This document shows positions 1 to 64,000 of a DNA stretch of 64,000 nt, piece by piece; within the stretch, counting starts at the first letter, position 1, and every line of letters begins with the position of its first letter. This DNA is from Deltaproteobacteria bacterium HGW-Deltaproteobacteria-8 (GTDB lineage Bacteria; Desulfobacterota; Desulfovibrionia; Desulfovibrionales; Desulfovibrionaceae), in NCBI GenBank assembly GCA_002840405.1, contig PHAR01000001.1:200384-264383 (forward strand), given 5' to 3'. The notes below the pieces were generated by a model. The model had not been told where the DNA came from. It searched no databases and worked only from the letters and a program-made list of their open reading frames with translations. The position numbers were made by a program, and so were the translations under genes.

Positions 1-466
1 GGCTCACGCGGCCGAACTCGCTTAAGACCATGGACAGGGTGTAGGGCTCCTCGCCGGAGGAGCAGCCAGCGCTCCAGATGTTCACGCTGCGTGAAGAGCC
101 CTTGCGGGCATGGAGGTCCGGCAGGACAGTGCTTGAGAGCAGATCGAAGTGCTTTGGCTCGCGGAAGAAATCCGTCGTATTGGTTGTCACCACGTCCACC
201 AGGTTCGGCAACTCCTCCTCCATGCCGGAGGGGCTGAAGAGATACTCGCAGTATTCTTCGTGGGAGCCCATGCACAGGTCGCGCAGACGCTTCTGCAGAC
301 GGGCCTCGAGCAGGGTCTTCTTGGAGGCGGGCATCTTGATGCCCAGTTCCGCCTTGATGAACTCGCTGAAACGCTCAAAGATGCGGTCATTCATGCGCAT
401 CAGGTGCAGGGCATCCTGGGGCGCGCCCTGCTTGCGGACAACCGGACGTTTCTTGTTTTCGGTCAT
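1..466 (-). CDS. cheR: CheR chemotaxis protein methyltransferase (partial, 3' end outside window)
   Basis: CheR methylates glutamates on chemoreceptor (MCP) cytoplasmic tails using S-adenosylmethionine. The visible 155 residues start at ATG (complement 464-466). They hold the N-terminal helical domain, then the CheR-specific TTDFFREP stretch and the start of the AdoMet-binding fold, WSAGCSSGEEPY. The gene runs off the left edge, so its C-terminal half cannot be judged. It lies 11 bases after the cheA stop on the same strand, with only a weak ribosome site, so translation is probably coupled to cheA. The motifs make the identification firm. Confidence 0.93.
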   Translation of the reverse strand, partial: MTENKKRPVVRKQGAPQDALHLMRMNDRIFERFSEFIKAELGIKMPASKKTLLEARLQKRLRDLCMGSHEEYCEYLFSPSGMEEELPNLVDVVTTNTTDFFREPKHFDLLSSTVLPDLHARKGSSRSVNIWSAGCSSGEEPYTLSMVLSEFGRVS

Positions 467-477
467 GTCGTGTGCTG

Positions 478-2763
478 TCAGTTCGCGATTGCTGCCACGA
501 CGGAGCGCACCAGGCGCGGCACGTCGAGGATCAGGGCCAGGGTGCCATCGCCCTTGATGGTGGCGCCGGAGATGCCTTCCACGTCGCGGTACACGCGGCC
601 GAGGCTTTTTATGACGGTCTGATGCTCGCCCACGACCCGGTCGACCACGATGCCCACGCGCTTGCCCTCCACGCCGGTGATGACGATCTGCTCAATGGCT
701 GGCGGCTCGCCGTCAATCTCAAACCAGCGGCGCAGGTGGATGTAGGGCACAAGCTCGTTGCGCAGGTTGATGATCTGCTGCTTGCGAGTGGGGTCCACAT
801 CCTTGCTGTGCAGCTCCACGCATTCCTCCACCAGGGACAGGGGAATGACGAAGAAGGATCCCGCAACCTCGACCTGCAGGCCCTCAATGATGGCGAGCGT
901 CAGGGGCAGGCGGATGGTGATGGTGGTGCCCTGGCCAAGCGTGCTCTTGATCTCGATGACCCCGCGCAGTGAGTCGATGGCCCGTTGGACCACATCCATG
1001 CCCACGCCACGGCCGGAGATGTTCGTGACCTTGGCCGCAGTGGAGAATCCCGGCAGGAAGATGAGCTTCAGGCACTCCTGTTCGCTCAGTTCCGAATCCG
1101 CCTGGATGAGCCCCTTTTCCACGGCCTTCTGGCGGATGAGGTCGGAGTTCATGCCCTTGCCGTCGTCTGTGATGCGGATGAGCACCTCGCTGCCGGAGTG
1201 CTCAGCTTCAAGCAGGATCTGGCCCTCTGGGCGCTTCCCTGCGAGCTTACGCTCCTCGGGCGAATCAATGCCGTGGTCGATGCTGTTGCGGATGAGGTGC
1301 ACCAGCGGGTCGCCCAGGCGCTCCAGCACGGTCTTGTCCAGCTCCGTCTCCTCACCATGCGTCACCAGCTCGATCTCCTTGCCGAGTTCAGAAGACAGGT
1401 CACGCACCAGGCGGCGAAACTTGCTGAAGGTGGTGCCAATGGGCAGCATGCGGATGCCCAGCGTGCTGTCGCGCAGGTCGCTGCTCAGGCGCTCCAGTTG
1501 TTCGGAAAGTATTGTGAGGATGGGGTCGGAGCGTTCTGTGACGACCTGGGAGATCTGCGCCTGCACGATGACCAGCTCGCCCACGAGGTCAACCAGCAGG
1601 TCCAGCTTGTCTGCGGCCACGCGCAGGCTGGACCCGACGTCCTTCTGTTGCCTGGAGGCCGAGGCATCACGCGACTGCTGCTGGGCGATGGCGTCCCGCG
1701 TCTGCTGCTGACGGGCCACGGCCTTCTCGACCTGCTCCCCGGAGACCAGGCCGGATTCGGTGAGGATCTGGCCGATGGGCTTCTGCTGGCCCAGGGCCCT
1801 CTCGAGTTCGTCGGCCTTGATGGCCCCGTCCTGGACAAGAATCTCGCCCAGCCTGGGCACAACGGACAACTCAGGCTCTTCCAGAATGATGGGGCGTTCG
1901 TCTTGCGCGGCTTCCACGCCGGTCGTCTGGGCCAGGTTCTGCGGAAACGGCTTCAAGCCCGGTGCGGGAATGGTTGTGGGCGCGCCCGGAAGAACCACCT
2001 GGATGTCCAGGTCAAGGTCCACGTCGGTAAACAGAAACAGGTCGCGGATGGATTCTTCGCCGATGTCCGTGGTCAGGTCCACTTCCCAGTTCAGGTACAG
2101 CGTCTGCGGGTCAAGGTCGCCGAGCTCCGGCAGCCCCCTGTGGTCAAGGCGCACCTCGCAGGTGCCAAGTTTGCGCAATTCGTCGAAAAGCGGCTCCAGG
2201 TGCAGTTCCTTGCCCACCGTCCGCTCTCGCGGGCTGATGAGCAGGCGGTAGCAGAGCTCGCCACCTCGTGCGGAAGCCTCCTGCGGTTCTGGCTCCAACT
2301 CGACCGGGGCGCATTGCTCCGGTTCAACGGAAGTGGCGGCAGCTGGGACCGTCTGCTGTTCGGGCTCTGGCCGCTCCTGCGTCGGCGCGAGCAGCAGGCG
2401 GATCTGGACCAGGATCTCCTCGCCCTTCTCCGGCGTGCCGAAGCCAGATTCCTCCGGCCCGTTGAGCAGGCCGAGAATATGATCGCGTGCGGTGAAAGAT
2501 ACGGTGATGAGATCCTTGGTGACCGCAAGCTGCTCGTTGCGCACCTTGTCAAAGACGTTTTCCAGGTCGTGGGTGAAATTGGCGATGTCGTCGAAACCGA
2601 ACATGGCCCCAGAGCCCTTGATGGTGTGCAGGGCGCGGAACACCTTGTTGACCATGTCCAGATCATGGGGACACGTTTCCAGCTCAAGGAGCGTCGACTC
2701 CAACTCGCCCAACAGTTCGTAGGCTTCTTCGCGGAATATTTCCCGGCTTTGATCATCGGACAT
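478..2763 (-). CDS. cheA: CheA chemotaxis histidine kinase with an unusual linker
   Basis: CheA receives chemoreceptor signals and phosphorylates response regulators. The 761-residue protein has an N-terminal HPt (P1) domain with the phospho-acceptor in ALHTIKGSG (His46). A variable region around 165-250 may be P2-like. Dimerisation and HATPase domains follow (LIRNSIDHGID and DDGKGMN boxes), then a C-terminal CheW-like P5 domain. Residues about 303-353 hold two tandem repeats of the LGEIL...ALxxQ type that resemble MshEN motifs. I chose ATG at 2763 because AAGGA lies 8 bases upstream; the TTG two codons earlier is too close to it. It forms an operon with cheR. Its trigger is unknown. Confidence 0.95.
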   Translation of the reverse strand: MSDDQSREIFREEAYELLGELESTLLELETCPHDLDMVNKVFRALHTIKGSGAMFGFDDIANFTHDLENVFDKVRNEQLAVTKDLITVSFTARDHILGLLNGPEESGFGTPEKGEEILVQIRLLLAPTQERPEPEQQTVPAAATSVEPEQCAPVELEPEPQEASARGGELCYRLLISPRERTVGKELHLEPLFDELRKLGTCEVRLDHRGLPELGDLDPQTLYLNWEVDLTTDIGEESIRDLFLFTDVDLDLDIQVVLPGAPTTIPAPGLKPFPQNLAQTTGVEAAQDERPIILEEPELSVVPRLGEILVQDGAIKADELERALGQQKPIGQILTESGLVSGEQVEKAVARQQQTRDAIAQQQSRDASASRQQKDVGSSLRVAADKLDLLVDLVGELVIVQAQISQVVTERSDPILTILSEQLERLSSDLRDSTLGIRMLPIGTTFSKFRRLVRDLSSELGKEIELVTHGEETELDKTVLERLGDPLVHLIRNSIDHGIDSPEERKLAGKRPEGQILLEAEHSGSEVLIRITDDGKGMNSDLIRQKAVEKGLIQADSELSEQECLKLIFLPGFSTAAKVTNISGRGVGMDVVQRAIDSLRGVIEIKSTLGQGTTITIRLPLTLAIIEGLQVEVAGSFFVIPLSLVEECVELHSKDVDPTRKQQIINLRNELVPYIHLRRWFEIDGEPPAIEQIVITGVEGKRVGIVVDRVVGEHQTVIKSLGRVYRDVEGISGATIKGDGTLALILDVPRLVRSVVAAIAN
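1703..1858 (-). other. MshEN-like tandem repeat inside CheA
   Basis: Two consecutive 25-residue segments of CheA share the pattern xxLGxILxxxGxxxxxxxExAxxxQ. The first begins with RLGEIL (Arg304) and the second with PIGQIL (near residue 329). The pattern resembles the MshEN/GspE-N repeats that bind cyclic di-GMP in some type II/IV secretion ATPases. The second copy lacks the leading Arg and the two copies are closer together than I would expect. A c-di-GMP role is inference only. Confidence 0.45.
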
Positions 2764-2885
2764 GAGCAAGCGTCCTTATCAACTACGTTAGCGGCCAGCA
2801 GGGCAAAACTTCGGGCAGCTCCATGCACCCTCTGCATCGTTCAATCGGCAGTCGCCACCCATATCACTACGTAGCCAGTTGTAAT

Positions 2886-2908
2886 AAAAATTGCAATCCC
2901 TTCGGGAC
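2886..2908 (-). terminator. weak candidate terminator after the EF-G gene
   Basis: Read on the minus strand, a short hairpin GTCCC-GAA-GGGAT is followed by TTGCAATTTTT. The stem is only five pairs including a G-U pair, so this is weak. It sits in the 221-base gap between the EF-G gene and cheA. That gap probably also carries a cheA promoter, which I could not place. Confidence 0.28.
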
Positions 2909-2984
2909 AATCCGTAAGCTGGGTGGGCAGGCAATCGGTGAGAAGGGTTCAAAGAGCGGAAGCGGGAAGAGGGAAGCGGCGGGG

Positions 2985-5033
2985 CTAGTCCAGGACGTCA
3001 AACCTGTCAAATTTCATGATAAAAGAGGCTCGACCCTGAGTTCCGGAACGTAGCGAAGTGGAAAAGCCGAACATTTGCCGCAGGGCGGCAAAGGCCTGGA
3101 CAGTCTTCTGGCTGCCCCGGTCAATAATGTTCTCGATCTTGGCGCCCTTGGCCCCGAGCAACCCCACCACCTCGCCCACAAAGGCGTCTGGCGCGATGAC
3201 CTCCAGCCACATGATGGGCTCAAGGAGCATGGGCGAGGCCTCGGCCAGGAGCGTGCGCAGGGTCATGGCAGCGGCCATGCGGTATCCGGCGGGGCTGGAC
3301 TCGCCCTCCTTGCGCGGCATGTCGAGCACCCGGATCTTCACATCCTGCACGGGATATCCGCCGATGACGCCGCACTGCAGCCCGTCGTTCAGGCCCTCGT
3401 TCACGGCCTCTGTCCAGGCCGCTGGCGTCCGGTCCATGTCGACCTCGAAGAGCACCGCCCTGCCCTGGCCGCGAGGCAGAGGCTCGATGGCCAGCCGCAC
3501 CGAGCCATAGTGCATGACCTCGCCCAGCTCGCGGTGAAATTCCTCGCTTGCCTCAGCGCTTCTTGTGACGGTCTCCTGGAAGACAACCTGGGGCTTGCCG
3601 GTGCGCGGCTTCAGGTTGTGCTCGCGGGCCATGCGCTCCAGCAGAACCTCCAGGTGCAACTCGCCCATGCCCGAGAGGATGACCTGGTTGGTCTCCGGGT
3701 CGCGCAGCACGGTAAGCGTCGGGTCCTCCAGCAGATAGCGCTGCAGCACCTCGTCCAGCTTCTCCGACTCCTCGGCGTTGCGCGGCTCGATGGCCAGCGA
3801 GATCACCGGCTTGTAGGCCGCGATCTGTTCCAGCAGGATGGGCTCGTCCTTGCGCGCCAGCGTGTCGCCCGTGCGGCCGAAGCGCATGCCTGCGGCAGCC
3901 ACGATCTCTCCCGCGCGCGCCACCTCGATCTTCTCGCGGCGGTCGGCGTGCAGCCGGAACAGCCTGGCCACGCGCTCCTCGCTGCCGTGAGTGACGTTGA
4001 GGACGGTTTCGCCCTCGATCAGATGCCCGGAATAGATGCGCACAAAGGATTGCTTGCGGCCGGACTCCATGACCACCTTGAACACCAGGGCCGAGAGCGG
4101 AGCCTCTGGGTCCACGGAAAAACTCTTGGGAAGAAGGGTGGCAGGGTCCAGGCCCTGCTGGGCGGGCAGGTCAAGCGGGCTGGGGAGATAGTCGCATACG
4201 GCGTCCATAAGCGGCTGCACGCCGATGTTCTTCAGGGCCGAGCCGGCCAGCACCGGCACGATGGCCAGGGCGATGGTGGCCTTGCGGATGGCTGCGCGCA
4301 GGGTCTCGGCCGGGATGTCCTGTCCGCCCAGATAGGCCTCCATGATGGCGTCGTCGTGCTCTGAGAGTGACTCCAGCAGGCGCTCACGCCAGGGGGCCAC
4401 GCGCTCGGCCTGGGCAGCGGTGAGCGGCGAACGCTCATATTCCGCACCCTTGCTGTCCGCATCGAAGACAAGGCGCTCCAGGCTGACCAGATCGAACACG
4501 GCTTGAAAGTCCGCGCCCTCGCCATCCGGCACCTGCAGGGGCAGGACATTGGCCGAGAGCTTCTCGCGCATGGACACCAGCACGGCGGAGAAGTCCGCGC
4601 CCAGCCGGTCGATCTTGTTCACAAAGGCCAGCTTGGGAACGTGATAGGACTCGCTCTGGCGCCACACGGTCTCGGACTGGGGCTCCACGCCGGAGACGGC
4701 GCAGAACACGCCCACGGCCCCGTCGAGCACGCGCAGGGAGCGCTCCACCTCCACAGTGAAGTCCACGTGGCCCGGCGTGTCGATGAGGTTCACGGTGCAC
4801 CCCTTCCACAGGCAGGAGGTCACGGCCGAGGTGATGGTGATGCCTCGCTCCTGCTCCTCGGGCATGAAATCCATGGTGGCCGTGCCCTCGTGGACCTCGC
4901 CCATGCGGTGGATGCGCCCGGCGTAGAAAAGAATGCGCTCGGAAAGCGTGGTCTTGCCCGCGTCGATGTGGGCGATGATGCCCAGGTTGCGGATGGCATG
5001 CAGGTACTTGGCGGACAGTGGTTTTCTGCTCAC
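2985..5033 (-). CDS. fusA: Elongation factor G paralogue (EF-G2 type)
   Basis: This translational GTPase of 682 residues drives translocation and/or ribosome recycling. The G-domain is complete: G1 AHIDAGKTT (21-29), the switch I GITIT stretch, G3 DTPGH (85-89) and G4 NKID (139-142). EF-G domains II-V follow. Start is GTG at 5033, 11 bases after the upstream gene, with an AGG-type site. It is not next to rpsL, rpsG or tuf, and its sequence drifts from the textbook EF-G (SAVTSC in place of SAATTC). I therefore infer a second EF-G, perhaps specialised for recycling or stress, with the main fusA elsewhere. The family is certain; the paralogue assignment is not. Confidence 0.85.
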   Translation of the reverse strand: MSRKPLSAKYLHAIRNLGIIAHIDAGKTTLSERILFYAGRIHRMGEVHEGTATMDFMPEEQERGITITSAVTSCLWKGCTVNLIDTPGHVDFTVEVERSLRVLDGAVGVFCAVSGVEPQSETVWRQSESYHVPKLAFVNKIDRLGADFSAVLVSMREKLSANVLPLQVPDGEGADFQAVFDLVSLERLVFDADSKGAEYERSPLTAAQAERVAPWRERLLESLSEHDDAIMEAYLGGQDIPAETLRAAIRKATIALAIVPVLAGSALKNIGVQPLMDAVCDYLPSPLDLPAQQGLDPATLLPKSFSVDPEAPLSALVFKVVMESGRKQSFVRIYSGHLIEGETVLNVTHGSEERVARLFRLHADRREKIEVARAGEIVAAAGMRFGRTGDTLARKDEPILLEQIAAYKPVISLAIEPRNAEESEKLDEVLQRYLLEDPTLTVLRDPETNQVILSGMGELHLEVLLERMAREHNLKPRTGKPQVVFQETVTRSAEASEEFHRELGEVMHYGSVRLAIEPLPRGQGRAVLFEVDMDRTPAAWTEAVNEGLNDGLQCGVIGGYPVQDVKIRVLDMPRKEGESSPAGYRMAAAMTLRTLLAEASPMLLEPIMWLEVIAPDAFVGEVVGLLGAKGAKIENIIDRGSQKTVQAFAALRQMFGFSTSLRSGTQGRASFIMKFDRFDVLD

Positions 5034-5044
5034 GTCGGCCTGCC

Positions 5045-5968
5045 TTACAGAAGAATTTCAGGTGCGGAGGTGTACGCCTGGGTGGTGACGGCGAAGAGAT
5101 CCGGGCAAAGCTCCGGCCAAGTCCACAGCCCGACGCGCGATTGGCCGACCACAAGGCGCGAGGCGCCCTGCCCTGCCGCAAGGCGGTCATCGGGAACAAG
5201 GAGCAGGTCGCGCGGCTGGGCGGCAAAGGCACAAAATTCGGCGCTGGCCGGGGCTTTTCTGGAGCGGCTTCCCGGCCCCGCGCCGCCGGAGTCGAAGCTG
5301 CCCTCGCCGTAGAGGAAGGACACAAGCTCCGGGTCGAACTGCGCGGGGGCGTCACGCCAGAGGCCGAGCGCGCGCGGCAGACGCAGGGGCGCAAGGCGCA
5401 GGGGCGAGGCGTCAAGTTCGGCGCGCAGTGCCGGGCGGGCCAGCACGCGGCGCAGGTCCGGGCTGTCCGGGTAAAGCACCAGCCCAGGCAGGCCGCTCTG
5501 CGCGCATTCGGACAACAGGCGCAGGGCCAGGGTTGGGCCAAGTGCGGCCACGCGCTCCTGCCCGGCCAGTTCACAGGCTGTAAGCAGGACATCCGGCAGG
5601 GCCTGGCGAGGCCCCAGGCGCAGCACAAGCACCTCCGCCGCGCTGGAGCAGAGGGCGGGCATGAGCGCGGCCAGCAGCAGGGCCGGAGCGTCCAGGCTGG
5701 CATCGGTTAACAGCAGCACAAAGGGCCGGGGCGAGGTCCTGACGTGGCGCGTCAGCCCGGAGGCGAGCTCTTGGGTGCACTGCGCGCGCAAAGCCGGCAC
5801 GGGCTGGGCCAGGGCGAAATGGTCGGCTATGAGGCCCTTTAAGAGAGCCCGGCGCTGGTCGCCAATGCTGTCGTAGGCCCGGGCGAAGCGGGCGTCAGCG
5901 ATGAACCGGGCAGTGAGCCAGGAAGGGCAGGTCCAGGTTGGACCGGATGGTCGGGTAGCAGTCTCCAT
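5045..5968 (-). CDS. Uncharacterised 307-aa protein
   Basis: I do not recognise this protein. It is rich in Ala, Leu, Arg and Pro, with alternating hydrophobic strands and helices such as FVLLLTDAS and VLVLRLGP, which give an alpha/beta, nucleotide-fold impression. No signal peptide, transmembrane segment or catalytic signature is evident. It starts at ATG 5968, 28 bases after bamD, and its TAA lies 11 bases before the EF-G GTG start, so all three are probably co-transcribed. The open frame and operon position support a real gene; function is unknown. Confidence 0.65.
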   Translation of the reverse strand: METATRPSGPTWTCPSWLTARFIADARFARAYDSIGDQRRALLKGLIADHFALAQPVPALRAQCTQELASGLTRHVRTSPRPFVLLLTDASLDAPALLLAALMPALCSSAAEVLVLRLGPRQALPDVLLTACELAGQERVAALGPTLALRLLSECAQSGLPGLVLYPDSPDLRRVLARPALRAELDASPLRLAPLRLPRALGLWRDAPAQFDPELVSFLYGEGSFDSGGAGPGSRSRKAPASAEFCAFAAQPRDLLLVPDDRLAAGQGASRLVVGQSRVGLWTWPELCPDLFAVTTQAYTSAPEILL

Positions 5969-5996
5969 GCCTTGGGGCCTCGCAGGAATTCATGTG

Positions 5997-6725
5997 CTAG
6001 AGCCACTTGAGCATGCGTTTCCATGTCCACCGGAGCTTGTCGCGCTCCTCTTCGGAGAGGTTCTTCTGGTACTCGAAGTAGGAGTATTCCGCGCGCTTGC
6101 GCACGTAGTCCTTGAACTCCACCACGTCGGCGAAGTTCTCCAGGATGTAGATGTAGCGGTGCCAGGCGGCCCCGTACTGTCCGGTGCGCCAATAGAAGTC
6201 GGCGATGAAGATCTCATGCTCGGCCAGAATCTTGCGGCACTTGTAGATATGCTCTTTGGCGGCCTTGGAGTACTCCGACCCGGGGAAGGACTCCTCCAGG
6301 CGGTAGAAGATCTCCAGGGCTTCCTTCACGTTGTCCTGACGCAGGTCGATGGTGCGGAACTGCTTGAAATTGCTGAGCGCCATCTGGAAGAGCACATAAG
6401 GAATGAGCTGGTTGCTGGGATGCAGCGTTTCGAATTCCTTGTAGGCCTCCGCAGCTTCTGGATACTTGGCGTCAAAGTAGTAGGCATCGCCCAGGGCGAC
6501 CTCGGCCTTGGGAGTCAGCGGGCTGAAGGGGTAGCGGTCCTTGAGCTTGAGGAAGCTCTCCGCAGCGGTGGAGTAGCGCTTCTCCTTCATGTAGTCCATG
6601 CCGGACTCAAAGAGCTCCTGGGCGGTGTCATCCGCGGGCGGCAGGAAATAATAGTCGATGAGGCCGCAGGAGGACACCAGCGGCAGCAGGAGCAGCATCA
6701 ACAGCGCGAAGGTACGTTTAGACAT
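5997..6725 (-). CDS. bamD: BamD-like outer-membrane assembly lipoprotein
   Basis: BamD is the essential TPR lipoprotein of the BAM complex that inserts beta-barrel proteins into the outer membrane. This 242-residue protein has a signal peptide ending in a lipobox (LVSSC, Cys20) and then TPR-like helical hairpins typical of BamD/ComL, for example KRYSTAAESFLKLKDRYP. Start is ATG at 6725 (MSKRTF), overlapping the trxB stop by 8 bases; an upstream in-frame extension would destroy the signal peptide. It is co-transcribed with trxA-trxB. Confidence 0.9.
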   Translation of the reverse strand: MSKRTFALLMLLLLPLVSSCGLIDYYFLPPADDTAQELFESGMDYMKEKRYSTAAESFLKLKDRYPFSPLTPKAEVALGDAYYFDAKYPEAAEAYKEFETLHPSNQLIPYVLFQMALSNFKQFRTIDLRQDNVKEALEIFYRLEESFPGSEYSKAAKEHIYKCRKILAEHEIFIADFYWRTGQYGAAWHRYIYILENFADVVEFKDYVRKRAEYSYFEYQKNLSEEERDKLRWTWKRMLKWL

Positions 6726-7647
6726 GCAGGTGTTCCAGATAGGCGTGCGCGGCTGTCGCGGCAGTGGCCCCATCGCCCACGGCGGTGGCCACCTGGCGGC
6801 AATTCTTGCTGCGTACGTCGCCTGCGGCGAAGAAGCCCGGCAGGTTGGTGAGCATCTCGCAGTCGGTGATGACGAAACCGTTCTTGTCCCGCTTAAGGGC
6901 AGCAGGCACGAAGGAGGCCGTTGGCTCGAAGCCCACGAAAATAAAGACGCCGTCAACGGGAAGGTCCGTCTTCTCGCCGGTCTTCACGTTATTGAGCTTC
7001 ACGCCGGTGACGCCCTTGAAGGGGTCGCCCACGATCTCCTCAACAACGGTGCTGCGCAGAATCTCCATCTTGGGATGGGTGAAGCACTTGTCCTGGTAGC
7101 ACTTGTTGCCGCGGAAATCGTCGCGGCGGTGGATGAGGTAGAGCTTGTCCACCAGGCGCGAAAGGTACAAGGACTCCTCCAGGGCAGAGTTGCCACCGCC
7201 GATGACCGCCACGGTCTTGCCCTTGAAGAAGTTGCCGTCGCACAGGGCGCAGTAGGAAACACCCTTGCCGGAGTACTTCTCCTCGCCAGGGGTGCCCACG
7301 CGCTTGTAGCGCGCGCCGCTGCACAAAACCACGGTCTTGGCCACTATGGGCTCATCGCCCACAACAATTCGGTAGCCGCCATCCACCTGGGTCATCTCAC
7401 GCACCTCATCACTCATGCGGTCGAGGTCGTAAGTGGCGAGGTGCTCCACGAACTTGTCCACAAGCTCATAGCCCTTGATGGCCGTGGGGAAGCCGGGATA
7501 GTTCTCGATATCCTCGGTCATGAGCACCTGCCCGCCCGGGGAGAGCTTCTCCACCAGGACAGTGCGCACCCCGGACCGGACCAGATAGAGGGCGGCGGTG
7601 ATCCCGGCAGGCCCTCCGCCGATGACGGCGGCATCATATGTCTTCAT
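6718..7647 (-). CDS. trxB: Thioredoxin reductase
   Basis: This flavoenzyme reduces thioredoxin with NAD(P)H. The 309 residues show the N-terminal FAD-binding GGGPAG (10-15), the redox-active pair in CALC (Cys133 and Cys136), the second Rossmann GGGNSALE and the C-terminal FAD motif FFAAGDV. The redox motif is CALC where CATC is most common. The gene lies 4 bases after trxA, and its stop overlaps the bamD start. Together with trxA it forms a complete cytoplasmic thiol-reducing pair. Confidence 0.96.
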   Translation of the reverse strand: MKTYDAAVIGGGPAGITAALYLVRSGVRTVLVEKLSPGGQVLMTEDIENYPGFPTAIKGYELVDKFVEHLATYDLDRMSDEVREMTQVDGGYRIVVGDEPIVAKTVVLCSGARYKRVGTPGEEKYSGKGVSYCALCDGNFFKGKTVAVIGGGNSALEESLYLSRLVDKLYLIHRRDDFRGNKCYQDKCFTHPKMEILRSTVVEEIVGDPFKGVTGVKLNNVKTGEKTDLPVDGVFIFVGFEPTASFVPAALKRDKNGFVITDCEMLTNLPGFFAAGDVRSKNCRQVATAVGDGATAATAAHAYLEHLHV

Positions 7648-7651
7648 CGGG

Positions 7652-7972
7652 TTACAGCGCCTTTTTGGCGATCATGTCCTTGATGCTGCTCTTGGAAACA
7701 GCGCCCGTGGTCTGGTCGACGACTTCGCCGTTCTTGAACAGGATGAGCGTCGGGATGGCGCGGATGCCGAACTTGCTCGGGCTGGCCGAGTTCTCGTCAA
7801 CGTTCATTTTGCAGATCTTGATCTGGCCGGTATATTCCTGCGCCAGTTCGTCAATGATCGGACCCATGGCGCGGCAGGGACCACACCAGGGGGCCCAGAA
7901 ATCGACCAAAACTGGCAGATCGCACTTGAGAACTTCCGTATCAAAATTGCTGTCGGTTACCTGATTGGCCAT
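7652..7972 (-). CDS. trxA: Thioredoxin
   Basis: A small cytoplasmic thiol-disulfide oxidoreductase of 106 residues. The active site WCGPC is at Cys30 and Cys33, and the cis-proline region reads IRAIPTLILF, as in classical thioredoxin 1. Start is ATG at 7972, with AAAGGAGA six bases upstream; an ATG six codons earlier lacks such a site. It heads the trxA-trxB-bamD run. The 114-base gap to tsaD should hold its promoter, but no convincing -35/-10 pair was found. Confidence 0.97.
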   Translation of the reverse strand: MANQVTDSNFDTEVLKCDLPVLVDFWAPWCGPCRAMGPIIDELAQEYTGQIKICKMNVDENSASPSKFGIRAIPTLILFKNGEVVDQTTGAVSKSSIKDMIAKKAL

Positions 7973-8086
7973 GGCCTCTCCTTTGTGCATATTCTAGTAA
8001 GATTTCTGTTGGAACGGCGACCAGGACAATCATCGCGGAAACACCGATCCTCATCCTTTGAAATCTAGTTGTCCCGCCCTGTTCTG

Positions 8087-9238
8087 TCAAGCTGGATGCA
8101 GCGAAGAAGCGCCGGACGGAGCCTCTGCGACGGCTTCACCAACCCCGGCGCGCGACCAGTCCTGAGGTACGGCCCGGCCGCGCGGCACGGATTCCAGGTC
8201 CAGCCCATGACCATACCCGCCGCACAGTGCCTGCCACCCGGCATGGGCTATCATGGCCGCGTTGTCCGTGCACAAGCCCAGGCTTGGCAGCCGCAACTCC
8301 AGCCCTCGGCCCTTGGCCACGCGGGTCATGGCCTGGCGCACGAAACTGTTGGCCGCCACGCCTCCCGCCACCACCAGGCCGCGCAAGCCCGGCTCGCGGT
8401 CCAGGGCGCGCTCGACCTTGATGCGCAGGGTCTCGGCCACAGCCCAGTTGAAGGACGCCGCAACCAGGGCCAGCTCTTCCGGGTGCGCGGTCAAGGCCAG
8501 GGCTCCGCGCCCGCGCAGCTCGTCGGCCGAAGGCATCACCTTCAGCGCCAGGTGCGGACGCTTGCCAAGTTCCTCGGCCACGGCGGTCTTGAGCCCGCTG
8601 AAGCTGAAGTCCAGGTTGTCGTTGGAAATGTATGCGCGCGGAAACAAATGCGTGTCCGGCTCCGCGCCCTGGGCCAGCTCGTCCAGGTAGCGCCCGCCTG
8701 GGTACGGCAGGTTGAGCAGCTTGGCCACCTTGTCAAAGGCCTCGCCCGCCGCGTCGTCCAGGGTGCGGCTGAGCAGCCGGAACTCCGTGGGGCCATTCGG
8801 GCGCCCTGCCATATGATAGAGGTGCGTGTGCCCACCGGACACCAACAGGCCCAGGGCCGGGTAGCGGATCTCGGACTCAAGCCCGGGAGCGAGCAGGTGC
8901 GCGTGCAGGTGGTTCACGCCGATGAGCCGCGCGCCGGTGCCCAGGCACAGGCCCTTGGCAAAGGAGAGCCCCACCAGCAGCGCGCCGAGCAGACCCGGCC
9001 CGCGGGCCACGGCCACGGCGTCGACATCGCCGAGGGTGACCCCGGCCTTGGCCAAAAGCTGGGGCAAAAGCAGGGGCAGCATGCGCAGGTGCTCGCGCGA
9101 GGCTATCTCCGGCACCACGCCGCCGAACACGGCGTGCATGTCGGTCTGCGAGGCCAAGACCTCGGACAAAAGCGCGCCGTCTCGCACCAGGGCGACCCCG
9201 GTCTCGTCGCAAGAGGTCTCGACACCCAGCACAAGCAT
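8087..9238 (-). CDS. tsaD: tRNA N6-adenosine threonylcarbamoyltransferase TsaD
   Basis: TsaD transfers threonylcarbamoyl onto A37 of tRNAs that read ANN codons. The 383-residue protein has the ASKHA-fold opening GVETSCDETG and the metal site NHLHAH (His110 and His114). A conserved GGHTHL stretch and a late CTDNAAMIA segment, with the third metal ligand Asp, follow. It is slightly longer than the usual 340 residues because of a C-terminal tail. It starts at ATG 9238, 8 bases after fbp, so the two are probably co-transcribed. Confidence 0.95.
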   Translation of the reverse strand: MLVLGVETSCDETGVALVRDGALLSEVLASQTDMHAVFGGVVPEIASREHLRMLPLLLPQLLAKAGVTLGDVDAVAVARGPGLLGALLVGLSFAKGLCLGTGARLIGVNHLHAHLLAPGLESEIRYPALGLLVSGGHTHLYHMAGRPNGPTEFRLLSRTLDDAAGEAFDKVAKLLNLPYPGGRYLDELAQGAEPDTHLFPRAYISNDNLDFSFSGLKTAVAEELGKRPHLALKVMPSADELRGRGALALTAHPEELALVAASFNWAVAETLRIKVERALDREPGLRGLVVAGGVAANSFVRQAMTRVAKGRGLELRLPSLGLCTDNAAMIAHAGWQALCGGYGHGLDLESVPRGRAVPQDWSRAGVGEAVAEAPSGASSLHPA

Positions 9239-9246
9239 GGTCAGGG

Positions 9247-10275
9247 TTACTCCTGCGGAGCCTGGGCGGCCTTGCCGTAAATCTCCAGCACCTGCTCCAC
9301 GTCGTTCTTGGAACCCACGAACAGGGGCACGCGCTGGTGCAGGTTGTCCGGGGTGATGTCCAGGATGCGGCGCTGCCCGTCGATGGCCATGCCGCCAGCC
9401 TGCTCAACGATGAACGCCATGGGCGCGGCCTCGCACATGAGCCGCAGCTTGCCGCCGGGCTTGGTCGGGTCGCGGTTGTCGGCCGGGTACATGAAGATGC
9501 CGCCATAGATCAGGTTGCGGTGGAAGTCGCTCACAAGCGAACCGATGTAACGCAGGCTGTAGGGCTTGCGGCGCGGCACCCCAGCAGCCTTGAAGTACGC
9601 CAGGATGTCCAGGGTGGGCTTGTCCCAGTAGTGGTAGTAGCCTTCGTTCACCGAGTAGATCTTGCCCTGCTCCGGAATGCGGATGTTCGGATGCGAGAGC
9701 AGGAATTCGCCCACGCTGGGGTCGAGCGTGAAGCCGTTTACCCCGTCACCGGTGGTGTAGACCATCATGGTCGAGGACCCGTAGATGATGTACCCTGCGG
9801 CCACCTGCTCCGAGCCCTTCTGCAGGATGTCCGTGCTCATCAGCTGTGAATCGCTGGGGCTCTTGCGGCGGTAGATGGAGAAGATGGTGCCGATGCTGAC
9901 GTTGGCGTCGATATTCGAGGAACCGTCCAGGGGGTCGAAAATGACGAAGTAGTCGCCCGTGGGCAGGCCGTCGGGGATCTCGATGATGTCGGCGTTCTCC
10001 TCGGAGGCCATGGCGCACAGCGCGCCGCAGCGCGACAGGCGGTGGATGAGCACGCGGTTGGCGAACTCGTCGAGCTTCTTGACCTCCTCGCCCTGGACGT
10101 TGATCTCGCCGGTGAAGCCGAGAACGTCCACGAGGCCGGCCTTGCTGACCTCGCGGGTGATGATCTTGGCCGAGAGGATGAGCTCGTTGAACAGCCGGGT
10201 GAAACGGCCTGTGGCCATGGGCACATGCTTCTGGTGCAGGAGCAGGTGCTCGGTGACGGTGATCTGCTGGGACAC
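9247..10275 (-). CDS. fbp: Fructose-1,6-bisphosphatase class I
   Basis: This enzyme hydrolyses fructose 1,6-bisphosphate to fructose 6-phosphate in gluconeogenesis. The 342-residue protein carries the class I metal/phosphate signature [11 protein letters not shown] (113-123) and the MASEEN acidic motif (89-94). Start is GTG at 10275, with GGAGGA seven bases upstream. It sits between a lipoprotein gene and tsaD on the same strand. Gluconeogenic demand fits an organism living on lactate, pyruvate or C2 compounds. Confidence 0.95.
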
Positions 10276-10320
10276 TTATCATTCCTCCGCGTTTCGAAGG
10301 TTCAGGCGCGGTGGGGTGCG

Positions 10321-11202
10321 CTATTTGGACGAGCCGAAGAATGGGATCAGCTGCAGTCCCTTGTCCTGGAAGGTGGCGTTGGCGCTCTCAGTGGCGTATA
10401 TGAAGCGGTCGCGGCCGATGTAGCGGGCCAGCCAGGTGAACTGCTTGCCTCCGGACTCGATGGTGCCCTGGCTCTTTTCGAGCAGCACCTTGTCCCAGGT
10501 GATGGCGGTGAGGGCCTCGGCCTCCGGCGGAACGTTGGTGCCGGCCGTCCAGAGCTTATGGGCGTGCGGGTCGACGATGTAGAGTTCTTCAGGCTTGGGG
10601 CAGAAGGTGAACAGCACGCGCGGGTCGAAGCTCACCACGTGCAGGCCCACAAACTCGGTGCCCTCGTAGTTCGGCATGCCGAAATAGACCTCCGGGCCAA
10701 GGGCCGTGTAGTCCACAACGGTCTTGACCAGGGTCTCGCGCCAGATGGACTCGAAAACCAGGGGCTCGCTGAAGCGCTTCAGGGGCACGGGCGGACGGCG
10801 CTCCAGGATGTCCCCGTTGGCGTCGGCCACGAGCACCCCGTCGATCCAGGAAAAGCGCATCATGAGGTAGTTCATCCAGGCGTCGTTGGGGCGGAAGTCC
10901 TGGCTGGTGACGTAGCGCATGAGCTCCGTGACCTTGGCATCCACGGGCGAGAACAGCAGGGCCAGCTTCTCCTGGTTGGGATTCTCCCAGCTGTACCGGT
11001 TCACATCGATTTTCGGGGTCGGATTGATGTAGTCGCGGGTGCCGCGGACCGTGGTCCTCACGGTGCGCTTGCTATCGTCCCAGCTTGGGCCGATGGCTCC
11101 ACAGGCTGTGAGCGCAAACGATACGGCCAGGACGAGAAGCCGGATGGGCAGTCTGCCGGGCGCCACACGGAGGCCGGCCAAGTCATGGGAGCTATTGGTC
11201 AA
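10321..11202 (-). CDS. Uncharacterised lipoprotein, possibly Cache/PAS-like fold
   Basis: A predicted 293-residue lipoprotein whose signal segment ends in a lipobox (LTAC). The mature part contains stretches such as DANGDILERR and FIYATES that recall the alpha/beta sheets of Cache or PAS domains, but I cannot assign a family. I chose TTG at 11202 as start because AGAGG lies six bases upstream; no ATG gives a plausible signal peptide. It follows the TPR gene by 13 bases and precedes fbp by 45. The job is unknown; an envelope role is inferred from the lipobox. Confidence 0.65.
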   Translation of the reverse strand: MTNSSHDLAGLRVAPGRLPIRLLVLAVSFALTACGAIGPSWDDSKRTVRTTVRGTRDYINPTPKIDVNRYSWENPNQEKLALLFSPVDAKVTELMRYVTSQDFRPNDAWMNYLMMRFSWIDGVLVADANGDILERRPPVPLKRFSEPLVFESIWRETLVKTVVDYTALGPEVYFGMPNYEGTEFVGLHVVSFDPRVLFTFCPKPEELYIVDPHAHKLWTAGTNVPPEAEALTAITWDKVLLEKSQGTIESGGKQFTWLARYIGRDRFIYATESANATFQDKGLQLIPFFGSSK

Positions 11203-11215
11203 TGGGAACCTCTGG

Positions 11216-12058
11216 TCATTTGGTTCTGGCTTGGACCCGAGACTCAAGGCGGGAGGCCAGGGCCTCAAGAGTGCTCATGAGCCGGTTCTTGGCGTGCTTG
11301 CCGAAGGGGTCTTCCAAGGATTCGTGCCTGGCGGGGCTCACCGGCTCCGGGGCCTTGGCCAAGCCGTCCTCCAGGGTGCGGATGCGCGTGGAGAGGTCGG
11401 TCTTCTCACGCTCGTCCTGGGCACGGCCCCAGAGATCACGGTAGATGCCCAGCGCGCCGCTGTAGTCGCCCTGGGAAGCCAGGAGCTCGGCCATGGTGCG
11501 GGTGCGGAAGCTGCCAGCGTCCGGGGACGGGCCTTCGTATGCGGATTCGCCAGCGGGGGGCTCGGGCCGGACCTCGTCCAGGGGCGGCAGCGGGAGCTCC
11601 GGTGTGGACTGGGGCTTGGGCTTGCGCGCCTGGGTTTGCAGCGGCCCGATGAGGCGGTCGGAAAGGGAGTTCAAGCCCTCGATGACGACATCCGTCCATT
11701 TGACGGGCTTGCCGGTGAAATGCGAGGCCACGAGCATGAGGAATACGGCGAAGTCGCGGTCGTGCTCGGCCTTTTGCTGCGCCCAGAGGGACCAGAAGGC
11801 CGGATACCGCTCCAGGGGCTTGATCACTGCGGAGAGCTGGTCCCGGGCCTCGTCCACGCGCTCCAGCTTGGTCAGCACCTGGATGAGCAGCAGGCGCGCC
11901 TCTATGGCGTCCGGGTGCCGGTCCAGGCCCTGGCGCAGCGTCTTGGCGGCGTCTTCGAGCTGTCCGAATTCAACGAAAAGCTTGGCCAGCGGAAAGAAGA
12001 TCCGCGAGCCCGGCTCCAAGGCCAGAACTTCCTGGTACCATTCAATCTTTCTTCTCAT
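11216..12058 (-). CDS. Tetratricopeptide-repeat protein
   Basis: A 280-residue protein with TPR hairpins at both ends: roughly residues 8-90, with RQGLDRHPDAIEARLLL and ALxLxP patterns, and 195-225, ELLASQGDYSGALGIYRDL. They are separated by a Pro-rich linker around 145-180. No signal peptide is present, so it is probably cytoplasmic or peripheral. Its start overlaps the 3' end of ftsB by 17 bases, which implies translational coupling. A scaffold role near the divisome is possible but unproven. Confidence 0.75.
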   Translation of the reverse strand: MRRKIEWYQEVLALEPGSRIFFPLAKLFVEFGQLEDAAKTLRQGLDRHPDAIEARLLLIQVLTKLERVDEARDQLSAVIKPLERYPAFWSLWAQQKAEHDRDFAVFLMLVASHFTGKPVKWTDVVIEGLNSLSDRLIGPLQTQARKPKPQSTPELPLPPLDEVRPEPPAGESAYEGPSPDAGSFRTRTMAELLASQGDYSGALGIYRDLWGRAQDEREKTDLSTRIRTLEDGLAKAPEPVSPARHESLEDPFGKHAKNRLMSTLEALASRLESRVQARTK

Positions 12059-12362
12059 CGCCTTCGGCCCCCTGGGGTACGTCGACCTTTCCGGAGAAGA
12101 TGTAGAGCACCTCGTTTTCCTTCACGTAGTTCATGCGCTCGCGGATGATCATCTCCTGGTAGCTGCGGTCATTCTTGAGCCTGCGGATCTCCCGGCTGAG
12201 TTCCAGACTGCGGGCGTCCACGTCCTGCAATTGATTTTGCAGCTTCACGGAATGCTTGCGCATGTTCATGTAGGCAAAGAGTCCATGCTCTGTCCAGAAT
12301 AGCCGGAACAGCAGGACCACATTCACGAAGATCAGTATTCCAAGCAGGATGCGCCGGGCCAT
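12042..12362 (-). CDS. ftsB: FtsB/DivIC-family cell division protein
   Basis: FtsB is a bitopic membrane protein that joins FtsL and FtsQ and activates septal peptidoglycan synthesis. This 106-residue protein has one N-terminal transmembrane helix (about 5-22), then a coiled coil (about 30-70), and the family signature INERMNYVKENEVLYIF-like at its end, with a charged tail. It overlaps the TPR gene downstream by 17 bases. Size and architecture match the family well. Confidence 0.85.
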   Translation of the reverse strand: MARRILLGILIFVNVVLLFRLFWTEHGLFAYMNMRKHSVKLQNQLQDVDARSLELSREIRRLKNDRSYQEMIIRERMNYVKENEVLYIFSGKVDVPQGAEGDEKKD

Positions 12363-12371
12363 CAGCGCTCC

Positions 12372-12647
12372 TCACTGCAAACGCAGCGATCCGAACCGTC
12401 CCGGGCGGATCTGTGCCAGCGGCCCGCGCAGTTCCTCAAGGAAATTGGAGGTTGCAGTCTCAACGCGTTCCACGTCGTCTTCATTGAGGGCCACGGTGTC
12501 GATCTTTTGCAAAAAATCCTTGAGCACGGAGAACTCCTCCAGCAGGCTCTTGCCGAGCTCGATCTTCTCAAGCTCAGGCTCAAGCTCCAGGATGGTCTGC
12601 AGGCAGTTGGATATGCGTGCCAGATGGCCGCTGGACGCCTTTCTCAT
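12372..12647 (-). CDS. Uncharacterised 91-aa helical protein
   Basis: A short, almost entirely alpha-helical acidic protein, for example ELEPELEKIELGKSLLEEF. I cannot assign it to a family. It has no signal peptide or cysteine motif. It starts at ATG 12647 with a GGAGA ribosome site and ends 9 bases before ftsB. The clean ribosome site and operon position argue for a real gene; a partner role in division is speculation from its neighbour. Confidence 0.65.
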   Translation of the reverse strand: MRKASSGHLARISNCLQTILELEPELEKIELGKSLLEEFSVLKDFLQKIDTVALNEDDVERVETATSNFLEELRGPLAQIRPGRFGSLRLQ

Positions 12648-12689
12648 TTCATTCTCCGTAAATATCTCTAACCCTGCGTGAGCGCTTGG

Positions 12690-13250
12690 TCATTCAAGTT
12701 GTAACCAATTTTTGTAGAAATTGTACAGATAATTCCCGCCTGAAAAAACAGTAAGCCCAAGAGCCACATACAGCAGGATCATGCCGATCGGGTGCGGGTC
12801 GAACCCGAAGACCGGGTAATGCGCCAGAAGCGGAACAAGGGCCAGGGTCTGGCTGATGGTCTTGAGTTTTCCGAGCGAATCCGCAGCGATGACCACGCCC
12901 CTGTCCGCCGCCACGCCGCGCATGCCAGTGACGGCGAGCTCACGGCAGATGATGACCACGACAATCCAGGCCGGCACCCAGGAGAGCTCCACCAGCATGA
13001 TCAAGGACGAGCCGATGAGCAGCTTGTCCGCCAGGGGGTCCAGGAACTTGCCCAGATTGGTGATCAGGTTCTGGCGCCGGGCCACATACCCGTCGGCCAT
13101 GTCCGTGAGCGAGGCCAAAACAAAGACGCCCGAGGCCAGATAGGCCGAAAGCACGGTCTGGTGGCTGTGCTCTATGGAGAGCAGCACCACGATGACCGGC
13201 ACCGCGAACACGCGCGCGATGGTCAGCATGTTGGCCAGGTTCAGATTCAC
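12690..13250 (-). CDS. pgsA: CDP-diacylglycerol-glycerol-3-phosphate 3-phosphatidyltransferase
   Basis: PgsA makes phosphatidylglycerol phosphate, the first committed step to phosphatidylglycerol and cardiolipin. The 186-residue membrane protein carries the CDP-alcohol phosphatidyltransferase motif as DMADGYVAR...G...DPLADK, beginning near residue 50, and several hydrophobic helices. Start is GTG at 13250 with GGGAG upstream. It lies between mrp and the 91-aa gene. A second family member occurs at 43599-44189; this copy is closer to the PgsA pattern I know. Confidence 0.9.
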   Translation of the reverse strand: MNLNLANMLTIARVFAVPVIVVLLSIEHSHQTVLSAYLASGVFVLASLTDMADGYVARRQNLITNLGKFLDPLADKLLIGSSLIMLVELSWVPAWIVVVIICRELAVTGMRGVAADRGVVIAADSLGKLKTISQTLALVPLLAHYPVFGFDPHPIGMILLYVALGLTVFSGGNYLYNFYKNWLQLE

Positions 13251-13271
13251 GTCGCCCTACTCCCAATGTTC

Positions 13272-14156
13272 CTAGCGGTGCACGGTGGATGCGGCTTCGA
13301 GGCTCGTCTGCGCGGCGTTCGCCACGCGGTCGCCCAAGGCCAGCAGGGCCTCCTTGGCCGGGCTGTCGGCGTCGAGCAGGACCACGGGCGTGCCCAGATC
13401 CCCGGCCACCACGGAGGCGGGGTCAAGCGGAATGGCGCCCAGAAACTCCAGGCCGTACTGCTCGGCCAGGGTCTTGCCGCCGCCCTTCTTGAACAGGTCG
13501 ATGGACTTGCCGCAATGCGGGCAGGCCAGCCCGCTCATGTTCTCCACCACGCCCAGGATGTTGGCCTGGGCGTACTGCAGGAAATTGATGGCCTTGCGCA
13601 CATCGGCCAGGGAGACCTCCTGGGGGGTGGTGACCACCACGGCCAAGGCCTCGGGGATGAGCTTCAGCACGGTCATGGGCTCGTCGCCGGTGCCCGGGGG
13701 CGAGTCCACCACCAGAAAGTCCAGCTCGCCCCACTGCACATCGGAGATGAACTGGCGGATGGCCGAAGTCTTCATCGGCCCGCGCCAGAGAACGGCCTGG
13801 TCCGGGTCGAGCAGGAGCGACTCCATGGACACCACGTGCAGGTTCTCGCTGTAGCGCTTGGGCAGGATCTGGCTGTCCTTGGTGGTCTCCAGCTGCCCGG
13901 TGAGGCCAAGCAGGCGCGGCACGCTGGGACCGTGAATGTCCACGTCCATGAGCCCGACCTTGAAGCCTCTCTTGGCCAGGGCCGCGGCGATATTGACGGA
14001 GATGGAGCTCTTGCCCACCCCGCCCTTGCCGCTCATGACGAAAAGCTTGTAGCGGATGCGCTCCAGCGCCTTGATGATGCGCTGGTCCTGCAGGGCGATC
14101 TTGCCGCTGCTCAGACTGGAGGAAGGTGAACAGGAACCACCGCTGCAAGAACTCAC
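13272..14156 (-). CDS. mrp: Mrp/NBP35-family Fe-S cluster carrier ATPase
   Basis: Mrp-type P-loop ATPases bind and deliver iron-sulfur clusters to apoproteins. The 294-residue protein has a Cys/Ser-rich N-terminus (SSCSGGSCS), the deviant Walker A GKGGVGKSS (43-51) and a C-terminal CPHC pair that bridges a cluster in the dimer. I chose GTG at 14156 because GGAG lies seven bases upstream; a second GTG two codons earlier is too close to it. It follows pcm by 100 bases. Fe-S delivery suits an anaerobe rich in Fe-S enzymes. Confidence 0.92.
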   Translation of the reverse strand: MSSCSGGSCSPSSSLSSGKIALQDQRIIKALERIRYKLFVMSGKGGVGKSSISVNIAAALAKRGFKVGLMDVDIHGPSVPRLLGLTGQLETTKDSQILPKRYSENLHVVSMESLLLDPDQAVLWRGPMKTSAIRQFISDVQWGELDFLVVDSPPGTGDEPMTVLKLIPEALAVVVTTPQEVSLADVRKAINFLQYAQANILGVVENMSGLACPHCGKSIDLFKKGGGKTLAEQYGLEFLGAIPLDPASVVAGDLGTPVVLLDADSPAKEALLALGDRVANAAQTSLEAASTVHR

Positions 14157-14256
14157 GAGCACGCTCCAAAGGTGAGGTTTCGGCTCTTTGAGCCGGTCAA
14201 GGAGATAACTATGTCTGATTTCGCGGCGCGTGTAAATCGCCGAGAGGCCGGAACGC

Positions 14257-14901
14257 TCACCAGCCGTGGGCGCCCACAAGATCCACGAACTGCACCCCGC
14301 CATAGTCCTTGCGCAACACCTGCCCGTCTTTCTTCTCGACGAGGATCAGGCTCTGGAGCCTGCGACCAGGACCAACGGGCATGACCAGCCGCCCGCCCTC
14401 GGCCAGCTGGTCCACAAGGGGCTGGGGCACTTCCGGCCCGCCGGCGGTGACCAGGATGCGGTCAAAGGGCGCGATGGACGGCCAGCCCAGGGTGCCGTCG
14501 TCGAGCTTCACATGCACGTTGAACAGGCCCATGGACCGGAGCCTGTTGCGCGCGATCTCGCAGAGCTTCGGCAGGCGCTCGATGGTGTGCACGTCCGCTC
14601 CGAGCTTGGCCAGCACCGCAGCCTGGTAGCCGGAGCCGGTGCCGATCTCCAGCACCTTCATGCCCGGCTCCACTTTGAGCAGTTCGCTCATAAGCGCCAC
14701 GATGTAAGGCTGGGAGATGGTCTGCCCCTCGCCAATGGGCAGGGGGTTGTCCATGTAGGCCTGCTTGGCCATGGCCTCCTCGACGAAGAGATGCCGGGGC
14801 AGCTCGCGCATGACGGCGAGCAGACGCGGTTCCGTGATGCCGCGCGCGACGATCTGCTCGTCCACCATGCGCTCACGCATTCTTCGTGGATCAACACGCA
14901 T
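14257..14901 (-). CDS. pcm: Protein-L-isoaspartate O-methyltransferase
   Basis: Pcm methylates damaged isoaspartyl residues so that they can revert to aspartate. The 214-residue protein has the PCMT-specific [11 protein letters not shown] segment and AdoMet motif [15 protein letters not shown]. Start is ATG at 14901 (MRVDPRR) with GGGAGA upstream; the in-frame extension to 14955 lacks a good site. It is the first gene of the long minus-strand run and is divergent from the CBS gene. Confidence 0.94.
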
Positions 14902-14995
14902 AAAGCCTTCTCCCTTAAGCGGCATCGTTCTTGTTTGTGCACTGGTGCTGACCATTTTTCCCTGGTCAAGTCAACACGCAGTTGCGCCAGCGCCC

Positions 14996-15024
14996 TTGAC
15001 AGGACGGGGGTTTCCTGAAAAAAT
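14996..15024 (+). promoter_or_regulatory. candidate sigma-70 promoter for the CBS-domain gene
   Basis: A perfect TTGACA (14996-15001) is followed after 17 bases by AAAAAT (15019-15024), a weak -10. It lies in the divergent pcm/CBS gap, about 55 bases before the CBS start. The -35 is strong but the -10 is poor. Confidence 0.4.
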
Positions 15025-15078
15025 TCTCATTTGGTGCTAAACGGTATTGCCGGAGCATGCCAACATGGAGGAGTCCAC

Positions 15079-15525
15079 ATGTTCAAGATCAGCGAACTTA
15101 TGACCAGTCCGGTCTACTCCCTGCGGGAGACGGACACCCTCCAGAGCGCCCGGGTGCTCATGGACCAGAAACGGATCCGCCACGTCCCCATCACCACGGG
15201 CAACAACATTTTCAGAGGGCTCATCACCAACCGCGACGTGCTGGCCAACACCATCTCGCACTTGGCCGACATCGACCAGGCCACCCAGAATGAGATCGAT
15301 GCGGGCATCCCCCTGCAGGAGATCATGCGCACCGACGTCCGCACCGTTTCCTCTCAGGACTCCGTGAAGGACGCTGCCAACATCCTCTACAACAACAAAT
15401 ACGGCTGCCTGCCGGTGGTGGACGACGGCAAGCTCGTGGGCATCGTCACCGAGGCCGACTTCCTTCAGCTCACCATACAGCTCCTGGAAGCCATGGATCA
15501 GGCAAGCGCTGCCGCCAAATCCTGA
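15079..15525 (+). CDS. Two-CBS-domain protein
   Basis: A 148-residue stand-alone pair of CBS domains, modules that usually sense adenine nucleotides or AdoMet. The first spans about residues 5-60 (MTSPVYSLRETDTLQSA...VLITNRDV-like) and the second about 80-140 (IMRTDVRTVSSQDSV...LVGIVTEADFL). No catalytic domain is fused, so it probably acts through a partner. ATG 15079 is preceded by GGAGGA eight bases upstream, which excludes the earlier in-frame ATG at 15031. The M23 peptidase follows 58 bases downstream. Confidence 0.9.
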   Translation: MFKISELMTSPVYSLRETDTLQSARVLMDQKRIRHVPITTGNNIFRGLITNRDVLANTISHLADIDQATQNEIDAGIPLQEIMRTDVRTVSSQDSVKDAANILYNNKYGCLPVVDDGKLVGIVTEADFLQLTIQLLEAMDQASAAAKS

Positions 15526-15583
15526 CACAATTCATTCCCACCAGGACGGCATTGCCCGTCCCCGCCAGCGAGGATTTCGCCAC

Positions 15584-16912
15584 ATGGACAAGAAAGGTTC
15601 CGGTACTTTCGTGCGCAATGCGCTTATTCTGCTGATTCTTGTCGCCATCGGCCTGGGCGTTTTCGCCTTTATCCGCGACGGCAGCCCCCCGACCTTGAGC
15701 CTCACCCCTGAGAGCAACGTGGCCTCCTTCAACACGGACTTCACCCTGAAGATCACGGCCAAACACATCGGGCTCAAGAGCTTCTCCGCCTCCCTGTCCC
15801 AGGACGGCAAGCGCGTGGACTTTCTGCAGCGCACCTTCACCGACAAGCCCATGGAGCACACCGAGGTCTTCCGCCTCCCGCGCGATGCCGCCTTCAAGGA
15901 AGGCCCGGTGGAGCTGACCGTGGTCGTGCACACGCACTCCCTCTTGTCCTTCATCGGGCGTGGCAAAACCAGCCTGGTGCGCAAGCTGACCTTTGACCTG
16001 ACCCCGCCGCGCATCACCGTGAACCAGGGCGTGCACAACGTGAACCAGGGCGGCTCCGGAGCGGTGAGCTTCACCGTGTCCAAGCCCGTTGCCCGCGTGG
16101 GCATCGCCGTGGGCGAGGACTTCTTCCCGGCCTACCAGCAGAAGAGCGGCGACTACTTCTGCTTCTTCGCCATGCCCTATGACATGCTGCCCTCTGACTT
16201 CAAGCCGCGCATCATCGTACGCGACCTGGCGGGCAACGAGGCCACCCAGACCCTTTACATCTACGCCATCCCCAAGGACTTCAAGTTCGACAAGATCAAT
16301 GTCCCCGACAATTTCCTGAACGACAAGATGCCCCAGTACTCGTCCCAGTATCCTCAGGAGCAGTCGCCGCTGGACATCTACAAGCGCGTGAACAGGGAGC
16401 TGCGCAAGCAGAACGTGGGCGAACTTAGGCGCGTTGGGCTGGACACGGCCAACGTTCCCCTCTGGTCCGGTCCTTTCCTGCGCCTGCCCAACGCCGCCGG
16501 GCGGGCGGGCTTCGGCGACCAGCGCGACTACTTCTATAATGGCATGAAGATCGACAACGAAACGCATCTGGGCGTTGACCTGGCCAGCCTGGCGCACGCA
16601 CCCGTACCCGCAGCCAACGACGGCCACGTGGTCATGGCCGAGTTCTTCGGCATCTACGGCAACTGCGTCATCATCGACCACGGCCTGGGCCTGCAGAGCC
16701 TCTATTCGCACCTGGATTCCTTTGATGTGGCCAAGGGCGCGGACGTGAAAAAGGGCCAGTTCATCGGCAAGACCGGCACCACGGGCCTGGCCGGCGGCGA
16801 CCACCTGCACTTCGGCATCCTCATCAGCGGCGTGCAGGTGAGCCCGGTGGAATGGTGGGACGAGCACTGGATCAAGGACAACGTCCTGAAGCACCTGAAC
16901 AAACAGCAGTAA
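15584..16912 (+). CDS. Membrane-anchored M23 (LytM) peptidase
   Basis: A 442-residue zinc peptidase predicted to cleave peptidoglycan cross-links in the periplasm. It has one N-terminal transmembrane helix (about 12-30), a long beta-rich region (35-300), and a C-terminal M23 domain with the zinc ligands in HLGVD (His328 and Asp332) and HLH (407-409). All M23 ligands are present, so it is probably active rather than an EnvC/NlpD-type activator. It ends at a strong terminator. The substrate is inferred from the family. Confidence 0.9.
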   Translation: MDKKGSGTFVRNALILLILVAIGLGVFAFIRDGSPPTLSLTPESNVASFNTDFTLKITAKHIGLKSFSASLSQDGKRVDFLQRTFTDKPMEHTEVFRLPRDAAFKEGPVELTVVVHTHSLLSFIGRGKTSLVRKLTFDLTPPRITVNQGVHNVNQGGSGAVSFTVSKPVARVGIAVGEDFFPAYQQKSGDYFCFFAMPYDMLPSDFKPRIIVRDLAGNEATQTLYIYAIPKDFKFDKINVPDNFLNDKMPQYSSQYPQEQSPLDIYKRVNRELRKQNVGELRRVGLDTANVPLWSGPFLRLPNAAGRAGFGDQRDYFYNGMKIDNETHLGVDLASLAHAPVPAANDGHVVMAEFFGIYGNCVIIDHGLGLQSLYSHLDSFDVAKGADVKKGQFIGKTGTTGLAGGDHLHFGILISGVQVSPVEWWDEHWIKDNVLKHLNKQQ

Positions 16913-16917
16913 AAGAT

Positions 16918-16945
16918 AAGGCCGGGTAAACCCGGCCTTCTTTTT
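16918..16945 (+). terminator. intrinsic terminator after the M23 peptidase gene
   Basis: Inverted repeat AAGGCCGGGT/ACCCGGCCTT (16918-16927 and 16930-16939) is followed by CTTTTT. It lies 5 bases after the peptidase stop. The stem is perfect over ten pairs. Confidence 0.93.
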
Positions 16946-17010
16946 GGCCCAGCGCAGCGTCATTCCCCTCGCTGGACCAGAGAAGAATCTCGTCAACGTG
17001 AGACAGACGG

Positions 17011-17039
17011 AAAAAGAAAGGCCGGGTTACCCCGGCCTT
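17011..17039 (-). terminator. intrinsic terminator after lon
   Basis: Inverted repeat AAGGCCGGG/CCCGGCCTT (17018-17026 and 17031-17039). On the minus strand it is followed by TTTCTTTTT. It lies 27 bases after the lon stop and is almost the same hairpin as the one at 16918 on the other strand. Confidence 0.9.
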
Positions 17040-17065
17040 CTTCATTTCAAACTGTCTACAACAGC

Positions 17066-19528
<2,463 letters not shown>

Positions 19529-19589
19529 GCTCTGCTCCTTGAAGGCTGCTCCGCCCCGGTTCAGTCCGGGGTTCGCGCCTGTACAGGCC

Positions 19590-19617
19590 AAGATAAGCTC
19601 AGGTGGGGGCAAGTCAA
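19590..19617 (-). promoter_or_regulatory. candidate promoter for lon
   Basis: On the minus strand, TTGACT (complement 19612-19617) and TATCTT (complement 19590-19595) are separated by 16 bases, about 60 bases before the lon ATG. This would let lon be expressed apart from clpX. I saw no clear sigma-32 element. Confidence 0.5.
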
Positions 19618-19672
19618 CGCCTGTCCGGCGTGCGGCGCGCGTCGCTTATGCTCTCTCGCCCTCCTGGTGCGC

Positions 19673-20920
19673 CTAGGCGCTCTTGACCTCTTGATGATAG
19701 ATGAGCAGGGGCTCCATGCCCTTCTCGATGACCGCCGTGTTGATCACGCATTCCTTGACGCCCGTGAGCGACGGCAGCTTGTACATGATGTCCAGCATGG
19801 TCGATTCCAGCACGTTGCGCAGGCCGCGCGCCCCGGTCTTGCGGGCGATGGCCGCCTCGGCGATGGCCTTGAGCGAGTTCTCAGTGAAGCGCAGGCTCAC
19901 CTTGTCCAGCTCGAAGAGCTTCTGGTACTGCTTGACCAGCGCGTTCTTGGGCTCGGTCAGGATGCGCACGAGGTCCTCGCGGGTCAGTTCGTCCAGGGCG
20001 GTGACGATGGGGATGCGGCCCACGAACTCCGGGATGAGGCCGAACTTGATGAGGTCGTTGGGCTGGCTCTGGGTCAAAAGCTCGCCCAGGCCCAGGCTCT
20101 TCTTGGACTCCACCTTGCCGCCAAAGCCCATGTTCGAGCCCTGCATGCGCTGCTGGATGATCTTGTCCAGTCCGATGAACGCCCCGCCCAGGATGAACAG
20201 GATGTTCGAGGTGTTCATGCGGATGAACTCCTGCTGCGGGTGCTTGCGGCCGCCCTTGGGGGGAATGTTGGCCTCGGTGCCCTCGATGATCTTGAGCAGG
20301 GCCTGCTGCACGCCCTCGCCGGACACGTCGCGGGTGATGGACGGGCTGTCGCCCTTGCGCGCAATCTTGTCGATCTCGTCAATGTAGATGATGCCCCGGC
20401 TGGCGGCCTCGATGTCGTAGTCCGCGTTCTGCAAGAGCGCCACGAGGATGTTCTCCACGTCCTCGCCCACGTAGCCCGCCTCGGTGAGCGTGGTGGCGTC
20501 GGCGATGGCGAAGGGAACTTTCAAAATGCGCGCCAGGGTCTGGGCCAAGAGCGTCTTGCCGGAGCCCGTGGGGCCGATCAGGAGCACGTTGCTCTTGTCG
20601 ATCTCGACGTCGTCCTTCACGGCCTGGGCATAAGCCACGCGCTTGTAGTGGTTGTGCACCGCAACCGAAAGGATCTTCTTGGCCTTTGTCTGGCCGATGA
20701 CGTACTGGTCGAGCAGGGCCTTGATTTCCTGCGGCGGCAGCAGGCGCACGTCGCCCACTCCTTCGCTCACATGCTCCTGGGCGATGATGTCGTTGCACAG
20801 TCCGACGCATTCGTCGCAAATGTAGACGTCCGGTCCGGCGATGAGCCGCTGCACGTCCACCTGGCTCTTGCCGCAGAACGAACAGGAAAGGTCCGTCGGG
20901 GAGCCGTTCTTTCTCTTCAT
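19673..20920 (-). CDS. clpX: ATP-dependent Clp protease ATP-binding subunit ClpX
   Basis: ClpX unfolds tagged substrates and threads them into ClpP. The 415-residue protein has an N-terminal zinc-binding domain with Cys13, Cys16, Cys35 and Cys38. It then has an AAA+ module with Walker A GPTGSGKT (116-123), the pore loop [10 protein letters not shown], and Walker [10 protein letters not shown]. The region [14 protein letters not shown] contains the IGF-equivalent neighbourhood. It starts at ATG 20920, 8 bases after clpP, so it is co-transcribed with it. Confidence 0.97.
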
Positions 20921-20928
20921 GGGTACAC

Positions 20929-21531
20929 CTATGCCTTCTTGAGCGTGGCTTCGCGCTTGGTCATGATCTTGTCGATGATGCCGTATTCCAGGGCTTCCTT
21001 GGCTGTCATGAAATAATCACGCTCGGTGTCTTTTTCAATGCGCTCCATGGTCTGGCCCGTGTGCCCGGCCAGGATGCCGTTCAGAGACTCGCGCATGCGC
21101 AGGATCTCGCGCGCCTGGATGCCGATGTCCGTGGCCTGGCCCTGGGCGCCGCCCAGGGGCTGGTGGATGAGGATGCGGCTGTTCGGCAGGGCGTAGCGCA
21201 TGTTCTTCTCGCCCGCGCAGAGCAAAAGCGCGCCCATGCTGGCAGCCTGGCCCATGCACAGGGTGGCCACGGGCGGGGCGATGTACTGCATGGTGTCGTA
21301 GATGGCCATGCCTGCGGTGACAGAACCGCCGGGGGAGTTGATGTACATATATATCTCCTTCTCCGGGTCCTCGGACTCCAGGAAAAGGAGCTGGGCGCAG
21401 ATAAGGCTTGCCACATGGTCGTCGATGGCGCTGCCAAGCAGGATGATGCGGTCTTTCAGCAGGCGCGAATAAATGTCGTAGGCGCGCTCGGTGCGGCCGG
21501 TGGTCTCGATGACAATGGGGACTACGGGCAT
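20929..21531 (-). CDS. clpP: ATP-dependent Clp protease proteolytic subunit ClpP
   Basis: ClpP forms the tetradecameric serine protease chamber fed by ClpX. The 200-residue protein has the catalytic Ser98 in GQAASMG and His123 in LIHQPLGG; the aspartate lies in the [10 protein letters not shown] segment. The [10 protein letters not shown] oxyanion stretch is intact. Length is normal. It is followed by clpX after 8 bases and has its own promoter upstream. Confidence 0.97.
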
Positions 21532-21601
21532 GTGGTCGGCTCCTTGTGGCCCCGCCAGCTCTCTGGCGGGATCAGATTCATGCGCTGGGTCTTGGGACCT
21601 T

Positions 21602-21630
21602 ATTCAAACAAGCAAATGTCATTCCGTCAA
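21602..21630 (-). promoter_or_regulatory. promoter for clpP-clpX
   Basis: On the minus strand, TTGACG (complement 21625-21630) and TTGAAT (complement 21602-21607) are spaced 17 bases apart, about 70 bases before the clpP ATG. It lies just downstream of the tig terminator, so clpP-clpX probably form a transcript separate from tig. Confidence 0.65.
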
Positions 21631-21670
21631 GCAGGCGGCGGCGTCATGGGGACTGAACTCCAGGCGCCCT

Positions 21671-21721
21671 TAAAAATCGACGCGCGGCGGCCCGAACAAG
21701 TGAAGCCCGGACCGCCGCGCG
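21671..21721 (-). terminator. intrinsic terminator after tig
   Basis: A perfect ten-base stem CGCGCGGCGG/CCGCCGCGCG (21681-21690 and 21712-21721), with a partly paired loop, is followed on the minus strand by TCGATTTTTA. It lies about 40 bases after the tig stop. Confidence 0.88.
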
Positions 21722-21763
21722 GATTTTCCTGACGACAGAGAGGGGAAGCCGGGCTCCCCTGCC

Positions 21764-23158
21764 CTATCCCTGCGGGTCTTCGGTCTTGGCGGCCTTGGCC
21801 TTGGGCTTCTTCGGCTTGGCCGAGGCATTATCCTTCTCGTCTGCCGAGGGAGTTTCCTTTACCTCGGCCGGGGCGTCAACCTCGGTCTTTTCCGCTCTGG
21901 CATAAATATACTCTATGGACTTATCGGCCAGCAAGCGGTCCTTCAAGGGGAAAATGAGGTTGTTCTCCTCATAGTACTGCTTCACAGAGAGCAGATCCTG
22001 GCGGTTCTGCATGGCCACCTGGGTCAAGGCGGCGTCGATCTCCTCGCTGGTGACGTCGAAGTTCTCCTTCTTGGCCACGGCCAGGAGCAGAATCTCGCCG
22101 CGGGCGGCCTCTTCGGCCTGGGCACGCACGCTCTCGCGCAGCTCGTCCGGGGTCTTCTTCAGGGACTCCAGGCTCTTGCCCTGGCGGTCGAGGCGCTGTT
22201 CCAGGTCGGCCAGCAGGCGGTCGATGCGGTTCTCCACCAGGCTGGGCGGCAGCTCGAAGGAAACCTGGGCCAAGAGCTGGTCCATGAGCTTCTTCTGGGC
22301 AACGGACTTGTTCAGCTGCTCACGGCTGTTCATGTACGACTTGACGATGGCCTCGCGCATCTTCTCAACGGAATCAAAGCCGCCCGCCTTCTTGGCCACC
22401 TCGTCGGTGAGCTCGGGAATGGTCTTTTCCTTGATGGCGTGCAGGGTGGCGCGCATGGTCAGGGTCTCGCCGGCCATCTCAGGGTTGATGAAGTCGGCAG
22501 GGAACACGACTTCGCACTCGCCCTTCTCTCCGGTCTTCAGCGTCTTCAGCATGGCCTCGAACTCGGGCAGGGCCTGCTGCTGCCCCAGCTGCAATTCGAA
22601 GTTCTCGGCCTGGATGCCCTGGAAGATCTTCTCGTCCTTGTAGGCGCCGAAGGAGATGATGACGATGTCGCCGTCAGCGGCCGGGCGCACCTCGGTGATG
22701 GTCTTCACAACGGCGGCGTTCTCCAGCACGCGCTGCTCGACCTCGCGCACCTCCTCGTCCTTGACCTCGGCCTTCTCCACGTCGACCTTGAGGCCCTCGT
22801 AGTTCGGCAGGTCGAAGTCCGGGGCCACCTCGAAGCTGATGGTGTAGACGAACTCAGCATCGCGCACGAGCTCCTTGCTGTCCACGTCCAGGCGCGAAAG
22901 CGGCATGAGCTTCAGGGTGCCGAGGATCTCGTTGATCTGATAGTTGATGAGGTCCGTGGTGGCCTCGGTGTAGATCTGCGCACGATACTTGGACTCGACC
23001 ACGGAGGACGGGGCCTTGCCGCGACGGAAGCCCTTGATCTCGTAGCGGTGGCGATAAAGGGCCACACCGGCGGCCAGGGCCGCGTTCACTTCCTCGACAG
23101 GAACGGTGACGTTGATCTTGCGCGTGACCGGGGAGAGTTCTTCAACTTTGTAGTCCAT
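21764..23158 (-). CDS. tig: Trigger factor chaperone
   Basis: Trigger factor binds the ribosome exit tunnel and protects nascent chains; it also has prolyl isomerase activity. The 464-residue protein has the N-terminal ribosome-binding signature GFRRGKAP (near 44-51), an FKBP-type domain about 150-245 and a long helical C-terminal chaperone domain. A Lys/Ala-rich tail (KPKKPKAKAAKTED) ends it. It starts at ATG 23158 with AGGAGG upstream, 59 bases after the tRNA-Leu 3' end, so the two may share the tRNA promoter. Confidence 0.95.
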   Translation of the reverse strand: MDYKVEELSPVTRKINVTVPVEEVNAALAAGVALYRHRYEIKGFRRGKAPSSVVESKYRAQIYTEATTDLINYQINEILGTLKLMPLSRLDVDSKELVRDAEFVYTISFEVAPDFDLPNYEGLKVDVEKAEVKDEEVREVEQRVLENAAVVKTITEVRPAADGDIVIISFGAYKDEKIFQGIQAENFELQLGQQQALPEFEAMLKTLKTGEKGECEVVFPADFINPEMAGETLTMRATLHAIKEKTIPELTDEVAKKAGGFDSVEKMREAIVKSYMNSREQLNKSVAQKKLMDQLLAQVSFELPPSLVENRIDRLLADLEQRLDRQGKSLESLKKTPDELRESVRAQAEEAARGEILLLAVAKKENFDVTSEEIDAALTQVAMQNRQDLLSVKQYYEENNLIFPLKDRLLADKSIEYIYARAEKTEVDAPAEVKETPSADEKDNASAKPKKPKAKAAKTEDPQG

Positions 23159-23217
23159 TGACTTGCAGTCCTCCTGAAGATTTCAGCCCGCCTGGGCTGC
23201 GGGTCGCGTTATTTGGG

Positions 23218-23302
23218 TGGTGCGAGAGGGGAGACTCGAACTCCCACGGACTCAGCCGCTGGATCCTAAGTCCAGTGCGTCTACCAATTCCGCCACTCTC
23301 GC
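23218..23302 (-). tRNA. tRNA-Leu (anticodon UAG)
   Basis: An 85-base class II tRNA on the minus strand. The acceptor arms GCGAGAG and CTCTCGC pair exactly (23296-23302 with 23222-23228), followed by discriminator A and an encoded CCA (23218-23220). The D-arm contains GGTAGACGC, as in leucine tRNAs. The anticodon stem CTGGA/TCCAG encloses CTTAGGA, giving anticodon UAG for CUN codons. The long variable arm and TTCGAGT of the T-loop are present. It precedes tig on the same strand. Confidence 0.97.
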
Positions 23303-23315
23303 CAAAAAGTCCTGT

Positions 23316-23344
23316 TAGATAAGCGGGGGACTGGCCCCTGTCAA
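23316..23344 (-). promoter_or_regulatory. strong sigma-70 promoter for tRNA-Leu (and possibly tig)
   Basis: On the minus strand, a perfect TTGACA (complement 23339-23344) and TATCTA (complement 23316-23321) are separated by exactly 17 bases. The expected start point is a few bases before the tRNA 5' end. A GC-rich stretch between -10 and start could mark stringent control, but that is inference. Confidence 0.85.
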
Positions 23345-23383
23345 CCACGACCCTTGGCCGGAGGCGCGCAGAAACTGTCTGGT

Positions 23384-24742
23384 CTACAAAATATCCAGTA
23401 TGCGCCGGACTTTGCCCAGCATCTCGCGGGTGTCCTCGGCCAGCAGCCGGATCATGGGCTCCTTGCCCATGCCGCCCACGTCGATGACGGCGTCGACCGC
23501 ACCCGGGGTCTTGTGGCGCTCCAGCGCGGTGATGGTTCCCCAGTCCATGGTGCCGCCCTCGACCTCGCGGTCCAGCTCTGGCTCGTCGGCGCGGTCGAAG
23601 TGGGCGGACACGAGCCCGGCGCGCTTGACCGCGCCCACGGTGGACTCGTTGCATCTGATGTTCAGCGCGCAGCTGAAGCGCGAATTGATCTTGCGCGCGG
23701 CCAGCACCACACGGGCCATGTGCGAGGACGCGCCGAATTCCGGCCCCCCGGCCAGGATGACCTCGCCCCGGCGGGTGCAGGTGATGCGTCCGCTGAAGGC
23801 GGCCACGTCGTCGTGGGAGGCGGCGAAGGGCAAGGCCAGGGCAAAGTTGGAGCGCACCTCGGGGATGAGCTTGGCGAAACGCGGCATGACGGACAGGGCC
23901 AGGCCGGCGTCGGCCAGGTCGCGCAAAAGGCCCAGGCGTGCCTGCTCCTTGATGAGAGGCACCGCGTGATTGGGCGACCCGCCCCCTTTGCCCACGGAAT
24001 AGCTGGCGCGCAGGGCCGCGTGCAGAAAGTGCTGGGAGCGGCGCACGGCCACCAGCATGTCCAGGCCAAGGCCCAGGTGCGCGGTGATGGCGGCGGAAAG
24101 CGTGCAGCCCGTGCCGTGCAGATTCTTGGTATCCACGCGGGTCTGCATGAGCGGAATGGCCTTCTGTCCGGGCGTGACGTACCAGTCCGTGCTGGCCGGG
24201 GAGTCCATGTGCCCGCCCTTGATGAGCACAGCCTTGGGTCCCAGCGCCAGCAGGCGCTCGGCGGCCTCGCAGATGTCCTGGGCGCTCTTGATGCGCATGC
24301 CCGCGAACAGCTCGGCCTCGGGCAAGTTCGGGGTCAAGAGGTCGGCCTGGGGAAAAATGTTGCGCACCATGGCCTTCACAGCCGACTCCTCCAGCAGGCG
24401 CGTACCGGACTGGGACACGCACACGGGATCGACCACAAGCGGGAAGCTGCGCTGGGCCAGGACCTGTCCCAAGGCCGTGATGACCTCGGCAGAGAAGAGC
24501 ATGCCGGTCTTGGCCGCGCGGACGTTCATGTCCGAGGTCACGGCCTGGTACTGCTGGACCACGAAGTCCGCAGGCACAGGGTGGATACCGGTGACGGCCG
24601 TGGTGTTCTGGGCCGTGAGCGCCGTGATGACAGACGCGCCGTAGCCGCCGAGCATGGCGATAGTCTTGAGATCGGCCTGGATGCCGGCACCGCCGCCGGA
24701 GTCGGACCCGGCGATGGTCAGGATCGTTGGGCAGTCATGCAT
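23384..24742 (-). CDS. thiD: Bifunctional HMP/HMP-P kinase and ThiN-type thiamin-phosphate synthase
   Basis: A 452-residue fusion for thiamin synthesis. Residues about 1-265 are ThiD, which phosphorylates hydroxymethylpyrimidine; they include [18 protein letters not shown] and the catalytic [11 protein letters not shown]. Residues about 275-452 are a ThiN domain ([31 protein letters not shown]), the non-homologous replacement for ThiE. So one protein could make and couple the pyrimidine half. No TPP riboswitch was found in the 113 bases upstream. ThiD-ThiN fusions are known, and the call is firm. Confidence 0.92.
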
Positions 24743-24855
24743 GATGGGATGTCCTCAAGAAATCGGCTGGTTGCGTCGATGCCATGCAGCACCTCGGAGC
24801 GGGGGTGCCTGGCAGGACTGTCTGGAGGGGGATGCGGTCGCGCGGCTCAGATTGG

Positions 24856-25290
24856 CTAGCCGCCCGTGCACGTAAGTTTCACGTAGTCATCGAGGGAAAC
24901 GCCGCTCCAGGCCTTGCTGGTCCAGTAGGCCGTGGCCCAGATCATCAGCGCGGTGGCCTGCAGGTCGCTCAGGCGGCGCAGCTTGATCTCCAGGTTGCTG
25001 CGGCTGGCGCCATGCATGATGTGCGCCTCGCGCTCCTCGCAGGCGCTCTCGACGCGAAGCATCAAATACGCCTGCTTGGACTGGTTGGGCAGCAGGCGCA
25101 CCTCGCGGTGGGCCTCGAGAACCGTCTTGAGCTCGGCCGTGGTGAACTCCACGGACACGCCCCGGATCATCTTGAAGAACACATCCACGGCCCAGGGCAG
25201 GATGAATTCCGCACCGGCGCTTTTGGTCTTGAAGAAGTCCTTGAGCCACTTCTCGTGGTCATTGCTGATCCTGGCGGCGACTTGCGGCAT
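24856..25290 (-). CDS. Uncharacterised 144-aa protein
   Basis: I do not recognise this protein. It is mixed helical, without a signal peptide or transmembrane segment. Features are a DNA- or membrane-surface-like basic patch ([15 protein letters not shown]) and conserved-looking aromatic residues ([12 protein letters not shown]). It starts at ATG 25290 with GGAGGAG upstream. It lies between the ThiD-ThiN gene and the 240-aa unknown on the same strand, with moderate gaps. The strong ribosome site supports translation. Confidence 0.6.
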
Positions 25291-25379
25291 GGCTGCTCCT
25301 CCGAAAGAGACACGGGAGATAGTTACCCGTACGCTAAAGAGCTGGTGTCAATCAAGAGTAAATCTAGAGCAAATCCTCA

Positions 25380-26102
25380 CTATTCCTGCAAACTTTCGCG
25401 TAGCTGCTTAAACATCTGCAGGAGGTAGTCGTCCGAAACGGCAACGCCGTTCTCAGCCATGCCCACCAACTCCGTGACGTGGTTGCCGCTTGGCGTCAGC
25501 ACGGCCCTGGTCTCCAGGACGTAGCAGCACCTGCGCGTTGCCCCCTGGCCGCTGACGCTCATGGTCAGGAACCAGTCCGGGCCGCGCTCCTCCCAGAGGG
25601 TGCAGACGATGCGTCCCTGGTCGCCGCCCTGCTCCACCAGGCGCACGAAGTCGCCCATGCAAAGAGGCTGGCCTGCCACCACGGACACGCCCAAAAAATC
25701 GCCCTGGGCCGAGCGCACCACCAGCGGACGGGAGAGGAACGCATCAGACGGGAAGTGGCGCAGCGCGCCCTCGGCCAGCAGGGACTGAGCGCGCAGGGCT
25801 TGAAGTTCCCCCTCAAGGGCGCGGATGCGCTGGTCCTGCGACTGCATGAAGGACACATGCTCGTCCCCGGCGCGCCGAAGATCCTCACGCATGGCGGCCA
25901 GCTCGCGGCGCAGCAGGGCCTGGGTCTCAAGGCTCTCGGAGACCTTGAGCAGGGCCGCGTTCATGCAGCGCATCACCCCATCGGCCAGGGCTGCGGACTC
26001 GCCGGGGGCCAGAACGCCGCCATGCTCCATGCGGCCAAGCAGGGCGAAGCTCGCGGACAGATCGCGCTCCAACTGGTCCACGGACCAATCCATCTTCCCC
26101 AT
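25380..26102 (-). CDS. Uncharacterised 240-aa protein with coiled coil
   Basis: No family recognised. Residues about 1-115 are helical and predicted coiled coil (RRELAAMREDLRRAGDEHVS and on). Residues about 125-215 are beta-rich (RPLVVRSAQGDFLGVSVVAG...). A short helical tail ends the protein. It is soluble. Start is ATG 26102 with GGAGGG seven bases upstream. It is divergent from the MCP gene, so a sensory or c-di-GMP-related role is conceivable, but no motif proves it. Confidence 0.6.
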   Translation of the reverse strand: MGKMDWSVDQLERDLSASFALLGRMEHGGVLAPGESAALADGVMRCMNAALLKVSESLETQALLRRELAAMREDLRRAGDEHVSFMQSQDQRIRALEGELQALRAQSLLAEGALRHFPSDAFLSRPLVVRSAQGDFLGVSVVAGQPLCMGDFVRLVEQGGDQGRIVCTLWEERGPDWFLTMSVSGQGATRRCCYVLETRAVLTPSGNHVTELVGMAENGVAVSDDYLLQMFKQLRESLQE

Positions 26103-26401
26103 GACAAGCCCTCCGCAGTCGCTCCGAACTCAAGATCCGAGCTCAACCGATGAAGCGAATCTGACAGCAGCATTCAAAAATTTATTCCTCTTACTCCGCC
26201 CCTGGATTATTGTCTAGAGAATTTATAGTACCGAGATTATAACCGTGTCATTGCCCCCCCCTGAACGTAACCATGCACGCGATAAGCAGCGCCTTGTTCC
26301 CCACGAGTTCCTGCAAAAGATCTTGCCTTTGAAGCCAAATCGAGGTTAATACTAAAAAAATACGCCACTTGACACTAAAATCGCATTTCCTGGAGGATTA
26401 C
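26103..26401. other. divergent intergenic region upstream of the MCP gene
   Basis: This 299-base gap is clearly more AT-rich than its surroundings. It contains the ribosome site GGAGG for the MCP. It should hold promoters for both flanking genes. I found no unambiguous -35/-10 pair and no sigma-28 element that I could defend. Confidence 0.5.
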
Positions 26402-28447
26402 ATGAGACGCTTCGGTATTAAGGCAAAATTCCTGATCCCTGCCGTTGCTCTCGTGAGCATCGGCTTTGCGGTGGTCATCTGGCTGAACGCCAACCGGACT
26501 CGCATTGACATGGAAGCCATGCTCAAAGAGAGCATGACCCTTCTGTCCGAATCCATCGCCAAGGATACCGGAGGGGATATCGTAATCACCTACCAGATGC
26601 TTAACGCCTGGAGTGATGACGAGTATGTGCGGGAGGCCATTGTCGGCACTGGCGCCAGCCGCGCTTCGACCCACTTTGCAAACATACTGAGCAAGATGGA
26701 GGGAACCCTCATCCAGTATGTGAACATCTTCGATGTGAAGGGTGATCTGCTGAGCACCTCGGCCAAGGGCGGCGTGACCAAGAAGGTCAATGTCATGGAC
26801 CGCGACTACTTCAAGGCCATCATCGAGGACGGCAAGACACGGGCCATCGGCAAGGCCATTCAAAGCCGAACCACCGGGAAAAAAGTGATCATCCTTTCCC
26901 AAAAGATTACTGCAACGGATGGCACGCTCCTGGGCGTGATCACCGCAGCCATAAGCCTCGACGAACTCACCGCCCAGATCAATGCCATGAAGATCGGCAG
27001 CACCGGCTATGTCGCCATCATGGAGCCCAGCGGCATGACCGTGGCGCATCCGAACAAGGAGCTTCTGCTCAAGGACGACCTGGCCAAGACCGAACTGGGC
27101 AAGCGCGCCCTGGCCGTGGAAAACGTGAGCTACCTGAACTTTGAGGACCATGGCCAGAAGAGCGTGGCCGTGCGCAAGGAAGTGAACACCGGCTGGACCA
27201 TCCTCGTTTTCGCCCCCATTGAAGACATACAGAAAGCGGCCAGGGAGTCCTCGCAGAAGAGCATGCTCCTTGGCGGAGGCGTTGCGCTTGTCCTCGCCTT
27301 CTTCATCAGCTGGCTGGTGAACCGCACAGTGGCCATTCCGGTCTCGCGCTGCATGGGGTTCGCAAGCGCGGTTTCCGAGGGCGACCTGGACCGCAAGCTG
27401 GACTACACCAGCACAGACGAGCTCGGCGTGCTGGCCGATGGGCTCCGCCACATGGTCCAGACCCTCAAGGAAAACATGCAGAAGGTCCAGATCAAAGAGA
27501 CCGAGGCGCTCCAAATGGCCCAGAAGGCCGAGAACGCCTTGAATGAGACCCGCATCGCCCAGGAGAAGGCCAACCTTGCACGCGGGCAGGGCCTCCAGGA
27601 GGCCGCAGGCAAGATGAGCGGCATGGTGCAGGGCGTTGAGGGGGTCTCTGGCGCTCTGGTGCAGCAGGTTGCTGGCATCGAAAACGGCGCGGACACCCAA
27701 AAGGCGCGCACCACGGAAACGGCCACGGCCATGGACGAAATGAACGCCACCATCCTTGAGATCTCGCGCAACGCGTCCACGGCCTCCCTGGACGCCGAGC
27801 ACATGCGTGACACGGCCCAACATGGCAAGGACGTCGTGCAGCGCGTAGTCGAGGCCATCGGCGCGGTCAATGGGCTCTCCTCCAGCACTCGCCAGCAGAT
27901 GCACGAACTGGGAGAGAGCGTGAAGGGCATCGGCAATATCCTGGAAGTCATCAACGACATCGCCGACCAGACGAACCTGCTGGCGCTGAACGCCGCCATC
28001 GAAGCCGCGCGGGCCGGCGATGCGGGCCGGGGTTTCGCCGTGGTGGCCGACGAGGTGCGCAAGCTGGCCGAGAAAACCATGGTCGCCACCAAGGAGGTCG
28101 GCCAGGCCATCAGCTCTGTGCAGAGCGGCTCCAGGCAGAGCATTGAGAACGTGGAGCACTCGAACTCGGCCATTGAGGAGGCGAACAAGCTGGCCGAGGA
28201 CTCCATCGAATCCCTGGAGCAGGTGCTGAAGCTCGCCGCTTCCACGTCTGATCAGATCAGGGCCATCGCCACGGCGGCGGAGGAACAGTCCGGTGCGAGC
28301 GGCGAGATCGACCATGCAGTCAAGGACATCATGAGCATCGCGGGCAGCACCCTCAGCGCCGTGGAGGATTGCCGCAAAACCATCGATAATCTCGCCGGGC
28401 TGTCCGAAGAGCTTCGTCGCATCATGCGCGAGATGGAGAACACCTAG
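26402..28447 (+). CDS. Methyl-accepting chemotaxis protein with dCache sensor
   Basis: A 681-residue inner-membrane chemoreceptor. Transmembrane helix 1 is at about 7-27. A periplasmic double-Cache ligand domain spans about 40-275 ([36 protein letters not shown]). Helix 2 follows (about 285-308), then HAMP, then the signalling domain with the hairpin tip [18 protein letters not shown] and [15 protein letters not shown] 26402 has GGAGG upstream, so the earlier in-frame start at 26369 is not used. The Cache fold suggests a small organic ligand. Its stop overlaps that of the convergent HD-GYP gene. Confidence 0.94.
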
Positions 28448-29541
28448 GAGGGGTCGTCGCTGTACTCCTGCTGGATGGCCTCGATAAGGGAGAACTTTGC
28501 GAGGAAGATGTCAAACAGCCTCGGGTCGAAATGCTTCCCGCGCCCTTGGGTCATGATCTCTATGGACTGCTCGTTGCTCAGCGCCTCCTTGTAGGGGCGC
28601 CTGGTGGTCAGGGCGTCGAAGACATCGGCCACCGCGCAGATGCGCCCGAACAGGGGGATGTCCTCCTCGGCCAGCCCCTTGGGGTAACCTGATCCGTCCC
28701 ACTTCTCGTGGTGCGTGGCGGCGATGACCGCGCCGGCCTCCAGGTACTTGGAGGTGCTGTCGCCCAGGATGGCCGCGCCCATGAGGGTGTGCCGCCGCAT
28801 GATCTCCCATTCCTGCTCGTCCAGCTTGCCTGGCTTGAGCAGAATGGCGTCGGGGATGCCCATCTTGCCGATGTCGTGCATGGGACTGCTGTTCAGGATC
28901 AGGTCCACCGCCTCGTCGTCAAGGCCGGCGTGCTCGGCGATGACCGCGCAGTAGCGGCTCATGCGCATGATGTGGCTGGCCGTGTCCTCGTCCTTGTATT
29001 CCGCTGCGGCGGAAAGCTTGCGAATAGTCTCCATGTGCGCGCGCACGGTGGCCAGGCGCGCATGCTCCAGCTCCACCAAAGCGCCGCGCAAGGCCTTGGT
29101 CTTTTCCGCCACCATCTGCTCCAGGTGCTGCTGGTAGTCCTTGACCTCGTCATGGTAGCCCTTCATGCGCAAAAGCGATGTCATGCGCACGCTGAGCTCC
29201 GTGGAGTCGATGGGCTTGGCCACAAAATCGTTGGCCCCGGCCTCCACAGCGCGCAGGCGGTCCTCCTTGGCCGAGAGCGCCGTAACCATGACAATGGGCA
29301 GATCCGCAAACTTTGGCATCTTGCGGATGGCCTTGACCACCAGAAAGCCATCCATACCAGGCATCATGATGTCCAGGAGCACCAGATCAATGGTCTCGTC
29401 CAGCAGGGCCAGGGCCGCAGGTCCGGAATCCGCCGAGACACATGCCAGCCCGTAGGACTTGAGAAGACCCTCTAGAACCTTGCGATTGATGAGCTCGTCA
29501 TCGACAATGAGGATCTTCTCAGTTTTGCCAGTTTCGTCCAT
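28444..29541 (-). CDS. Response regulator with HD-GYP cyclic-di-GMP phosphodiesterase domain
   Basis: A 365-residue two-domain protein. The receiver domain (about 8-125) has the acidic pair in IVDDE, the phosphorylatable Asp in [10 protein letters not shown] (Asp58) and the conserved Lys in VAKP. A coiled linker (about 130-165) joins the HD-GYP domain (about 170-355) with HDIGK and [11 protein letters not shown] intact, so c-di-GMP hydrolysis is expected. Start is ATG 29541, divergent from the MBL-hemerythrin gene. No partner kinase is adjacent. The last 4 bases overlap the MCP stop within the palindrome CTAG. Confidence 0.93.
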
Positions 29542-29827
29542 GTGTCGTCCGTCAGGGAGGGGGGGATAGATACGTTCGCCTGCAGAGAGCTTATGTTAAT
29601 AAATACCCCGAAGGTGATACTAATTTCAAGTGCTGTTTCCATCGAGATTCTCGATCATTCAATCCTCTGGACAAATACATACAACAACGGTAAGGCCCTG
29701 TGGACATTGCTCCTCGTTCAGCATACGAAATATTTGCCCTTTGAAAAGCCGTGACGGTACACGAAATCATGGCGCAGGCCCTTCCTACGCCTCACGTGGC
29801 CTGCCCGCCGAGGAATCCGGGGAACGC
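29542..29827. other. divergent intergenic region between HD-GYP and MBL-hemerythrin genes
   Basis: This 286-base region is AT-rich near 29595-29700 and GC-rich towards the start at 29828. It should hold two divergent promoters. No strong sigma-70 pair was found. The frame open from 29630 to 29827 lacks a ribosome site and looks non-coding. Confidence 0.45.
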
Positions 29828-32443
29828 ATGGGAAAGATCTCCAAGATCAAGGTCGCCGAGGGGATTTATTACGTAAGCATTCAGGATGCCGGCGTGAACA
29901 TCCTGTGCGGCTGCCCGGCCGACAGCGTCAAGCACCTGATGAAGCGGGGCCTGATCCAGAACGTCGAGGCTGAGGGCGTCAGCTTCGAGACCGGTCCGAA
30001 CGCCATCCTGCTAACTGATGAGCGCATCCAGCAGGGCCGCTTCGCCAACCTTTCCGAATTCCCCATCCTCCAGATCTTCTACCGCCAGGGTCGCATCATC
30101 CCCGGGCATCCGAACAACACCGGCGTCAAGCCCGCCCTCATCGGCTCGCGCAAGCAGGTCGAGGCCCAGATGGAGTACATCTACCGGGGCAACTACGGGC
30201 TGGTCTCCGAAGAGGAGATGATGGCCGCCGGGGTCAGCGAGGCCGAGGCCAAGACCTGGATGCGCCTGAAGCTCAAGTTCGCCTTTGGCAAGATCCGGCG
30301 CATGGAGGAGTACCTCGACCTTGTGGTGGTGGAGAACGAGCCGCAGGAGATACGCAGCCAGGTCTTCGTCAAACGCCTCAAGCTCAACCAGTTTGAGATC
30401 AGCTACGGCAAAGAGTCCGTGCGCGTAGACTTGAACCCGACGCCGCAGACCACCTGCAAGCCATCCTACGTCCTCGGCTTCCACCACATCAAGCGCGACT
30501 ACTTCGCTGTTCTGCATTCCGGCGAGGGCGACGGCTGGGACCCCAACCGTCCGGCCATGGCCAGCATCGTCATCTTCCAGGGCAAGGTCTACCTCATCGA
30601 CGCCGGGCCGAACATCATGCACAGCCTGAACGCCCTGGGCATCAGCATCAACGAGATCTCCGGCATCTTCCACACCCACGCCCACGATGACCATTTCTGC
30701 GGGCTGCCCGCGCTCATGCGCTCCGACCACCGCATCCCCTACTACGCCACAAAGCCTGTGCGGGCCTCGGTGATGAAGAAGCTCGCGGCCCTGGCCATGA
30801 CCGGCGAGGAGGAATTCAACCACTACTTTGAATTCCACGACCTCGAGCTGGGCCAATGGAACGACATCGACACGCTGGAGGTGAAGCCGGTGTTCTCGCC
30901 GCACCCGGTGGAGACCACGGTGATGCTCTTCCGCACCCTGGACCGCAACGGCTACCGCACCTATGCCCACTTCGCGGACATCGCCAGCCTGGGCCTGCTC
31001 CGGAAGATGATCACCGCTGACCCGGAAGCTCCGGGGCTTTCCCAGGAGCTCTATGACGAGGTCTGCGCCAACTACCTGGAGCCCGTGGACCTGAAGAAGC
31101 TCGACATCGGCGGCGGCATGATCCACGGCGACGCCGAGGACTTCGCCAGCGACAAGTCCGGCAAGATCCTGCTGGCCCACACGGCCCTGCCGCTTACCAA
31201 CAGACAGAAGGAGATCGGCTCAGGTGCGCCCTTCGGCATGGTCGACGTGCTCATCCCGGCCCACCAGGACTACATCCGCTCCTATGCCTACCACTACCTC
31301 TCCTCCTACTTCCCCACGGTTTCTGACAGCAAGCTGCGCGTCCTGCTCAACTGCCCGGTGGTCAAGATCAACCCCGAAACCCTCATTCTCAAGGCCGGGC
31401 GCAAGGCCGAATGCGTCCACCTCATCCTGACCGGGCAGGTCGAGGTGATCCGGACCAAAACCGGCGTTTACAGCACGCTGACCACTGGCGGCCTTTTGGG
31501 CGAGTATACGGCGCTCATGGGCAAGGCCTCCCTGGAAACCTACCGCGCGGCGAATTTCGTCCAGGCACTGCGCATCCCGCTGGACCTCTACGCCACGTTC
31601 GTAAAGAACAACGCCCTGTTCGACGAGATGATCCGCCTGCAGGACATCCGCAGCTTCCTGTACACCAGCAGCCTCTTCGGCGACGGCCTGACCTGCACAC
31701 GCCAGAACGCCATTGCCGAAGCCGTCAGCATTCACGCCAAAGCAAGCGGCGAAACCCTCACCCACTGTAAAGAGCCCATGCTCTGTCTGGTCAAATCCGG
31801 CAAGATCGAGCTGCTTGTGGGCGACAGGCTCATCGAAACCCTCGGCCCCGGCGAATTCTTCAACGAGAGCACAGTGCTTTTCGAAACGCCCTGTTTGTTC
31901 AAGGCCAGGGCCGCCAAGGACTCCACCCTCTACATCATCCCAGGCGCGGTGCTGGCCGAGATCCCCATCGTGCGCTGGAAGCTTTTGGAATTATACGAGA
32001 AGCGCCTGGACAAGACGATCAACCAGGGCAACGACCAAGGCTTCTTCCAATGGCAGGACGAGTACGCTATCAATGTCGAGCGCATCGACGCCCAGCACAT
32101 GGAGCTCTACTCCATCGCCAAGATGCTCTATGCGGCACTATTCAACGGCCAGGAGGCGAACGACCCGGCGCTGCTGTTTCCCCGGCTCATCAGCCACACC
32201 AGGCTGCACTTCCAGACAGAGAACCAGCTCATGCTCGAAACCGCCTACCCCGGCTTTGCCGTGCATGCCAAGAAGCACGAGCAGATATTGCGAGCCTTGG
32301 ACGGATTCTCCGCAGGCTACTCGGCCCGGCGCAAGCCCCCGAAAAAGGAAGTGGGCATCTTCCTCAAGGACTGGGTGATGACGCATATCCTCACCGAGGA
32401 CAGGCGCCTGGGAACATATCTGAACATGAAAAAGCCCCGCTAG
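29828..32443 (+). CDS. Metallo-beta-lactamase / double cNMP-binding / hemerythrin fusion protein
   Basis: An 871-residue multidomain protein, probably cytoplasmic since no signal peptide is present. Residues 1-220 are of unknown fold. A metallo-beta-lactamase-fold domain follows (about 225-490) with the metal motif THAHDDH (283-289) and later ligand candidates SPHP, FADIAS and LIPAHQD. Two Crp-like cyclic-nucleotide-binding beta rolls span about 500-595 and 628-725. The C-terminal bacteriohemerythrin domain (about 738-871) keeps all seven di-iron ligands: His757, His794, Glu798, His813, His817, His853, Asp858. That set predicts reversible O2 binding or sensing. Start ATG 29828 follows GGGGA. 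Function is unknown; see findings. Confidence 0.9.
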   Translation: MGKISKIKVAEGIYYVSIQDAGVNILCGCPADSVKHLMKRGLIQNVEAEGVSFETGPNAILLTDERIQQGRFANLSEFPILQIFYRQGRIIPGHPNNTGVKPALIGSRKQVEAQMEYIYRGNYGLVSEEEMMAAGVSEAEAKTWMRLKLKFAFGKIRRMEEYLDLVVVENEPQEIRSQVFVKRLKLNQFEISYGKESVRVDLNPTPQTTCKPSYVLGFHHIKRDYFAVLHSGEGDGWDPNRPAMASIVIFQGKVYLIDAGPNIMHSLNALGISINEISGIFHTHAHDDHFCGLPALMRSDHRIPYYATKPVRASVMKKLAALAMTGEEEFNHYFEFHDLELGQWNDIDTLEVKPVFSPHPVETTVMLFRTLDRNGYRTYAHFADIASLGLLRKMITADPEAPGLSQELYDEVCANYLEPVDLKKLDIGGGMIHGDAEDFASDKSGKILLAHTALPLTNRQKEIGSGAPFGMVDVLIPAHQDYIRSYAYHYLSSYFPTVSDSKLRVLLNCPVVKINPETLILKAGRKAECVHLILTGQVEVIRTKTGVYSTLTTGGLLGEYTALMGKASLETYRAANFVQALRIPLDLYATFVKNNALFDEMIRLQDIRSFLYTSSLFGDGLTCTRQNAIAEAVSIHAKASGETLTHCKEPMLCLVKSGKIELLVGDRLIETLGPGEFFNESTVLFETPCLFKARAAKDSTLYIIPGAVLAEIPIVRWKLLELYEKRLDKTINQGNDQGFFQWQDEYAINVERIDAQHMELYSIAKMLYAALFNGQEANDPALLFPRLISHTRLHFQTENQLMLETAYPGFAVHAKKHEQILRALDGFSAGYSARRKPPKKEVGIFLKDWVMTHILTEDRRLGTYLNMKKPR

Positions 32444-32629
32444 CCGCCCACTGTCATTGCAGTCCCTCCTTGCCTTCTGCCCGCCCGTAGGGCTCTCAAA
32501 CATGGCTTCATACAATTTTGTCATAGGGACGAACATGCAATGCTGTTCATTTTACAATCCTGTAACCTTTTACCAGCCTCAGGCACCTCGCCATTCAAGA
32601 ATACATGTCATTTAAGCAGGATGCGCACT

Positions 32630-32645
32630 TGGCCTGATTCTTGAT
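32630..32645 (+). promoter_or_regulatory. possible sigma-54 promoter element for glnN
   Basis: TGGCCTGATTCTTGAT resembles the consensus TGGCACG-N4-TTGCA: the -24 GG is kept, but the -12 GC is GA. Sigma-54 control of nitrogen genes is common, which is why it is noted. The mismatch keeps confidence low. Confidence 0.25.
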
Positions 32646-32705
32646 ACCTATGAATCCAACACTTCAGGGCAGGCGAGTTTTCCCGTCTGTTCGTAACGGC
32701 CAGGG

Positions 32706-32735
32706 TTGATTCGGATAGGGCAGTTGATCTAGATT
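32706..32735 (+). promoter_or_regulatory. possible sigma-70 promoter for glnN
   Basis: TTGATT (32706-32711) and TAGATT (32730-32735) are 18 bases apart, about 90 bases before the glnN ATG. Both hexamers deviate from consensus by two or fewer bases in the key positions. Confidence 0.35.
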
Positions 32736-32827
32736 GCGGGCGAAGGCAAGCCCGGATTGGATTCAGGGCCATATTCCACAATACTGTCAAGGAACACCTA
32801 ACGCCACACTTACAGGAGTCAGCCACC

Positions 32828-35008
32828 ATGAGCGGAATCCAGGCACGTCTGAACGCCATCTCGGCCGTCATCAATTACAAACCTTCCCACGCCCCCCTCA
32901 ACTACCACGACACCAAGCCCACCGACATCTTCGGGGCCAATGTCTTCAGCGACAAGGTGATGAAAGAGCGCCTGCCCAAGCCCGTGTACAAGTCCCTGAA
33001 GAAGACCATCGAGCTGGGCGAAAAGCTGGACCCCTCCATTTCAGACGTCGTGGCCAACACCATGAAGGACTGGGCCATCGAAAAGGGCGCCACCCACTTC
33101 ACCCACGTCTTCTACCCGCTCACCGGCATGACCGCAGAGAAGCACGACGCCTTCCTCGTGCCCGACGGCAAGGGCGGCGCCATCGCCGAGTTCAGCGGCA
33201 AGCTGCTGATTCAGGGCGAACCCGACGCCTCCAGCTTCCCTTCCGGCGGCCTGCGCTCCACCTTCGAGGCCCGTGGCTACACCGCCTGGGACGTCACCAG
33301 CCCGGCCTACATCCTGGAGAATCCCAACGGCACCTTCCTGTGCATCCCCACCGCGTTTCTCTCCTGGACCGGCGAGGCCCTGGACAAAAAGACCCCGCTT
33401 TTGCGCTCCAACCAGGCCCTGAACAAGCAGGCCAAGCGCGTGCTCAAGCTCTTCGGCGTTGAGACAAAGCTGCCCGTCACCTCCTTCGCCGGCGCCGAGC
33501 AGGAATACTTTCTCATTGACCGCAACTTCGTGTTCTCCCGTCCCGACCTGCTCATCGCGGGCCGCACGCTCTTCGGCGCCAAATCCGCCAAGGGCCAGGA
33601 GTTTGAGGACCAGTACTTCGGCGTGGTGCCCCGCCGCGTGCTTTCCTTCATGATGGAGGCCGAACGCGAGCTGTTCAAACTCGGCGTGCCCGTCAAGACC
33701 CGCCACAACGAGGTGGCTCCGAGCCAGTTCGAAATCGCGCCCATCTTCGAGATCGGCAACCTTGCCACCGACCACAACCAGATGATCATGACCACCCTGC
33801 GCAGCGTGGCCAAGCGCTATGGCATGGTCTGCCTGCTGCACGAGAAGCCCTTTGCCGGCATCAACGGCTCGGGCAAGCACCTGAACTACTCCCTGGGCAA
33901 TGCCGACCTGGGCAGCCTGTACGATCCGGGCGACACCCCCCACGACAACGCGCAGTTCCTGGTCTTCTGCGCCGCAGCCATCCGCGCCCTGCACAAATAT
34001 GGCGCCATGCTGCGCGCCACTGTGGCCACCGCCTCCAACGACCACCGCCTGGGCGCCAACGAGGCCCCCCCGGCCATCATGTCCATGTACCTGGGCGAGC
34101 AGTTGACCGACGTCTTCGAGCAGATCAAGAAGGGCAAGGTCAACAACTCCAAGAGCAAGGGCATCATGAACATCGGCGTGGACACCCTGCCGCCGCTGCC
34201 CATGGATCCGGGCGACCGCAACCGCACCAGCCCCTTCGCCTTCACCGGCAACCGCTTCGAGTTCCGCGCTGTCGGCTCCGCACAGTCCATCGCCGGATCC
34301 CTGGTGGCACTGAACACCATGATGTCCGAGTCGCTTGACTACATCGCCACAGAGCTTGAGAAGGCCACCAAGGGCGACAGCAAGAAGCTCAACGCCGCGG
34401 TGCAGACCGTGCTCCAGAAGATCATCAAGGAGCACGACGCCATCGTCTTCAACGGCGACGGCTACTCCGACGCCTGGCACAAGGAAGCGGCCAAGCGCGG
34501 CCTGCCCAACCTGAAGACCACTCCCGATGCCCTGCCCGTGCTGACCACCAAGCCCGTGATCGATCTGTTCACCAAGTACGGCGTCCTCTCCGAGGCCGAA
34601 CTGCGCAGCCGCGAAGAGATCTACCTTGAGATGTACGCCAAGACCCTGAAGACCGAGGCCGCCCTGATGGTGCGCATGGCCAGCACCATCATCTTCCCGG
34701 CCGCCATGCGCTACCAGAGCGAACTCGCCGCCGCCTGCGCCAACCTGAAGGCCATCGGCAAGGACTTCAAGATGTCCACGCTGGAGGACATCACCGCCAA
34801 ACTGCGCTCCATGCAGACCTCCGTGGCCAAGCTGGAGAAGCTCTTGAGCGTCGAGGGCAAGAATTCCCACGCCGAGGCCAAGCACCTCTGCGACAAGGTC
34901 CTGCCCGCCATGAACGAGCTCCGCAGCTTCGCCGACGCCCTCGAAGTGGTTGTGGCCGACGACCTGTGGTCCCTGCCCAGCTACCAGGAGATGCTGTTCA
35001 TCCGCTAA
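32828..35008 (+). CDS. glnN: Type III glutamine synthetase
   Basis: GlnN condenses glutamate and ammonia to glutamine, as a large-subunit dodecamer distinct from GlnA. The 726-residue protein matches the GSIII length. It has the family's THVFYPLTG segment, AEQEYFLID for metal-bound glutamate, [14 protein letters not shown], and the ATP site [15 protein letters not shown]. The long C-terminal helical region typical of GSIII is present. AGGAG precedes ATG 32828. It ends in a strong terminator. It appears monocistronic. Confidence 0.95.
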
Positions 35009-35034
35009 AAACGGCTGGACAACGCACAACGCAC

Positions 35035-35063
35035 AAGGCCGCCCCTTCGGGGGCGGCCTTTTT
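35035..35063 (+). terminator. intrinsic terminator after glnN
   Basis: Stem AAGGCCGCCCC/GGGGCGGCCTT with a stable TTCG tetraloop (35035-35045, 35050-35060) is followed by TTT. It lies 26 bases after the glnN stop. Confidence 0.93.
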
Positions 35064-35117
35064 CGTGCGCTGCGGGCGGGTGCCGCGTCAGCGGCCTGCG
35101 GCTGTCAGGGGGCGGGA

Positions 35118-35777
35118 TCAGCGGTCAGCGGGAAAAGGAAGGTCCAGGGGCTCAAAGTTCTGCCAGCCCGGCCCGTCGAAATGCCACCATTCCGTGGCCA
35201 GGGGCTCAAAGCCCTGCGCCTGCATGGCGCGTTCAAGGTGCTGGCTGTTGCGGCGGGCCTCGGGAGAGGCGGCGGCAGAGTCCCGGTGGGCCTTGTCCGT
35301 GAAGTCGTCGTATCCAGTGGGCATGACCAGCTCCTGGCCGTGCGCGTCCACCAGGGTCACGTCAACAGCGGCGCCCCGGTTGTGCCTGGAGCTTTTGACA
35401 ATGACGCCATCCTTGCGCACAGGCAGCCCGACGTAGCGCTCGTCGGGCATGATGCGCCAGAAGGCCTCCTGCACGGAAAAGGGACGGTAGCAGTCATAGA
35501 TCTTGAGCCCCAAGCCCTGGCCGCGAAGCCCCTTCTGAACCTCAAGCAGGCGTTTAGCCACATCCGCGCGCAGGTAGCAGCGCGCCGCCGGGTACACGCG
35601 CTTGCCCGTGAAGTTGTTGTCCGTGGCGTAGCGGATGTCGAGCACGAGGCTTGCGTCCTGGCTCGTCGGCTCCACCAGACCCGCAGCCGCAAGATTTCGT
35701 GCTGCCGGGTCGCCTGCCAGGGCGACGGCGCACAGCATGTGCAGCACAAGCAGAAACAAGACGATCCTGCGCAACAT
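35118..35777 (-). CDS. ddpX: D-alanyl-D-alanine dipeptidase, VanX/DdpX family
   Basis: A 219-residue zinc dipeptidase of family M15D that hydrolyses D-Ala-D-Ala. It has a signal peptide (about 1-21), so it acts in the periplasm, probably in cell-wall turnover and D-Ala recovery. The active-site motifs SSRHNRGAAVD (zinc His and Asp) and EWWHFD (catalytic Glu and zinc His) are intact, as is the YDCYRP segment. AAGGGGAAAG precedes ATG 35777. No vanH or vanA is adjacent, so I infer no link to vancomycin resistance. Confidence 0.88.
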   Translation of the reverse strand: MLRRIVLFLLVLHMLCAVALAGDPAARNLAAAGLVEPTSQDASLVLDIRYATDNNFTGKRVYPAARCYLRADVAKRLLEVQKGLRGQGLGLKIYDCYRPFSVQEAFWRIMPDERYVGLPVRKDGVIVKSSRHNRGAAVDVTLVDAHGQELVMPTGYDDFTDKAHRDSAAASPEARRNSQHLERAMQAQGFEPLATEWWHFDGPGWQNFEPLDLPFPADR

Positions 35778-35812
35778 GTCTTTCCCCTTGTATTACGACA
35801 CCAGCCGGAAAC

Positions 35813-35844
35813 AAAAAAGCGGGGGAGGAAAGCCTCGCCCCGCT
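35813..35844 (-). terminator. intrinsic terminator after the MucR-type gene
   Basis: On the minus strand, AGCGGGGCGAGG/CCTCCCCCGCT forms a GC-rich stem with a CTTT loop, followed by TTTTTT. It lies about 20 bases after the regulator stop and separates it from the dipeptidase gene. Confidence 0.87.
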
Positions 35845-35861
35845 CCACTCTTGCCGGAAAT

Positions 35862-36257
35862 CTACTTGTTCTTGCCGCGCTTCTTCCAGAGCTCCATTTC
35901 CTTCATCTTCTTGCGGCGGTCGCGCTGCAGGGACTTGCAGACAAGGGGCATGCCCTTCTTGTACCCGAACTTCTCGCGGTATTCGGGCGGGGTCAGGCCG
36001 TGACTTGCAAGGTGCTTCTTGGTGATGATCTTGAAGGCCTTGCCGCACGAGCAGCACGTGATGGTTTTCTCGCGTACGCTCTTGGTGGGATCAATGGAGG
36101 ATTCCTCCTCCTCAGCCTGTACAGGAGGCTCTCCCGCGATGGCCTGAATGCCACGCACGAGCTTTTTGACCATGGAGGTGATCTCATCCTCGGTCATGGT
36201 CCTCACGCTGGCCTGCGCTTTGACGATCTCAAGGGCTTCCTTCAAATAGTCATCCAT
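35862..36257 (-). CDS. MucR/Ros-family zinc-finger transcriptional regulator
   Basis: A 131-residue DNA-binding regulator. The C-terminal half carries the Ros/MucR fold: zinc ligands in CCSC and HLASH, then GLTPPEYREKFGYKKGMPLV, and a very basic tail (RDRRKKMKEM). The N-terminal half is helical and acidic. I chose ATG 36257 because AAGGAG lies six bases upstream; the TTG two codons earlier abuts it. Targets are unknown; MucR proteins often act broadly on surface and motility genes. Its own terminator makes it monocistronic. Confidence 0.88.
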   Translation of the reverse strand: MDDYLKEALEIVKAQASVRTMTEDEITSMVKKLVRGIQAIAGEPPVQAEEEESSIDPTKSVREKTITCCSCGKAFKIITKKHLASHGLTPPEYREKFGYKKGMPLVCKSLQRDRRKKMKEMELWKKRGKNK

Positions 36258-36333
36258 CTTCAACTCCTTGGCGTTTGACGGAACATCTTCATGGCTTCAG
36301 CCTATTGCATGCATGTGCTTACTTACCAATAGC

Positions 36334-36361
36334 CGTTAACACCGACGAACTCTCTCGTCAA
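36334..36361 (-). promoter_or_regulatory. possible promoter for the MucR-type gene
   Basis: On the minus strand, TTGACG (complement 36356-36361) and TTAACG (complement 36334-36339) are 16 bases apart, about 77 bases before the ATG. The -10 is weak. Confidence 0.3.
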
Positions 36362-36455
36362 CAAGACAGCACACAATGCCGATGCATTTCCAACAGTGCT
36401 GGCGGATAGCGGAAAGTACTGTGCGCGACGAAAACAGTACGAGATCAGCGACAAC

Positions 36456-36490
36456 AAAAAAAGCGGGGCCATCCTCTCGGACAGCCCCGC
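36456..36490 (-). terminator. intrinsic terminator after ilvC
   Basis: On the minus strand, stem GCGGGGC/GCCCCGC (36484-36490 with 36463-36469) is followed by seven T (complement 36456-36462). It lies about 20 bases after the ilvC stop and ends the ilv operon. Confidence 0.9.
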
Positions 36491-36510
36491 ATCAAAGCGC
36501 CTAGTAGAGG

Positions 36511-38033
<1,523 letters not shown>

Positions 38034-38043
38034 GGTCCGCCTC

Positions 38044-39735
38044 CTACACAAGCAGCATGTCGGTGAGGGAGGCCCCAGCCGGGACCATGGGGTACACGTT
38101 CTCCTCACGCTCCACACGCACGTCCACGATGACCGTGCCGGGCGTGTCCAGAGCCTGTTTCAGAACGCGTTCCAGGTCCGCCGGGTCCGTGATGCGGAAG
38201 CCAGTGGCGCCATAGGCCTCGGCCAGCTTCACAAAGTCCGGCTGAGCGTCCATGCACGTCTCGCAGTAGTTCTTCTTGTAGAAAAGCTCCTGCCACTGGC
38301 GCACCATGCCGAGATAGCCGTTGTTCAGGATGACGATCTTGACGCCCAGGTTGTTGCAGACGCTTGTGGCCATCTCCTGGATGTTCATCTGGATGGAACC
38401 GTCGCCCGCGATGTCGATGACCATCTTGTCGGGCCGGGCGAACTGCGCGCCGATGGCCGCAGGGAAGCCGTAGCCCATGGTGCCGAGGCCCCCCGAGGAC
38501 AGGAAGCAGTTGGGCTCCTTGAAGCGGTAGAACTGGGCCGCCCACATCTGGTTCTGGCCCACCTCGGTGCAGATGACGGCGTCGCCATTGGTCAGCTCGT
38601 AGAGCTTCTCCACCACGGACTGCGGCTTGATGGTGGTCTCGCTTGGGTGATAGGTCAGCGGGTGCTCCTTGGCCCAGGCCAGGACCTTGGAGACCCAGGG
38701 CAGGTGTCCGCCCTCGAAGTCGTACTCGGTGAGCGAGGGCGCGAGCTCGTCCTTCAGGGCCTCCAGGGCCAGGCGGCAATCGGCGACCAGGGGGACGTGA
38801 ACGCTCACGTTTTTCTGGATGCTCGTAGGATCGATGTCGATGTGCACCAGCGTGGCCTTGGGCGCGAAGGTGCTGACCTTGCCGGTGACGCGGTCGTCAA
38901 AGCGCGCGCCCACGGCCAGCACGAGGTCGGCGTTGTTGATGGCCATGTTCGCGGCGTAGGTGCCGTGCATGCCGAGCATGCCGAGCCAGAGCTTGTCGTT
39001 GCCGGGGAAGCAGCCCAGGCCCATGAGCGTGGCCGTCACAGGGATGTGCAGTTTCTGGGCAAGCCAGGTCAGGGCCTCGTGGCCCTGGCTGGTGATGACG
39101 CCACCGCCGGCATAGATGATGGGCCGCTCGGCGTCGCGGATGAGCTGGGCGACCTTCTTGATCTGCCCGGCGTGGGGCTTCACGTTGGGGTTGTAGCTGC
39201 GCATCTTGACGTCTTCAGGCCAGATGAACTTGGTCTTGACCTGCATGACGTCCTTGGGCAGGTCCACCAGGACCGGGCCAGGACGGCCGGAACGCGCGAG
39301 GTAAAAGGCCTGGCGGATGACATGCGCGAGTTCGCGCACGTCCTTCACCAGATAGTTGTGCTTGGTGCAGGGCCGGGTGATGCCGACGATGTCCACTTCC
39401 TGGAAGGCATCATTGCCGATGAGCGGCGTGGGCACCTGCCCGGTCAGGATGACCACCGGGATGGAGTCCATGTAGGCGGTGGCGATGCCGGTAACGGTGT
39501 TGGTGGCGCCGGGACCGCTGGTCACGAGGCAGCAGCCGACCTTGCCCGAGGCTCTCGCAAAGCCGTCGGCCGCGTGGATGGCTCCCTGCTCATGCCGCAC
39601 AAGCACATGCTTGAGCGAGGAGTTCGGCAGCTCGTTGTAGATGTCGATGACGGCTCCGCCAGGGAAACCGAAGAGGACCTCCACTCCTTCGCGTTTCAGA
39701 CATTCGAGAAGAATCTGAGCTCCACTGAGCTCCAT
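38044..39735 (-). CDS. ilvB: Acetolactate synthase large (catalytic) subunit
   Basis: A ThDP-dependent enzyme that makes acetolactate from pyruvate. The 563-residue protein has FGFPGG at the N-terminus, the catalytic Glu in RHEQGA, and the ThDP motif [11 protein letters not shown]...[13 protein letters not shown], typical of the FAD-binding domain, is present. ATG 39735 has AGGAGG nine bases upstream. It lies 4 bases after the ydcH-like gene, so branched-chain genes are transcribed behind small housekeeping genes. Confidence 0.96.
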
Positions 39736-39739
39736 AGGC

Positions 39740-39970
39740 TTACGCCTCCTGTTGACGATACTTATCGAGTAAGGCTTGCAGCTTCGTCTTTCCGGCAAGC
39801 TTCTTCTTCTTCAGCTCCTTGATTTCCTGCTCCACCACAGGACTTAGGAAAGGCTTGCCTTCTAGCTTGACGATCATCTTCTCGAAATCCTGGTGCTGCT
39901 GCCACAGGGCGCGTAGCTCAGAATCCTGGCCCTCAAACTGTTCAATTAGGGTGCGCTCTGAATTTTCCAT
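39740..39970 (-). CDS. YdcH/DUF465-family small protein
   Basis: A 76-residue helical protein of the YdcH (DUF465) family, recognised by the opening [19 protein letters not shown] and the Lys-rich middle [17 protein letters not shown]. The molecular role is unknown. TAAGGAG precedes ATG 39970. It lies 4 bases before ilvB and 43 bases after the DUF167 gene. Confidence 0.85.
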
Positions 39971-40013
39971 GCTTGACTCCTTATTTTGGAGGTAATTCGA
40001 CTGTCTTGAGCCA

Positions 40014-40316
40014 TCACATGAGTTTGGACCAGTCCGGTTCGGTCTCGGCCAGCACCCGCAGGCTCTTGCTGCGGGAGCTCTGGCCAGAGGCCAGGCTCAC
40101 CTGGCTGCGCCTCAGTCCCAGCAGCTTGGCCATAAAATCCACCAGGGCGCCGTTGGCCTTGTTGTCCACGGCCGGGGCCGTGAGCCGGACCTTCAGGCTT
40201 TCCTGGAAGAGCCCGGCCAGCTCGTTGCGCTTGGCGCCAGGCTGCACGTGCACCCGGATGCGCCAGTCCCCACCCCCGGCCAGGCGGACGAACACGGGCG
40301 GCGCAGACTCCTTCAA
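40014..40316 (-). CDS. YggU/DUF167-family protein
   Basis: A 100-residue protein of the DUF167 family with the diagnostic RVHVQPGAKRNEL and LTAPAVDNKANGALVDFMAKLLG segments. Function is unknown. The frame starts at TTG 40316, three bases after divIVA. A GTG at 40295 is an alternative, but its AAGGAG is twelve bases away, so the start is uncertain. Confidence 0.85.
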   Translation of the reverse strand: MKESAPPVFVRLAGGGDWRIRVHVQPGAKRNELAGLFQESLKVRLTAPAVDNKANGALVDFMAKLLGLRRSQVSLASGQSSRSKSLRVLAETEPDWSKLM

Positions 40317-40319
40317 AGA

Positions 40320-40823
40320 TCACTCAGCCTTGCGGAGATACTTGAGCTTGGATTCCAGGGACTCCAGCCGCGATACGGCGGGGTCCTCGGAGTCCATGAC
40401 GCGCAAATGCGTTTCCAGAAGCCCGCGCAGCTGGATCTCGAACTGGCTGCGCTGGCGCTTCAGGTTCTCGATGTCTTCGTAGAGTTGGGCCAGGCGGTTG
40501 TGCCCCTGCTGGACCATGCCCTCGGCCTTGGCCCGGGCCTCGTCGAGGATCAGGTGCGCCTCGCGCTGGGCGCCGCCCTTGATGTCGTCGACCATGCGCT
40601 GGGTGCTCATGAGGGTGTCGCGCAGGGTCTCGTCACGCTGACGGAACTCATCCACGCTGGCCTCCATGCGCTTGACCTTGCGGATGAGGCTCTTGCGCTC
40701 CTCGGCCACGGCGCCAAGCATCTCGGCCACCTCGCCCATGAGCTGGTCCACTTCTTCGGGCGCATAGCCCCACAGACGTTTGGAAAACTTGCGGTTGAGC
40801 AGATCGATCTTGGAAATGGTCAA
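40320..40823 (-). CDS. divIVA: DivIVA-domain protein
   Basis: DivIVA proteins bind curved membranes and recruit partners to poles or septa. This 167-residue protein has the N-terminal membrane-binding signature (IDLLNRKFSKRLWGYAPEEVD) followed by a long coiled coil (about 35-165). There is no ATG near the start; TTG 40823 with GGGGTG upstream best matches the family N-terminus. In this group DivIVA often follows yggT, as here. Confidence 0.85.
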   Translation of the reverse strand: MTISKIDLLNRKFSKRLWGYAPEEVDQLMGEVAEMLGAVAEERKSLIRKVKRMEASVDEFRQRDETLRDTLMSTQRMVDDIKGGAQREAHLILDEARAKAEGMVQQGHNRLAQLYEDIENLKRQRSQFEIQLRGLLETHLRVMDSEDPAVSRLESLESKLKYLRKAE

Positions 40824-40868
40824 GGCTTCACCCCGTCATGTATGAGGGAACGCGCCTGTAGAGCGCCC

Positions 40869-41183
40869 CTATGCTCCAATCATCCTCATGGAGATTTCCA
40901 TGTCGAAGACCAGCTTATCCAAGAGAGCGCCCAGGATCTGCACGGTCACGATGACCACCACGGGCGAGAGGTCCATGCCGCCGATGACGACGAACGGCAG
41001 CAGGCGGCGGATGCGCGCATACACCGGGTCGGTGATGCTGCGCAGGAAACGGACGATGGGGTTGTAGGGGTCCGGGTTCACCCAGCTCAAAAGCGCCGAG
41101 ATGATGACCACCCACATGTACAGAGTGAGAAGCGTCGAAGCCAGCTGCACCAGCTTCACCAGAATGATCGTGAAATAGGACAT
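40869..41183 (-). CDS. YggT-family membrane protein
   Basis: A 104-residue integral membrane protein of the YggT family with two hydrophobic stretches (about 8-30 and 68-92) and the conserved loop SWVNPDPYNPIVRFLRSITDP. Homologues are linked to envelope or osmotic adaptation, but the mechanism is unknown. ATG 41183 follows GGAGG. It begins the yggT-divIVA-yggU-ydcH-ilvBNC run. Confidence 0.9.
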   Translation of the reverse strand: MSYFTIILVKLVQLASTLLTLYMWVVIISALLSWVNPDPYNPIVRFLRSITDPVYARIRRLLPFVVIGGMDLSPVVVIVTVQILGALLDKLVFDMEISMRMIGA

Positions 41184-41263
41184 CAAACCTCCGCACCAGG
41201 GCAGCCTGAAAGCGCCGGGCTACCCTCCGTGTGCACTTGTTGTGGCATACCGAACGGCAAGAA

Positions 41264-41953
41264 TCAAGTCCCTTGCATACCTGCGGCAATCTCCGGCCAG
41301 GCGCGCTGCAAGGACGACAGCAGGGTCCCGAAATCGGGAATGTGGAGGTCGGCGTCGAGCTCGAGGTTCTTGAACGCCCAGAAGGGAACGCCGGAGTTCC
41401 TGGCGGTGTGCTCGTCCACGTCCGAGTCGCCGAGAAAGGCCACCTCGCCCGCGCCAAGGCCCCAGGCGTCGAGAATGGCGAGCATGCCCCCAGGATCGGG
41501 CTTTGGCTTGGGCGCGATGCCAGCGGTCATCACCGGGTCGAAGAACCCGTGCAGGCCCACTGCCTCGAAGACCATGTCCGTGGTGTCGGTGCGGTTGGTG
41601 TTGACCCCGAGCTTGAATCCCGCGGCCTTGAGCCAGGAGAGCAGCCGACAAACCCCGGGCTCACGCCGCAGAAAGGGCAGGATGCTCCGGTAGTCCACCT
41701 GCTTGCGGTACTCCATGGCCGTCTCGTAGTGCTCCGGCGGCACGATGCGCTGCAGCGAGTTGAAGACGTTCTGGGTGTGGGTGTACATCTCCTCTTCGGG
41801 ATTCATAGGCGGCAGGCCGAAGCGCGTGCGGAAGGTGTTGTAGTAGGCGGTGTTGGCCAGGTAGGAGTCGATGAGCACGCCGTCGCAGTCGAAGATGAAG
41901 CCCCGGACCCCGCGCAGGAACGCCGGGGCAAGCTGGTCCGTGAGCACCAGCAT
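41264..41953 (-). CDS. HAD-family phosphatase (phosphoglycolate-phosphatase-like)
   Basis: A 229-residue haloacid-dehalogenase-type hydrolase. The four motifs are present: I FDCDGVLIDS (nucleophile Asp23), II VNTNRT (Thr in place of the usual Ser), III Lys in KPKPDP, IV LGDSDVD. A helical cap lies between I and II. The substrate is a phosphorylated metabolite that cannot be told from sequence. It follows the 275-aa unknown by 3 bases, so the two are co-transcribed. Confidence 0.88.
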   Translation of the reverse strand: MLVLTDQLAPAFLRGVRGFIFDCDGVLIDSYLANTAYYNTFRTRFGLPPMNPEEEMYTHTQNVFNSLQRIVPPEHYETAMEYRKQVDYRSILPFLRREPGVCRLLSWLKAAGFKLGVNTNRTDTTDMVFEAVGLHGFFDPVMTAGIAPKPKPDPGGMLAILDAWGLGAGEVAFLGDSDVDEHTARNSGVPFWAFKNLELDADLHIPDFGTLLSSLQRAWPEIAAGMQGT

Positions 41954-41956
41954 GGG

Positions 41957-42784
41957 CTACGCGCCCTTCACGGCGGAGGCGATGCAGGCCAGGCGCACCG
42001 GGACGTCGAGCCAGGGCCGGGCTGCAGGGCAGCGGTCCAGGCCGGACAGGCGCCAGGCCGGAGCCTCGAACACGCCGCCGGTCTCGGGCACGCCTGCCTC
42101 GCGCAGGGTCTGGGCGATGGCCGCGTCCGCCGTCACCAGGTCCTGGCCGGGCGCAAGCACCGCAAAGGCCTCCAGGATGCGCCGCCAGGGCAGCGCCTCG
42201 CCGTAGCTGTCGGGCAGGCTCAGGCCGGAGAGCATCGTGCCCATGGCCATGGCGTCGCCGTCGGCTTCGTCGCCCGCTTCGGCAGCGTCATGCTCGCCCT
42301 CGTCGGCCGGGTGCACGCTCTCACCCAGGCGCGCCCAGGAGTCGCGCAGGCCCAGGTCGATCTGCCGCAGGTCCAGCATGCGCTCCTCCAGGTTCCAGGC
42401 CAGAAGCAGAAGGGTCTGAGCCTGGCGCCGGGCCTCCAGCAGCGGGTCGGCGGGAGCCTCGGGCTTGCCCTTAGCGTTGGCGATGCTGCGCTCGACCTCA
42501 GCCAGCACCAGCCGCCCGCTCTCCGGGGCCAGGGCCTGGGCCTGCTGCAGCAGGCCATGCACGGCGATGTCGCGGGGATTGGCCACGGATTCGCCGAAAC
42601 GCATGGTGTCGGCCAGGATGGCCTTGGCCAGGCGGCGGTCAAAGGGGGCGTTCTCGGGCAGCACATAGTCCGGGCTGTTCGGGTTGGCCAGGCCCGGATC
42701 AAGGAAGCGCACTCCTTCGGGAAGGGCCTGGCGCTCGTTGTCTGGCAGAAGGTCCGGGTGCAGATGCGGAAAATACAGCGTCAT
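41957..42784 (-). CDS. Uncharacterised 275-aa protein
   Basis: No family recognised. It starts MTLYFPHLHPDLLPDNER and is helical and acidic through 90-190, with a strong Glu/Ala-rich segment (GEHDAAEAGDEADGDAM). No signal peptide or transmembrane helix. ATG 42784 has GGAG eight bases upstream. It lies 3 bases before the HAD gene and 20 after the 128-aa cysteine-rich gene; the three probably form an operon. Confidence 0.65.
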   Translation of the reverse strand: MTLYFPHLHPDLLPDNERQALPEGVRFLDPGLANPNSPDYVLPENAPFDRRLAKAILADTMRFGESVANPRDIAVHGLLQQAQALAPESGRLVLAEVERSIANAKGKPEAPADPLLEARRQAQTLLLLAWNLEERMLDLRQIDLGLRDSWARLGESVHPADEGEHDAAEAGDEADGDAMAMGTMLSGLSLPDSYGEALPWRRILEAFAVLAPGQDLVTADAAIAQTLREAGVPETGGVFEAPAWRLSGLDRCPAARPWLDVPVRLACIASAVKGA

Positions 42785-42804
42785 GGCGGACTCCAAGGAT
42801 TGTA

Positions 42805-43191
42805 TTAGATGTTCTCACGCAGGCGGAAGCGCTCGCACTGGCCGGCACACTGGGGCAGGCGCAGCAGGCAGATGTCTTCCTGCAGATGGAGGCACTCGGG
42901 CATGGACTCGCCTTCGCCCGGGAGCAGGTCCGGGCAAGGCGCGGACTCCTCGGCCAGGCGCTCGAAGCGCTTGCGCCAGAGCACGCCGAGCTCTGTCTCG
43001 GACAGGCCGAAGTTCTCGGCCCGGTCCAGAAAATCATCGTAGACCGACTCCCAACGGGCCAGCACCAGGCAGCGCCAGGCCGTATGAAAGCCGGGATTCA
43101 GAAGCTCCTCGTAGAGGCAACGGCCCTGCTGGAAGAATCTGCAGCCAATGGCCGGAAAGCGGACCAGCGCCCCGCGCGTCACATCACCCAT
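42805..43191 (-). CDS. Uncharacterised cysteine-rich 128-aa protein
   Basis: I do not recognise this small protein. It carries at least eight cysteines in paired clusters: CRFFQQGRC near 17-25, and a C-terminal run with CLHLQEDIC, then PQCAGQC. The spacing suggests a metal site, perhaps an Fe-S cluster or zinc. It has no signal peptide. GGAGG precedes ATG 43191 by six bases. It heads the run with the 275-aa and HAD genes. Confidence 0.65.
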   Translation of the reverse strand: MGDVTRGALVRFPAIGCRFFQQGRCLYEELLNPGFHTAWRCLVLARWESVYDDFLDRAENFGLSETELGVLWRKRFERLAEESAPCPDLLPGEGESMPECLHLQEDICLLRLPQCAGQCERFRLRENI

Positions 43192-43302
43192 GTGCTGCCT
43201 CCGCGGGCATCTTTAAGCCGCGGCAGGCGTGTTGTAAAGCCGCAGCCGCGCAACCGGCCCGGCGTGCAGGCCCTGCGCTCAACCCGGCAACGTGCCCCGG
43301 CC

Positions 43303-43354
43303 GATTCAACCGGCTGATTCAACCGGCAGATTGACCCGGCAGATTCGGGGGCGT
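43303..43354 (+). repeat. four tandem 13-base repeats upstream of the tatA-like gene
   Basis: GATTCAACCGGCT, GATTCAACCGGCA, GATTGACCCGGCA and a diverged GATTCGGGGGCGT-like unit follow one another without spacing (43303-43315, 43316-43328, 43329-43341, 43342-43354). They lie 27 bases before the tatA start, within its leader. Confidence 0.85.
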
Positions 43355-43380
43355 AATGCCCCGCGAGAGAGAGGTACCCC

Positions 43381-43587
43381 ATGGGCGGAATCACAGGACT
43401 GCTGATCCTTATCATCATCGTGCTCATCTTCACCGGCGCGAACAAGCTGCCTAAACTCGGCGAGGGGCTGGGCCGCACAGTCCGGAACTTCAAGCGTTCC
43501 CTGAGCGAACCGGACGAGGTGGACATCACGCCCAGGGAGCCGGGCAAGGATGGCAAGGGCGACAAGGGCGATCAGCCCAAGAACTAG
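43381..43587 (+). CDS. tatA: TatA/TatE-family twin-arginine translocase component
   Basis: A 68-residue pore-type subunit of the Tat pathway, which exports folded proteins. One N-terminal helix (about 4-20) is followed by the hinge and amphipathic helix (KLPKLGEGLGRTVRNFKRSL), then a charged tail. The hinge reads TG where FG is usual, with Phe one residue earlier. AGAGAGG precedes ATG 43381. No tatB or tatC is adjacent. Confidence 0.85.
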   Translation: MGGITGLLILIIIVLIFTGANKLPKLGEGLGRTVRNFKRSLSEPDEVDITPREPGKDGKGDKGDQPKN

Positions 43588-43598
43588 CAAGGCAGCGG

Positions 43599-44189
43599 CT
43601 ACGGGGTGTGGTTGCCGTTCCCGTTGTACGGAATCATCCTGAAGCCAAGGTTCACGTAGTAGACCCCGGACGTGGTGATGAGCAGGGCCACGGCCCACTC
43701 CAGCAGCACGCGCGTGCCGGGATGGGACACCGCCAGGCTGTGCTCCACCATGACCAGCAGAACGAGCAGGATCTGGGCCAGGGTGGCGCACTTGCTGAAC
43801 CACACCGGCTTGATCCCGCGCTTCACATCCACCCCGGAATATTGCAGCAGCGCCAGCCCGCCCACGATGAAGACATCGCGGCTGACCACCAGCACGGCCA
43901 GCCAGGTGGGTATCCAGTCCTGCAGGGCCAGGCAGATGAAGGACGTGTCCAGCAGGATCTTGTCCGCCAGGGGGTCGAGCATGGCCCCGAAGTTGGAACG
44001 CTGCTTCAGGATGCGCGCCAGCGCCCCGTCCAGGGCATCGGTGAGCCCGGCCAGGGCGAAAAGAATCCAGGCGACGTCAAAGCGCTTGTCCGCGAAGGCC
44101 ATGACAATGCCCGGCGTCAGGAGGATCCGCGACACCGTGAGCATGTTCGGAATGGTCCAGTTGTTCTCGCGCGGTGAGGCTGCTGTCAT
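43599..44189 (-). CDS. CDP-alcohol phosphatidyltransferase family protein (second copy)
   Basis: A 196-residue membrane enzyme with the family motif DALDGALAR...G...DPLADK near 49-75 and four or five hydrophobic helices. It transfers a phosphatidyl group from a CDP-alcohol to an acceptor. Its substrate may be glycerol 3-phosphate (a PgsA isozyme), but other alcohols are possible. GGAG precedes ATG 44189. It is convergent with the tatA-like gene and 18 bases after the exported unknown. Confidence 0.85.
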   Translation of the reverse strand: MTAASPRENNWTIPNMLTVSRILLTPGIVMAFADKRFDVAWILFALAGLTDALDGALARILKQRSNFGAMLDPLADKILLDTSFICLALQDWIPTWLAVLVVSRDVFIVGGLALLQYSGVDVKRGIKPVWFSKCATLAQILLVLLVMVEHSLAVSHPGTRVLLEWAVALLITTSGVYYVNLGFRMIPYNGNGNHTP

Positions 44190-44207
44190 GACGCTCCGCC
44201 AGTTCCC

Positions 44208-45200
44208 TTAGCGCACGGCCGTGAGCTTGCGGCCGGGAAGATATTCCCTGAGGCGCGCGTCAAGGCGCTCCGGGCTGGTCAAACGGGCCGTCCACCGTCC
44301 CGTGCTGTTGCCGGAGCGCATGTCGACCACATCCAGCCGCACCTCGCGCAGGCAGTCGTCCCAGGACGCGAGCGTCTTCGTGAATTCCAGCACCTCGTCC
44401 ACATGGCTGAAGCCGGAGACCTCAATCGGGCTGCCCGCGCCGCCGGGCTGCTGCTCGCGCGCGGAGAAGTATTTCCCCCACAGGTCCAGCCAGAGCAGGG
44501 TCATGTCCTGGCTGTCGGTCACAAAAGAATTGGCGCCAGCATACAGCACAGCCTTGAGATAGCCCTGCGGCACCCGCTCCAGGGTCACCTGCACCGGGGC
44601 CTGGGCCATGCGCGCAAGCCCCTGCAGCGCCAGCAGGTCCGAAAGCGGCTTGAGATCAGCCTCGGCCACGCCCTGGCCCAGGCGCAAAGCGAACACCTTG
44701 GGGTGCCTGGATCCGGCCAAGAGCCCCAGGCGCGACAGCAGCGTGCTGATGGCCGCGCGGTTGACCTCCACATCCATCTCCAGGGTCACGGGCGGCTGCA
44801 AGACCTGATCGGACTCGACACCGGGCTTGGCCGCAGGGGTTTTCTCCACCGGGGCGGACGCCAACGGCTTGGCCGGAGCGACCTCCTGGAAGCTCTGCAC
44901 CAGGGCCGTGGCGCGCGGGGTCAAAAACCGGCGCAGCAACTCGGCCCTGGGCGCAACAAGCGGCGTGGGCAGAATCCGCTGAGCGGTCTGGAACACGGCC
45001 TCGACAAAGGCACGGTCCTGGGCCTGCTGCCGGGCCAGCAACGGTTCCGAGCCGGGGTCGGCCGCAGCGCTCACGCGGATGGGCTCGGCCAGCGCCGGAG
45101 CAAGCAGCCCTGGCGTCAGGCAAAGAAAAGCCGCAAGGGTGAGGCAACGCAGCAAGGCGGGCAGGGGTAACAGTCGAGCAGAATAATCAGGATCGTTCAC
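44208..45200 (-). CDS. Uncharacterised exported protein
   Basis: A 330-residue protein with a signal peptide ending near ...LLAPALA (about residue 39), so it is periplasmic or surface exposed. The mature region opens like DUF2066 proteins (RVSAAADPGSEPLLARQQAQ), but I am unsure of that assignment. A Pro/Ala-rich linker follows (about 120-150). I chose GTG 45200 because GGAGG lies five bases upstream; an ATG at 45224 has none. It precedes the second phosphatidyltransferase by 18 bases. Confidence 0.65.
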   Translation of the reverse strand: MNDPDYSARLLPLPALLRCLTLAAFLCLTPGLLAPALAEPIRVSAAADPGSEPLLARQQAQDRAFVEAVFQTAQRILPTPLVAPRAELLRRFLTPRATALVQSFQEVAPAKPLASAPVEKTPAAKPGVESDQVLQPPVTLEMDVEVNRAAISTLLSRLGLLAGSRHPKVFALRLGQGVAEADLKPLSDLLALQGLARMAQAPVQVTLERVPQGYLKAVLYAGANSFVTDSQDMTLLWLDLWGKYFSAREQQPGGAGSPIEVSGFSHVDEVLEFTKTLASWDDCLREVRLDVVDMRSGNSTGRWTARLTSPERLDARLREYLPGRKLTAVR

Positions 45201-45394
45201 ACAAGCCTCCAGGCCTTGGCGCATGCTGGCGCTCCATACCGCAGCAGGGAACAAAATGAAGCATGCCGAGAGGAAACATGCCAGACCGTACCCTGCCACA
45301 GGGCAACTGGCAAGTGCGCATCTTCACGGAGCTTGCAGCCTGCAGCGCCTTGGGCTAGGACATACGCACGGTGCGAACAAAGCTGGAGGGAGCC

Positions 45395-45886
45395 ATGAAC
45401 CTATACCTGATGCAACACGGCGCATGCCTGCCCCAGGAGGTCAACTCCAACCAGCCGCTCAGCCCGGTGGGCCAAAGCCAGATGATCGCCACGGCCCAGG
45501 CCATGCGCGTCATGGGCCTGTGGTTCGACGCCCTGCTCACCAGCCCGCGCTCCGCCGCGGTGCAGACCTCGCGCATCGTGGCCGAGGGCCTGGGCTACGC
45601 GGCCTCCAGCGTGACGGCCTTCGCCGGACTGGAGCCAGGTGTGAGCATCAAGATCTGCCTGGAGGAGCTGCGCGTCTGCGAGCGCTACCAGTCAGTGTTC
45701 CTCTGCGGCGAGCTGCCCCTCATCGCCGACTTGGCCTCGCACCTGCTCACCAGCGGCCCCAGGCTCTCCCTGGCGCTGGAAGGCGGCGCGCTCCTGGCCA
45801 TCGGCGTCAACAGCCTGAACAGCCGCTCCGGATCCCTGCGCTGGCTGCTGCAAGGCCCGCAGCTGCAGATGATCGCCTCGTCCTGA
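45395..45886 (+). CDS. SixA-like histidine-phosphatase-fold protein with degenerate active site
   Basis: A 163-residue protein with the SixA layout: LYLMQHGACLP at the N-terminus, PLSPVG, then SPRSAAVQTS, then LCGELPLIADLASHLL. The usual RHG reads QHG (Gln7, His8). The Arg of SPxxRAxQT is Ala54. The second catalytic His of the GH motif is Glu106. Only the nucleophile His8 remains, so it may be inactive or act as a binding protein. GGAGGG precedes ATG 45395. It stands alone, convergent with the M24 gene. Confidence 0.8.
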   Translation: MNLYLMQHGACLPQEVNSNQPLSPVGQSQMIATAQAMRVMGLWFDALLTSPRSAAVQTSRIVAEGLGYAASSVTAFAGLEPGVSIKICLEELRVCERYQSVFLCGELPLIADLASHLLTSGPRLSLALEGGALLAIGVNSLNSRSGSLRWLLQGPQLQMIASS

Positions 45887-45947
45887 AAATTCAGCCTAGG
45901 GCCTGCGGCGTGATCATGGCGTCCTGACCGTTTCGGCCCAAAGGGTC

Positions 45948-47171
45948 CTACTCCACGCAGACCATGTCGTAGCGGTCGCCGGTGATGCAGACCGCGCCCG
46001 CGTCCGTGACCTCGAAGGTGTTCTCCACACCCACCATGCCCAGGCCCGGTATGCCGTGCTTGGGCTCCAGGGCGAAGACCTGGCCGCGCTCCACCGGCCG
46101 GTCAAAGCCCTTGGCTATGGCCGGGTAGCCGTCGATGGCCAGGCCGATGCCGTGGCCGAGGAACGGCACCTTGTTTTCGCCCAGGCCCATGAAGCCCTCG
46201 CCAAAGCCCGCCTTGACCGCCCAGGCCGCGCAGTGCGCATAGAGCTCGCTCACCAGCGTGCCGGGCCGCAGATTTTCGGCCAGCCAGGCCTGCACGTCCA
46301 CGCAGAAGCTGTGGGCCGAGGCCACCTCCACAGGTATGCTCCCGGCCTTGCCTGCCCAGTAGGTCTGGGTCTTGTCCGTGTGGTAGCCCTCCAGCTGGAA
46401 GCCTATGTCCAGGCCCAAGGGATGGCCCGGCTGCCAGAGGTGCCCGGCGTAGCCCATGACCGGCGCAGCCGGGTGCTCGCCTCGCAGGCCGAGCGGCCCG
46501 TTGAAACTGCTCGGGTAGTTGCCGGAATCCCCGGCCGACACATGGCCAAGAAATGCCTCCTCACCAAAGGCCGACATGCGCAGGACCCCCTGGTGCCCCA
46601 GCTCGAAGAACACGCCCCAGGCCAGATGCGCGATCGCGCGCTCACTCATGCCCGGCCTGATAAGCCTGGGCAGGATGTCATAGAGCCCCATGTGGTGGCG
46701 CTCGCCGCACAGGCGCATGAGCTGAAGCTCCCACTCGCTCTTGTGGGACTGGGCGATGGCCAAGGCCAGGTCCCCGGACACGAAGCGCAGCGAACTCAGA
46801 CGCGCGGCCAGCATCTCCCCCAGCTGCCAGGTCATCCCGCCCTGGTCCACGGCCACGACCTCCGGGAAGGGCACGCCCGCCTCGGCCGCCAAGTCAGGCA
46901 GGTCCTTGTACGAGCGGTAGCCGACGCAACGGGTCGACGGGGCCTCCAGGGCCGCGCGGGCAATGCCCTTGCGCAGCATGAGCAGGGGCTCGCCCTCAAG
47001 GGGCAGCCACACGCAGCCCATGCCCATGGTGCCGGTGAGGTAGTAGACCTGGGGCCGGTTGAAAACGAGGAGTCCGCCCGCGTCGGGGTTGAGCTCGCGC
47101 AGCAGGCGGCGGCAGCGCGCAAGGCGCAGGGCGAGTTCCTCAACAGGGATGACGGCCAGTGCTTCAAACAT
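45948..47171 (-). CDS. M24-family metallopeptidase (Xaa-Pro aminopeptidase-like)
   Basis: A 407-residue pita-bread-fold peptidase. An N-terminal creatinase-like domain covers about 1-165. The catalytic domain has the five metal ligands: Asp in GLDIGF, Asp in YHTDKTQTY, His in GHGIG, Glu in LEPKHGIPG and Glu in VGVENTF. It likely removes an N-terminal residue before proline or acts on a dipeptide. AAGGAG precedes ATG 47171 by seven bases; the frame open to 47774 is antisense extension. Cytoplasmic. Confidence 0.88.
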   Translation of the reverse strand: MFEALAVIPVEELALRLARCRRLLRELNPDAGGLLVFNRPQVYYLTGTMGMGCVWLPLEGEPLLMLRKGIARAALEAPSTRCVGYRSYKDLPDLAAEAGVPFPEVVAVDQGGMTWQLGEMLAARLSSLRFVSGDLALAIAQSHKSEWELQLMRLCGERHHMGLYDILPRLIRPGMSERAIAHLAWGVFFELGHQGVLRMSAFGEEAFLGHVSAGDSGNYPSSFNGPLGLRGEHPAAPVMGYAGHLWQPGHPLGLDIGFQLEGYHTDKTQTYWAGKAGSIPVEVASAHSFCVDVQAWLAENLRPGTLVSELYAHCAAWAVKAGFGEGFMGLGENKVPFLGHGIGLAIDGYPAIAKGFDRPVERGQVFALEPKHGIPGLGMVGVENTFEVTDAGAVCITGDRYDMVCVE

Positions 47172-47361
47172 TTTGGTGCTCCTTGTCCGGATGTCTGCAG
47201 TCAGTATCCGCTCATTCTCTGGACGTCGTCTGGAGGTATTCCGGTCGCTGTCCGGGCTCGCGGTCCAGGGTCTAGGCATTGCCGACGGAATGGAGTATAT
47301 GCTCACCTGCCGCCCCGGCCACTCATGAGACGGGTCACAGTCCAGGCGGCCAGAGGAAAAC

Positions 47362-47793
47362 ATGCTGTACAGCGACAAAGAGCTAGCCGTCCTCCTCTCC
47401 AAGGTCAAGACCATCGCCGTGGTCGGAGCCAAGGACAAGCCCGGCCAGCCCGTTGACAGGGTGGGCCGGTACCTCATCGACGCGGGCTTCCGCGTCATCC
47501 CCGTGCACCCCAAACGCACCGAGGTCTGGGGCTTGCCCGCGTACCCGACCCTGAACGACATCCCCGAGCCCGTTGACCTGGTGGACCTGTTCCGCGCGGC
47601 AGAGGCCTGCCCGGCCCATGCCGAGGAGTTCCTGCGCCTCTCCCCCCTGCCCTGCTGCTTCTGGATGCAGTCCGGCATCGTGAGCCCGGAGGCCAGGACC
47701 ATACTCTCCGGCCACCAGACGCTTGTCATTGAGGACCGCTGCCTCATGGTGGACCACAGAAACCTTGTGTCCACGGGGTCCGTCCATGCCTGA
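47362..47793 (+). CDS. CoA-binding-domain protein (YccU family)
   Basis: A 143-residue Rossmann-fold protein of the CoA_binding_2 type, with TIAVVGAKDKPGQPVDRVGRY and IPVHPKRTEVWGLPAYPTL. Such stand-alone domains bind CoA or acyl-CoA, with unknown role. GAGGAAAAC precedes ATG 47362. Its stop overlaps the YkgJ-like start by 8 bases, so translation is coupled. Confidence 0.88.
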   Translation: MLYSDKELAVLLSKVKTIAVVGAKDKPGQPVDRVGRYLIDAGFRVIPVHPKRTEVWGLPAYPTLNDIPEPVDLVDLFRAAEACPAHAEEFLRLSPLPCCFWMQSGIVSPEARTILSGHQTLVIEDRCLMVDHRNLVSTGSVHA

Positions 47794-48253
47794 GACCTCC
47801 TTCAACTGCCAGCGCTGCGGCCACTGCTGCCAGGGCGAGGGCGGCATCGTCATGACCGCGCGCGACCGCAAGCGCCTGGCCCGTCACCTGGGCCTGGACA
47901 TCCCGACCATGCTCGCTGGCTGCGCAGAGTCCAGCGGCGACAAGGTCCGCCTGCGCGCGGGCGATGACGGCTACTGCATCTTCTTCCGCCAGGGGCAGGG
48001 CTGCGGCGTGCATCCTGGCCGTCCGGACATCTGCCGCGCCTGGCCCTATTTCCGCGGCAACCTCGTGGACGCCTCCAGCTGGCAGATGATCCAGAGCGAC
48101 TGCCCCGGAGTGAACCCCGAGGCCGGGCATGCGCTTTTCGTCAGCGAGGGCGTGGACTACCTCTACGAGCACGACCTGGTGCACGAGGCCGGACCCGAGA
48201 CGCCCCACGCGCTGGTCCTCGACAAGGCCCTCGTGCGGCGCAAGGGCCAATGA
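47786..48253 (+). CDS. YkgJ-family cysteine-cluster protein
   Basis: A 155-residue protein of the YkgJ (zinc/iron-chelating) family. The cysteine clusters CQRCGHCC near 8-15 and CIFF...GCGVH...CRAWPYF are the diagnostic set. They likely bind a metal or Fe-S cluster; the function is unknown. Start ATG 47786 overlaps the preceding gene by 8 bases, and its stop overlaps the J-domain gene by 4. Confidence 0.88.
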   Translation: MPETSFNCQRCGHCCQGEGGIVMTARDRKRLARHLGLDIPTMLAGCAESSGDKVRLRAGDDGYCIFFRQGQGCGVHPGRPDICRAWPYFRGNLVDASSWQMIQSDCPGVNPEAGHALFVSEGVDYLYEHDLVHEAGPETPHALVLDKALVRRKGQ

Positions 48254-49104
48254 ACGTCCAGGACTGCCACCGCATCCTCAAGGTGAGCGCCGAAGCAAAC
48301 CTGGAGGAGGTCAAGGCGGCCTTCCGCCAGCAAGCCTTCCGCCTGCACCCGGACCTGAACCCCTCGCCCAAGGCCGCCGAGCAGTTCCGCCTGTTGAACG
48401 AGGCGTACATCCTGCTCACGCGCAGCCTGAAGGACGAGGCCGCCGGGGCCAAGGCCCGGACCGGACCGGCCCAAGGGCCGAAGTCCAAGGCCGAGCAGGC
48501 CAGAGCCGAGAAAGCTTACAGCCAGAACCAAGCCAGCGCCCGAAAGGATGCCATGGGCGCCCAGCGCAAGGCCGGAGCCAAGGGCTTCCACCTGGCCGAG
48601 GAGGAGGTCCTGCGCGACCTGCTCACCGACCCCTTTGCCCGGCAGGTCTTCGAGGACATATACAGCCAGCTCAAGCGCGAGCAAGCCGGCACGCGGCCCG
48701 GCTACGGCCAGGGTCCTGGGTACGGCGGCCCCGTCCACGCGCCGTTCAAGCACCAGGCCCCCCGGCCCGGCCAGCCCGAAGCGCCGCCGCGCCGCAGCCT
48801 GAACATCCAGTGGGGCGAAAAGTCGCTTGAGCTGGACATGAGCAAGGGCCTCATGGGCGGCATAAAGTCCTGGCTGCGCAGCCAGCTGGACGATGAGCAG
48901 ACCGTGCATTTCCCGGCCTACAGCCTGGGACCAGGCAAGACCCTGCGCATCACGATCTCGGCACGCTTCAGCGGCGAGCCAAGAACCGTGGAGATCACCC
49001 TGCCCCCGGATTTCGTGGTGGGCCGCCCCATCCGCCTGAAGGGCCTGGGCCGCAAGCTTGGCCCCTTCACCGGCGACCTGTTCCTGCGCATTTTGGCAAA
49101 GTAG
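48250..49104 (+). CDS. J-domain co-chaperone without zinc-finger region
   Basis: A 284-residue DnaJ-like protein. The N-terminal J domain (about 3-60) carries the HPD motif (RLHPDLNP), so it can stimulate an Hsp70. A Lys/Ala/Gln-rich linker (about 65-120) replaces the Gly/Phe and CxxCxGxG regions. The C-terminal part (about 175-284) resembles one DnaJ C-terminal beta domain (RITISARFSGEPRTVEITLP). It is therefore a type III-like or CbpA-like protein. It overlaps the YkgJ gene by ATGA. Confidence 0.85.
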   Translation: MNVQDCHRILKVSAEANLEEVKAAFRQQAFRLHPDLNPSPKAAEQFRLLNEAYILLTRSLKDEAAGAKARTGPAQGPKSKAEQARAEKAYSQNQASARKDAMGAQRKAGAKGFHLAEEEVLRDLLTDPFARQVFEDIYSQLKREQAGTRPGYGQGPGYGGPVHAPFKHQAPRPGQPEAPPRRSLNIQWGEKSLELDMSKGLMGGIKSWLRSQLDDEQTVHFPAYSLGPGKTLRITISARFSGEPRTVEITLPPDFVVGRPIRLKGLGRKLGPFTGDLFLRILAK

Positions 49105-49187
49105 CACCCGCTCCGCCCGCACCCGCACTTGTCAACCGCCCGGAAATTGACTAGGCCGCAGGAAACGTTCGCGACAAGGAGCAAGAG

Positions 49188-49829
49188 ATGCTCGCCATCC
49201 TCGACTACAAAGCAGGCAACCAGACCAGCGTGCGCCGCGCCCTTGACCACCTGGGCATCGAGAACCGCATCACTGCGGACCCGGACCTGCTCTCTGCGGC
49301 GGACGGCATCATTTTTCCCGGCGTTGGCGCGGCCGGCCAGGCCATGGACGAGCTGTCCTCCGGCGGCCTGGACGAGGTCCTGAAGAGCCTCATCTGGCAG
49401 GAGAAGCCCCTGCTCGGCATCTGCGTGGGCTGCCAGATCCTGCTCGACTACTGCGAGGAGAACGACACCCGCACCCTGGCCGTGATCCCCGGCGAGTGCC
49501 GCCTGTTCAACCCGGCCTGGGCCGAGGAGGACGGCACCCCCATCCGCGTGCCGCACATGGGCTGGAACCGCGTGGCCCTGAAAAATGGCTGCGCCCTGTT
49601 CAACGACATCCCGCCCGAGGCCGAATTCTACTTCGTGCACAGCTACCACCCCGCGCCCAGGCCTGAGTTCGTCATCGGCGTGACCATGTACGGCGAGAAC
49701 TTCTGCTCCGTGCACGGCCGCACAGGCCTCTGGGCCGTGCAGTTCCACCCGGAAAAGAGCGGCAAGCCCGGCCTCAAGCTTCTGCAAAACTTCCACGCCT
49801 ACTGCCTGGAGGCCCGACATGCTCAGTAA
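49188..49829 (+). CDS. hisH: Imidazole glycerol phosphate synthase, glutaminase subunit
   Basis: HisH releases ammonia from glutamine for HisF in histidine synthesis. The 213-residue protein has the catalytic triad Cys in GICVGCQ, and His and Glu in QFHPEKSG, with the YFVHSYH segment. AAGGAG precedes ATG 49188 by six bases. The hisF start lies inside its last codons (11-base overlap). No other his gene is adjacent. Confidence 0.95.
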
Positions 49830-50598
49830 ACGCATCATCCCTTGCCTGGACGTGCGCAACGGCAAGCTCACCAAGGGCGTGAAGTTCCAGGGCAATGTCG
49901 ACATCGGTGACCCGGTTGAGACCGCGCGCATGTACTATGAGCAGGGCGCGGACGAGATCGTGTTCTACGACATCACGGCCTCAAGCGAGGGCCGGGGCAT
50001 CTTCCTGGACGTGGTCGAGCGCGTGGCCAGCCAGATCTTCATTCCCTTTTCCGTGGGCGGAGGCATCAACTCCGTGGCCGACATGCGCGCCGTGCTCCTG
50101 GCCGGGGCCGAGAAGGTCTCGGTCAACTCCGGCGCGGTCAAGAACCCGGACATCATCAGCGAGGGCGCGTCCGCTTTCGGCGCCCAGTGCGTGGTGCTGG
50201 GCATGGACGTGAAGCGCGTGGACAAGAGCGAGAAGATTCCCTCGGGCTTCGAGGTGGTCATCCACGGCGGCCGCAAGTACACCGGCATGGACGCCATCGA
50301 GTGGGCCAAGACCGGCGAGGCGCTGGGCGCAGGCGAGATCTGCCTCAACTCCATCGACGCCGACGGCACCAAGGACGGCTACGACCTGGAGCTGACGCGG
50401 AAAGTGACCAAGAGCGTGCGCATCCCGGTCATCGCCTCAGGCGGCGCGGGCAACCCCCAGCACATGGCCGACGCTTTCACACAGGGCAAGGCCTCGGCCG
50501 CGCTCATCGCCTCCATCGTGCACTACGGCGAATACACCATCCGCCAGCTCAAGGAGCACATCGCCGCTCAGGGCGTGCCCATGCGCACCACCTGGTAG
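49819..50598 (+). CDS. hisF: Imidazole glycerol phosphate synthase, cyclase subunit
   Basis: HisF uses ammonia from HisH to form imidazole glycerol phosphate and AICAR. The 259-residue TIM barrel opens with RIIPCLDV (catalytic Asp11), has [10 protein letters not shown] and the second catalytic Asp in [10 protein letters not shown]. The phosphate-binding loops SVGGGI and ASGGAG are present. It overlaps hisH by 11 bases, so the two subunits are made together. Confidence 0.95.
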
Positions 50599-50671
50599 AC
50601 CGCTCAAGTATTGCAGCCCCTCCGGCGGCGATTGTCCTAAGCGCAGCGCCACCCCAACACAACGCACCATT

Positions 50672-51829
50672 ATGACCGACCCCTTGCGCCGCTACTCCGA
50701 CACCCTTGCCGCCCTCACGCGAGACGGTCTGCTGCGCGTGCTCCCCGGGACAAGCACTCCACCTGATTTGCTGGACTTCTCCGGCAACGACTATCTGGGG
50801 CTGGCGCGCAGGCCGGAGCTGGTTGAGGCCGCAGCCGAGGCCGGGAGCAGGTTTGGCGCCGGGGCCACGGGCTCGCGGCTGCTCTCCGGCAACACTTCCC
50901 TGCACGAGGCCATCGAGGCGCGCATCGCCCGGGACAAGGGCGCAGAGGCGGCGCTGGTCTTCTCCTCCGGCTACCAGGCCAACGCCGCCTGCATCGCAGC
51001 CCTGCTGGACAAGACCGTGCTGGGCGCGGAGCCGCTGGTCTTCGCCGACCGCCTGAACCACGCCAGCATGCACCTGGGCTGCGCCCTGGCCGGTGCTCGG
51101 CAGACCAGATACCGGCACCTGGACCTGGAAAACCTTCAAGCGCTGCTGGAACAATACAAGGATGAGCCCAAGCCAAAGGTCATCCTGTCCGAAACCGTGT
51201 TCGGCATGGACGGCGACCAGATCGACGTGGCCCGGCTCCAGGCCTTGGCCCTGCGCTTCGGCGCGCTCTTGTACCTGGACGAGGCCCACGCCACCGGGGT
51301 CTTCGGACCAAACGGCTTTGGTCTGGCCGAGACCATTGAGCTTGCGCCCACAACCGTGGTCATGGGCACCTTCAGCAAGGCGCTGGGCGTCAGCGGCGGC
51401 TATGTGGCCTGCTCCACCCTGGTGCGCGACTTTCTCATCAACAAGGCCGGGGGCTTCATCTTCTCCACCGCGCCCTCGCCCCTGGTGCTGGGAGCGGCCC
51501 TGTGCGCCTGGGAACTCCTGCCCGGCCTTACGGCTGAGCGCGCCGGGCTGCTCGCCCGCGCCGAACGCCTGCGCCAGACCATGCGTACAATGGGCCTGGA
51601 CACAGGCGCGTCCACAACCCAGATCGTGCCCGTGATCCTGGGCGATCCCGTGCGCACAACCGCTGCGCGCGACAAGTTGGCCGCCCTGGGCATCCGCGTT
51701 TCCGCCGTGCGGCCGCCGACTGTTCCGCAGGGCTCCTCGCGCCTGCGCCTGGGGCTCTCCGCCGCGCACACCGATGCTGACCTGGAGCGCCTCGTCCAAA
51801 GCCTCGGCGAGGTCGTGCGCAGCCTATGA
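50672..51829 (+). CDS. bioF: 8-amino-7-oxononanoate synthase
   Basis: BioF condenses pimeloyl-ACP (or CoA) with alanine to KAPA, the first ring-forming step of biotin synthesis. The 385-residue PLP enzyme has FSGNDYLGLA, GAGATGSRLLSGN, DEAHATGVFG and the PLP lysine in TFSKALGVSGGY. No Shine-Dalgarno is visible before ATG 50672, which is unusual here. It is the first gene of a tight bioF-bioH-bioC-bioD-bioA run and overlaps the next gene by 4 bases. Confidence 0.95.
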   Translation: MTDPLRRYSDTLAALTRDGLLRVLPGTSTPPDLLDFSGNDYLGLARRPELVEAAAEAGSRFGAGATGSRLLSGNTSLHEAIEARIARDKGAEAALVFSSGYQANAACIAALLDKTVLGAEPLVFADRLNHASMHLGCALAGARQTRYRHLDLENLQALLEQYKDEPKPKVILSETVFGMDGDQIDVARLQALALRFGALLYLDEAHATGVFGPNGFGLAETIELAPTTVVMGTFSKALGVSGGYVACSTLVRDFLINKAGGFIFSTAPSPLVLGAALCAWELLPGLTAERAGLLARAERLRQTMRTMGLDTGASTTQIVPVILGDPVRTTAARDKLAALGIRVSAVRPPTVPQGSSRLRLGLSAAHTDADLERLVQSLGEVVRSL

Positions 51830-52488
51830 CCGGCCTGGTGTTCCTGCACGGCTGGGGCTATGGCCCAGACACCTGGGACGGCCTTGCCCGGGGCTTTGGC
51901 GCCACGCCGACGGTTGTTCTCAACGCCGGATATTTCAGCCACCGCAGCATGGATCTGCCCCATAATCTCGTGGACAACCCCGGCGGCTGGCTCGGCGTGG
52001 GGCACTCCCTGGGCTTCGCCCGGCTGCTGGCCATGGACATCCCCTGGCGCGGGCTGGTGGGCATCGGCGGGTTCCTGCGCTTCTGCCAGAGGCCCGGCCA
52101 GACGACAGGCGCGCCCCCGGACATGCTCGACGCCATGATCTCCAGGCTGGGCGTGGCCCCGGAGGACGTGCTGGCGCGCTTCCACAGGCGCTGCGGCCAC
52201 AGGCTTGCGTCGCTGCCCACACCGCCAGTCGATGGCCTGGCGCGCCTGCGCGTTGACCTGGAGCACCTGCGCGGCCTGAATCTTTCCGCGCCCTTTCGCC
52301 CTGTCCCGACGCTGTTCATCCAGGCCCAGGACGACCGCATCGTTTCAACCGAACTGGCGCAGGAGGCCCAGGCGCTCCTGCCCGGCGCACGGCTCGCGCT
52401 GCTGGATTCCGGCGGCCACGCCCTGCCCATGACGCGCCCAGCGGACTGCCTGCGGCTGGTCCGGGAGTTCCTGCATGACCTCAGCTGA
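51826..52488 (+). CDS. bioH: BioH-like alpha/beta hydrolase (pimeloyl-ACP methyl ester esterase)
   Basis: A 220-residue alpha/beta hydrolase with LHGWGYGPDTW, nucleophile Ser in GHSLG, Asp in QDDRIVS and His in GGHALP. Its place between bioF and bioC suggests it removes the methyl group from pimeloyl-ACP methyl ester, as BioH, BioG or BioJ do in other bacteria. Which of these families it belongs to cannot be decided by eye; the symbol reflects role. It overlaps bioF by 4 bases and bioC by 14. Confidence 0.82.
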   Translation: MTGLVFLHGWGYGPDTWDGLARGFGATPTVVLNAGYFSHRSMDLPHNLVDNPGGWLGVGHSLGFARLLAMDIPWRGLVGIGGFLRFCQRPGQTTGAPPDMLDAMISRLGVAPEDVLARFHRRCGHRLASLPTPPVDGLARLRVDLEHLRGLNLSAPFRPVPTLFIQAQDDRIVSTELAQEAQALLPGARLALLDSGGHALPMTRPADCLRLVREFLHDLS

Positions 52489-53266
52489 CGACCTCTCCTC
52501 GCGCATGTCCCAAACCCAGGCCGTGGCCCAAAGCTTCGGCCGCCGCGCCAGGGACTACACCCGCCACGCGCAATTGCAGCAGCATTCGGCCCGCACCCTG
52601 GCGGCATTTCTTCACGAACACGGCGGCCTGCCTGCTGGTCCGGTGGTGGAGATCGGCTGCGGCACCGGGCTTTTGACGGAGCTGCTGCACGAGCCGGGCC
52701 GCCCGTATCTGGCCACGGACCTCTCACCGGAGATGCTGGAGCAGTGCCGCTCGCGCCTTGGCGACCAGCGCCAGGGCCTGTCCTTCGCCGTGCTCGACGG
52801 CCAGACCGCCGCCTTTGCCGCGCAGCCTGCGGCCCCACCTAGCGCCATCGTCTCCAACCTGACCTGCCAGTGGTTCGCCGACCCGGTGGCGGGCCTGGCC
52901 CGTCTGGCCCGGCAGACCCCGCTCCTGGCCTTTTCCGTGCCCCTTGCGGGCAGCTTTCCCGAGTGGGAGGCGGCCTTCGCAGACCTGGGCCGCAGCTCCG
53001 GGCTTTTGCCCCTGCCGGATGAGCGCTCCGTGCTCGCGGCCCTGGAGGACCTCGCGCCCAGGCGTCTCGTGCAGCGCGTGGAAGAGCGGCCCCAGCATTT
53101 CCCCAGCGCCAAGGCCTTTGCCGACAGCTTCCGGCTCATCGGCGCGGACCAGCCGCGCCAGGGCTACACCCCGGCACCCATCCGGCCCGTGCTGAGGCGC
53201 TTCGCCAGCGGCCTGGACGCCACGGTGCGGATACTCTATTGCCTTGTCATGAGGGATGGGCTGTGA
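52475..53266 (+). CDS. bioC: Malonyl-ACP O-methyltransferase
   Basis: BioC methylates malonyl-ACP so that fatty acid synthesis can build the pimeloyl chain. The 263-residue class I methyltransferase has the BioC opening VAQSFGRRARDYTRHAQLQ and the AdoMet motif EIGCGTGLL. GGGAG lies seven bases before ATG 52475, and the start overlaps the esterase gene by 14. The bioD GTG overlaps its stop. ATG 52505 is a less likely start. Confidence 0.92.
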   Translation: MTSADDLSSRMSQTQAVAQSFGRRARDYTRHAQLQQHSARTLAAFLHEHGGLPAGPVVEIGCGTGLLTELLHEPGRPYLATDLSPEMLEQCRSRLGDQRQGLSFAVLDGQTAAFAAQPAAPPSAIVSNLTCQWFADPVAGLARLARQTPLLAFSVPLAGSFPEWEAAFADLGRSSGLLPLPDERSVLAALEDLAPRRLVQRVEERPQHFPSAKAFADSFRLIGADQPRQGYTPAPIRPVLRRFASGLDATVRILYCLVMRDGL

Positions 53267-53883
53267 GGGTTTTCGTCACCGGCACGGACACCGGGGTTGG
53301 CAAGACCGTTGCCAGCGCCTGGCTTTGCCTGCACACCGGCGCGGACTACTGGAAGCCCGTGCAGTCAGGATATCCTCCGGACCGCGATGCGGACGAGGTG
53401 GCCCGGCTGTCCGGCGCGCGCATCCACCCGGAGCGCTATCTGCTGCGCCTGGCGCGCTCGCCCCAGGAGGCTGCGGCAGCCGAAGACCTGCGCATCGGCC
53501 TGGACGACTTCAGCCTGCCCCAGACCGAACGCCCGCTCGTCATCGAGGGCGCTGGCGGGGTGCTGGTGCCGCTCAATGAGGACGAGACCATGCTCGACCT
53601 CATGGCGCGCCTCTCGGCCCCGGTGGTGGTGGCGGCCCGCACGGGCCTGGGCACCATCAATCACACCTGCCTGACGCTGGCCGCCCTGCGCGCGCGCGCG
53701 CTGCCCGTGCTCGGCGTCATCCTCTGCGGCGAAGCGAATCAGGCCAACGCAGAGGCCATCGAACATTTCGGCAACGTCCGCGTGCTTGGGCATATCCCGC
53801 CGCTGACGCCGCTCTCGCGTGAGGCGCTGCTGCGCGTGTCCCCGGTTCGTGAGACCCTTGAATGGGTGAGGTGGAAGCCATGA
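53263..53883 (+). CDS. bioD: Dethiobiotin synthetase
   Basis: BioD closes the ureido ring of dethiobiotin from DAPA, CO2 and ATP. The 206-residue protein has the P-loop VTGTDTGVGKT, the KPVQSG substrate motif and EGAGG. GTG 53263 overlaps the bioC stop (GTGA); the frame open back to 53239 starts inside bioC and lacks a better site. It is a little shorter than most BioD proteins (about 225). Confidence 0.92.
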   Translation: MRVFVTGTDTGVGKTVASAWLCLHTGADYWKPVQSGYPPDRDADEVARLSGARIHPERYLLRLARSPQEAAAAEDLRIGLDDFSLPQTERPLVIEGAGGVLVPLNEDETMLDLMARLSAPVVVAARTGLGTINHTCLTLAALRARALPVLGVILCGEANQANAEAIEHFGNVRVLGHIPPLTPLSREALLRVSPVRETLEWVRWKP

Positions 53884-55250
53884 GCGACAAGGCAAACATC
53901 ATCGACATCGTCAAACTGGACCAGCAGCACGTGTGGCACCCCTTTGGCCAGGAGCAGACCGCGCCCGTGCCCCTGCCCGTGGCCCGCGCCTGCGGAGCCT
54001 CGCTGTTCCTGGAGGACGGCCGGGAGATCCTGGATTTGGCCTGCAGCTGGTGGGTCAACGTGCACGGCCATTGCCACCCGGCCATCGCCGAGGCCCTGGC
54101 CCAGCAGGCAAGCACGCTTGAGCACGTGATCTTCTCCGGGTTCACCCATGCACCCGCCGCGCGCCTGGCCGAGGCCCTTGTCCACGCCCTGCCCCGGACC
54201 CGGGTCAACGGGAAGGACAAGGGGCTGGACCGGGTGTTCTACTCCGACAACGGCAGCACAGCGGTGGAGGCCGCGCTCAAGATGGCCTTCCAGTCCTGGC
54301 GCAACAAGGGCGAGCGCCGCCGCACCCTGTTCCTGGCCTTTGAGGGCGCCTACCACGGCGACACCTTCGGGGCCATGTCCGTGGGCCGCAGCTCCGGATT
54401 CTACGCGCCTTTCGAGGACGTGCTGCTCAAGGTGCGCTTCACGCCCTTTGCCGAGACCTGGCTGAACGATACAGAAGTTGAGGAGCGCGAGGCTGCCGCC
54501 CTGGCCGAGCTGGACGCCATCCTGGAGCTCGACGGCATGCGCATCGCCGGGTTCATCGCCGAGCCGCTGGTGCAGGGGGCCTCTGGCATGCGCATGTGCC
54601 GCCCGGAGTTCCTGCGCGCCGTGTGCGAACGGGTGACAGCCCATGGCATCCCGGTCATCCTGGACGAGGTCATGACCGGCTTCGGCCGCACAGGCACGCT
54701 CTTCGCCATGGAGCAGGCGGGCGTTGTGCCGGACCTTGTGTGCCTGTCCAAGGGCATCACCGGCGGGTTCCTGCCCCTTGCCGCCACCGTGGCCTCCACC
54801 GCGATCTACGACTGCTTCCTGGGCCAGGATTTCAGCACAGCCTTTGCCCACGGCCACTCCTACACGGCCAACCCGCTGGGCTGCGCCGCAGGCCTGGCCT
54901 CCCTGGCGCTCTTTCAGACCGAGCAGACGCTTGGGCGCATCAACGCCATCCGCGAGGCCAACCTGGGCTGGCTGGCCGAGGCCGCGCAACTGCCCGGCGT
55001 CAACCGGGCCCGCGCCCTTGGCTCCATTGCGGCGGTGAACCTCGGCGGCACAGGCGAAGGCGACTACAACTCGTTCCTCGGCCCAAAGCTCAAGGCCCGC
55101 TTCCTGGAGTCGGGCCTGCTCGTGCGGCCCATGGGCAACGTGGTCTACCTCATGCCTCCGGCCTGCATCACGCCCGCCGAGCTGGCCCGCGCCCACGTGC
55201 TCAGCCTTGAGGTGCTGCGCGAAACCGCCCCGCTTTACGCCAAAAGCTGA
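53880..55250 (+). CDS. bioA: Adenosylmethionine-8-amino-7-oxononanoate aminotransferase
   Basis: BioA turns KAPA into DAPA with AdoMet as amino donor. The 456-residue class III PLP aminotransferase has HVWHPFGQ at the N-terminus, SCSWWVNVHGHCHP-type substrate residues, DEVMTGFGRTG, and the PLP lysine in CLSKGITGGFLPLA. ATG 53880 overlaps the bioD stop by 4 bases. It closes the operon; bioB is not in the window. Confidence 0.95.
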   Translation: MSDKANIIDIVKLDQQHVWHPFGQEQTAPVPLPVARACGASLFLEDGREILDLACSWWVNVHGHCHPAIAEALAQQASTLEHVIFSGFTHAPAARLAEALVHALPRTRVNGKDKGLDRVFYSDNGSTAVEAALKMAFQSWRNKGERRRTLFLAFEGAYHGDTFGAMSVGRSSGFYAPFEDVLLKVRFTPFAETWLNDTEVEEREAAALAELDAILELDGMRIAGFIAEPLVQGASGMRMCRPEFLRAVCERVTAHGIPVILDEVMTGFGRTGTLFAMEQAGVVPDLVCLSKGITGGFLPLAATVASTAIYDCFLGQDFSTAFAHGHSYTANPLGCAAGLASLALFQTEQTLGRINAIREANLGWLAEAAQLPGVNRARALGSIAAVNLGGTGEGDYNSFLGPKLKARFLESGLLVRPMGNVVYLMPPACITPAELARAHVLSLEVLRETAPLYAKS

Positions 55251-55263
55251 AAAAAGCGCGGCA

Positions 55264-55320
55264 CAAGAAAACGCCCGCTCCGGCCACCACATGGGAGGGG
55301 CCGGAACGGGCGTTTTCTTG
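55264..55320. terminator. bidirectional terminator between bioA and moaC
   Basis: A long imperfect stem has arms CAAGAAAACGCCCG...CCGGCC (55264-55285) and GGCCGG...CGGGCGTTTTCTTG (55299-55320). Both strands give a U-rich tract after the hairpin, so it can serve bioA on plus and moaC on minus. Confidence 0.92.
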
Positions 55321-55337
55321 TCTGGGCGGCTCGGCTC

Positions 55338-55817
55338 TCAGTCGGCCTGAAAGGTTCCGCTTTTGCCGCCGCTTTTGAAGACCAGGCGGCAGTTGGTGAT
55401 GACGATGTCCTTCTGCACGGCCTTGCACATGTCGTAGATGGTGGCTGCGGCGATCTGCGCGGCCACGAGCGCCTCCATCTCAACGCCGGTCTTGGCGCTG
55501 GTGCGCGACTCGGCTTCAATGAGCACACGGCAGCCCGGCTCGTCGATCTCAAAGGTGATGTCCGCGAAGTCCAGCGGCAGCGGGTGGCAGAGCGGGATCA
55601 GGTCGGCGGTGCGCTTGGCGGCCAGGATGCCAGCGATGCGCGCTGTGCCGAGCACCTCGCCCTTGGGCAGGGCCTTCTGCACCAGCAGGCGCATGGTCTC
55701 CTGATTCAGCAGAACCTCAATGCGCACGCGGGCGATGCGCACGCTCACGTCCTTGGTGGTCACGTCGACCATGCGGGCACGGCCGTCAGCGTCCAGATGC
55801 GAAAACTCACCGCTCAT
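55338..55817 (-). CDS. moaC: Cyclic pyranopterin monophosphate synthase
   Basis: MoaC makes cPMP in molybdenum cofactor synthesis. The 159-residue protein shows [13 protein letters not shown], the TGVEMEAL segment and YDMCKAV, all family signatures. AGGAGG precedes ATG 55817. It follows dnaJ by 9 bases, so it is read through from the rpoZ-dnaJ run. Mo/W enzymes (formate dehydrogenase and others) fit the inferred lifestyle. Confidence 0.95.
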
Positions 55818-55826
55818 GCACGCCTC

Positions 55827-56942
55827 CTAGTCACCCATGACTTTCTCTTTGGCCTTCTTGAAGAAGTTCTTGGCCTTCTTCAGCGGCTTCTCTTCCTCCA
55901 GCTTGGCGAACTCGCGCAGGATCTCCTCCTGGCGGGCGGAGAGCGAGGTGGGGGTCTCCACCTTGATCTCGATGAGCAGGTCGCCCTTGCGGCCGCCGCC
56001 TGGATGCGGCATGCCCAGGCCCCGCAGCTGAAAGACCTCGCCGCCCTGGGTGCCCTTGGGGATGTCCACGGTGATGGGGTCGTCCAGGGTGGGCACCTCG
56101 ATCTTGTCGCCGAGGGCGGCCTGGACGAAGCTGACGCTGCGGTGCAGCACCAGGTTCTGGCCCTGGCGCTCAAAGACCTTGTCCGGCTCCACGGTCATGA
56201 CCACGTAGAGGTCGCCGGGAGGCCCGCCGTTGACGCCGGGTTCGCCCTCGCCGCGCAGGCGCAGCCGCGAGCCGTCGTCCACGCCGGCCGGGATGCGCAC
56301 CTTGAGTTCGCGCATCTGGCTGGTCTGACCGCCGCCTCGGCAGGTGGCGCAGAACTGGCTGATGATCTTGCCGCGACCGTGGCAGCTGGGGCAGGTCACG
56401 GAGATGCGGAAGAAGCCCTGGGCCTGCTGGACGTGGCCGCTGCCACGGCACTGGCCGCAGTTTTTCATCTCGGTCCCGGGTTCGGCCCCGGTGCCCTTGC
56501 AGCTCTCGCAGGGCACGCTGACCGGGATGTCGAGCACAACCTCATCCCCCTTGGCAGCCTGCCGGAAGGTGATGTTCAGGTTGTAGCGCAGGTCCATGCC
56601 GGCCTGGGCGCGCCGGCCCCCGGAACGAGCGCCCCCGGCAAAGCCGAAGACCTCGCCGAAGATGTCGCTGAAGGCCCCGAAGATGTCCTCGGAGGAGCTG
56701 AAGCCCCCGCCTCCGCCGTTCAGGCCCTCGTGGCCGAAGGTGTCGTAGCGGCGGCGTTTCTCGGGATCGCGCAGCACGTCGTAGGCCTCGGCTGCCTCCT
56801 TGAATCTGGACTCGGACTCGGCGTCGCCCTGGTTGCGGTCAGGGTGGTGCTCCAGGGCCAGCTTGCGATAGGCGCGCTTGAGTTCATCTTCGGAGGCGTT
56901 CTTCTGCACCCCGAGGATCTCGTAAAAATCACGTTTGGACAT
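55827..56942 (-). CDS. dnaJ: Chaperone DnaJ (type I)
   Basis: The Hsp40 partner of DnaK. The 371-residue protein has the J domain with HHPDRN, a Gly/Phe-rich region (about 75-110), four zinc-binding CxxCxGxG repeats (CESCKGTG, CGQCRGSG, CPSCHGRG, CATCRGGG) and two C-terminal substrate domains. Length is typical. It starts at ATG 56942, 11 bases after rpoZ. dnaK and grpE are not adjacent. Confidence 0.97.
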   Translation of the reverse strand: MSKRDFYEILGVQKNASEDELKRAYRKLALEHHPDRNQGDAESESRFKEAAEAYDVLRDPEKRRRYDTFGHEGLNGGGGGFSSSEDIFGAFSDIFGEVFGFAGGARSGGRRAQAGMDLRYNLNITFRQAAKGDEVVLDIPVSVPCESCKGTGAEPGTEMKNCGQCRGSGHVQQAQGFFRISVTCPSCHGRGKIISQFCATCRGGGQTSQMRELKVRIPAGVDDGSRLRLRGEGEPGVNGGPPGDLYVVMTVEPDKVFERQGQNLVLHRSVSFVQAALGDKIEVPTLDDPITVDIPKGTQGGEVFQLRGLGMPHPGGGRKGDLLIEIKVETPTSLSARQEEILREFAKLEEEKPLKKAKNFFKKAKEKVMGD

Positions 56943-56953
56943 GGGCGGCTATG

Positions 56954-57178
56954 CTATTTGTCGTTTGAGGCGTGTATGCCGGCCTCGGGGATGGAATCCG
57001 CAGGCAGGACCTTTCCCTGGGCGATCTCGCGCAGGGCGGTGACCGCTTCCTTGTTGTTCGAGTCGATCAGGGGGGGATACCCTTCACGATACTGCTTCAC
57101 GCGCTTGATGGCCATCTGGACGATGAGAAAACGGTTGCCGACCTTGGCCAGGCAATCTTCAACTGTGATTCTCGCCAT
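56954..57178 (-). CDS. rpoZ: RNA polymerase omega subunit
   Basis: Omega assists assembly of RNA polymerase and, in many bacteria, ppGpp sensing. The 74-residue protein begins [16 protein letters not shown], close to the classic omega opening, and has [13 protein letters not shown] in the conserved second helix. AAGGAG precedes ATG 57178. It is followed by dnaJ after 11 bases. Confidence 0.94.
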
Positions 57179-57228
57179 GCATGTCTCCTTGAACTAATAC
57201 ATTATGAAAGATGTTCACGGGCTGCGGG

Positions 57229-58587
57229 TCATTCCCCTGGAGGACGAACCGGTCGTGAAGGCAGGTAGCCTTGCAATTCCTCGATGATCTGGTTGCCGAC
57301 AGGATAGAACATCTCTTCGGAGCCAACCTTGAGCCAACATTGATCAGGCGGAAGCCTGGGGTCGGAATAGAACAGGAAGGAGGTCAACACAGCGGCATCC
57401 TTCGTAAACAGCTCCAGTGCCAAGCGCTGCACAGCCGGATAGCCCAACTTGGACACCGGCTCCGCTTCGAACCGTAATTCTTTAAGTCTCCACAGCGACA
57501 AGTCAAGCCCGGCGAGCTTGCGCCCGTGCTCGCGGTCCTCCCAGCCGGTGGCGCTCTTCTCCGCCACCAGAGTCTGGTTGCCCATGACCGAGTATATCCT
57601 GGCGCTCTGCACACGGGCCGAATCGTAAGTGATGACGCCGCGCCACTGCATGTCAAAGGCCAGCCGGAACAGGGTCTTGGCCTTGTCGCCTTCCAGCAGG
57701 AAACCCGCCGGGTGGCGGGTGGAGCGGCCAAAGGCCTGCTCGGTCTCGCCCTGGGGGAAGACCTCCAGGCGCAAAGGCTCCGTGGCCTTGGCCATGAGGA
57801 TGTCCAGGGTGAAGGAAGGACGGCCTGCAGGCTGACGGTCGTTCCTGGTCAGGATGCTGTCGGCGGTAATGGCGGTCAGGTTGTGCAGGAACAGGCGCAC
57901 CTCGGAGGAGGAAACCGTGGAGCCCTTGAGCGACTCCGGGCGCAGGAAGACAAAGGAGTCGTCCTTGCGCTCCAGCTCCCACTGGGTGCCCGTGGCGCCC
58001 GAGACGGTCAGGTGCTGGGCCTCGTCGGTGTGCAGATCCAGCAGGCGGTAGTCGAAATAGTGGTCCGAGGGCTTGTCGATCTGGTGCAGGATGCTGGCGT
58101 CCAGCAGGAACACCGCCCCAGGAGCAAGCGAGCTCTGCGCGTAGAGCGCGGCGCCAGTGGGTGCCTCATGGCCGAAGCTCAACAGCACATCGCCCAGGCC
58201 CAGGGTCGCGGGGCGCAGCAGAATGCGCACGGAGGGTTCGGAAAAGCCGTACCCGGCCAGCTCAGACTCGGGCACCTGGTCAAGGCTCTGGGTGGGGCGG
58301 TTGTGGGAGATGGCGCCAAGCAGGGTGTCGATCCTGGCCTTGTCCGCCGGGGTGGGCAGCGCGTCGGGCTCGGCGCCGGCAATGCGAACCACCCATCCGC
58401 TGGACTCTTTGGCCAGGGTGTAGTGCTCGGTCCGGGTGGTGATCTCTATGGACTGCACGACGTCAAGGGTATAATTGGGCCACACGCCACTCCCCAGGCG
58501 GTGCTCCTGAGTGCTCAGGAACAGTCCGACTGCAAGCGCCACGATCAGCACGAGCATTAACAACACCCCGGAGCGGGGCAGGTGCAT
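57229..58587 (-). CDS. DUF4340-domain membrane-anchored protein
   Basis: A 452-residue protein with one N-terminal transmembrane helix (about 9-28) and a long periplasmic beta-rich region that matches DUF4340 (SIEITTRTEHYTLAKESSGW, then repeats of that layout). DUF4340 proteins often accompany Gld-type ABC transporters for gliding or surface export, but no such transporter is next to it here. Start is ATG 58587. It ends 50 bases before rpoZ on the same strand. Function unknown. Confidence 0.8.
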   Translation of the reverse strand: MHLPRSGVLLMLVLIVALAVGLFLSTQEHRLGSGVWPNYTLDVVQSIEITTRTEHYTLAKESSGWVVRIAGAEPDALPTPADKARIDTLLGAISHNRPTQSLDQVPESELAGYGFSEPSVRILLRPATLGLGDVLLSFGHEAPTGAALYAQSSLAPGAVFLLDASILHQIDKPSDHYFDYRLLDLHTDEAQHLTVSGATGTQWELERKDDSFVFLRPESLKGSTVSSSEVRLFLHNLTAITADSILTRNDRQPAGRPSFTLDILMAKATEPLRLEVFPQGETEQAFGRSTRHPAGFLLEGDKAKTLFRLAFDMQWRGVITYDSARVQSARIYSVMGNQTLVAEKSATGWEDREHGRKLAGLDLSLWRLKELRFEAEPVSKLGYPAVQRLALELFTKDAAVLTSFLFYSDPRLPPDQCWLKVGSEEMFYPVGNQIIEELQGYLPSRPVRPPGE

Positions 58588-58715
58588 GGTCAAGGGTGGC
58601 CTTCCAGGTTAGGCATCGGGCAGTGCCCTCGTCAAACATTCCGCCACAAAGCGGCCTGAGTCTCGGAAGAACGGGGCTGGGCCCCGTGGCTGCACAGCAA
58701 ACAAGAACAAAATTT

Positions 58716-58742
58716 ACTATAGGAACTCGGCTTGCGTGTCAA
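58716..58742 (-). promoter_or_regulatory. possible promoter for the DUF4340 gene
   Basis: On the minus strand, a perfect TTGACA (complement 58737-58742) and TATAGT (complement 58716-58721) are 15 bases apart. The hexamers are good, but the spacing is one or two bases short. It lies about 130 bases before the gene, in the divergent gap. Confidence 0.45.
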
Positions 58743-58798
58743 ACGTAAATGCACTAGGTCCACTTTGCGCTCCGGGAGCGCATGAGGAGGATACCACA

Positions 58799-59557
58799 GT
58801 GGCCGGATTCGGCAAACTTTCGTATGCGCAGAAGAAATGTGTCAGTAGCGTGGGCATGCTCATGCAAAAGACCGGCATGGCTGGACCAGGCGCGCGCATC
58901 GGCGTGGCGGTTTCCGGCGGAGTGGACAGCTTCGCGCTCATCAAGACCCTGACCATCCGCAAGGCCATCGTGCCCTTCCCCCTGGAACTCATGGTGCTGC
59001 ACGTGAACCCGGGCTTCGACCCCGAAAGCCACCAGCCGCTGGTTGACTGGGTTCAGGCCGAGGGTCTGTCCGCGCACATCGAGCTGAGCGACTACGGCCC
59101 CAGGGCGCACACCAGCGAGAACCGCAAGAACTCACCCTGCTTTTATTGCAGCATGCTCCGGCGCAAGCGCCTCTTCGACCTCTGCCAGGAGTACAACCTG
59201 ACGCACCTGGCCTTTGGGCACAATGCCGACGACCTGGCTGTGACCTTCTTTATGAATGTGGTGCAAAACGGCCGCGTGGACGGGCTCTCCGCCTGCGAGG
59301 ACTTTTTCGGGGGTCGGCTCAAGGTGGTCCGCCCGGCCCTGTTCCTGGAGAAGTCCTTCATGCGTGCCGCCGCACGCCAGTGGGGGCTGCCCGTGTGGAA
59401 GAACAACTGCCCGTCCAGCGGAAACACGCGCAGAACCGAGATCCACGACTGGCTCAAGCTGGAGACCGGCAAGGACAAACGCATCAGCAACAACGTCTAC
59501 AACGCCCTGCGGCGCTATCAGCTGGACAGGCACGGCCTGGACTTGACCGGTCTTTGA
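58799..59557 (+). CDS. TtcA-family PP-loop tRNA thiolation protein
   Basis: A 252-residue ATPase of the TtcA/TtuA family, which thiolates tRNA via an activated adenylate and an Fe-S cluster. The PP-loop SGGVDS is near 41-46. Cysteine motifs PCFYC (near 110) and NCPS (near 203) match the cluster ligands. The GHNADDLA segment is typical. I chose GTG 58799 because GAGGAGG lies just upstream; the frame back to 58736 has no such site. The exact substrate (s2C32 or s2U/s2T) is undecided. Confidence 0.85.
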   Translation: MAGFGKLSYAQKKCVSSVGMLMQKTGMAGPGARIGVAVSGGVDSFALIKTLTIRKAIVPFPLELMVLHVNPGFDPESHQPLVDWVQAEGLSAHIELSDYGPRAHTSENRKNSPCFYCSMLRRKRLFDLCQEYNLTHLAFGHNADDLAVTFFMNVVQNGRVDGLSACEDFFGGRLKVVRPALFLEKSFMRAAARQWGLPVWKNNCPSSGNTRRTEIHDWLKLETGKDKRISNNVYNALRRYQLDRHGLDLTGL

Positions 59558-59627
59558 TCATGGGCTAAAGGAAGACCAACCTTGACCCATATTCCCTTGT
59601 GACAAAACCCCCTATCTGGAATAATTG

Positions 59628-60530
59628 ATGTTTTTTGGACGCTTCCATATAGTTATCTTCCGCGAAAAACGCGGTACCCCGCGAAAGCTGCAGCTCAAGG
59701 GCTGGATGCTCATGGGACTGGGGCTTGTCCTGACCTTGCTTGTGGCTGGAAACATTGTCCTTTTGAAAAATTTCGCCAGCAGCGGAAGCCTGGAAAGAAG
59801 CCTCAACCTCACCGAAAAATCCGCCCACGAACAGAAATCCCAACTCCTCAACCTGAGCCAAAAGCTCGTCACCCTGCAAAAGGATGTGACGCGCATCCGC
59901 GACTTCGACTCCAAGCTCCGGGTCATGATCAACCTGGAGCAGGAGAACATCATAAGCGTGGCGCCCAGAGGCGGCTCAAGCCAGGACGTCGCCAAGGGCT
60001 ACCTGCCGCTGTACCGCCAGGAGCTCCTGGCCCGCAAGATGAACGAATTTCTGCGCCAGCTCTCGGTCGAGGCGCGCATGGAAGAGGTCCGCCAGCAGGA
60101 GATCATCCAGCGGCTTCGCGCCAACAGGGACGTGCTCGAGGCCACTCCGTCGGTCTGGCCGGTGAGCGGCTGGGTCACCTCCGGCTTCGGCTGGCGCGGT
60201 TCGCCCTTCACCGGCAAGCGCGAGTTCCACAAGGGCCTGGACATCTCCGGCCCGACCGGCACCCCGGTCTACGCACCCTCGCGCGGGGTGGTGGCCTTTA
60301 TCGAGCGCGACCCGGCTTACGGCCTGGTGGTGAACATGACTCACGGCTCCGGCCTGGTCACCAGCTACGCCCACCTCTCGCGCGTGGCCGTGAAGGTGGG
60401 CCAGGTGGTCCAGCGCGGCGAGGTGGTGGCCTACATCGGCGACACCGGCCGCAGCACCGGTCCGCACCTGCACTACGAAGTGCGCATCAGCGGCGTCCCG
60501 GTTAATCCCATGCGCTACATCCTGAATTAA
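59628..60530 (+). CDS. M23 (LytM) peptidase with coiled-coil N-terminus
   Basis: A 300-residue protein with one transmembrane helix (about 28-48), a coiled coil (about 55-90 and 130-165) and a C-terminal M23 domain with the zinc motif FHKGLD and HLHYEV; both ligand sets are complete. Probably an inner-membrane peptidoglycan hydrolase facing the periplasm. ATG 59628 is preferred over the TTG one codon earlier. It is just before the flagellar export genes, but a functional link is not proven. Confidence 0.88.
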   Translation: MFFGRFHIVIFREKRGTPRKLQLKGWMLMGLGLVLTLLVAGNIVLLKNFASSGSLERSLNLTEKSAHEQKSQLLNLSQKLVTLQKDVTRIRDFDSKLRVMINLEQENIISVAPRGGSSQDVAKGYLPLYRQELLARKMNEFLRQLSVEARMEEVRQQEIIQRLRANRDVLEATPSVWPVSGWVTSGFGWRGSPFTGKREFHKGLDISGPTGTPVYAPSRGVVAFIERDPAYGLVVNMTHGSGLVTSYAHLSRVAVKVGQVVQRGEVVAYIGDTGRSTGPHLHYEVRISGVPVNPMRYILN

Positions 60531-60692
60531 CCGCCTCCCCGACAGCCTGGCCCGGCATGGCCCCACGAGGGTGCGTGCCTGGCGCCACCCTTTCCCTGGA
60601 CGCCCGGCGCAACCTGGGCTACTCTCATGCGCTGCGTCCGGCCCGGACCGCGCGACCTGCGCGGCCAGTTCCGGACGCCCAGGCGGAAGTTC

Positions 60693-61478
60693 ATGGACAT
60701 CTTCAATTTCGACCCACGCATGGTCATCAGCTTCTACCTCACGCTGTTCCGCATCAGCGTGGTCCTTTTCGTCATGCCCTTTTTCGGCGACACAATGCCC
60801 AATGTCATCAAGGCGACCCTGCTCATCGTGCTCACCCTGGCCGTGTGGCCCAAGCTGTCCTTCGCCCCGGAACTGTTCCCGGGGAATCCGGCCATGCTCG
60901 TGCCTATGTTCGCAGGCGAGATCGTGCTCGGCATGACGCTCGGCATCATCGTGCGCATGCTCATCGCCGCCGTGCAAATCGGCGGCGCCATCATCAACTT
61001 CCAGATGGGCTTCTCCATGGTCAATGCCATCGACCCACTGACCGGCCAGTCCGAGCCCGTGACCACGCACTTCATCTACATGTGCACCATGCTCACCTTC
61101 CTGGCGCTCAACGGGCACCTGAACCTCATCCAGGCGCTGGGCAGAAGTTTTGAGCTTGTGCCGCCGGGCGGACTCTTTCTGACGCCAAAGCTCATGAACG
61201 AGGTCATGTACTTCTCCAGGGAGATGTTCGTCCTTGGCGTGCGCATCGCGGCCCCCGTTATCCTGGCCCTGTTCCTGGTGGACCTTTCGCTTGCGCTCAT
61301 CTCCAAGATGGCTCCGCAGATGAACGTCATGACCATGGGCTTCCCCCTCAAGATCATGGTCGGCTTCCTGTTTTTGACCTTCATCATGGAGCAGATGACG
61401 GACTACGTCACAAACTTCATTCAATCCATGGACATGGTCTTCATGCACATCATGAAGATCGGCGTGATACAACCGTAG
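60693..61478 (+). CDS. fliR: Flagellar export apparatus protein FliR
   Basis: FliR is an integral part of the type III export gate with FliP and FliQ. The 261-residue protein has six or more hydrophobic helices and the family stretch GGAIINFQMGFSMVNAIDP near 107-125. ATG 60693 (MDIFNF) follows GGCGGAAG; the frame back to 60627 looks like a leader read-through. flhB begins 21 bases after its stop. Confidence 0.93.
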   Translation: MDIFNFDPRMVISFYLTLFRISVVLFVMPFFGDTMPNVIKATLLIVLTLAVWPKLSFAPELFPGNPAMLVPMFAGEIVLGMTLGIIVRMLIAAVQIGGAIINFQMGFSMVNAIDPLTGQSEPVTTHFIYMCTMLTFLALNGHLNLIQALGRSFELVPPGGLFLTPKLMNEVMYFSREMFVLGVRIAAPVILALFLVDLSLALISKMAPQMNVMTMGFPLKIMVGFLFLTFIMEQMTDYVTNFIQSMDMVFMHIMKIGVIQP

Positions 61479-61499
61479 TCCCGGCCAGGTACACACGGC

Positions 61500-62564
61500 A
61501 TGTCCAGAGAAGATCCAAGCAGAACAGAAAAAGCCACGGACAAACGTATCAAGAAATCCCGTGACGAAGGCAGCGTTGCGCGCTCCGGCGAGGTCAGCAC
61601 GGTTTGCGTGCTTTTGACTGCGGTTGTCGCGCTGCGCTACATGATTGAATTTTACCTCAAAAACTTTAATGAAATATTCAACTGGTTCTTTGTGGAAGGC
61701 CTCACCCAGGAGCTCAACCAGCAGACCGTCTACCGCATGTTCGTTTGGGCGCTGCTCAAGATGGCCTTGCTGCTCCTGCCCTTCATGTGCCTCATCGGCC
61801 TGGCAGCGTACACCAACATACGCTGGCAGGTGGGCAAGCTCTGGACCTTCAAGTTCAAGTGGAGCCGCATCAACTTCAACATCCCGGCCGCGCTCAAGAA
61901 ACTCATGATCAGCCCGGACGTCCTGGTGCGCCTGGGCCGCAGCCTCATCCAGGCCACCATCGTCGCCATCGCCCCGTACATAGTCATCAAACAGGAGATG
62001 CCGAACCTCATCCCCCTGTTCCATCAGAACGTGCTCGGCATCTCCTCCTACATGCTCATGGTGGCCTACAAGATGTTCTGCTACGCCTTGGTGCCCATGA
62101 TCCTCATGGCCATCGCCGACCTGTGGTGGACGCGCTACCGCTACAACGACAACCTGATGATGACCAAGGAAGAGGTCAAGGACGAACGCCGTCAGGCCGA
62201 AGGCGACCCGGAAGTCAAGGCGAAGCAGCAGCGCAAATTCATGGAGTTCATGGCCAGGCGCCTGAACTCCAGCGTTCCCAGGGCCGACGTTGTCATCACC
62301 AACCCCACCCACTACGCCATCGCCCTGCGCTACGACCTGACCGAGGCCCCGGCGCCCATGGTGCTGGCCAAGGGCGCAGACAGAATTGCAAAAAGAATCA
62401 GGGATTTGGCCATCGAGAACGACATCCCCATCGTCGAAAATCCACCTCTGGCACAGGCTTTGTATAAGCAGGTGGAAATCGGTGAGACCATCCCCGAGGA
62501 GATGTACCAGGCCGTGGCCGCAATTCTGGCCCGACTGGCTAAGTTCAAGGGCCGCAAAGGCTAG
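61500..62564 (+). CDS. flhB: Flagellar export apparatus protein FlhB
   Basis: FlhB switches substrate specificity from hook to filament proteins. The 354-residue protein has a basic cytoplasmic N-terminus, four transmembrane helices (about 35-210) and a cytoplasmic C-terminal domain with the autocleavage motif NPTH (Asn268-Pro269). The ATG at 61500 is 21 bases after fliR. flhA follows 57 bases downstream. Confidence 0.96.
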   Translation: MSREDPSRTEKATDKRIKKSRDEGSVARSGEVSTVCVLLTAVVALRYMIEFYLKNFNEIFNWFFVEGLTQELNQQTVYRMFVWALLKMALLLLPFMCLIGLAAYTNIRWQVGKLWTFKFKWSRINFNIPAALKKLMISPDVLVRLGRSLIQATIVAIAPYIVIKQEMPNLIPLFHQNVLGISSYMLMVAYKMFCYALVPMILMAIADLWWTRYRYNDNLMMTKEEVKDERRQAEGDPEVKAKQQRKFMEFMARRLNSSVPRADVVITNPTHYAIALRYDLTEAPAPMVLAKGADRIAKRIRDLAIENDIPIVENPPLAQALYKQVEIGETIPEEMYQAVAAILARLAKFKGRKG

Positions 62565-62621
62565 CTCCTCCTTTCAGGTGATGCTCTCTCCCGCGCACAA
62601 ACCGCAGGGAGCGTCAAGATT

Positions 62622-64000
62622 ATGGCCACCCCCAAAAACAAATTCGCCAGCATAGACATCGACTACACCCAGTTTGCCAAGCAGGGAGACATTCTCCTCG
62701 CCGCAGGCGTGGTCATCGTGCTGCTGATCATGCTTGTTCCCACGCCGACCATCATCATCGACTTCATGCTGACCTTCAGCATCGCCATCAGTCTCGTCAT
62801 CCTGGTCACCAGCATGTTCCTTGAATCACCCATGGAATTCTCCATCTTTCCATCCCTGCTGCTTGTAACAACCCTCATGCGGCTGGCGCTCAACGTGGCC
62901 TCCACCCGCCTCATCCTGATGCACGGCCACGAAGGCACGGGAGCTGCGGGCAGCGTCATCCAAAGCTTCGCCGAGTTCGTTGTCGGCGGCAACTACGCCA
63001 TCGGCATTGTCATTTATTGGATTCTGTTCACCATCAACAAAACCGTCGTCGTCGGCGGCATGTCACGCATCGCGGAAGTTGCAGCACGCTTTACCCTGGA
63101 CTCCATGCCCGGCAAGCAGATGGCCGTTGAAGCGGACCTGAACGCTGGCCTCATCGACGAGCCCGAGGCCACGCGCCGCCGCGAAAAGATCCGCAAGGAA
63201 TCCGACTTTTACGGCGCCATGGACGGCGCAGGCAAGTTCGTCTCCGGCGACGTCAAGGCCGGCGCCATCATGCTGATGATCAACCTGGTGGGTGGCTTCT
63301 TCATTGGCGTGTTCCAGAAGGACATGAGCTGGCTTGATGCAGCAAGGACCTTCACCATGCTGACCATCGGCGATGGTCTGGTTGCCACCATTCCTTCGCT
63401 CATCACCGCCACGGCCACAGGCATCATCGTCTCCCGCTCCGCCGCAGAGGCCAAGATGGGCGAGGAATTCCTCGGCCAGCTGACCTTCCACCACCGCGCG
63501 CTCAAGCTCGTGTCCGGCATCCTGCTCGTCTTCGGCCTGATTCCGGGCCTGCCCACCCTGCCCTTCCTGTTCTTCGCCGGGCTCGTGTACTGGATCGCCC
63601 GCATGTCCGAACGCACCCGCCCCGAACACGAGGCCAAGATCAAGTCGGAAAAGGACAAGGCCAAAGGCGGCGCCTCGCAGCTGGATACCCCGGAAGAGGT
63701 GCAGTCGCTCTTGCCGCTGGACCAGCTGGAACTGGAGGTCGGCTACGGGCTCATCCCGCTGGTGGACGAGGAGCAGAACGGCAACCTGCTCTCGCGTATC
63801 CGCTCCATCCGCCGCCAGTTCGCCCTGGACATGGGCGTGGTCATCCCGTCGCTGCACCTGCGCGACAACCTGCAGCTCAAGCCTGGCGAGTACCGCATGC
63901 TGGTGAAGGGCAACGCCATCGCCTCGGCCGAGATATTGATCGACCACTTCCTGGCCATGGACCCCGGCGACGCCAAGCACCGCATCGAGGGCGTGGAGAC
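62622..64000 (+). CDS. flhA: Flagellar export apparatus protein FlhA (partial, 3' end outside window)
   Basis: FlhA is the large proton-driven export gate ring. About 459 residues are visible: a membrane domain with eight hydrophobic helices (about 20-325), the FHIPEP-family signature RLALNVASTRLIL, the ARFTLDSMPGKQMAVEADLNAG loop, and the first part of the cytoplasmic domain (RDNLQLKPGEYRMLVKG). The loop before RIAEV reads NKTVVVGGMS, slightly unlike the forms I know. GGGAG lies upstream of ATG 62622. The gene runs off the right edge. Confidence 0.96.
   Translation, partial: MATPKNKFASIDIDYTQFAKQGDILLAAGVVIVLLIMLVPTPTIIIDFMLTFSIAISLVILVTSMFLESPMEFSIFPSLLLVTTLMRLALNVASTRLILMHGHEGTGAAGSVIQSFAEFVVGGNYAIGIVIYWILFTINKTVVVGGMSRIAEVAARFTLDSMPGKQMAVEADLNAGLIDEPEATRRREKIRKESDFYGAMDGAGKFVSGDVKAGAIMLMINLVGGFFIGVFQKDMSWLDAARTFTMLTIGDGLVATIPSLITATATGIIVSRSAAEAKMGEEFLGQLTFHHRALKLVSGILLVFGLIPGLPTLPFLFFAGLVYWIARMSERTRPEHEAKIKSEKDKAKGGASQLDTPEEVQSLLPLDQLELEVGYGLIPLVDEEQNGNLLSRIRSIRRQFALDMGVVIPSLHLRDNLQLKPGEYRMLVKGNAIASAEILIDHFLAMDPGDAKHRIEGVE

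Follow-up and report, generated by a model that had tools for sequence, protein, structure and literature searches.

The locus, the protein and its family

The window, a stretch of 64,000 nucleotides from Deltaproteobacteria bacterium HGW-Deltaproteobacteria-8 (contig PHAR01000001.1), carries an open reading frame that translates into 871 amino acids followed by a stop codon, next to a divergently oriented gene:

28444..29541, minus strand: divergent neighbour, a response regulator with REC and HD domains (HD-GYP type), by Pfam
29828..32443, plus strand: whole gene, 871 aa, comprising a pseudo-MBL domain, an MBL domain, two Crp-like (CNB) domains and a hemerythrin domain, by translation, Pfam and predicted structure

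The start at 29828 is common to the relatives, M1 being nearly invariant over 13 alignment rows. We searched the protein for domains, judging Pfam matches against curated cut-offs, and predicted its structure as a whole (pLDDT 90.6, pTM 0.90). CNB and hemerythrin folds were both present, and Pfam, NCBIfam and the predicted fold agree with the initial annotation, which had placed an MBL fold, two cNMP domains and a complete hemerythrin in one 871-aa protein. A promoter and terminator scan of 29400-32900 gave sites not above the shuffled level, and the protein was unmatched in a plasmid collection at E 1e-30.

A search of one genome per species found 280 related stretches, the best 80 of which were taken as the family sample (n=81 with the window protein). 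The core architecture was present in 80/80 of these relatives. Hemerythrin was present in 56/81 proteins, window included; 24/81 stop short of it and one, L077, bears a Zn_protease-type domain in its place. These results show that the gene belongs to a widespread protein family.

Gene neighbourhoods were compared at 51 chosen loci of the 80, giving 43 upstream and 49 downstream neighbour proteins from predicted genes. They were mostly not conserved, and no conserved operon was found at these loci. The REC and HD neighbour is retained beside close orthologues. A REC domain occurred in 8 of the 43 upstream proteins; of the four HD proteins found upstream, three sit beside close orthologues (L034, L040 and L042), so these eight are not independent. 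Downstream, each Pfam family occurred in at most 3 of the 49 proteins.

The two MBL-fold domains

The second of the two MBL-fold domains carries the metal motif:

30485..31267, plus strand: residues 220-480, active-type MBL domain, class II phosphodiesterase-like, by Pfam, structure and profile
30677..30694, plus strand: HxHxDH metal motif, H284-H289, conserved in 81/81
30902..30904, plus strand: H359, putative metal ligand by analogy, equivalent to Apyc1 H155, by alignment and conservation
30977..30979, plus strand: D384, putative metal ligand by analogy, equivalent to Apyc1 D179, by alignment and conservation
31124..31126, plus strand: H433, equivalent to Apyc1 H208, by alignment and conservation
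31178..31180, plus strand: H451, putative metal ligand by analogy, equivalent to Apyc1 H230, by alignment and conservation

This domain matched Pfam Lactamase_B_2 (38.4 bits, cut-off 27) and Lactamase_B (36.6 bits, cut-off 22.7). The THAHDDH string reported at residues 283-289 was confirmed in the translation, and H284, H286, D288 and H289 align with Apyc1 H64, H66, D68 and H69. The whole ligand set, made up of these four residues with H359, D384 and H451, was unchanged in 81/81 proteins, and so was H433, which is presumably a candidate for a catalytic role as in RNase Z. The nearest structure was Apyc1 (7u2s; Z 21.6 over 221 residues, rmsd 2.8), and the other best neighbours were PqqB, YhfI, nucleotide-bound Brucella proteins and RNase Z. 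Yeast PDE1 is also among the structural neighbours. Apyc1 was likewise the top match when the MBL profile was searched against the PDB (E 6.6e-7), and hhalign of the domain against four phage Apyc1 proteins gave E 3.3e-10 in a single comparison. The score with the Apyc1 family PF23023 was 20.2 bits, below its 50-bit cut-off. These results indicate that the active MBL domain is nearest to class II phosphodiesterases, and they bear out MBL cyclic-nucleotide phosphodiesterases as a model for comparison, one of the two suggested at the outset.

The other model was a flavodiiron O2 reductase. A flavodiiron-like O2/NO reductase supplied with O2 by the hemerythrin would be in line with the MBL fold and the di-iron domain on one chain, and weaker structural neighbours of the N-terminal domain include a flavodiiron protein, 1vme, and CmlA, a di-iron enzyme (Z 8.8). 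However, the active MBL domain has HxHxDH with phosphodiesterase-type ligands, from which the flavodiiron ligand pattern differs, the N-terminal domain is without a metal motif, and a Pfam search admitting E values up to 1 matched no flavodoxin domain. We rejected this model on motif and domain content and regard it as highly improbable.

The region ahead of the active domain contains the following features:

29828..30457, plus strand: residues 1-210, degenerate metal-less MBL-fold domain, by predicted structure
30056..30058, plus strand: E77 within the EFP motif, a candidate for donation to the other MBL domain's active site, by conservation, with presumed placement

About 220 N-terminal residues had been described as matching nothing recognisable; the predicted structure points instead to a degenerate MBL domain. 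Residues 1-220 modelled alone gave a pLDDT of 88.2, and VIA structure comparison of the N-terminal domain gave Z 11.8 with RNase Z, 11.6 with Apyc1 and 10.6 with ELAC2. The 50 structural neighbours listed by VIA are proteins that we take, by title or known fold, to be of the MBL type. In the full model ELAC2 aligned across residues 1-477 (380 residues, Z 18.5, rmsd 4.2). Comparisons of the N-terminal domain by hhalign with the active MBL domain of the same protein and with Apyc1 were not significant, its profile found nothing in the PDB at E up to 1, and its Foldseek TM-scores were low (0.33-0.43 in the top 25 matches), so that the reading as a dead twin rests on VIA comparison of predicted models. 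By predicted structure, the N-terminus is a degenerate, metal-less MBL domain that forms with the second one a dead/active pair as in long RNase Z.

Apyc1 relies on E74 and Y112 from the opposing protomer, and in the alignment the active MBL domain has P294 and A323 at these positions. E77 of the N-terminal domain was unchanged in 81/81 proteins (the best 80 of 280 relatives plus the window), and the EFP motif was also kept in five distant relatives. The invariant EFP sits in the stretch that matches the partner-residue region of Apyc1; E77 can be aligned with Apyc1 E75 as well as with E74, and Y112 has no counterpart conserved among the distant relatives. By analogy with Apyc1, E77 may lie next to the active site in the second MBL domain.

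The same fold might serve a phosphodiesterase or hydrolase acting on something other than a cyclic nucleotide (RNA, an ester of phosphonate or phosphate, or some further metabolite), in which case the Crp-like domains would detect a metabolite. The dead/active pair, to which ELAC2 aligns, follows the plan of long-form RNase Z; PqqB, which is not a phosphodiesterase, lies within 1 Z of Apyc1, and PqqB and PhnP-type proteins lie within 2 Z. RNase Z models nevertheless scored far under cut-off (TIGR02651, 45 vs 292.95 bits), and the leading place of Apyc1 in the PDB profile search also argues against such a substrate. The CNB domains and the cyclase genes, considered below, bear on this alternative as well.

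The CNB and hemerythrin domains

Behind the MBL pair lie the putative regulatory domains:

31325..31612, plus strand: residues 500-595, Crp-like (CNB) domain 1, by Pfam, predicted fold and alignment
31529..31531, plus strand: S568, position of the phosphate-binding Arg in CNB1 (Arg in 0/81)
31661..31963, plus strand: residues 612-712, Crp-like (CNB) domain 2, by Pfam, predicted fold and alignment
31892..31894, plus strand: C689, position of the phosphate-binding Arg in CNB2 (Arg in 0/81)
32042..32425, plus strand: residues 739-866, bacteriohemerythrin domain with seven di-iron ligands, by NF033749, DcrH fold match and ligand counts

Pfam cNMP_binding (PF00027) matched two stretches with 70.7 bits against a cut-off of 27.5. 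The Arg register in both domains was set by HMMER alignments to PKG. R573, almost invariant, was an early candidate for the PBC Arg and was rejected on these alignments, which place the Arg at S568. The phosphate-binding Arg was found in 0/81 proteins at both CNB sites (the best 80 of 280 relatives plus the window), and the PBC Glu was kept in 79/81 at CNB1 and 72/81 at CNB2. In PKA-R the Arg at this place neutralises the cAMP phosphate (excerpts of PMC10959531). Since both CNB domains are without it, plain gating by cAMP or cGMP is doubtful, which weakens the earlier suggestion that cNMPs could gate the MBL domain. All five distant relatives that share this core retain the Arg in one or both CNB domains.

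These observations bear on two alternatives. The CNB domains may still accommodate a cyclic nucleotide by an atypical mode of binding, making the protein a cNMP-stimulated phosphodiesterase like GbpA/GbpB with an additional O2 input. The MBL-CNB-CNB order, the retained PBC Glu and the Arg of the five distant members would be consistent with this, but the uniform absence of the Arg from both sites opposes it, and we judge it unlikely. For a substrate other than a cyclic nucleotide, the missing Arg removes a direct link to cNMPs. Against that alternative, the canonical Arg is retained by the five distant relatives, and cyclase genes lie no more than two genes from a family member at 6/80 loci, in three lineages. 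On balance, we consider a non-cyclic-nucleotide substrate possible, if on the unlikely side. The genome itself has five PF00211 cyclase matches above cut-off.

Two further candidates for the CNB region were rejected. A trypanosome-type nucleoside pocket was discarded on position 561 (PBC+2), which is Ser in 35/69 and Thr in 12/69, with no conserved Glu; and a defence-system reading was set aside, the PADLOC hit (PycC, 20.9 bits) spanning CNB1 only.

The C-terminal domain matched Pfam Hemerythrin (36.5 bits, cut-off 25.3) and the NCBIfam bacteriohemerythrin model NF033749 (90.8 bits, cut-off 84), and its fold aligned with DcrH 3waq (Z 19.0, 134 residues, rmsd 2.1). A hemerythrin profile built from relatives only, with the window protein excluded, scored the C-terminus at 139.3 bits, where the highest of 2000 shuffled sequences reached 8.7. 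The seven ligands listed in the initial annotation (H757, H794, E798, H813, H817, H853 and D858) are all at those positions, and far from being mutated in homologues they are complete in 50 of the 56 hemerythrin-bearing proteins, window included.

As 24/81 proteins do without hemerythrin, the core function does not depend on it. Rather than sensing for the MBL domain, the hemerythrin could be a sink that removes O2 or peroxide locally, or a tail that buffers metal, and in this way shield the metal site or furnish it with metal; the proteins without hemerythrin, its replacement by a Zn_protease-type domain in L077 and the other hemerythrin-like loci in the same genome would fit this. On the other hand, in the predicted structure the hemerythrin is joined by a short low-confidence linker to the last CNB helix, a place where its input could act, and fusions of hemerythrin to second-messenger enzymes, VcBhr-DGC and Bhr-HD-GYP, serve as sensors (excerpts of PMC8846402). 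A sink or tail appears to us a rather doubtful explanation. In one hemerythrin-less relative, L100, a free-standing hemerythrin is encoded two genes downstream. Paramagnetospirillum genomes contain both hemerythrin-bearing and hemerythrin-less paralogues, the latter near an adenylate cyclase gene, and with both kinds in the same genomes the role of the hemerythrin is directly testable.

Proposed mechanism and comparison with known systems

Our preferred reading is a class II MBL phosphodiesterase that probably acts on a cyclic nucleotide and would receive an O2 or redox input through the hemerythrin. We propose, at slightly under an even chance, an asymmetric class II MBL phosphodiesterase with a dead twin as partner, an altered CNB hinge and this O2/redox input. 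The two-metal site of the second MBL domain would cleave a phosphodiester bond in a nucleotide, with a cyclic nucleotide second messenger as the most likely substrate. Having lost its metals, the first MBL domain would act as a built-in partner protomer that closes the active site and probably donates E77. Following the catalytic pair, the two Crp-like domains would form an allosteric hinge with an altered pocket; because the usual phosphate contact is missing, its ligand would be other than ordinary cAMP or cGMP, or would be bound differently. The C-terminal di-iron hemerythrin would supply an O2/redox input that alters activity. Here we infer the substrate, the direction in which activity is regulated, and that E77 touches the active site.

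A more specific version, in which the allosteric inputs of a widespread one-chain dead/active MBL phosphodiesterase of bacterial signalling have been rewired from cyclic nucleotides to another CNB ligand and to O2/redox through the hemerythrin, is possible though we would not expect it. If it were true, oxygen would set second-messenger breakdown in anaerobes and microaerophiles, and those distant relatives whose CNB sites are intact would correspond, in bacteria, to the cGMP/cAMP-stimulated phosphodiesterases of Dictyostelium. If the proposed mechanism is right, the described ways in which hemerythrin is tied to second messengers would gain an O2-responsive phosphodiesterase.

Apyc1 and YhfI, class II phosphodiesterases that share the active MBL fold, the ligand set and the extra His with the window protein, cleave cyclic mononucleotides (excerpts of PMC9117128). 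Apyc1 is a homodimer of a single MBL domain, whereas the window protein holds an active copy, a dead copy and sensors in one chain. Long-form RNase Z (ELAC2) has two MBL domains per chain, one inactive and one active. Its first half is the inactive one and it is not known to have CNB or hemerythrin domains; the window protein carries both and scores far under the RNase Z cut-off. DcrH, VcBhr-DGC and Bhr-HD-GYP resemble it in a covalently joined hemerythrin with seven ligands and, for DcrH, in the fold match. The hemerythrin partner is a chemoreceptor in DcrH. In VcBhr-DGC and Bhr-HD-GYP it is GGDEF or HD-GYP, not MBL plus CNB (excerpts of PMC8846402). The trypanosomatid PKA regulatory subunit, among the best Foldseek matches, also has tandem CNB domains with the phosphate Arg replaced (excerpts of PMC10959531), and differs in its nucleoside-binding Glu at PBC+2, which is not conserved in the window family.

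It had also been said that no characterised protein with this architecture was known. For the hemerythrin fusion this stands, as we found no description of MBL, CNB and hemerythrin together in searches of an open-licence library, although it may be drawn in a hemerythrin survey that counts 56 architectures (excerpts of PMC4919030). It does not stand for MBL followed by two CNB domains, the plan of the class IIb cyclic-nucleotide phosphodiesterases GbpA/GbpB of Dictyostelium, in which the CNB domains behind the MBL catalytic domain are regulatory and activate the phosphodiesterase (excerpts of PMC11988041, with no mention of hemerythrin). This is a likeness in domain order as described in that review, and GbpA/GbpB are eukaryotic and activated by cGMP/cAMP, whereas the window protein is without the phosphate Arg. 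If our reading is right, the family would provide a bacterial setting for the Dictyostelium plan of one MBL and two CNB domains, together with CNB domains whose ligand would differ from ordinary cAMP or cGMP or be bound differently.

Two predicted metallo-β-lactamase folds in one chain

Translation of the open reading frame at 29828-32443 on the forward strand gave a protein of 871 residues, in which Pfam found a metallo-β-lactamase (MBL) domain, two Crp-like cNMP-binding stretches (CNB1 and CNB2) and a hemerythrin (Hr), each above its own cut-off, and the NCBIfam bacteriohemerythrin model matched the C-terminus above cut-off. These results confirmed the initial annotation, which had described this combination in a single chain and whose residue numbers were correct. 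AlphaFold modelled the full protein with a pLDDT of 90.6 and a pTM of 0.90 (69-row alignment). For comparison, one genome per species (GTDB r220) was scanned with two peptide patterns, which returned at least 280 relative-encoding stretches, a total that the real number may exceed; the best 80 of the 280 were kept and, with the window protein, are referred to below as the 81 proteins.

The N-terminal region, which had at first matched nothing recognisable, was predicted alone with a pLDDT of 88.2. Comparison of this model with known structures revealed similarity to RNase Z (1y44; Z 11.8, 151 residues, rmsd 3.2) and to the class II MBL phosphodiesterase Apyc1 (7t28; Z 11.6, 156 residues, rmsd 3.4), and all 50 neighbours among the matches listed belong to the MBL fold, judged by their titles or known folds. 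Foldseek also placed Apyc1 first (E 1.6e-4, TM-score 0.39), with just three matches at E ≤0.001. Sequence comparison alone gave no support for homology of the N-domain to MBL. Because the predicted N-domain is MBL-like and lacks the HxHxDH motif, and human ELAC2 spans both halves of the full model (residues 1-477, 380 aligned, Z 18.5, rmsd 4.2), the chain most likely contains a dead and an active MBL domain.

The best structural neighbours of the active MBL domain were Apyc1 (7u2s, Z 21.6), PqqB (20.9) and YhfI, another class II MBL phosphodiesterase (20.7), followed by GMP/AMP-bound Brucella proteins (20.1 and 19.8), RNase Z (19.8) and, lower, yeast PDE1 (18.0), Z values no more than 1 apart being ties. 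A profile of the domain searched against the PDB also recovered Apyc1 first (E 6.6e-7). Residues H284, H286, D288, H289, H359, D384, H451 and H433, unchanged in all of the 81 proteins, align respectively with Apyc1 H64, H66, D68, H69, H155, D179, H230 and H208, the last four of which we take, from the RNase Z fold, to be ligands or catalysts.

Catalysis by Apyc1 requires E74 and Y112 from the opposing protomer (PMC9117128). The corresponding places in the active MBL domain are occupied by P294 and A323, and the dead twin carries E77, in an E77-F78-P79 stretch that matches Apyc1 'GGLEEV' by secondary-structure order, so that E77 is assignable to E74 or E75. E77 is present in 81/81 proteins and EFP in all five distant relatives (L129-L133), among which no such counterpart of Y112 was found. 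By analogy with Apyc1, we infer a complementary loss, as would be expected of a one-chain pseudo-dimer.

Distribution of the family and of its hemerythrin domain

Relatives were detected in 18 of the 199 genomes searched from the organism's own family, its own included. In the same genus, 12 of 15 genomes among those listed carried one, the other three being 81-83% complete. A phylum-wide draw gave matches in 5/395 genomes, counting its own; the distant relative L033 is among these five. By record titles, the nearest of the best 80 of 280 relatives included Humidesulfovibrio, suggesting kinship of the source organism to this genus; next came other Desulfobacterota, Magnetospirillum with its kin, and Magnetococcales, along with a few MAGs labelled, as given, Planctomycetota, Lentisphaerae, Nitrospinia, Campylobacterota, Firmicutes and others; identity over residues 1-491 was 57-91%. 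Given these scattered counts in the family draw, the phylum draw and the per-species scan, the family is patchy and widely spread. Humidesulfovibrio sp. Ess09-03 has two Hr-bearing paralogues (L034 and L043, which share 83% and 55% identity with the window protein), and MAG ER2bin7 has three copies (L044, L059 and L065), two with Hr and one without.

BLAST matches began at or before residue 6 and ended at or beyond residue 721 in 80/80 of these relatives; therefore the N-domain, MBL and both CNB domains are kept in all of them. Hr, called by tail length and confirmed with an Hr profile in the 55 relatives concerned, was present in 56 of the 81 proteins, and 24 ended shortly past the last CNB helix. 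In the remaining one, a Zn_protease-type domain replaces Hr:

L077:6001-8679, SAR324-labelled member with a C-terminal PF05618 domain

The seven Hr ligands were complete in 50 of the 56 Hr-bearing proteins, and five of the six exceptions deviate at H813. Several gains or losses of Hr seem to have occurred, since a quick tree built from residues 1-722, with several long branches and no support values other than SH-aLRT, required at least nine changes of the Hr label, four of them forced by starred branches. Hr-bearing and Hr-less members occur together in three Paramagnetospirillum genomes (L060/L100, L064/L103 and L068/L108) and in one Rhodospirillaceae MAG (L058/L110).

Gene neighbourhood

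A divergent REC-HD gene lies upstream of the 871-residue gene and a type III glutamine synthetase gene downstream, and both likewise flank close orthologues. Also nearby are:

26396-28447, forward strand, dCache chemoreceptor gene adjoining the REC-HD gene, 3′ end to 3′ end
35118-35777, reverse strand, D-Ala-D-Ala dipeptidase gene, VanX-like peptidase (PF01427)
35862-36263, reverse strand, ROS/MucR-type regulator gene (PF05443)

A similar chemoreceptor gene stands at the equivalent place in L034 and L035. Beyond close orthologues the neighbourhood was not conserved: of the 43 upstream neighbours examined, taken from 51 of 80 loci, 8 had a REC domain.

No cyclase gene adjoins the window gene, and its genome has five class III cyclase matches and further hemerythrin-like loci. 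In 6/80 loci (L100, L103, L108 and L110, one clade, plus L107 and L057; Pfam-confirmed for L100, L107 and L057) a class III cyclase gene is no more than two genes away from the family member, a proximity that is suggestive only. In L100 a free-standing hemerythrin lies two genes downstream of the Hr-less member:

L100:178-9166, Paramagnetospirillum caucaseum, one-strand row of CHASE2-adenylate cyclase, TPR-CHAT protein, Hr-less member, small protein and free-standing hemerythrin

Altered CNB domains and relation to known systems

HMMER alignments to PKG placed the phosphate-binding Arg position at residue 568 in CNB1 and 689 in CNB2. Arg was found at neither position in any of the 81 proteins, and the PBC Glu was retained in 79/81 (CNB1) and 72/81 (CNB2). 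In PKA-R this Arg neutralises the phosphate of cAMP, whereas trypanosome nucleoside binding goes with the absence of the Arg combined with a Glu at PBC+2 (PMC10959531); unlike in trypanosomes, Glu at PBC+2 is not conserved in the present family.

The five distant relatives, found in 5/297 genomes of a phylum draw and belonging to other families of the phylum, align over a core of pseudo-MBL, MBL and two CNB domains, all lack Hr, and all retain the canonical Arg in one or both CNB domains; in one, Pfam detected two CNB stretches and an MBL slightly under cut-off (22.9 vs 27). Because these relatives have the Arg whereas none of the 81 proteins does, the ancestor may have been an MBL enzyme that responded to cNMP, with the ligand altered in the window protein's family. 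The distant relatives are possible bacterial counterparts of the Dictyostelium cyclic-nucleotide phosphodiesterases GbpA and GbpB.

The initial annotation is confirmed and refined as to architecture, and its interpretation is partly supported. The results point to an enzyme resembling class II MBL phosphodiesterases that also carries a dead MBL twin, modified CNB domains and an Hr of the O2/redox type. No description of Hr fused to MBL and two CNB domains turned up in targeted searches of open-licence literature. The main text of a hemerythrin survey, whose full list is a figure, contains neither 'lactamase' nor 'cyclic nucleotide' (PMC4919030), and a Magnetospirillum transcriptome study mentions one hemerythrin gene and, separately, one CNB gene, and not a window-type protein (PMC5459824). 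GbpA and GbpB combine MBL with two CNB domains and are cNMP-activated (PMC11988041), whereas the window protein adds Hr to the same MBL/CNB plan and lacks the CNB Arg. Second-messenger enzymes gated by Hr have already been described (PMC8846402); in the window protein Hr is instead joined to MBL and two CNB domains.
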